Below the pieces are notes generated by a model that was not told the origin of the DNA, did not search any database, and saw only the letters and a program-made list of their open reading frames with translations. Made by a program: the position numbers and the translations under genes. 21,656 nt of DNA from a virus. Every line of letters begins with the position of its first letter. Within the stretch, counting starts at the first letter, position 1. Below are positions 1 through 21,656 of this stretch, piece after piece. Location of the stretch: positions 1 through 21,656 of IMG/VR virus record IMGVR_UViG_3300035698_009691; one strand, written 5' to 3'.

Positions 1-44
1 GGTGTAATGGGGAGTTTCTGTGATGCGCTGGCGGGTGATCATGG

Positions 45-521
45 CTATTTGCTCTGGCGGATGCGTTCGAGGGTTTCTGCGGTGAGTGATTTGAGAAGTG
101 AAAAGATGAAGAACAGCCCGGCTAGGATGATGAGGCTCCAGATTAGAGATGGCGGAGGGAAAGCGGCGAGGGCGACCTCTTTTTCTTTCTTAAATTTTAA
201 ATAAACGTCGGCTTCTATGGTGTGTGATTCCACTTGGTTTCGTAGGCTTCCGTATCTGGGAGAGTTGTTTCTGAGTGCGATTCTAGTTTGTGCGAGGGCT
301 TTTTCTCCTGCGTCGGCTTTCCAGCTAGCTTGTTGCTCATGCCATGCCACGGACTCTTGGAGATCGCTTATGGTGGAGATGGTGCGGGTGAGTAAGATGA
401 GTAAGATTGCACAGAAAAGGGCGGCCAGCCACCAGAGTTTTCCGGTGTGAATGGGTGATCTTGTGGATGTTTCTGGTGTTTCTAAAGTCCGGCGAGGCTT
501 TAATTTGCGGCGTGGTTTCAT
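45..521 (-). CDS. Two-helix membrane protein of unknown function
   Basis: I do not recognise a family. The 158-residue product starts with a very basic cytoplasmic-looking tail (MKPRRKLKPRR). A hydrophobic helix follows at about residues 29-48 (LWWLAALFCAILLILLTRTI), then a polar, helical middle segment of about 75 residues. A second hydrophobic helix lies at about 128-146, before a short charged C-terminus. The predicted topology is two membrane spans around a soluble loop. It is the only gene here on the minus strand and is divergent from the gpW-like gene. An in-frame ATG at 581 would add 20 residues, but these would be encoded by the divergent control region, including the TACGTA palindrome, so I prefer 521. 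Its position at the edge of a late operon, in the opposite orientation, suits a cargo ('moron') gene such as an exclusion factor. That role is speculation. Confidence 0.6.
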   Translation of the reverse strand: MKPRRKLKPRRTLETPETSTRSPIHTGKLWWLAALFCAILLILLTRTISTISDLQESVAWHEQQASWKADAGEKALAQTRIALRNNSPRYGSLRNQVESHTIEADVYLKFKKEKEVALAAFPPPSLIWSLIILAGLFFIFSLLKSLTAETLERIRQSK

Positions 522-529
522 GGGTTTGA

Positions 530-541
530 CCTTACGTAAGG
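530..541. promoter_or_regulatory. TACGTA palindrome, degenerate copy 1
   Basis: CCTTACGTAAGG, a 12-bp core of the dispersed 14-bp palindrome. It lies in the divergent space, 9 bases before the minus-strand start at 521. Its AAGG could also act as a weak ribosome-binding site for that gene. Confidence 0.6.
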
Positions 542-574
542 GTGAGAGAAAGTGGAAGGGAATTTTTAGGATGC

Positions 575-582
575 TTGACATG
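575..582 (+). promoter_or_regulatory. TGACA start-associated motif (1)
   Basis: TTGACATG followed by a G-rich stretch. The T of TGACA is 19 bases before the start at 595. Confidence 0.5.
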
Positions 583-594
583 GGTGGGGTGGAT

Positions 595-858
595 ATGTCG
601 ATGACTTCATGGCTTGAGATTTACCGTTCTTATACTTCGCAGGAGTTGTCGGATGAGATGGTGACGCTGCGGGCTTCGCTTAAAGGCGGGTTTGTATCGC
701 AGGGTTCGGGATCTGTGCAGCATGCGAAGGATCTGACGGAGCTGCGTGACCGGCTGCAGGCGGCGACGCGGGTTTTCAATCAGCGTTCGGGGAATAACTC
801 TGGCGGGATGCGGGTGGGGAAGGTGGATTTCTCGGGGACGCGGACTGATGATTTTTGA
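595..858 (+). CDS. gpW-like head-tail connector (head completion) protein
   Basis: The 87-residue, mostly helical protein opens with the pattern Y-x-S-x-E-L-x-x-E-M-x-x-L-R-A-S-L at residues 11-26. After a Gly/Ser turn comes D-L-x-E-L-R-D-R-L, and the C-terminal tail is polar and glycine-rich. This layout is typical of the lambda gpW family, small proteins (68 aa in lambda) that plug the portal after DNA packaging and prepare the head for tail joining. The position directly before the portal gene matches lambda (W then B). The start at 595 sits 19 bases after a TTGACA motif. In-frame ATGs at 571, 580 and 601 are alternatives, and 601 would remove only two residues. The family call rests on size, pattern and position, not on a strong fingerprint. 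Confidence 0.65.
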   Translation: MSMTSWLEIYRSYTSQELSDEMVTLRASLKGGFVSQGSGSVQHAKDLTELRDRLQAATRVFNQRSGNNSGGMRVGKVDFSGTRTDDF

Positions 859-893
859 GACGGGGATGCGCGGATGAAGACTGGGGTTGTGCA

Positions 894-912
894 AAGGGGA
901 TGCAATCCCCTT
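894..912 (+). terminator. Hairpin between gpW-like and portal genes
   Basis: Perfect 8-bp stem AAGGGGAT/ATCCCCTT with a GCA loop, followed by CTACGTATTGACATG rather than a T-run. It could be an attenuator, an RNA-processing hairpin or a REP-like element. It is related in form to the GGGGTTGGAAACACCC hairpins at 7881 and 18215. Confidence 0.45.
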
Positions 913-919
913 CTACGTA

Positions 920-927
920 TTGACATG
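920..927 (+). promoter_or_regulatory. TGACA start-associated motif (2)
   Basis: TTGACATG, with the T of TGACA 20 bases before the portal start at 941. Confidence 0.5.
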
Positions 928-940
928 CCGGGTGTGGGAT

Positions 941-2638
941 ATGGCTGAGAGTTTGCATGAGGTTCAGGATAGGCGGAAGCTGGGGTTCTTTGGGAAGGCG
1001 GTTGCGGCGGTATCGCCGAGGTTTGCTTTGCAGCGGATGATGGCGACTGAGGCTTTGCATGAGTTCAGCGCGGTAAAGCGCGGCGGTGCGCGGGGGCGGC
1101 CAGCGAGTTTGTTTGACCAGGGTGGGTCTGAGACTTGGAAGAAGCAGCGGGAGCGGATCGATGCGATGATGGAGGGGCGGGAGATGGAGGAAAATTTCTG
1201 TCTGATCGCGGGTCTGCTTCAAAAGCTGGGGATCTATATTTGCGGGCAGCTTGAGTATCAGCCGGAGACGGGTGATGCGAAGGCGGACCAGGAGTATGCG
1301 GAGTTTTTCCATGATTGGTGCGGGCGTGCGGATATTACGGGACGGCACCGGTTCCGGACGATGGTGCAGCTTGGCCTATCGAGCGCGATCCGGGATGGGG
1401 AGCATGGCTGGGTGGAGCATATCGAGAAGGGTGAGCTGCGGCTCCAGGCGATCGAGGGAGACCGGATTGGGAATCCTCAGAATCCGAATACGGCGGATGA
1501 GAAGGACATTGCGGGGATCAAGATCGATGAGCGCGGGAAGGTGACGGGCTACGATATTTACAAGCGGACGAGGCAGACGAGTTACTCGAAGGAGGGCGAG
1601 GTAAAGCCGACGGAGTTTATCCACCTATTTTTCCCGAACCGGACCGACCAGTATCACGGGGTATCGAAGCTGGCCCCTGCCCTGCCGCATGCGCGGGATA
1701 TGTATGAGCTGCTGGGGCATGAGAAGATTGCGAGCAAGTTCGCGGCGTCGTTCTCGGCGTTCATCCGGACGAAGGATGTGGGTGCGCCGGGAAGCGGGCA
1801 ATGGGAGGATGCGCCATCGGGTAGCGGACTACCGGCGATGATGAAGGCGCAGGCCGGAGCGGTGGTTAAAGTGGAGACGGGTGTGGAGGATATTGATTTC
1901 GCGCCGGGATCGCAGCGGCCGACGGGTGCGTTCATGGCGCTTTGGGAGGCACTGATCCGTGAGATCGCGCTGGCGCTGAATCTGCCGTATGGTTTTGTGT
2001 ATAATATGGCGAGCTTCGGCGGGGTTACGGCGCGGCTGGAGACTCAGGCGGCGCAGCGGGTTTTCCGTTGGTATCAGGAAATGCTCGAGCACATTCTTTT
2101 GAACCGGGTGAAGCGCAAGGTGCTGATGCTGGGGATTGCGGCGGGTAAGATCAAGGCGGTTAAGAATTGGGATAGGGGTAGCTGGAGATATGGGGCGACT
2201 CTGACGGGCGATGTGGGCCACCAGGTGCAGGCGGATCTTGATCTGGTAGCTGCGGGTGCGAAGACGATGAGCCAGGTGGCGGCGGAGTATAATAACGACA
2301 TCCGCCAGGTGCTGGATAAGACTTCATCTGAGATCCAATACGCGATGCAGGTGAGCAAGCGCGATGGGGTGCCGATGGAGCTGCTGATGACGCGCCTGCA
2401 GAATCCTACGGCGCTGATCGCGGCGATGGAGCGGGCGAAGACGGGAGCGCCGGATCCGGACGCCCCTCCCCCGCAGCCGGGGCTGGTGGGATCGCTGGGC
2501 GATAAGGGTGTGAAAGGGCTGCTGGATGTGATCATGGCTGTGAACAAGGGTGAGATGGATAGGGATAGTGGGATCAATACGGCGATGACGGTTTATGGGA
2601 TGGAGTATATGAATGCGGCGGCGCTGTTTCCGAAATAA
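941..2638 (+). CDS. Phage portal protein, lambda gpB type
   Basis: Portal proteins form the dodecameric ring at one capsid vertex through which DNA is packaged and ejected; they bind the terminase and the head-tail connectors. This 565-residue product has the lambda-type layout. An N-terminal region carries R-R-K-L-G-F-F. The segment around residues 231-245 (FFPNRTDQYHGVSKLAPAL) matches the family's R-x-x-Q-x-x-G-V-S-x-L-A pattern. At about 310-385 a stem/crown-like block has D-F-A-P-G-S-Q-R-P, then L-W-E-A-L-I-R-E-I-A-x-A-L-N-L-P-Y and G-G-V-T-A-R-L-E. Lambda gpB (533 aa) has the equivalent 'P-N-x-P-x-x-x-F...L-G-x-x-Y...N-Y-S-S-A-R' region. An upstream in-frame ATG at 887 would put the hairpin and TGACA motif inside the gene, so 941 is preferred. 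The C-terminus after residue 500 is Pro/Gly-rich and variable. Confidence 0.93.
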   Translation: MAESLHEVQDRRKLGFFGKAVAAVSPRFALQRMMATEALHEFSAVKRGGARGRPASLFDQGGSETWKKQRERIDAMMEGREMEENFCLIAGLLQKLGIYICGQLEYQPETGDAKADQEYAEFFHDWCGRADITGRHRFRTMVQLGLSSAIRDGEHGWVEHIEKGELRLQAIEGDRIGNPQNPNTADEKDIAGIKIDERGKVTGYDIYKRTRQTSYSKEGEVKPTEFIHLFFPNRTDQYHGVSKLAPALPHARDMYELLGHEKIASKFAASFSAFIRTKDVGAPGSGQWEDAPSGSGLPAMMKAQAGAVVKVETGVEDIDFAPGSQRPTGAFMALWEALIREIALALNLPYGFVYNMASFGGVTARLETQAAQRVFRWYQEMLEHILLNRVKRKVLMLGIAAGKIKAVKNWDRGSWRYGATLTGDVGHQVQADLDLVAAGAKTMSQVAAEYNNDIRQVLDKTSSEIQYAMQVSKRDGVPMELLMTRLQNPTALIAAMERAKTGAPDPDAPPPQPGLVGSLGDKGVKGLLDVIMAVNKGEMDRDSGINTAMTVYGMEYMNAAALFPK

Positions 2639-2753
2639 AGACTTGGGTGCTTGGGTTGCTGGATTTTTAACCACGAATTGCACGAATTGACACGAATAAG
2701 ACTTGGGTTGGGGGAAGGGGTTGGAAACGCCCTTCTCCATAAAAAATAAGAGT
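2639..2753 (+). repeat. Intergenic composite repeat region
   Basis: A mosaic of short elements found elsewhere in the window. GACTTGGGT occurs twice. A degenerate ACCACGAATTGCACGAATT arm at 2671 is related to the inverted repeat at 17253. GGGGTTGGAAACGCCCTTCT at 2717 is related to the 34-bp element at 7867 and 18201. No TGACA start motif precedes the next gene here. Confidence 0.6.
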
Positions 2754-2933
2754 ATGATTGATAAAAGGACAGTTAGTATTACGCCGGAGCATGCGGGGTG
2801 GATTAGTAGGGGGCTTTCGAGTTCGATGAGTGCGGCTTGTGATCGGTTTTTGGATTCCCGGGGTTTGAGGAAGACGCGGGAGGAGATTAAGAATGAGATG
2901 TTTACGCGGTTGAGGGGGGAGAAGAAGAAATGA
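2754..2933 (+). CDS. Small hypothetical protein (59 aa)
   Basis: Unrecognised 59-residue protein with the start MIDKRTVSITPEHAGW. A Ser/Ala-rich centre is followed by a strongly charged helical C-terminus ending in G-E-K-K-K. The first part (I-T-P-E-H-A-G-W-I-S) reads like a small helical DNA- or protein-binding domain, but no signature residues confirm this. An in-frame ATG at 2703 would include the repeat region, so the ATG at 2754 is preferred. Its stop overlaps the next start (ATGA at 2930-2933), suggesting translational coupling. It lies between the portal and the long repeat-containing structural gene, a position often filled by small, fast-evolving virion proteins. Confidence 0.55.
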   Translation: MIDKRTVSITPEHAGWISRGLSSSMSAACDRFLDSRGLRKTREEIKNEMFTRLRGEKKK

Positions 2934-3046
2934 TGAGTATTAAAGATCCGTATCGGCAACGGTATCAGACTTCCCGCTTGTTTAGGGATTTGGTGATGGC
3001 GGGGATTATGCTGGCGGTCTTGATATTGGCGAAGGGTTGTGGGTGA
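2930..3046 (+). CDS. 38-aa single-span membrane peptide
   Basis: Short ORF starting at the ATGA overlap with the previous gene (MMSIKDPYRQRYQ). A basic, polar N-terminus of about 20 residues is followed by one hydrophobic helix (LVMAGIMLAVLILA) and the end KGCG. The coupling and the clear membrane helix argue that it is real, although it is short. Its TGA stop lies inside the GTGACA motif that precedes the next gene, so translation ends about 19 bases before the next start. The function is unknown. Small membrane peptides are common in phage structural operons, but nothing in the sequence indicates the role of this one. Confidence 0.45.
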   Translation: MMSIKDPYRQRYQTSRLFRDLVMAGIMLAVLILAKGCG

Positions 3047-3050
3047 CACG
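3043..3050 (+). promoter_or_regulatory. TGACA start-associated motif (3)
   Basis: GTGACACG, 19 bases (counted from the T of TGACA) before the start at 3063. Its TGA is also the stop codon of the 38-aa peptide. Confidence 0.5.
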
Positions 3051-3062
3051 GGGCGGGATGCT

Positions 3063-5717
3063 ATGGGAAAAGTCGCTGGGAAATTTATCGGGAAGGTTAA
3101 GAAGAAGCTGGGACAGAAGCTGGGTCAGTTGGCGGATACCCGGCTGGGTAAGCAGGTGAAGAAGATCCCTGCGCCGATCCGGAAGGGCTGGCTGACTGGG
3201 GCGATGGTGCCGGTGCCAGGTGCGGCTACTGCCGGTGCTTTGGCGGGGACTGGTGTGTGGGCGAAGGGCGCGATCGAGGGCGCGGTGCGGAGGCGGACTG
3301 GTGCGCCTTACCGGATGTTTGAAGATTTTCAAGAAAACGATATGAAGCACGAATTCACGATGATGAGTCCGGCGAGAGAGATTCTCGGCGAGGGGTTGTT
3401 TGGGGCGCTGGTGGCACCCTTACGTAAGGGCGGGGCTCTGATCGAGCTGGCGCGGATGACGGATGAGGAGGACATTGCGAAGGATAGGCGGAATTTGAAG
3501 CGGATTGCGATTGGCGGCGGTGTGCTGGCGGGTGTGGGTGCGGGGGTGATCCGTGCCGGTCGGATGAAATCGCCGGGGCTGGTGCGGGTGAAGAAAGGTT
3601 TGCCGGAGTTCGTCGAGCGTCTGACGAAGAAGAAGGTGAAGGGGCCTGTCCGGTTCCGTGTGGATGGCTCGCCGGAGGTGAGTAGGCGTGCGCGGCAGTT
3701 GAAGAACAAGGGAATCATCACTCCTGGGGAGGCGCATGGGCTGGAGGAAAAATTCAACTCTCAACATTCAACATTCAATGAAGAGAAGAGGGATAGGCTT
3801 TCGAAGGCGCGGGATATGGCGATTATCGGCGGGACTGGTGCGGTGGGTGCTGGGGCGCTGTATGGGGCGAGCAAGATTTCGGGGGTGGCTAAAAATGCCA
3901 ACGCGACGATTGATAAGGTTGGCGCGATTGCCGAGCGGACGGCGCGGCGGGTGCGCACGGAGGTGACTCCGGGGAACATCGCGGCGGAGGGCGGGAAGCT
4001 GGTGAAGAAGAAGGTGAAGGATACGGCGAAGCGGTTCTTTCCTACTTTCACGAAGATCGGGAAGCGGATGGTGAAGCATTTTGAGACACCGGCGCAGGGG
4101 GTGATTGATTTTGATTATAAGAAAAAACATAAGGCAAAGACGGTGGCTGATATGAATAGGGAAGAGAAAGAGCTGCGCATACGGAGGAGAAGAGGAGAGT
4201 TTGGGACACCGGCGCAGGCGCTGGGGGTGATTGATTTTGCGGAGGTGGCGGATGCTCCTAAGAGGGCGGTGCTTGATAAGAAGCGCAGGTTCGAGGATCA
4301 TTACAAGGTGGCGGCGGGCTTGCGGAAAGGCTATGATAGCGCGGGTAATCGCCAGGATGTGGCGATCGGTGATCAGGCTTCGTTGCGGAGTGCTTACTCA
4401 AAAGCGAAGGGGATCCAGAAGTGGGGAGGCCGTGGTGGGCGAATGGCGAAGGATGCTGCGGATGTGGTGATTGGCAAGCCGAGGGGGCGTGATGGGAGCG
4501 GGCGCAAGAAGAAGCGTGAGTGGGAGAAGTCCTGGGCGAAGACGGCGGGGACCAATGCCGCGCTTGCGACGGGTGTGGTGGGCTACGGTGTGCTGGCGAA
4601 GAAGAACCGGACGGTGCGCAAGCTGCACCAGGCGGGGGTGCGTAAGGCGACGCTTGGGAAGCGGGCTTTGATGAAGGCGCTGAATAATTTCTCGACTCCG
4701 GCCTCGCGGATTTTGGAGGCGAAGGTTGTGACGATGCATGATTTCAAAAAAAAAGAGGATAACTCGGCGGCGCGGCGTGCGGCGATTGGAGTTGGCGCGG
4801 TGGGAGCGGCGACTGGTGCGGTGGCCGGGGCTGTGAGCTCTGCGAGCTCGAAGACGGCGGATGATTTTCTTAAAGTGAGGAAGGCCCGGGATATGGTTGG
4901 GGCTGGTGGCTCTGAGCCGTTTGGCAAGGGGCGGTTCACTCCTAAAGAGCGGCTGGCGCGGGCGACTCATAACTCGGCGCGGAAGTTCCGTCGGACGGTG
5001 GGCAAGCGTGCGGTTGGCGGCGGACTGGTCGGCGCGGCGCTGGCGGGTGGGGTGACTTATGCGGCGACGCGGAAGAAGAATGATTTCCAGACTCCGGCGA
5101 GTGGGTTGATTGATTTTGCAGCTAAGGAGGATGATTTTGTCCCTAATGAAAAATTGATTGCTATTGATCGGGCTAGTAAGCGTGCAGAAAAAGGTGACTA
5201 TCGCGGTTTGTTTAAGCCTGAAATTCAAGACGGAATCAGTGATGTATATTCTCGAAGCAAAAAGGGATTTTTGCCATTTGGGAAAAAAGCGAAAATCAGA
5301 AAGCAGGCGAAGCGTGAGGTGAAGTGGTTGAAGACAGGTTTCCAGACTCCGGCGCGGGAGATGTTGGAGTTTGACTCGATTGCGAATGAGGCTGGCTGGG
5401 ATGTGCGGGATCCGCGCGGGAAGTCTGTGCGGGTGTTCGCTCCGGGAAGTCGCTCGCGGGAGCGGCGTGAGAAGCGCTGGCATGAGAAAGCGGAGAATGA
5501 GCGGAAGCTTTGGAAGGGCGGAGTTGTCGGCGCGGGTGTGGTGGCGGGTATAGGTGGCTTGGTGGCTGGGAAGAAGCTGGGGGGGGCGAAGGATCTTCCA
5601 GGTGGTCCGAAAGTTGCTAAAGTTCCGAAGGCTCCTAAAGTGCCGGCTGTGGGGCGGATGGTGAAGAAGGCGAAGGTTCGCGGGAGCGGGCTGGTGAGGG
5701 CTTTTCGGAAGGTCTAA
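3063..5717 (+). CDS. Modular basic/glycine-zipper protein with six F-x-T-P-A repeats
   Basis: I recognise no family. The 884 residues are extremely Lys/Arg-rich. At least seven short glycine-zipper hydrophobic segments lie at about residues 50-75, 148-166 (IAIGGGVLAGVGAGVI), 252-270, 500-513, 573-594, 650-668 and 820-837. A short motif recurs at Ser102-Pro-Ala and Thr342, Thr382, Thr545, Thr677 and Thr762-Pro-Ala. It usually reads F-x-T-P-A-x(2-4)-[IL]-[ILM]-[DE]-F, followed by acidic then basic residues. The protein therefore looks like several units of motif, charged linker and membrane-seeking helix joined end to end. Its place between portal and prohead protease suggests a virion protein, perhaps packaged in the head and ejected with the DNA, or a polyprotein cut during maturation. 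Both ideas are inference. One module carries an in-frame TACGTA palindrome (3417-3430) and another a degenerate TTCAAC repeat (3752-3779). The stop codon lies within a GGTCGGAA repeat. Confidence 0.8.
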   Translation: MGKVAGKFIGKVKKKLGQKLGQLADTRLGKQVKKIPAPIRKGWLTGAMVPVPGAATAGALAGTGVWAKGAIEGAVRRRTGAPYRMFEDFQENDMKHEFTMMSPAREILGEGLFGALVAPLRKGGALIELARMTDEEDIAKDRRNLKRIAIGGGVLAGVGAGVIRAGRMKSPGLVRVKKGLPEFVERLTKKKVKGPVRFRVDGSPEVSRRARQLKNKGIITPGEAHGLEEKFNSQHSTFNEEKRDRLSKARDMAIIGGTGAVGAGALYGASKISGVAKNANATIDKVGAIAERTARRVRTEVTPGNIAAEGGKLVKKKVKDTAKRFFPTFTKIGKRMVKHFETPAQGVIDFDYKKKHKAKTVADMNREEKELRIRRRRGEFGTPAQALGVIDFAEVADAPKRAVLDKKRRFEDHYKVAAGLRKGYDSAGNRQDVAIGDQASLRSAYSKAKGIQKWGGRGGRMAKDAADVVIGKPRGRDGSGRKKKREWEKSWAKTAGTNAALATGVVGYGVLAKKNRTVRKLHQAGVRKATLGKRALMKALNNFSTPASRILEAKVVTMHDFKKKEDNSAARRAAIGVGAVGAATGAVAGAVSSASSKTADDFLKVRKARDMVGAGGSEPFGKGRFTPKERLARATHNSARKFRRTVGKRAVGGGLVGAALAGGVTYAATRKKNDFQTPASGLIDFAAKEDDFVPNEKLIAIDRASKRAEKGDYRGLFKPEIQDGISDVYSRSKKGFLPFGKKAKIRKQAKREVKWLKTGFQTPAREMLEFDSIANEAGWDVRDPRGKSVRVFAPGSRSRERREKRWHEKAENERKLWKGGVVGAGVVAGIGGLVAGKKLGGAKDLPGGPKVAKVPKAPKVPAVGRMVKKAKVRGSGLVRAFRKV
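3417..3430. repeat. TACGTA palindrome, copy 2 (inside a gene)
   Basis: CCCTTACGTAAGGG, read in frame as Pro-Leu-Arg-Lys-Gly at about residues 119-123 of the 884-aa protein. It lies within the first S-P-A module and appears to interrupt it. Confidence 0.75.
3752..3779 (+). repeat. Degenerate TTCAAC heptamer repeat inside a gene
   Basis: ATTCAACTCTCAACATTCAA-type units, related to the array at 16250-16312 but in frame here, coding for a Phe/Asn/Ser/His-rich patch in an otherwise Lys/Gly-rich protein. The contrast suggests a repeat inserted into the gene. Confidence 0.5.
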
Positions 5718-5823
5718 GGTCGGAAGGTCGGAAGACTCGGCTTGACCGGAGCGAAGCGACTCTTTCTTGTGACTTTGACTTTTGACTTGTGACTTTTAGA
5801 CTTTCGACGGAGCAAAGCTCGGG
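5713..5823 (+). repeat. Intergenic repeat region with GGTCGGAA units
   Basis: GGTC(T/GG)AA units run across the stop codon of the upstream gene. They are followed by GACTC, a GGAGCGAAGCGACT segment, several T-rich GACTTTTGACTTGTGACTT units and CGACGGAGCAAAGC. The same components recur at 15814-15931. Confidence 0.65.
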
Positions 5824-5831
5824 TTGACATG
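5824..5831 (+). promoter_or_regulatory. TGACA start-associated motif (4)
   Basis: TTGACATG, 18 bases (from the T of TGACA) before the start at 5843. Confidence 0.5.
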
Positions 5832-5842
5832 GGGTGGATGGC

Positions 5843-6598
5843 ATGTCGAACGCACGTGTTTCCCACCTTCATGAATTATCCGCCCGAATTGATGCCCATC
5901 TTCACCAGTTTATGGATGAGGAGACTCCGTATTATTCCAAGTATCCAATCGTGGCGAAGGAGCACCGCAAGTCTCCGGCTGCGAGGTTGGGGAAAGTGGC
6001 TGTTGCCGGTGGCGCGGTTGTCGGTGGTTCGATGGCTTATGATTCGCTTAAAAAGCGGATGCCTGCGATTAAGGCGGGGGCTAAGGATGCGGCTTTTACG
6101 GGGACGAGGAAAGTTGCTGCGGGGATGAACTCCGTGGGGAATAAGCTTGTTCCGCGAAAAAGGGGTGTAGGGGATGCTATCGTGGGCGGTGCGGTTGAGA
6201 AGGTCGGCAAAGGCTTGAAGAAGGGTTCCAGACGGCTACGTAAGGCTTCGATGCGGTTTTTTGAGGATGGCGCGGCTGATCATGAGTTTGGAAGTGCTTC
6301 TCTTCGTCGAATGGGTCGTGTAGGGGATGGTGTTGCGAAGAAGGCATTTAAAGGCGGGACCACGGATTCTTATGATAAGGCTGACGATTTACTTAAAAGA
6401 CTGCGGATGAAGTATTCGTCGAAAACCGCAGCATCAGGAAATCGGAGAGCAAAATCCGGTGTGAACTCTTACGATAAGCTCGTTTCAGAAAGTTCGCAGA
6501 GGAGAGTAGGTGCGAAGATCGGAATTCGCGCGAAGCAGGAGTTTTCCGCTCTCGCTGAGCGTCTGGTGAATCTGGAGGTTAAGCTCCAGTCGATTTAA
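5843..6598 (+). CDS. Basic glycine-zipper protein, paralogous style to the 884-aa protein
   Basis: No family recognised. The 251-residue product has three parts reminiscent of its larger neighbour. An N-terminal motif H-E-L-S-A-R-I-D-A-H-L-H-Q-F at residues 9-22 is followed by an acidic patch. A glycine-zipper helix lies at about 49-69 (KVAVAGGAVVGGSMAYDSL). A long Lys/Arg/Gly-rich stretch is interrupted near residue 140 by F-F-E-D-G-A-A-D-H-E-F-G-S-A-S-L. The C-terminus repeats the motif as F-S-A-L-A-E-R-L-V-N-L-E. The start at 5843 is fixed by the TTGACA motif 18 bases upstream; an in-frame GTG at 5834 would add three residues. Position and composition suggest that it works with the flanking 884- and 412-aa proteins in the virion. 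That is inference only. Confidence 0.75.
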   Translation: MSNARVSHLHELSARIDAHLHQFMDEETPYYSKYPIVAKEHRKSPAARLGKVAVAGGAVVGGSMAYDSLKKRMPAIKAGAKDAAFTGTRKVAAGMNSVGNKLVPRKRGVGDAIVGGAVEKVGKGLKKGSRRLRKASMRFFEDGAADHEFGSASLRRMGRVGDGVAKKAFKGGTTDSYDKADDLLKRLRMKYSSKTAASGNRRAKSGVNSYDKLVSESSQRRVGAKIGIRAKQEFSALAERLVNLEVKLQSI

Positions 6599-6616
6599 AT
6601 TTTTTCAAACGTAGTA

Positions 6617-7855
6617 GTGAAAGAGACGCAGAAGAAGCATTTGAAGCCGGGTGTCTATCATGGTGCTAGGCCGGTGCGGTCGCTGCCGATTTTCAACCAT
6701 GAATACACGGTGGTGGTGCCGAAGCATAAGGATAGGCTGGACAAGAATCTGAGGCGCAAGATGCGCACGGTGAACGGCCAGCGGGTTCTGGTGAGCGGGG
6801 CTTACAAGACTAATGGATGGCTCAAAGGAAAGCTGGCAGATCCGGTGGATGTGGCTGCGCTGAAAAACAGCGCGGACAAGCTGCGGCTGGTAAGCGATAA
6901 AGGCTCCACGGCGGCGGCGAAAAATGCGGCTGCGGACAACAAGAAATTCAAGAAGATCAAGTATCCCGGTTTCTTGGGAAACCTACTAGGCAAGGACCCG
7001 AATTCTAACTCGTATGCGAGATCACAAATCGAAAAGTTAACCAAAAAGAAGATGAACAAAAACGAAGGATTTGCACGGACACCAGGCGGCAAGCTGCGGG
7101 TGGAGCTATCGGCAATCACGGAGCTTACGGCGAGGATTGATGCGCGGCTGCAGGAGTTTGCGGAGATCCCGCTGCGGGAGGGGGCGGATGGTGAAGGGTA
7201 TTATGGATGGGGCCCGCGCATTGAGGTTTCCCGGCGTGATAATCCGGCGCTCCACAAGCTGCCGAACGCGGGGAAGGCTTGTATCAACTATCGGGTCAAA
7301 CGAAAGACGGTGGATATTGATCGCGATGGTAAGGAAAGCTACGGGACAGATATCGAGGTGGATACCATCGAGGCGCTGCCGGATGCTCCGATGGAGCTGA
7401 GTGCGATTCTGGATTCTTATGATTTCGCGGCGACGGCGGTGGGTGAGGTTTATCCTTCGGCGAAGAAGCTCCTCGGTGATCCGATTGTGCGTGATCAGGT
7501 TTTGGTTCGGCGCGGTAGGCTTGGAAAAAATTCGCTTGTGCCAAACGGTAAGTTGGCGCGTAAGAAGGCTGTTGGTGCTTTGAAGCATGCGCGGAAGGCT
7601 CTCGGGCTCAGAGGATTTTCCGCGATTGTGGATTCTTATGATTTCGAGGGGCGGGCGCGTGATGGTGGGGGGCGTTATGCACCCGGGCAGAATGTGAGCG
7701 CGGGGGAGATGGCGGATGCTTACCTGACGAAGAAGAAGGTGAAGACGGCGGCGGTGATTGGCGGCGGTGCGGGGCTGGCGACTGCGGCGGTGCTGGGGCG
7801 GAAGAAGCTTTCGCCGAGGATCGGGCAGGCGATTGGGCGGATGGTGATGCGGTGA
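6617..7855 (+). CDS. Minor virion protein candidate with L-S-A-x-I-D motifs and C-terminal glycine zipper
   Basis: The 412-residue product is read from GTG at 6617, the first start after the preceding stop, with only 18 bases between. It has no TGACA motif and no clear ribosome-binding site. Residues 1-70 form a compact basic segment containing N-H-E-Y-T-V-V-V-P. About 70-160 is Lys/Ala-rich. The motif appears three times: L-T-A-R-I-D-A-R-L-Q-E-F (about 168-180), L-S-A-I-L-D-S-Y-D-F (about 260-270) and F-S-A-I-V-D-S-Y-D-F (about 334-343). Between the first two is a beta-rich segment (C-I-N-Y-R-V-K-R-K-T-V-D-I-D...E-V-D-T-I-E). The last motif runs into R-D-G-G-G-R-Y-A-P-G, a form often seen in phage structural proteins. 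A glycine-zipper helix lies near residues 379-397. The function is unknown. It is probably a virion protein, given its location just before the prohead protease. Confidence 0.75.
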   Translation: MKETQKKHLKPGVYHGARPVRSLPIFNHEYTVVVPKHKDRLDKNLRRKMRTVNGQRVLVSGAYKTNGWLKGKLADPVDVAALKNSADKLRLVSDKGSTAAAKNAAADNKKFKKIKYPGFLGNLLGKDPNSNSYARSQIEKLTKKKMNKNEGFARTPGGKLRVELSAITELTARIDARLQEFAEIPLREGADGEGYYGWGPRIEVSRRDNPALHKLPNAGKACINYRVKRKTVDIDRDGKESYGTDIEVDTIEALPDAPMELSAILDSYDFAATAVGEVYPSAKKLLGDPIVRDQVLVRRGRLGKNSLVPNGKLARKKAVGALKHARKALGLRGFSAIVDSYDFEGRARDGGGRYAPGQNVSAGEMADAYLTKKKVKTAAVIGGGAGLATAAVLGRKKLSPRIGQAIGRMVMR

Positions 7856-7866
7856 ATTTTTAAGAG

Positions 7867-7900
7867 CTTGGGTTCTGCTAGGGGTTGGAAACACCCTTCT
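7867..7900 (+). repeat. 34-bp duplicated intergenic element, copy 1
   Basis: Identical over 34 bases to 18201-18234 (begins CTTGGGTTCTGCTAGGGG). It contains an imperfect hairpin AGGGGTT/AACACCCT. A diverged relative is at 2700-2738. Confidence 0.8.
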
Positions 7901-7949
7901 ACGTATTTTCTGGGGTGGGGTTTTCTTTCTTTTGCCCACCGCTGAAACG

Positions 7950-7986
7950 AGGGCGTCGCTTCCGATTATGGGGGCGGCGCTCTTTT
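7950..7986 (+). terminator. Probable rho-independent terminator before the protease gene
   Basis: Ten-pair stem AGGGCGTCGC/GCGGCGCTCT with two G-U pairs, a loop of about 14 bases and a short TTTT tract. The weak U-run lowers confidence. It would separate the 3-7.9 kb block from the capsid genes. Confidence 0.5.
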
Positions 7987-7995
7987 GCATGATGA

Positions 7996-8009
7996 CCCTT
8001 ACGTAAGGG
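7996..8009. promoter_or_regulatory. TACGTA palindrome, copy 3
   Basis: CCCTTACGTAAGGG, 40 bases before the protease start and just after the terminator-like hairpin. Confidence 0.7.
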
Positions 8010-8027
8010 CGGTGGGGAGCGTCTCCG

Positions 8028-8035
8028 GTGACATG
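8028..8035 (+). promoter_or_regulatory. TGACA start-associated motif (5)
   Basis: GTGACATG, 21 bases (from the T of TGACA) before the start at 8050. Confidence 0.5.
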
Positions 8036-8049
8036 GAGGGTTGGGGGTT

Positions 8050-9240
8050 ATGTTGAACCAACTTATTGAATTTGAAGTGACGGCGCTCGATGGGGAGCTG
8101 GATCGTGAAGCGGGAATTATTCGCGGGGTATCGGTGATTACCGGTAATGTGCGTGCGAAGGGGCACAACCTGGAGGTGGATGGGGTGACGCTCTCCCAGA
8201 TGCATGCGCTGGGGGTGAAGAAGGGGAAGGTGCCGGTGAAGTGGAATCATAAAACCGGAGCGGATGCGGTGAATGGTTTCTTTACGAGCTTCCGGATCGA
8301 GGGGACCAAGCTGAAGGCGGACTGGCATTTGCTCCGCAGTCACCCGCAATACAATCACGCGCTGGAGCTGGCGGAGCGGATGCCGGAGAATGTGGGATTC
8401 TCGGCGAGCTTCATGGGTCTGAGCGAGCTGGCGGATGGGACTAAGGTATTTAATCCGGATGCGGAGACGAAGACGCATTACACGCTGATGGGCAAGAAGC
8501 GTGTGGCGGTGCCGGCGACGGAGAAGATTTTCGCGAGGTGCCAGGATCTGGTTTCGGTGGATCTGGTGGCGAGCCCTGCGGCGAATCCCGACGGGATGTT
8601 CGAGGCGGGGGCGGTTGACAGCGACGGGGATGATATGGCTACACCAGTAAAGCCGGGAGCAAAACCCGAAGAAGAAAATACCGTGGACTTCAACGCCTTC
8701 GTAACTGAACAGCGTGAGTTCAATTCCAACGTCGCCGCTCTTTTGCAACGCTTCAGCGAAGCGGATGAAGAAGAGGAGGAAATCGAAGAGGAAGAAGAGC
8801 AAGAAGAAGTTGATGCTTCCGAGTTAAGCTCTCTTGCCGATGTGGTTCAGCATTTTGAAGCGCGCATCGCGAAGATGGGTGCCGATAGGGAGCACCAGGA
8901 GTTCGAGGCCGCGCATGTGGAGCTCGATGATAAGATCTCCGATCTGGAGGAGTTCAATGCGCAGTTGCTCAATGAGAACCAGATTCTTGCGGAGGCTTAT
9001 AAGGAGCTTTCGAGCAAGACCAAGCACAGCGTCGATTTCTCGGCCGGTGCGGATGGCGGGCGTAAGGCTTCGGTTTCCAAGGTTGGTGCGGCTCCGAGGA
9101 CGGAGTTTGAGGCGCGTTGCGTGGAGCTTCAAGGCGAAGGCAAGTCTGCTGCCGAGGCGATGCTTTTCGCGGTGAACGAGGATACCGAGCGTTACACCAC
9201 TCACCTTGAGGCGAAGGGAGCGCTCGCTCAAACCCTCTGA
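8050..9240 (+). CDS. Prohead protease fused to capsid scaffold
   Basis: The 396-residue product joins a maturation protease of the HK97/herpesvirus-assemblin serine-protease type to a scaffolding domain. The protease cuts scaffold and itself inside the prohead before DNA entry. Catalytic-type residues are visible: His67 in V-K-W-N-H and Ser118 in G-F-S-A-S-F. They are followed by the family signature L-V-S-V-D-L-V-A-S-P-A-A-N-P. Residues from about 196 form the scaffold: a polar linker, a Glu-rich run near 240-255 and a long coiled coil (about 275-320). The C-terminus ends with T-H-L-E-A-K-G-A-L-A-Q-T-L. An upstream in-frame TTG at 8041 is possible, but ATG at 8050 fits the TGACA spacing. Protease-scaffold fusions are common in phages, and lambda makes a separate scaffold (Nu3) from inside gene C. 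The next entry gives evidence for the same arrangement here. Confidence 0.9.
   Translation: MLNQLIEFEVTALDGELDREAGIIRGVSVITGNVRAKGHNLEVDGVTLSQMHALGVKKGKVPVKWNHKTGADAVNGFFTSFRIEGTKLKADWHLLRSHPQYNHALELAERMPENVGFSASFMGLSELADGTKVFNPDAETKTHYTLMGKKRVAVPATEKIFARCQDLVSVDLVASPAANPDGMFEAGAVDSDGDDMATPVKPGAKPEEENTVDFNAFVTEQREFNSNVAALLQRFSEADEEEEEIEEEEEQEEVDASELSSLADVVQHFEARIAKMGADREHQEFEAAHVELDDKISDLEEFNAQLLNENQILAEAYKELSSKTKHSVDFSAGADGGRKASVSKVGAAPRTEFEARCVELQGEGKSAAEAMLFAVNEDTERYTTHLEAKGALAQTL
8615..8622 (+). promoter_or_regulatory. TGACA start-associated motif (6), inside the protease gene
   Basis: TTGACAGC, 19 bases (from the T of TGACA) before the in-frame ATG at 8635, with a G-rich spacer like those of the real gene starts. 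Confidence 0.5.
8635..9240 (+). CDS. Probable separately translated scaffold protein (internal start)
   Basis: An internal in-frame ATG (MATPVKPGAKPEEEN) would give a 201-residue scaffold lacking the protease. Three things support it. A TGACA motif with a G-rich spacer lies 19 bases upstream, as at other starts. The codon and base composition changes at this point from very G-rich to the balanced, C-ending codons of the capsid genes. The domain boundary between protease and coiled-coil scaffold falls here. The product would resemble lambda Nu3, which is needed in many more copies than the protease. It is not an independent gene but a nested product of the same frame. Confidence 0.55.
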   Translation: MATPVKPGAKPEEENTVDFNAFVTEQREFNSNVAALLQRFSEADEEEEEIEEEEEQEEVDASELSSLADVVQHFEARIAKMGADREHQEFEAAHVELDDKISDLEEFNAQLLNENQILAEAYKELSSKTKHSVDFSAGADGGRKASVSKVGAAPRTEFEARCVELQGEGKSAAEAMLFAVNEDTERYTTHLEAKGALAQTL

Positions 9241-9258
9241 TCTTTCGGAGTTCAAAAT

Positions 9259-9280
9259 CAACATCTAATACGACACAATT
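9259..9280 (+). promoter_or_regulatory. A/C-rich leader of decoration gene
   Basis: CAACATCTA then ACACAAT directly before ATG. The same two blocks precede the major capsid gene at 9665-9686. Neither leader has a Shine-Dalgarno sequence or a TGACA motif, so highly expressed capsid genes seem to use another start signal. Confidence 0.5.
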
Positions 9281-9643
9281 ATGAACACTGAAAACGTAGT
9301 ATCCCTGGAAGCAGTCTCCGCACTTGCTCCTTTCCTCCGCGTGAAGATGACGGCAGCAGGTCTTGACCTGGCAGGGCCGAATGACCGCGCAATCGGGATC
9401 ACCCTTCCGGGCGATCTGAACCGCACTTACCCATCCGTGCAGGTTATCGGCATGTATGCCGAGGCTGTCCTTGGCAATGGCACGGACGTTGTCCGGGGCG
9501 ATGAGCTTGAGGCCGGTGCCGCTGGCGTGCTGGTGAAGAAGACCGCAGGAGTCGGCATCGCTGTGGCGGTGACCGGAGCCACTGAAGCGGGTGACCACTT
9601 TGATGTGATGTACTTCCGCGATCCGATCCCAACCGCCGTCTAA
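9281..9643 (+). CDS. Capsid decoration protein (gpD-like position)
   Basis: The 120-residue, Ala/Gly/Val-rich beta protein has no long helices. After an N-terminal arm (MNTENVVSLEAVS) it shows alternating hydrophobic strands, with G-L-D-L-A-G-P-N-D-R-A-I-G in the first third and G-A-A-G-V-L-V-K-K-T-A-G near residues 78-89. Small beta proteins with this composition between scaffold and major capsid genes are head-stabilising decoration proteins. Lambda gpD (110 aa) sits in the same place and binds capsid threefold sites after expansion. The leader shares CAACATCTA and ACACAAT with the next gene's leader, so the two may be controlled together and made in similar amounts. The call rests on composition, size and synteny. 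Confidence 0.7.
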   Translation: MNTENVVSLEAVSALAPFLRVKMTAAGLDLAGPNDRAIGITLPGDLNRTYPSVQVIGMYAEAVLGNGTDVVRGDELEAGAAGVLVKKTAGVGIAVAVTGATEAGDHFDVMYFRDPIPTAV

Positions 9644-9664
9644 TCCACGGGAAACCAACAACAA

Positions 9665-9686
9665 CAACATCTAGAAACACAATATT
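9665..9686 (+). promoter_or_regulatory. A/C-rich leader of major capsid gene
   Basis: CAACATCTA, then ACACAAT and ATT before the ATG at 9687. It matches the leader of the decoration gene. Confidence 0.5.
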
Positions 9687-10664
9687 ATGTATTCACTACA
9701 AGCAGTTTCCCGTCCTGAGATTTCCGCCTTCCTTGAGCAGGGGCGTCAGGCTCACGAGCACTACATCGGCACCAAGCTTCTCCCGGTTTACGGGGTGGGC
9801 GCACGGGCTGGGCGCTATCCGAAGACGTTGCTCGCTACGAGCAATTCGATGAAGCGCGAGCAAACCAAGCGTTCTTCGAGCGGTTCGTATAACGAGACCA
9901 GCTCGCAACACACGTGGGACACCTACGATTGCGAAGATCGCGGTCTTGAGGAGCGCATCGACGATACTAAGGCGGCGGAGATGAAAAGCTTCTTCGATCT
10001 GGAGAAGATCACGGCAGCCAACGTGACCCGCAAGTGCGAGCTTGAGTTCGAGGTCAATGCGGCATCGCTGATCATGAGCGAGACGAACTTTGGTAAGACC
10101 GACGCAGTTGTCGCCTACACCGAAACGAACATCGATACGATCGATCTTCCGCAGGACATGAACGCAGCCATCGAGCTGGTCACCGGCCGTGGTGAAGGGG
10201 TCAATACGATTGTGTTCTCCTCGATCCTCTGGAATCGTGTGCGCCGCTCTACTCTTCTTCAGTCTTACCTTTACGGTAAGATCGGCGGAGACGTGAACAA
10301 GCGCCTGATCACCACTAAGGATCTTCAGGAAGCCTTTGCGCTGGACATGGACGGTATGAAGCTGTCGGTGCACATCGCCAGGGCGAAGTATGACGCGGCT
10401 CCGAAAGGACGCGCTACTACTTCCCTTCTGCCGATCTGGGGGAATGATTACGTCTGGGTGGGTGATGTGAAGGAAGGCGACTTCTCCAACGGTGGTGCAG
10501 GCCGCACGCTGGTCTGGGAAGCGGACGTTCCTTCCGGTCTCTACGCCACTGAGACCTATCGCAACGAAGGTCGCCGCTCGGACATGGTCCGTGTGCGCAC
10601 CAACTCGATTGAGAAGCTGGTGAACGCGAATGCGGGGCAGCTGATCAAGACGAACTTTTCCTGA
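9687..10664 (+). CDS. Major capsid protein, lambda gpE type
   Basis: The 325-residue product lies immediately after the decoration gene, as E follows D in lambda (gpE is 341 aa). The sequence fits the HK97 fold in the gpE subfamily. It has an N-terminal arm and a loop-like region rich in Ser/Thr/Arg near residues 50-75. A spine-like helix region follows (E-E-R-I-D-D-T-K-A-A-E...A-A-N-V-T-R-K-C-E-L-E-F-E). A central A-domain segment has N-T-I-V-F-S-S-I-L-W-N-R-V-R, then D-L-Q-E-A-F-A-L-D. The C-terminal strands include W-G-N-D-Y-V-W-V and E-A-D-V-P-S-G-L-Y-A-T-E-T-Y. Codons are well balanced and C-ending, unlike the G-rich genes around it, as expected for the most abundant protein. A strong terminator follows directly. 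Confidence 0.85.
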   Translation: MYSLQAVSRPEISAFLEQGRQAHEHYIGTKLLPVYGVGARAGRYPKTLLATSNSMKREQTKRSSSGSYNETSSQHTWDTYDCEDRGLEERIDDTKAAEMKSFFDLEKITAANVTRKCELEFEVNAASLIMSETNFGKTDAVVAYTETNIDTIDLPQDMNAAIELVTGRGEGVNTIVFSSILWNRVRRSTLLQSYLYGKIGGDVNKRLITTKDLQEAFALDMDGMKLSVHIARAKYDAAPKGRATTSLLPIWGNDYVWVGDVKEGDFSNGGAGRTLVWEADVPSGLYATETYRNEGRRSDMVRVRTNSIEKLVNANAGQLIKTNFS

Positions 10665-10691
10665 TCCGTTAGGTAAAAGAGATTATTCATG

Positions 10692-10724
10692 AAAGCCGGA
10701 TGGGGAAACCTGTCCGGCTTTTTT
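10692..10724 (+). terminator. Rho-independent terminator after capsid gene
   Basis: Nine-pair stem AAAGCCGGA/TCCGGCTTT with a 12-base loop, running into six Ts. It ends the highly expressed capsid block. An ATG at 10689 lies on it, so the next gene should not be started there. Confidence 0.85.
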
Positions 10725-10742
10725 GTGGCTGCGATGCTGACA

Positions 10743-10756
10743 CCCTTACGTAAGGG
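10743..10756. promoter_or_regulatory. TACGTA palindrome, copy 4, with overlapping TGACA motif
   Basis: TGACA (10738-10742) runs straight into CCCTTACGTAAGGG, and the ATG follows after one base at 10758. The TAAGGG half is placed like a ribosome-binding site, although very close to the start. Confidence 0.7.
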
Positions 10757-10757
10757 T

Positions 10758-11081
10758 ATGAGCGATGCGTTTTGGGAGAGTTTTGAGGCGGGCTGTGAGA
10801 ATGGGCGGGAGGTGATGGGGCAGACTGTGATGATCAATGGGGTGGAGATGCAGGGGACGCCGCGGCCGGCTGTGGTGCGCGATGGGATTGTGGCAGGCGG
10901 GACTAGCGCGGGGGTGACTCATGAGATTGAGGTGGGGTATGAGCAAGGGAAGGATGTGCCGGATGGGGCGGTGGTGGAGTGCCGGATGCTTAAAGGGAAG
11001 GTGATCTATAAGGAGAACTTTGGAGGCGGGTGGGTGATTTTTGCGGGGCCGGAGAACCGGTGGGAGGAAGAGGACTTTTAG
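10758..11081 (+). CDS. Head-tail connector, gpFII-like
   Basis: The 107-residue beta-rich protein begins M-S-D-A-F-W-E-S-F-E and contains V-M-I-N-G-V-E-M-Q, then P-R-P-A-V-V-R-D-G. Its C-terminal half has the strands V-V-E-C-R-M-L-K-G-K-V-I-Y-K and G-G-W-V-I-F-A-G-P. Size, beta content and the place directly after the major capsid gene match lambda gpFII (117 aa), which attaches to the gpW-filled portal and receives the tail. Starting at the ATG at 10689 would add 23 residues encoded by a terminator and the palindrome, so 10758 is preferred. Similar sequence is hard to judge by eye in this fast-evolving family, and another connector or a neck protein is possible. Confidence 0.55.
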   Translation: MSDAFWESFEAGCENGREVMGQTVMINGVEMQGTPRPAVVRDGIVAGGTSAGVTHEIEVGYEQGKDVPDGAVVECRMLKGKVIYKENFGGGWVIFAGPENRWEEEDF

Positions 11082-11099
11082 GAAAGTGCTGGCGGATTT

Positions 11100-11131
11100 T
11101 AACCACGGATGGCACGAATTTTCACGGATGA
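11100..11131 (+). repeat. Single arm of the ACCACGGATGGCACG repeat
   Basis: One arm of the element that forms a full inverted repeat at 17253-17345. Here it stands alone, 13 bases before a TGACA motif. Confidence 0.65.
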
Positions 11132-11143
11132 GATTTTGGCTTG

Positions 11144-11151
11144 TTGACATG
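11144..11151 (+). promoter_or_regulatory. TGACA start-associated motif (7)
   Basis: TTGACATG, 18 bases (from the T of TGACA) before the GTG start at 11163. The spacer ends in a run of eight Gs. Confidence 0.5.
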
Positions 11152-11162
11152 GTTTGGGGGGG

Positions 11163-12479
11163 GTGAGGTTATTCTTTGATCTGGGACTGGGTAAATTCGT
11201 TGAGAGGCCGGGATATTCCGGGCTGCTTTCCAGTGTTTCGCATAAGCGGGGCGATGGGGGTAAGATTGAAGTTTTGTTTTCGCGGGAGGGGGTGGCGGCT
11301 GCGATCGGCACGCCGACGGAGATGGTCTATGCGGTGAAGGTGGATTTTGAGGAGGAGACAGATCCTTTGATCCTAGCGAATACGGCGGACTGGAGCTTTG
11401 CGGATGGGGTGTGGAGCGCGCTAATTAGTTCGGACGGCGGGGCGATCCTGACGGCGCTGAATGGCGCGGCGAGCGGTGTTTTCAAGGGCGAGTTTACTTT
11501 TAGGGATGAGAATGGCGGGCCGACATCCTCGCAGACTCTCAACGTGAGTATTTTCAATGATGTGTGGAAGGGGACGGAGGGGACGCCCCTAACACTGCCT
11601 ACTCCTGATGAGTATGTGGCGGCGCGGGCGGTGCTGTTTGATAGGGCGCAGAGCTTGACAGGTCCGCAGAAGATCCAGGCTCTCAATAACCTCGGCCTGC
11701 CCTCGCTCAACAACTGGGCCGGAGGCCGCGCCCCCTTAGTGACCGATGATACCGCCTCTGGCTACGTCGTCGGCTCTCTCTGGATCGATGACTCAGCCAC
11801 CCCAAAAGAAGCCTACCGCGCCTTCAGCGTGGGGGCAGGTGCAGCAGACTGGCAGCTTACAACGCTAACCGCTGATGAGCTTGGCAGCGCGGCGTTCGCA
11901 GAAACCGAGGACTTTGAAACCGCAGGAGCCGCAGCAGCGCTTCTAGCGTCAAATAATTCATGGTCGGGAAACCAAGCCTTTGGCAGTGGATTCCAGCTAA
12001 GTAGCCAGTCGCTTTATAGTGTAACTGCATCGTTTCTCTACTTTGGACCGGCAGCCGCAGCTCATCGAACCGCCCTTGGTCTAGGAACTGCTGCAACGGC
12101 AAGCTCCAGCGCGTTCGACCCAGCAGGAGCCGCCGCAGCCGCCGTCCCAATATACCTCCTCCCAAATCCCCTCACAAGCTCGGGAGCAATCGCGTGGAAC
12201 ATCGCATCCGGCGTTTCGGCCAATCTCACTCTAGCCCACAACACAACCATCACGCTCTCGAACCTAGCTGATGGCCAGACAGCCAGTCTCAGCGGGATCA
12301 TGGGAGGGGCGGGCGGATACACCCTCGCACTCGCCCATGCGGGTCTGACTCTTCGGGCGATGGGAGAACCCCTGACAGCCATAGCTGCTTTAACAACAGC
12401 CGCGCCCGGAGTTTTCGAGCTGTCGGTGAAGCGTAATGGCAGCGTCCTCCGTCATTTTTTAACCACTCGCAACTCCTGA
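11163..12479 (+). CDS. Tail fibre protein
   Basis: The 438-residue product is probably a trimeric tail fibre. Residues 1-140 form a beta-rich attachment domain (R-L-F-F-D-L-G...F-V-E-R-P-G). A linker with R-A-Q-S-L-T-G-P-Q-K-I-Q-A-L-N-N-L-G-L follows at about 160-180. Next come fibre repeats of the L-G-S-A-A-F-A-E and L-G-L-G-T-A-A-T type, rich in Ala/Gly/Ser. The C-terminal beta domain (A-N-L-T-L-A-H-N-T-T-I-T-L, then G-G-Y-T-L-A-L) ends in F-E-L-S-V-K-R-N-G-S-V-L-R-H-F. These features are typical of phage fibres. The start is GTG at 11163 on TGACA spacing; TTG at 11154 is the alternative, which would put an eight-G run inside the gene. Base composition flips from G-rich to C-rich near 11690, inside the linker. 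The N-terminal part therefore matches the phage and the rest matches the downstream cassette, pointing to domain exchange. Confidence 0.8.
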   Translation: MRLFFDLGLGKFVERPGYSGLLSSVSHKRGDGGKIEVLFSREGVAAAIGTPTEMVYAVKVDFEEETDPLILANTADWSFADGVWSALISSDGGAILTALNGAASGVFKGEFTFRDENGGPTSSQTLNVSIFNDVWKGTEGTPLTLPTPDEYVAARAVLFDRAQSLTGPQKIQALNNLGLPSLNNWAGGRAPLVTDDTASGYVVGSLWIDDSATPKEAYRAFSVGAGAADWQLTTLTADELGSAAFAETEDFETAGAAAALLASNNSWSGNQAFGSGFQLSSQSLYSVTASFLYFGPAAAAHRTALGLGTAATASSSAFDPAGAAAAAVPIYLLPNPLTSSGAIAWNIASGVSANLTLAHNTTITLSNLADGQTASLSGIMGGAGGYTLALAHAGLTLRAMGEPLTAIAALTTAAPGVFELSVKRNGSVLRHFLTTRNS

Positions 12480-12483
12480 TAAA

Positions 12484-13275
12484 ATGGACGGAATAGCGAC
12501 ACAGGCGGGTATGATGGCTATGGTGCGGGAATTGGACCTAGATGCGGACACCCAATCTTACATCACAGCCGTCGAGTTGGCAGATGGTCAAAGCTTGGAG
12601 TACAGTGTTAAAAAGGCATTCAACGATTTTGTAGTAGGGTGCAAGACTGATCAAATATGGGAAGCTATGCGCTGCACTTACTTGATGATGGGGCCGAGAA
12701 CTTTAGCGGGTTCGTTAGTCCCTTTAAAAGGAACAACACCTACTAACATAAATTTTGTAAATGCGGATTACTCCCGAAAATTAGGGCTGCTTGGAGGGGC
12801 GGGAAAATCGATCGAATCAAACTTTAATGCTCGAAGTAATCTTGTAGCAAATAGTAATCACCTTGCAGTGGGCCTTGGAACTTTTGTTGATACAAACAAC
12901 GCTTTTATGTCAAGAGCCGGGGGATATGGAGTAGAAGGAACGATTGCAATTCAATATTCAAATATCGCATTCAACCAATTGTTTTACTACAATTCCCATG
13001 GCACCTCCCTAGGAATTACAACGGTGAGTAAAGTAGCTCAGATGCTTGCAGTAACACGTAATTCTTCAAATTTTTACCGGTCCCACCATCAAGGCAATAT
13101 ATTAGGCCAAAGTAATTCCCAGATTTCGCAGCAATATCCTGACTCAAGTTTCGGTATTGCTCAGGCCAACGGCACCAGACAAGACTTTTTTTCCGTCGGT
13201 GATTTTCTAAGCTACGAATTGCTTAAAGGCAGATACGATACTTTAAAATCAGATCTCGCAATTTCAACAATTTAA
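12484..13275 (+). CDS. Tail-tip/receptor-binding protein candidate
   Basis: The 263-residue product starts five bases after the fibre stop. It has a helical N-terminal segment (about 1-55). A conserved-looking core follows: W-E-A-M-R-C-T-Y-L-M-M-G-P-R-T-L-A-G-S-L-V-P-L-K-G, with P-T-N-I-N-F and Y-S-R-K-L-G-L-L-G downstream. Asn/Ser/Gly-rich beta segments carry N-N-A-F-M-S-R-A-G-G-Y-G. The C-terminus (F-F-S-V-G-D-F-L-S-Y) is a helical stalk. I know this pattern from unnamed phage tail proteins that follow fibres and probably contact the host surface; the fold and the binding role are inferred. The gene is clearly richer in A and T than all its neighbours, a common mark of exchanged receptor-binding genes. 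No catalytic motif is visible, so a depolymerase role is not supported. Confidence 0.6.
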   Translation: MDGIATQAGMMAMVRELDLDADTQSYITAVELADGQSLEYSVKKAFNDFVVGCKTDQIWEAMRCTYLMMGPRTLAGSLVPLKGTTPTNINFVNADYSRKLGLLGGAGKSIESNFNARSNLVANSNHLAVGLGTFVDTNNAFMSRAGGYGVEGTIAIQYSNIAFNQLFYYNSHGTSLGITTVSKVAQMLAVTRNSSNFYRSHHQGNILGQSNSQISQQYPDSSFGIAQANGTRQDFFSVGDFLSYELLKGRYDTLKSDLAISTI

Positions 13276-13278
13276 GCC

Positions 13279-13767
13279 ATGAAAACACACCACCTAATCA
13301 CCACATCCCCCCTCGCCTTCGCCACCGAGTCGCCTGATGGTGTGCATCCGATCGCCCGCGCGGTTGGAAATCCTGCCGCGTTTTCCGCGCCTGATGGCTA
13401 TGCTTATATACCGGATGTTGCCCCTCCAACTTATGATTCGGAAGCTCAAACCATAGAACGAAATCTCACCCTCAAAGGTTATGGATGGGTAGTCCGCGAG
13501 CTGACTGCCGAAGACCTCGCCGCACGACAACCCACTTTAGAGCAACAACTCACCACCGCCCGCTCAAGCATGTCAGAGCTGATTTACACTCTGCCTGTGG
13601 CTGCCCGCGCTAAATTCGCCACCGCCCGGGCCGGGGTCGAGAAGCTGCTGGACCTGGGCGACATCGCAGCGGCCCACTACGCGCTAGGGGAGATCGCTGC
13701 CGATACCGAAGCCGAACAAAATGTGAAGCTAATTTTGCTCACCGCCCTTAACGGATTTCTGCCATGA
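13279..13767 (+). CDS. Fibre-associated protein, possible tail-fibre assembly chaperone
   Basis: The 162-residue protein has a proline-rich first half containing A-T-E-S-P-D-G-V-H-P and G-Y-A-Y-I-P-D. Residues 72-90 (G-Y-G-W-V-V-R-E-L-T-A-E-D-L-A-A-R-Q-P) lead to a long helical second half. The order of short beta strands, then 'W-x-x-R-x-L-T-x-E-D', then helices is typical of tail-fibre assembly proteins, which help fibres trimerise and often follow fibre genes. It starts three bases after the tip protein. Its stop overlaps the next start (ATGA at 13764-13767). The chaperone role is inferred from position and layout; a small structural protein is the alternative. Confidence 0.55.
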   Translation: MKTHHLITTSPLAFATESPDGVHPIARAVGNPAAFSAPDGYAYIPDVAPPTYDSEAQTIERNLTLKGYGWVVRELTAEDLAARQPTLEQQLTTARSSMSELIYTLPVAARAKFATARAGVEKLLDLGDIAAAHYALGEIAADTEAEQNVKLILLTALNGFLP

Positions 13768-14336
13768 AATACCTAGCCGCCATCCTCTGTCTTTCTCTCG
13801 CAGCGTGCGCTCCAAAGGCGGTCATCGTTGATCCTATCGCCCCTGCGGTTGCAACGGCGCGGGCGGATGTTGCGGCGGCTGGGACAGCATCAAAGCGGGT
13901 TCATGCAGGCGTCTCCGATGTAGCAAAGCAGGTCAAGGATGTAGGCAAAGGCATCAATGATGCGCTCGCCCATGCCGCCGCCCAGCGCACCGCAGGCCCC
14001 GATTCAAAGGAGTGGCAAGAGCAATGGGAAATTCTAACGGCAGTCCGCACTCGTAACCTGTTCGCGGAAGCCTCAGCCGATGGAACGATGAAGTATTCGA
14101 TTGCTGCGCAGGCTCTCCAGAAAACCGCTGACAAGGGCATGGTAAGCCTAGAAACAACTGCAAAGGCGCAGGATATAGGAGTTGAGAAAATCAAGATCCA
14201 CATGGCCAAGCAAGCCGACAATGCCGCCCTTGGAAAAGGCGTGAAAACCTTGATCTGGGCGGGTGTTATTTTCGGCTTCGTCCTGCTTGTCATTTTCGTC
14301 GTCGCAAAGTTAGCAAAAAAAACAGTCATCCCATGA
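13764..14336 (+). CDS. Lipoprotein with C-terminal membrane helix: unimolecular spanin candidate
   Basis: The 190-residue product has a lipoprotein signal (MKYLAAILCLSLAAC) with lipobox L-A-A-C, and Cys15 as the lipidated residue. A long Ala/Lys-rich helical region at about 28-150 is predicted to lie in the periplasm. A strong hydrophobic helix at about 163-181 (TLIWAGVIFGFVLLVIFVV) is followed by a basic tail, K-L-A-K-K. An outer-membrane lipid anchor plus a C-terminal inner-membrane anchor in one chain is the diagnostic layout of u-spanins (phage T1 gp11), which fuse the two membranes at the last step of lysis. Immediate neighbours are membrane peptides and an endolysin. It overlaps its neighbours by four bases on both sides, so expression is coupled. 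A simple lipoprotein of the virion is the main alternative. Confidence 0.65.
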   Translation: MKYLAAILCLSLAACAPKAVIVDPIAPAVATARADVAAAGTASKRVHAGVSDVAKQVKDVGKGINDALAHAAAQRTAGPDSKEWQEQWEILTAVRTRNLFAEASADGTMKYSIAAQALQKTADKGMVSLETTAKAQDIGVEKIKIHMAKQADNAALGKGVKTLIWAGVIFGFVLLVIFVVAKLAKKTVIP

Positions 14337-14461
14337 AAACAGAACCCAGAATCAAATACGGATACCGCCCGCCCGAGGAGTCTCCGAGCTCCGGGCTGTT
14401 CGGCTCGCTGGTCGTCGCCGCCATCATGCTCGCCATCGTCATCTACGTCACCCGGAGATGA
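14333..14461 (+). CDS. 42-aa single-span membrane peptide in lysis cassette
   Basis: Starts at an ATGA overlap with the spanin candidate. A polar, proline-rich N-terminus (MKTEPRIKYGYRPPEESPSS) is followed by one hydrophobic helix (residues 22-40) and an R-R end. The layout fits a small N-in or N-out membrane peptide, and candidates are an antiholin or a pinholin-like protein. Position and coupling support that it is real. Its stop overlaps an ATG whose frame ends after eight codons. Confidence 0.55.
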   Translation: MKTEPRIKYGYRPPEESPSSGLFGSLVVAAIMLAIVIYVTRR

Positions 14462-14480
14462 AATCCTACGCGAAATCCCT

Positions 14481-14636
14481 ATGACTCCAGTAACCAAAGT
14501 CACTTTCCGCGCCTCTGCCGCCCTCGTCATTGCGGCGGTCGCCGCCATATTGACAGGCCATTTCGTTATCGCTGCCATCCTCGGCACCACTGCCGCGATC
14601 AACCTCCTAGCAGGGGTGATGCTCAAAAAATACTGA
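14481..14636 (+). CDS. 51-aa two-helix membrane peptide, holin-like
   Basis: The product MTPVTKVTFRAS begins with a short basic tail. Two hydrophobic helices follow at about residues 12-25 and 27-47 with almost no loop (T-G-H-F), ending in L-K-K-Y. It ends one base before the endolysin start codon, so the two are probably translated together. The size and hairpin topology fit a class II/III holin or antiholin, but no holin family signature is visible. A small accessory membrane protein is also possible. Confidence 0.5.
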   Translation: MTPVTKVTFRASAALVIAAVAAILTGHFVIAAILGTTAAINLLAGVMLKKY

Positions 14637-14637
14637 T

Positions 14638-15255
14638 ATGAAAACTCCGCAACTGCCCGAAAAGGACATCCGCGCAATCGTTGCAGCCAACGGCGTTCCT
14701 GCCAACGAGGTTTCGGTCGTGGCCATCCGGGGTTACTATCTCGATTCGATGGGTAAGCCAGGTAATAATGATCGCCAGATTTATGATGACGCGATGTTCA
14801 TCGTGACGCCATCGGACATACTCCGCTTCCGAGCGAACACCGATCCCAACGGCTACCGGAAAGGCCACGGCACCGGATCAAAGAAAGGCATGGCGATGCT
14901 GAAAACCGGCATCCACCTCTACGGCACAGGTAAGCACAAGGGGAGACTGGCCTTTCGCCAGTGCGAGTCGTTCACGGTTATCCGCGATGGCAACCCTCCA
15001 TACGAGGACACTGGGATGCACGCGATCAATCTGCATAGCGGAGGCTACAATTCCACGTCTTCCCTCGGCTGTCAGACCATACCCAAATCAACATGGCCTG
15101 ACTTCCAGCCGCGTCTCTATGCTCTTCTTGAGAGGTATGACAACCCGCTCAGAAAAAACGACTGGGGAGCAATCGTGCCGAGCTTCAACTACATCCTGAT
15201 AGATGAGATCGAAAGGCGCAAAGGCAACCTGGTAACCTCCCACCGCTACCTGTAA
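14638..15255 (+). CDS. Endolysin candidate with an L,D-transpeptidase-like Cys/His site
   Basis: The 205-residue soluble protein has no signal peptide. The key region is residues 126-150: G-M-H-A-I-N-L-H-S-G-G-Y, then S-S-L-G-C-Q-T-I-P. His128 or His133 and Cys145 in an S-x-G-C context resemble the YkuD-type L,D-transpeptidase active site (H...[ST]-H-G-C), although the residue before Gly is Leu instead of His. Phage proteins with this H...S-x-G-C-Q-T-I-P pattern occur in lysis cassettes, so I infer that it cuts peptidoglycan peptide bonds. Further support is its place between a u-spanin candidate and holin candidates. With no signal sequence it would need a holin for release. No lysozyme, amidase or NlpC motif is present. 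Confidence 0.65.
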   Translation: MKTPQLPEKDIRAIVAANGVPANEVSVVAIRGYYLDSMGKPGNNDRQIYDDAMFIVTPSDILRFRANTDPNGYRKGHGTGSKKGMAMLKTGIHLYGTGKHKGRLAFRQCESFTVIRDGNPPYEDTGMHAINLHSGGYNSTSSLGCQTIPKSTWPDFQPRLYALLERYDNPLRKNDWGAIVPSFNYILIDEIERRKGNLVTSHRYL

Positions 15256-15256
15256 T

Positions 15257-15538
15257 ATGGATTGGATTACACACGAAGTCCGCGTGCTCCTTACCAGTGG
15301 AGTGTTCGGCAGCATCGTCAGAGTAATACTCAAACCGGATCGCGAATGGCAGCGCTGGATTGTTCAAGTTTTCGTTGGTGTGGCAGCGGCGGTTTTCCTC
15401 GGGCAGGTTGTGGGGCATCTGATCATTGCTGTAATTGGTCCAGAAGGAGCGATTGCCGCCTATTCTGCATCTGGGTTTTTGATTGGAACGGCTGCTGAAA
15501 AAGCAATCGAGAAGCTTCAAAAGAAATTTTTGGAATGA
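15257..15538 (+). CDS. Holin candidate (93 aa)
   Basis: Starts two bases after the endolysin gene. An amphipathic N-terminus (residues 1-30) is followed by two hydrophobic segments at about 35-60 (IVQVFVGVAAAVFLGQVVGHLIIAVI, given here as a run of small hydrophobic residues) and 64-80. A charged C-terminal helix (E-K-A-I-E-K-L-Q-K-K-F-L-E) ends the protein. Small size, two or three helices, a charged tail and adjacency to the endolysin are typical of holins, which open the inner membrane at a set time. Sequence alone cannot tell it from an antiholin. It overlaps the next gene by four bases (ATGA). Confidence 0.6.
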   Translation: MDWITHEVRVLLTSGVFGSIVRVILKPDREWQRWIVQVFVGVAAAVFLGQVVGHLIIAVIGPEGAIAAYSASGFLIGTAAEKAIEKLQKKFLE

Positions 15539-15804
15539 ACACGCTGCAACAGCTTTCGATCTACGTTTGCTTACTTACTACCATAGGCATCATCCTACGT
15601 CTGCGGCAATCACGGAGCGCCTACGATACGATCGGCTGGATCTACCGCATAGCCCTCGCATCCATGGCGCTCGCCTACCTGCAAAAAACATGGGGGATGA
15701 TGGATGGGAACATTGCATGCCCGGTGGATGCATGGCGGGAGATGAGCTTGTTGGCCGTTATTGCGGCGAAGCTGGTCGTTGGCTGGCGGGAAGGGCGGAA
15801 GTGA
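15535..15804 (+). CDS. Small three-helix membrane protein of the lysis cassette
   Basis: 89 residues with hydrophobic stretches at about 7-22 (SIYVCLLTTIGIIL), 33-50 (GWIYRIALASMALAYL) and 70-84 (MSLLAVIAAKLVV). The loops are Arg-rich, and the protein ends in G-W-R-E-G-R-K. Its start overlaps the stop of the holin candidate. Three helices and 89 residues fit a class I holin, so this gene rather than the previous one could be the true holin, with the other acting as partner or inhibitor. No family signature is visible. It is the last gene of the C-rich cassette; repeat DNA follows directly. Confidence 0.5.
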   Translation: MNTLQQLSIYVCLLTTIGIILRLRQSRSAYDTIGWIYRIALASMALAYLQKTWGMMDGNIACPVDAWREMSLLAVIAAKLVVGWREGRK

Positions 15805-15813
15805 CTGGGAAGA

Positions 15814-15864
15814 GGTCGAAGGTCGAAGGTCGAAGGTCGAAGGTCGGAAGGTCGAAGGTCGGAA
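15814..15864 (+). repeat. GGTCGAA heptamer tandem array
   Basis: Seven units, five GGTCGAA and two GGTCGGAA, followed by GACTC. The same units with the same GACTC end appear at 5713-5738. Confidence 0.85.
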
Positions 15865-15987
15865 GACTCTTTGCTTGTGACTTTTAGACTTTTAACTTTT
15901 AGACTTGCGACGATGCGACGGAGCGAAGCGACTGGGGTTGTGTAAAGGGGTTCCTCCTACGCCAAGGCTACGGCGCATTGGGTGACA
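15865..15987 (+). repeat. Intergenic repeat mosaic before tail genes
   Basis: Contains CTTGTGACTTTTAGACTTTT, CGACGGAGCGAAGCGACT and GGTTGTGTAAAGGGG segments related to those at 5760-5820 and 885-900. A CTACGCCAAGGCTACGGCG element and a final GGTGACA follow. No gene is seen here. Confidence 0.6.
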
Positions 15988-16001
15988 CCCTTACGTAAGG
16001 G
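15988..16001. promoter_or_regulatory. TACGTA palindrome, copy 5, with overlapping TGACA motif
   Basis: GTGACA (15982-15987) leads straight into CCCTTACGTAAGGG, and the ATG at 16005 follows three bases later. This is the same arrangement as at 10738-10758. Confidence 0.7.
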
Positions 16002-16004
16002 TAT

Positions 16005-16247
16005 ATGTTTGAGCTTCGGGTGAATGTGCGGGAAAACTTTGGGAGGCTTCTGGGGAAGGTGGGGCAGTCTTTGCGAAAGGCGGAGAAGGAGACGGAGCTG
16101 GAGAGCGAGAAGGCGGCGGGGCTGGCGGAACCTCAGAGCGAGGAGGAGGAGGCGCTGCATCAGGCGATGGGCTGGAGCGATGATGAGGCGGAGGATGCGG
16201 GTGATGTGGCGAGGAAGAAGATCTCTGAGGCGCTGGAGGGGCTTTAA
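16005..16247 (+). CDS. Small acidic protein in the gpZ position
   Basis: The 80-residue, helical, very charged protein (MFELRVNVRENFGRLLGKVG) has an acidic centre rich in Glu (S-E-E-E-E-A-L-H) and ends K-K-I-S-E-A-L-E-G-L. It opens the tail block, and its place before a gpU-like gene corresponds to lambda Z, a tail-completion protein. At 80 residues it is much shorter than gpZ (192 aa), and I see no clear similarity. It could be a reduced form or an unrelated small virion protein. The start is fixed by the palindrome/TGACA arrangement. Confidence 0.55.
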   Translation: MFELRVNVRENFGRLLGKVGQSLRKAEKETELESEKAAGLAEPQSEEEEALHQAMGWSDDEAEDAGDVARKKISEALEGL

Positions 16248-16249
16248 GT

Positions 16250-16312
16250 TTCAACTTTCAACTTCCAACTTCCAACTTTCAACTTTCAACTTCCAACTTT
16301 CAACTTCCAACT
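16250..16312 (+). repeat. T(T/C)CAACT heptamer tandem array
   Basis: Nine exact 7-bp units, each either TTCAACT or TCCAACT (order T,T,C,C,T,T,C,T,C at the second base), filling the space between two tail genes. The next ATG lies 11 bases after the array. Confidence 0.9.
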
Positions 16313-16323
16313 TTTAGAAATTT

Positions 16324-16725
16324 ATGGCGCATCTTAAAGATTTATTGATGGTGGTATGGGCGGCGGATTTGCAGGGGCGGGTGGCGGCGGGGCATTCGGT
16401 TTTCCCATCGCGGCGGCCGGATGGTGTGAAGCCGCCGTTCTCGGTGGTGGTGGTTTCTCGTATGGAGCAGGCGGTGCCGGGGTGCGACGCCTGGATCGCG
16501 GAGGTGAGGGTGGTGTGTGTGTGGGATAAGGCGGAGGGCGGGAGCGCGGAGCAGGAGCGGCGGCTGGGGGAGATCTCTGCGGCGGTGGAGGCGACGGTGC
16601 CAGGGGTGGATGAGGATCTCGGGGTGCGGCTGTGTGGATTTTCTGTTGATGAGGTGCGCCAGGCAAAGGCGGAGAAGGTTTACTCTGATGTGCTGTTTAT
16701 CACGGCGGGGTGTGAGAGGGCTTGA
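16324..16725 (+). CDS. Tail terminator / minor tail protein, gpU-like
   Basis: The 133-residue protein has a pattern common to tail-terminator proteins. An N-terminal helix is followed by V-F-P-S-R-R-P-D-G-V-K-P-P-F-S-V-V-V-V-S at about 27-45. A central strand V-R-V-V-C-V-W follows. The helix E-Q-E-R-R-L-G-E-I-S-A-A-V-E-A-T-V comes next, and the last strand is Y-S-D-V-L-F-I. Lambda gpU (131 aa) caps the finished tail tube and joins it to the head; size and gene order (U then V) agree. No TGACA motif precedes it, only the heptamer array. The family call rests on layout and synteny. Confidence 0.65.
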   Translation: MAHLKDLLMVVWAADLQGRVAAGHSVFPSRRPDGVKPPFSVVVVSRMEQAVPGCDAWIAEVRVVCVWDKAEGGSAEQERRLGEISAAVEATVPGVDEDLGVRLCGFSVDEVRQAKAEKVYSDVLFITAGCERA

Positions 16726-16759
16726 GATTTTGGATTTTGGATTTTGGATTTTGGATTTG
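16726..16759 (+). repeat. GATTTTG heptamer tandem array
   Basis: Four exact GATTTTG units and one shortened unit, starting one base after the stop codon of the gpU-like gene. Confidence 0.9.
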
Positions 16760-16766
16760 TGGGGCG

Positions 16767-16774
16767 TTGACACG
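16767..16774 (+). promoter_or_regulatory. TGACA start-associated motif (8)
   Basis: TTGACACG, 18 bases (from the T of TGACA) before the start at 16786. Confidence 0.5.
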
Positions 16775-16785
16775 CGGTGGGGTGC

Positions 16786-17175
16786 ATGTCCTTCACACAA
16801 TTCGGAGATGCCAAATATAAATTCGGTTACGCAAACGGGGAGGTTACTACCTCGGATGCGGCGGCCGCGATCGAAACAGCGACCGGCCTAGCGCCGATGG
16901 AGTTGCAAATTTCCAGCGAGCCGGAATTCATCGCGGAAGCGGAGGGACCGGACGGCACTGTGGAAGGTCTTGCGGTGGCGCAGGATAAATACACGTTCAC
17001 TGTGGATGGGTATATCACCAACCGCTCCAAGTTCGAGGAGGATGGTCTTGATTTCACGTTCGATGGGAAGTTCTTCATCATCACCGGCCGTCAGGATACG
17101 AAGGGTTCCAAGGTTTTCCAGAAGGGCCAGCTTACCGGCGTGTGCTATCAAGGTATTACGGCTGAGATCGTTTAA
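16786..17175 (+). CDS. Major tail tube protein
   Basis: The 129-residue beta-rich protein has an N-terminal arm (M-S-F-T-Q-F-G-D-A-K-Y-K-F-G). It then alternates strands such as M-E-L-Q-I-S-S-E-P-E-F, Y-T-F-T-V-D-G-Y-I and L-D-F-T-F-D-G-K-F-F-I-I-T-G. The last part (K-G-Q-L-T-G-V-C-Y-Q-G-I-T-A-E) closes the sheet. Its position between the gpU-like and chaperone genes is that of lambda gpV, whose hexamer rings stack into the non-contractile tail tube. It is shorter than gpV (246 aa) and lacks an extra Ig-like domain. A strong terminator follows directly, as expected for an abundant structural protein. An in-frame start at 16777 would add three residues; 16786 fits the TGACA spacing. Confidence 0.75.
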   Translation: MSFTQFGDAKYKFGYANGEVTTSDAAAAIETATGLAPMELQISSEPEFIAEAEGPDGTVEGLAVAQDKYTFTVDGYITNRSKFEEDGLDFTFDGKFFIITGRQDTKGSKVFQKGQLTGVCYQGITAEIV

Positions 17176-17201
17176 TTTTTTTGCATAGAGTAATTGGTTA
17201 A

Positions 17202-17240
17202 AGTGCCGTGCGGAGTGAGATCCCGCACGGCGCTTTTTTT
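17202..17240 (+). terminator. Rho-independent terminator after tail tube gene
   Basis: Twelve-pair stem AGTGCCGTGCGG/CCGCACGGCGCT with one G-U pair and a 9-base loop, ending in seven Ts. Confidence 0.88.
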
Positions 17241-17252
17241 GTGGGAATTTTG

Positions 17253-17345
17253 ACCACGGATGGCACGGATTTTCACGGAATAAGACTTGGGTTGGTTTGG
17301 GAAGAAATCAAAATCTCATCCGTGAAAATCCGTGTCATCCGTGGT
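17253..17345. repeat. 26-bp inverted repeat with 41-base loop
   Basis: Arms 17253-17278 and 17320-17345 (ACCACGGATGGCACGG... and its complement) pair at 25 of 26 positions. The loop carries AATAAGACTTGGGTTGG, also seen at 2694. Single arms occur at 2671 and 11101. It looks like a REP/MITE-type element spread in intergenic spaces. Confidence 0.85.
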
Positions 17346-17364
17346 TCATTTATTTTTGCGACTG

Positions 17365-17372
17365 GTGACATG
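17365..17372 (+). promoter_or_regulatory. TGACA start-associated motif (9)
   Basis: GTGACATG, 18 bases (from the T of TGACA) before the GTG start at 17384. Confidence 0.5.
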
Positions 17373-17383
17373 GTGGGGATGGG

Positions 17384-17995
17384 GTGAAGAATAGGGATCG
17401 ATTTGAGGAGGCTTTTGGGCATGTGGAGCATGAGGTGATGGGGCGGCGGCTGGAGAAGTTCTCGCTGCGCCACCGGTTCTGGCTGGAGGCGCTTAAAAGT
17501 CCGATGGTGATGGGTGGGGAATCCCGGATGATGGATATTGAGATGGCGAGCCGGGTGTGTGCGATGCGCTTTGAGGATCTGGAGCGGAAGCTGGCGAAGG
17601 TGATAGGACGGGGGCCGACATGGTGCGGGAAGCTGGGCTATCTGTGGAAGATTTTCCGGCGCGGGGCGGATGTGGAGTATCTAAAATTTCAGGAATATCT
17701 CTTGGATCACGGTTGCCCTCCGGCGACGTGGGAGGGCGAGGTGGTGCAGGAGGGCGATGCTCCGCAAGACAGCGGTGCGCTGCCCGGGGTGTTCGGGCTG
17801 GTGACGGGGCTGATCCGTGGCGCGAACTGGGAGCCGGATGTGGTGTGGGCGCTCTCTCCTGGGGAGGCTGAGTGGTATCTGGCCGGGGTGTTCATGCACC
17901 GTGGGGTGGATGTGGGGATTAAGACGGCGGAGGATGAGGCGATGGAGGAGTTTCTGGCTGCGCGGGAGGAGAAGAAGGAGGCAGATGGAGAGTGA
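17384..17995 (+). CDS. Tail assembly chaperone, gpG-like
   Basis: The 203-residue helical protein lies between the tube and tape-measure genes, where phages encode the chaperone that coats the tape measure during tail assembly (lambda gpG). It contains F-S-L-R-H-R-F-W-L-E-A-L-K-S-P (residues 26-40), a form I associate with such proteins. A helical centre with E-D-L-E-R-K-L-A-K-V-I follows. The C-terminal half ends in an acidic/basic tail E-E-K-K-E-A-D-G-E. The GTG start is supported by the TGACA motif. Its end overlaps a second ORF (17985-18161) by 11 bases, as G overlaps T in many phages. A shift of +1 (or -2) near the overlap would join the two, but no obvious slippery heptamer is visible. 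Separate translation from the ATG is also possible. Confidence 0.7.
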   Translation: MKNRDRFEEAFGHVEHEVMGRRLEKFSLRHRFWLEALKSPMVMGGESRMMDIEMASRVCAMRFEDLERKLAKVIGRGPTWCGKLGYLWKIFRRGADVEYLKFQEYLLDHGCPPATWEGEVVQEGDAPQDSGALPGVFGLVTGLIRGANWEPDVVWALSPGEAEWYLAGVFMHRGVDVGIKTAEDEAMEEFLAAREEKKEADGE

Positions 17996-18161
17996 TGAAT
18001 TGAAGGTTTTAGTGGCAAAGTCGCGGCAGACTCGGGCGCGGGCTTGGGAGATGGCGGGGCGGAAGGCTCCGGAGGCGGTGAACTCGCTGGAGAGGGAGAG
18101 CAAGGGCGGGCTGACGCGGGTGGAGGCGAATCGGCTGGTTAGGTTGCTGAGACTCTGTTGA
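17985..18161 (+). CDS. Second tail chaperone ORF (gpT position)
   Basis: The 58-residue basic helical protein (MESDELKVLVAKSRQTRARA) contains E-M-A-G-R-K-A-P-E-A-V and ends L-V-R-L-L-R-L-C. It overlaps the gpG-like gene by 11 bases and precedes the tape measure, the position of lambda T, which is normally made by programmed frameshifting. A GGAGG lies four bases before its ATG (AAGGAGGCAG), so it may be translated on its own. It is too short for a family match by eye, and the role is inferred from position. Confidence 0.5.
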   Translation: MESDELKVLVAKSRQTRARAWEMAGRKAPEAVNSLERESKGGLTRVEANRLVRLLRLC

Positions 18162-18166
18162 AAGGG

Positions 18167-18180
18167 CCCTTACGTAAGGG
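18167..18180. promoter_or_regulatory. TACGTA palindrome, copy 6
   Basis: CCCTTACGTAAGGG, five bases after the preceding stop codon, in the space before the tape-measure gene. It is preceded by GGG, which extends the G/C-rich flank. Confidence 0.7.
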
Positions 18181-18200
18181 TGGCTTGGTTGTTGGGAAGA

Positions 18201-18234
18201 CTTGGGTTCTGCTAGGGGTTGGAAACACCCTTCT
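18201..18234 (+). repeat. 34-bp duplicated intergenic element, copy 2
   Basis: Identical over 34 bases to 7867-7900, about 10 kb away. In both cases a structural gene follows, with a GTGACATG motif in between. Confidence 0.8.
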
Positions 18235-18244
18235 CCTTATTCTG

Positions 18245-18252
18245 GTGACATG
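18245..18252 (+). promoter_or_regulatory. TGACA start-associated motif (10)
   Basis: GTGACATG, 18 bases (from the T of TGACA) before the tape-measure start at 18264. Confidence 0.5.
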
Positions 18253-18263
18253 AGGCGGAGGGG

Positions 18264-21200
18264 ATGCGGCGTGAACGAGTAGAAGTGGAGGCTGATTTCA
18301 AGGCTAAAGGGCTGGGGCAGCTTAAAGGGAAGTGGATGGATTTTGCGGGGGATTTGCTGGAGCCGGTGGTGCTGCTGGCGGCGGGTGCGACGAAGGCGCA
18401 GGCGGCTTGGGCGGGGATGAGGGGGATGTTTGAGGCGCGGGTGCTTGGGCCTTTGGGCTTGGTGGCGGGTGCTTCGCTGGCGTTCCTGGGGACGACTAAG
18501 CTTTTGATTTCCCGCTGGAAGGAGCTGGGGATGGCCGGTGCGGGTGCGCTGGAACGGATGACTCTACAGTTCCGCCCGCTGCTGGGGAGCTTGGACAGGG
18601 CGAAGGAGCGGGTTAAGGAGCTGCAGACGTTTGCGGTTAAGACGCCTTTTGAGCTGGATGAGATTGTGGAGGCGAACAAGATGCTCGAGGTGCTTTCCCA
18701 AGGGGCGCTTTCCGGTGAGAAGGGTATGACTCTGGTGGGTGATGCGGCCTCGGTAGCTGGGACGGCGTTTTCCGATACGGCGCGGATGGTCGGCCGGCTT
18801 TACGACGGGCTGATGAGCGGGCGGCCGGTGGGCGAGGCCTCGATGCGGCTCCAAGAGATGGGGATTATTTCCGGCACGGTGCGCAATCAAATCGAATCGA
18901 TGCAGGCGGCGGGTGCGAGCGGGATTGAAATCTGGAAGGTGATGGAGAAGCAGCTTGAGCGCAATACCGGCGCGATGGGTGAGCAATCGAAATCTCTGGA
19001 GGGTCTGCAATCGACCTACGCGGATACCCAGAACCAGATGCAGGCGGGATTTTCCACGGGGTTTCTCGATGGGGAGAAGGCGGGGGTGGAGTCTTCGATC
19101 AAGATGATGGAGGCGGTGACTCCGGCTCTGGCGAACCTGGGTAATGAAGTGGGTGCGATGGAAAACCGCTGGGCGAAGTTCAAGCTGGGAGTGGTGGATA
19201 GTGTGACGAGCACGAAGGGGTTTGGGCTTGCGGTGGAGTGGGGAGCGAAGGCTGTGGTGGGTTTTGCTACGGTGCTGGCGGTGGCATCCGGCGCGGCGAT
19301 GGCTAAGTTTCTGACGAAACTCCTGCTTCTTTCCGTGGGGAATAAGTCGGTGGCTAATAGCACTGCTTATGTGACGGCGGTTTCTAGCGCCCAGATCCCG
19401 GTGATGACGAAACTTAGGTTGATCAAGACCCACCTCGTGGCAGCAAGCGCGGCGCATTCTGCTGGCTTAAAAATAGAGGCTCGGGCGCAACTCAATGCGG
19501 CGGCGGCGGGGGCTAAGAACCTGATAGCTACCAACGGTCTGGTGGGAGTCGTGAAACTCGGTCAGGCGGCGTTCCGTGGGCTGGGACTTGCAGCTATGTT
19601 CGTTGCCAGTCAGGTGAAGATTCTGGTGGCGACGATGATGAAAATGCCTCTGGTATGGGCGGCTACTGCGGTGATCGTGCTGTTGACGGCTTGGTCAAAA
19701 ATTAACGCGGTGATGAAAGAAAATGAGGAGCGGCTGGAGGGCTATGTGCGGGCGAGCGCCGCGCTGGACAGCGCGATGAAAAAGCAGATCGCGGACATTA
19801 AGACAATGGTGGATTTACGGCAGGCGGAGAGTAAGATGCTTACTTCTCTGGTAGGGGCGTATCAAGATGTGGAGAATGCGAGGAATGACGCTGATAAGTC
19901 GGCGGCGCAGAAGCGGGTGGATAGTATCAAGGATAATATCAAGAGCTTGCCGGGCTCCGAAACGTTGGAGAAAGACGACGCACAGATGGGGATGGAACAG
20001 CGGGTGCGTGAAGGGCGTGAGCGGGTGAAAGAAATGGAGAGGGATTCTATCGCCGCGAAGGGGCCGGAGGAAGCATTGGCGATTACTGAAAAGCGTCTCA
20101 AAGAGGCGGGTGACCGTAGGCGTGAGGCTATTGATTTGATTAAGGAGGAGGAGGCTGCAGAGAAACGGGCGGCGGAGAGGCGGAAGGAGGGGATTGATCC
20201 CGAAGCAAGAACAAAGGCATTGCTAGCAAAGAAGGCTACTTTGCAGGAGGAGATCGCTGCGTATGATAAAGCGGATGAGGGGACGCCGGATTTCGGGCTG
20301 AATCAGGCACTTTCCATGCCTAAGCGGAATGAACTGATGGATGTGGAGATGGCGCTTGCGGCTATTGCGCCCTCCCGCAACGGGGATGTGGATGAGATGC
20401 TGGCGAGTCCTAGTGAGTTACAACAACTCAAGGCTAAGATTTTGGTGATGGATGAACTAGCGGGGGCTACTGAAGCGGTGCGATTGGCGAGGGAGGCTCT
20501 TTCCAATCATAAGGACGATCCAAGTGATAGTGATAAAGAGGCGGAGCAAAAAAGGGCTAAGCTTCGAGGGGAATTACTGTCGGCAGAAGGTGATGAGGGA
20601 TCTAAAAAAAGACGAGCGGTGCGGGCTGGGGTGACGGATGTGGATAGCCGTGGCAGGCAGGAAATGGAAAGGCGACGCGATGAGCTGGATGCGCGGCGTG
20701 CGGAGGATATGGACCCTGTGCGGGAGAAGGAGCTGGCGCTCCAGAAGTCAAAGGATGAGCTGGCGATTACGGAGGCGCGGCTGGATACGGAGGCGGCGAT
20801 AGCGGGGCTGAGGCTCAAAGGCTACGAGCGTGAGGAGCGGCTGCTGGAGATCGAGCGGGAGAAGCTGGGACTGAAACTCCAGTCAGATCAGATCGGCCAG
20901 GCGGAATATGACAGGCAGGAGAAGATTTTAGCGGCGCGGGATGCTGGGCTGGCGAAGGAGGGGCGTGAGCGTGCGGCGGAGCTTGGGCAATCGCTAATAA
21001 TTTCCAAGCTGAAGCGGCTGGAGGAAGGTGCGCGTGAAGATGGTGACCAGGGGCTGGCTGATAGGCTGCGGGCGAAGCGTGAGGCGATGGAGGATGCGGC
21101 TACGCGGAAGGCTGTGGAAAAGGAGGCGGAAGATGCGGGTGGAAGCAAGGAGCAGAAGAAGGCTTTTGTCGATGCGCGGATGAATGAGGAACGTGCGGCG

Positions 21201-21656
21201 CGTGAGGCGGAGCGGAAGCGGGAGGATGAGGCGCAGAAGGACGGCCGCAACCGCTCGACGGATGGCCAGCGAAGCTCTGTGGCGGATTTACAGGCGGATA
21301 TTCTCAAGGCGCAGGGGAAGACCAAGGAGGCGAAGGCTTTGAAGGAGAAATCCGCACGGGAGACTGATGAGCTGGATAGGAAGGATGCGCGGAAGCGGTT
21401 TATTGACCAAGGATTCGGCGGGAAGGATGCGGATGCGATGGCGAACAAGGAGGTAAAGCTGAGCCAGGCAGACCGGATGATGGAGAGTCTGACAGGGCAG
21501 CGCGGGACAGTGGTGGCGAGCTCGCTGGAGGCGATTGGCGGCGGCGGCGGGGTGCGCGGGACCGATCCGCAGAGTGCAGCGCTGGATAGGATTGCGAAGA
21601 TTCTGGAGGATGTGCGGGATGCGACGCTGGCGAATGTGGATCCCGGGGTGCAGTGA
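18264..21656 (+). CDS. Tail tape measure protein
   Basis: The 1130-residue product has the marks of a tape measure, the protein that sets tail length and helps DNA cross the host membrane. Residues 100-140 carry R-A-K-E-R-V-K-E-L-Q-T-F-A-V-K-T-P-F-E-L-D-E, a typical 'T-P-F-E-L' tape-measure segment. A helical A-G-x-A-rich region follows. Hydrophobic segments lie at about 53-75, 322-360 and 460-480 (LVWAATAVIVLLTAW). From about 490 to 1090 the sequence is a very long charged Glu/Lys/Arg/Ala coiled coil. The last 40 residues (G-G-G-G-V-R-G-T-D-P-Q) form a tail-tip region. At about 0.15 nm per residue this would give a tail near 170 nm. The TGA is the last codon of the window, so the gene is complete. 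Confidence 0.93.
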   Translation: MRRERVEVEADFKAKGLGQLKGKWMDFAGDLLEPVVLLAAGATKAQAAWAGMRGMFEARVLGPLGLVAGASLAFLGTTKLLISRWKELGMAGAGALERMTLQFRPLLGSLDRAKERVKELQTFAVKTPFELDEIVEANKMLEVLSQGALSGEKGMTLVGDAASVAGTAFSDTARMVGRLYDGLMSGRPVGEASMRLQEMGIISGTVRNQIESMQAAGASGIEIWKVMEKQLERNTGAMGEQSKSLEGLQSTYADTQNQMQAGFSTGFLDGEKAGVESSIKMMEAVTPALANLGNEVGAMENRWAKFKLGVVDSVTSTKGFGLAVEWGAKAVVGFATVLAVASGAAMAKFLTKLLLLSVGNKSVANSTAYVTAVSSAQIPVMTKLRLIKTHLVAASAAHSAGLKIEARAQLNAAAAGAKNLIATNGLVGVVKLGQAAFRGLGLAAMFVASQVKILVATMMKMPLVWAATAVIVLLTAWSKINAVMKENEERLEGYVRASAALDSAMKKQIADIKTMVDLRQAESKMLTSLVGAYQDVENARNDADKSAAQKRVDSIKDNIKSLPGSETLEKDDAQMGMEQRVREGRERVKEMERDSIAAKGPEEALAITEKRLKEAGDRRREAIDLIKEEEAAEKRAAERRKEGIDPEARTKALLAKKATLQEEIAAYDKADEGTPDFGLNQALSMPKRNELMDVEMALAAIAPSRNGDVDEMLASPSELQQLKAKILVMDELAGATEAVRLAREALSNHKDDPSDSDKEAEQKRAKLRGELLSAEGDEGSKKRRAVRAGVTDVDSRGRQEMERRRDELDARRAEDMDPVREKELALQKSKDELAITEARLDTEAAIAGLRLKGYEREERLLEIEREKLGLKLQSDQIGQAEYDRQEKILAARDAGLAKEGRERAAELGQSLIISKLKRLEEGAREDGDQGLADRLRAKREAMEDAATRKAVEKEAEDAGGSKEQKKAFVDARMNEERAAREAERKREDEAQKDGRNRSTDGQRSSVADLQADILKAQGKTKEAKALKEKSARETDELDRKDARKRFIDQGFGGKDADAMANKEVKLSQADRMMESLTGQRGTVVASSLEAIGGGGGVRGTDPQSAALDRIAKILEDVRDATLANVDPGVQ

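What the first reader, a model, noticed from the sequence alone, without database searches (positions are those of the whole stretch)
3063..7855. 4.8-kb block of unrecognised basic, glycine-zipper virion-like proteins between portal and protease
Three neighbouring proteins (884, 251 and 412 aa) share one architecture: short [FL]-x-[TS]-(P)-A...[IL]-[DE]-F motifs, Lys/Arg-rich linkers and hydrophobic glycine-zipper helices. Lambda-type phages normally have little between portal and protease. I infer head-packaged, membrane-active ejection proteins or a processed polyprotein. The layout is seen directly; the function is not known.
Basis: partly seen in the sequence, partly recalled or inferred. 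Interest (0 to 1): 0.82.

Follow-up and report, generated by a model that had tools for sequence, protein, structure and literature searches.

The report
Modular cargo proteins beside phage portal
Between the portal and head-protease genes of this virus of Verrucomicrobiota bacteria lie three lysine/arginine-rich, membrane-helix proteins built from interchangeable pieces; related viruses carry enzyme domains in the same place, so they are most likely cargo that is packed in the virus head, probably cut up by the head protease, and injected into the host with the DNA.

Summary
The window is a virus fragment with lambda-type portal, three block ORFs (884/892, 251/254, 412 aa), an HK97-type protease fused to a scaffold-like half, a decoration-type protein and a major capsid protein. 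All three block proteins are basic, have glycine-rich hydrophobic helices and carry short [F/L]-(x)-[S/T]-(P)-A motifs; the 892-aa protein has 5 FxTPA copies (0 of 20,000 shuffles reach 5). Pfam, PHROGs and 50,697 phage records hold no clear relative. Uncultivated phages and Verrucomicrobiota MAGs do: a ~65-aa C-terminal module (WDxRDPRGRSARVFAPGSR...) recurs in 34 proteins of 286-1870 aa, between portal and protease wherever the fragment shows those genes. In relatives these proteins carry swappable domains (inorganic pyrophosphatase, ligase-like, LRAT-like); a domain of the window's 412-aa protein sits inside the big protein in two relatives. FSA and LSA are the two most over-represented tripeptides in the C-terminal half of the protease fusion; [charged][FL]SA is enriched in cargo and absent from capsid protein. 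At internal module starts [FLM]SA stands where stand-alone paralogues have their initiator Met, suggesting proteolytic processing. Best reading: polyvalent-type, head-packaged, probably protease-processed cargo/ejection proteins. Packaging, cleavage and membrane activity remain untested.

The parts
3063..5717 (+). 892/884-aa modular basic protein (GTG 3039 or ATG 3063 start)
   Evidence: relatives; no Pfam match, PHROG 0.046 only
4080..4112 (+). motif copy FETPAQGVIDF (residue 348)
4200..4238 (+). motif copy FGTPAQALGVIDF (residue 388)
4410..4601 (+). conserved module 1: helix + RDGSGRKKKREWEKSW + hydrophobic helix (about residues 458-521)
4689..4721 (+). motif copy FSTPASRILEA (residue 551)
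5085..5117 (+). motif copy FQTPASGLIDF (residue 683)
5340..5372 (+). motif copy FQTPAREMLEF (residue 768), directly upstream of module 2; in distant relatives FSAKLRxLREFD stands at this position
5388..5579 (+). conserved module 2 (universal C-terminal module): WDVRDPRGKSVRVFAPGSRSRERREKRWHEKAENERKLWK + glycine-rich hydrophobic helix (residues 784-847)
5843..6598 (+). 251-aa tagged basic protein
5861..5911 (+). N-terminal tag SHLHELSARIDAHLHQF, the top hit of the tag profile (which was trained on it among 17 tags)
6542..6550 (+). FSA site near the C-terminus (QEFSA-LAERL)
6617..7855 (+). 412-aa protein: cassette domain + [FL]SA sites + a second conserved domain + RDGGGRYAPG module + hydrophobic helix
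6632..7105 (+). cassette domain (conserved FxHEY...NSNSYAR; residues 6-163), found inside the large protein in L007 and L008
   Evidence: fold unresolved
7106..7168 (+). LSA-ITELTARIDARLQEFAEI: internal copy of the tag
7178..7375 (+). conserved domain (GKAxIxYxVxxxxV...DIE...I), residues 188-253, called 'beta' here from its sequence pattern only
7397..7405 (+). LSA site (MELSA-ILDSYDF)
7616..7624 (+). FSA site (GFSA-IVDSYDF)
8041..9240 (+). HK97-type prohead protease (N-terminal half) fused to an acidic, coiled-coil, scaffold-like half
9037..9045 (+). FSA site in the scaffold-like half (VDFSA-GADGG), conserved in position in relatives
1064..1072 (+). FSA in the N-terminal part of the portal (HEFSA-VKRGG)

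Best explanation
The block encodes modular cargo proteins of the phage head: the verrucomicrobial-phage version of head-packaged ejection/polyvalent proteins. Proposed steps. (1) Short [F/L]-(x)-[S/T]-(P)-A-x-x-[L/I]-x-x-F elements and N-terminal LxELSARxD helices bring the proteins into the prohead, by contact with the scaffold-like half of the protease fusion, which carries similar sequence (inferred). (2) The HK97-type prohead protease cuts after the [FL]SA / FxTPA sequences, freeing itself from the scaffold half and dividing the cargo into segments of one soluble or basic part plus a glycine-rich membrane helix (inferred). (3) The basic segments sit with the packaged DNA and leave with it; the helices insert in the host envelope and either form a passage or anchor and deliver the soluble domains (inferred). 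(4) In relatives the soluble domains are enzymes that could act on the newly infected cell; in this window the only recognisable cassette is the NSNSYA domain of the 412-aa protein. Shown: architecture, gene-order conservation, cassette mobility, motif enrichment and position. Inferred: packaging, cleavage, ejection, membrane insertion.
For: Order portal - module-2 protein - other ORFs - protease - MCP in about 30 loci as far as each fragment reaches. Module 2 in 33 viral loci and 34 non-identical proteins of 286-1870 aa, near the C-terminus in nearly all (L010 is an exception). The N-terminal parts vary and hold enzyme-like domains: InPase PF18823 (7.5e-45 in L019, 3.8e-51 in L064), LRAT (1.6e-5, above cut-off, L034), ligase OB (2.8e-5 and 6.9e-5, below cut-off, L045, L052). 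The InPase domain is described in phage polyvalent proteins thought to be packaged and injected (PMC5512222). The cassette of the 412-aa protein is inside the big protein of L007 and L008. The neighbouring protease aligns with the HK97 gp4 family over 151 columns, E=3.7e-4, with the His and Ser aligned. FSA (15 seen, 1.0 expected) and LSA (18, 3.1) are the top two tripeptides in the C-terminal halves of 16 protease fusions; [charged][FL]SA 23 vs 2.0 in proteases, 19 vs 3.0 in slot proteins, 0 in 12 MCPs. Of 13 internal copies of the [NKD]-[LI]-K-x-x-L-x-E-[LF] tag start listed, 11 are preceded directly by [FLM]SA; at true N-termini the preceding residue is usually Met. A motif lies within 40 aa upstream of module 2 in 16 of 28 proteins, 2.7 expected, FxTPA in one clade and FSAKL in the other at the same position. 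N-terminal tag in 11 of 45 slot ORFs vs 2 of 153 others, p=1.6e-6.
Against: No protein of this family has been seen in a virion. No recognised enzyme domain in the window's own three proteins. FxTPA itself is absent from protease and MCP, so its equivalence to [FL]SA rests on position. [FL]SA was noticed before it was counted, and related sequences inflate counts; ORFs of unassigned position also show some excess (12 vs 4.1). AlphaFold models are weak (mean pLDDT 51 and 60) and Foldseek found nothing. The N-terminal tag could be only a docking helix, not a cleavage site.
Confidence: 0.58

Rival explanations
1. Pure DNA-ejection channel proteins: all three proteins form a trans-envelope conduit like T7 gp14/15/16 or P22 gp7/16/20, with no effector role; enzyme domains in relatives are wall- or envelope-acting accessories.
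For: Several glycine-rich hydrophobic helices per protein and high basic charge; ejection proteins vary widely in size and are mosaic (PMC8954989).
Against: Relatives carry pyrophosphatase and ligase-like domains, which do not fit a wall-degrading or conduit role; a large downstream ORF (18264 onward, 1130 aa, open-ended) looks like a tape measure, i.e. a long-tailed phage that would not need such a conduit (inference).
Confidence: 0.2
2. Docking rather than cleavage: [FL]SA/FxTPA elements are scaffold- or capsid-binding helices that load cargo and are not cut. (A variant of the best explanation; the two can both be true.)
For: The motif extends downstream into a helix-like pattern (LxELAARS, LIxF) conserved beyond the SA; similar sequence in the scaffold-like half. 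T4 internal proteins use such a capsid targeting sequence (PMC7411985).
Against: [FLM]SA stands exactly where stand-alone paralogues have Met, as expected if a new N-terminus is made there. In T4 the targeting sequence is itself cleaved.
Confidence: 0.25
3. Structural minor head proteins (inner-surface cement or DNA condensers) that stay in the capsid and are not injected.
For: Strong basic charge and location among head genes.
Against: Highly variable length and enzyme cassettes; membrane-type helices are unexpected in a purely structural head protein.
Confidence: 0.12
4. Membrane-active late proteins (lysis or superinfection exclusion) that are not virion parts.
For: Glycine-rich membrane-type helices.
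Against: Position between portal and protease, FSA/tag sequences shared with the protease fusion, and a separate spanin-like gene elsewhere in the window (13764-14336, phrog_3268).
Confidence: 0.05
5. The repeated motif is a by-product of interspersed DNA repeats (palindromic elements inserted in genes).
For: The genome does hold short palindromic repeats, one inside the 892-aa ORF.
Against: FxTPA copies differ in codons and are conserved as protein across divergent phages; the palindrome encodes PLRKG, not FxTPA.
Confidence: 0.02

Closest known systems
Polyvalent proteins of phages and conjugative elements (Iyer et al. 2017, PMC5512222)
   Same: Large multidomain proteins in portal-terminase phages near virion genes, with swappable unrelated domains, including the InPase domain; that paper also reports members from Verrucomicrobia elements.
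   Different: A dedicated slot between portal and protease, a universal C-terminal double module with membrane-type helices, repeated [FL]SA/FxTPA motifs tied to the neighbouring protease, and no recognised enzyme in the window's own member. The terms 'transmembrane', 'maturation protease' and 'proteolytic processing' do not occur in that paper's main text.
T4 internal proteins IPI-III and Alt with capsid targeting sequence (described in PMC7411985)
   Same: A short N-terminal helix-like peptide on several unrelated cargo proteins, probable contact with the prohead core, probable cleavage by the prohead protease.
   Different: No sequence homology claimed; [FL]SA/FxTPA rather than the T4 gp21 cleavage motif; repeated inside large proteins, not only at N-termini; protease is HK97-type and fused to its scaffold.
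SPN3US E (ejection) proteins
   Same: Head-packaged ejected proteins processed by the prohead protease after a short motif (PMC7411985).
   Different: Giant myovirus with long propeptides; no module or motif homology was tested.
T7 gp14-16 / P22 gp7, gp16, gp20 ejection proteins (PMC8954989)
   Same: Membrane helices, mosaic composition, clustered genes.
   Different: No family-library match; probably a long-tailed phage; enzyme cassettes of a different kind.
HK97 gp4 prohead protease (compared with the neighbour, 8041-9240)
   Same: Same family by profile alignment, catalytic His and Ser in register.
   Different: Fused to a long acidic coiled-coil scaffold-like half with [FL]SA sites; no Pfam protease match.

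Membership tests
Polyvalent proteins | Two or more functionally unrelated domains in one polypeptide | tested here: inconclusive
   Window: no recognised enzyme domain; one NSNSYA cassette plus a second conserved domain in the 412-aa protein. Relative L064: InPase (Pfam 3.8e-51); ligase-like KLDGV and HESGH motifs are read by eye.
Polyvalent proteins | Encoded by a portal-terminase phage in a virion-gene context | tested here: met
   Directly between portal and protease; the terminase itself was not identified in the window.
Polyvalent proteins | Injected into the host with the DNA | not testable with these tools
   Needs infection experiments.
T4-type capsid-targeted internal proteins | Common N-terminal targeting peptide on several cargo proteins | tested here: met
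   A common N-terminal peptide is present: first 40 aa of 11 of 45 slot ORFs vs 2 of 153 others, p=1.6e-6; 17-sequence profile. That it targets anything is not shown.
T4-type capsid-targeted internal proteins | Peptide binds the prohead core and is cleaved by the prohead protease | tested here: inconclusive
   Protease-fusion C-terminal halves score 5-10 bits with the tag profile, shuffled maximum 4.4; FSA/LSA shared; binding and cleavage not testable.
T7/P22 ejection proteins | Sequence or profile homology to gp14/15/16 or gp7/16/20 | tested here: not met
   No Pfam/PHROG match for the three block proteins; PDB sequence search done for the 412-aa protein and its cassette only, no match.
T7/P22 ejection proteins | Present in virion, lost on ejection | not testable with these tools
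   No virion proteome available.
HK97-type prohead protease (gene 8041-9240) | Catalytic His and Ser in the gp4 family alignment | tested here: met
   hhalign E=3.7e-4 (probability 36%) over 151 columns, WNH and GFSASF aligned to FNH and MSVGF.
LRAT/papain-like domain (cassette of the 412-aa protein) | H...NC signature or fold match | tested here: not met
   Cys replaced by Ser (NSNS), no profile match to LRAT-like relatives, no Foldseek match with a weak model.

The most novel reading that the evidence does not exclude
A head-gene slot in Verrucomicrobiota phages works as an interchangeable cargo bay: a polyprotein of membrane-anchored segments, each marked by an [FL]SA/FxTPA element read by the phage's own scaffold-fused protease, so that domains carried between two elements are loaded, cut free inside the head and delivered into the host.
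Probability: 0.3. Interest if true: 0.82.

Novelty: new variant of a known kind. Interest (0 to 1): 0.62.

Why it matters
It gives a family of unnamed proteins in phages of a poorly studied phylum a testable role, and a short predicted processing motif that links cargo to the neighbouring protease. If right, the loading and cleavage signals of a head-packaged protein delivery system can be read from sequence, and unknown ORFs in this slot in other uncultivated phages can be predicted to be injected proteins.

Tried and rejected
DNA-repeat origin of the motif: rejected, codons differ. Papain/LRAT-like fold for the NSNSYA cassette: suggested by eye, not supported by hhalign, AlphaFold plus Foldseek, or PDB profile search. 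Direct search for relatives of the 412-aa protein or of its cassette in viral contigs: none confirmed; relatives came through the protease and module 2. Relatives in INPHARED phages: none for the 892-aa protein, its C-terminal part or the protease; portal only at 22-26% identity in the rows listed. AlphaFold of the core module gave only helices at pLDDT 60, so no fold search was made with it. ADP-ribosyltransferase and metallopeptidase (HExxH) assignments in L004, L010, L011, L020 and L027 are by eye only; Pfam did not support them in the proteins scanned. The Pfam scan of the 'protease' gave nothing useful, so it was tested by profile comparison instead.

Full report
1. What is there. The window is a 21,656-bp virus record. 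ORFs on the + strand give a lambda-family portal (887-2638, PF05136 1.4e-38), the three block ORFs, a protease/scaffold fusion (8041-9240), a decoration-type protein (9281-9643, phrog_673) and a major capsid protein (9687-10664, phrog_1005 4e-28). The three block proteins have no Pfam match and at best a PHROG hit of E=0.046 to an unknown family. They are basic (+107, +26, +37). The 892-aa protein holds FxTPA at residues 348, 388, 551, 683 and 768; the shuffled mean is 0.05 and none of 20,000 shuffles reached 5. Codons differ between copies, so the conservation is at the protein level.

2. Relatives. No phage in a collection of 50,697 records has the 892-aa protein, its C-terminal 484 aa or the protease. 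Uncultivated viral contigs do. Three MAG contigs also carry the protease: Akkermansiaceae (L031), Verrucomicrobiales (L032, on a 250-kb contig, so probably a prophage) and Spartobacteria (L033). Among 388 genomes drawn from the phylum of L032, two have a strong match to the C-terminal module. The host group is therefore taken to be Verrucomicrobiota, by inference from these MAGs.

3. A universal module. Alignment of the big proteins shows two conserved stretches. Module 1 is RDxSGRxKKREWEKSW followed by a hydrophobic helix. Module 2 is WDxRDPRGRSARVFAPGSRxRxRREKxWHEKxENxRK followed by a glycine-rich hydrophobic helix. Module 2 is found in 34 non-identical proteins of 286-1870 aa, near the C-terminus in nearly all; in L010 the order of modules differs. 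The 286-aa L032 protein is essentially these two modules. In about 30 loci with profile hits, the order portal - module-2 protein - others - protease - MCP holds as far as each fragment reaches.

4. Cassettes. The parts outside the modules vary. Pfam finds inorganic pyrophosphatase PF18823 in L019 (7.5e-45) and L064 (3.8e-51), LRAT in L034 (1.6e-5, above cut-off), and a ligase OB domain below cut-off in L045 and L052 (2.8e-5, 6.9e-5) with a weaker signal in L029. Separate ORFs in the slot encode SRAP and an ATP-dependent DNA ligase in L034 and a metallophosphoesterase in L014. Residues 6-163 of the window's 412-aa protein form a domain (FxHEY...NSNSYAR) that lies inside the big protein of L007 (1e-86, but L007 was one of the two training sequences) and L008 (2e-37, not in training). 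It is thus a movable cassette. Its fold is unknown: AlphaFold mean pLDDT 51, no Foldseek hit. My first idea that it is papain-like was not supported.

5. The motif and the protease. The neighbour at 8041-9240 has no Pfam protease match, but its profile aligns with the HK97 gp4 family over 151 columns (E=3.7e-4, probability 36%) with WNH and GFSASF in register with FNH and MSVGF. Its C-terminal half is acidic, with coiled-coil-type weak hits, and is read here as a fused scaffold. A ranking of all tripeptides in the C-terminal halves of 16 such fusions puts FSA first (15 seen, 1.0 expected) and LSA second (18, 3.1). [Charged][FL]SA is 23 vs 2.0 in proteases, 19 vs 3.0 in slot proteins, 4 vs 1.5 in portals and 0 in 12 MCPs. 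In internal copies of the tag [NKD]-[LI]-K-x-x-L-x-E-[LF], 11 of 13 listed are preceded directly by [FLM]SA; where the tag starts a protein, Met stands there in most. Simple gene fusion would be expected to leave Met or read-through sequence, so this pattern suggests a site that restores the same N-terminus by cutting. Directly upstream of module 2, FxTPA (window clade) and FSAKL (distant clade) occupy the same position, 16 of 28 proteins against 2.7 expected. I therefore treat FxTPAxxLIxF and [FL]SAxLxxLREF as two forms of one element.

6. The tag. N-termini of slot proteins share an amphipathic-looking LxELSARxDxxLxxF (window 5861-5911). It lies in the first 40 aa of 11 of 45 slot ORFs and 2 of 153 others, p=1.6e-6. 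A profile of 17 tags also hits internal sites, ORFs downstream of the MCP, and protease-fusion C-terminal halves at 5-10 bits; the shuffled maximum is 4.4 bits.

7. Mechanism. Best explanation: cargo proteins loaded into the prohead through these elements, probably cut by the protease, and ejected with the DNA; the glycine-rich helices insert in the host envelope. Gene order, motif statistics and cassette exchange are shown; loading, cutting, ejection and membrane insertion are inferred. The closest published class is the polyvalent proteins (PMC5512222), which are proposed to be packaged and injected and include the InPase domain and Verrucomicrobia members. T4 internal proteins with a capsid targeting sequence are the closest mechanistic model (PMC7411985), and T7/P22 ejection proteins the closest for membrane helices (PMC8954989).

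8. Limits. Counts include related sequences, and [FL]SA was seen before it was counted, although the tripeptide ranking covered all tripeptides. ORFs were called by a simple longest-ORF rule. Structure predictions were weak. No virion data exist for this family here.

Noticed in passing
window 3417, 7996, 10743, 15988, 18167 (exact), 529 (1 mismatch): 14-bp perfect palindrome CCCTTACGTAAGGG, 6 sites against 0.02 expected by chance. Relatives have their own matching version (CCGTTACGTAACGG in L001/L031, CCCTTGCGCAAGGG in L004/L045/L052), often followed directly by T-ATG. Looks like a start-associated element or an operator.
   Followed up: partly
window 2716-2736, 7880-7900, 18214-18234: Repeat AGGGGTTGGAAACRCCCTTCT with inverted-repeat ends, three copies, none expected by chance.
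   Followed up: no
window 3417-3430; L045 8954; L052 3911: The palindrome also lies inside big cargo ORFs (encoding PLRKG), possibly marking former gene starts in fused cassettes.
   Followed up: no
L034 10316-12034: The slot between the module protein and the protease also holds stand-alone SRAP (5e-30) and ATP-dependent DNA ligase (1.7e-33) genes.
   Followed up: no
L014 12778-14201, L022 12680-14341, L024 12787-14222, L025 12719-14643, L026 12680-15670: A second group of tagged, glycine-zipper ORFs lies just after the MCP (or, in L024, after the protease) in several relatives, with repeated [FLM]SA-NLKPALRELAARS units.
   Followed up: partly
L014 7104-8237: A tagged slot protein has a weak glycosyltransferase-28 C-terminal match (0.0016, below cut-off).
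   Followed up: no
window 13764-14336 and 14638-15255: Spanin-like gene (phrog_3268 5e-5) and a gene of unknown family phrog_3000 (3.5e-17), possibly a lysis region.
   Followed up: no
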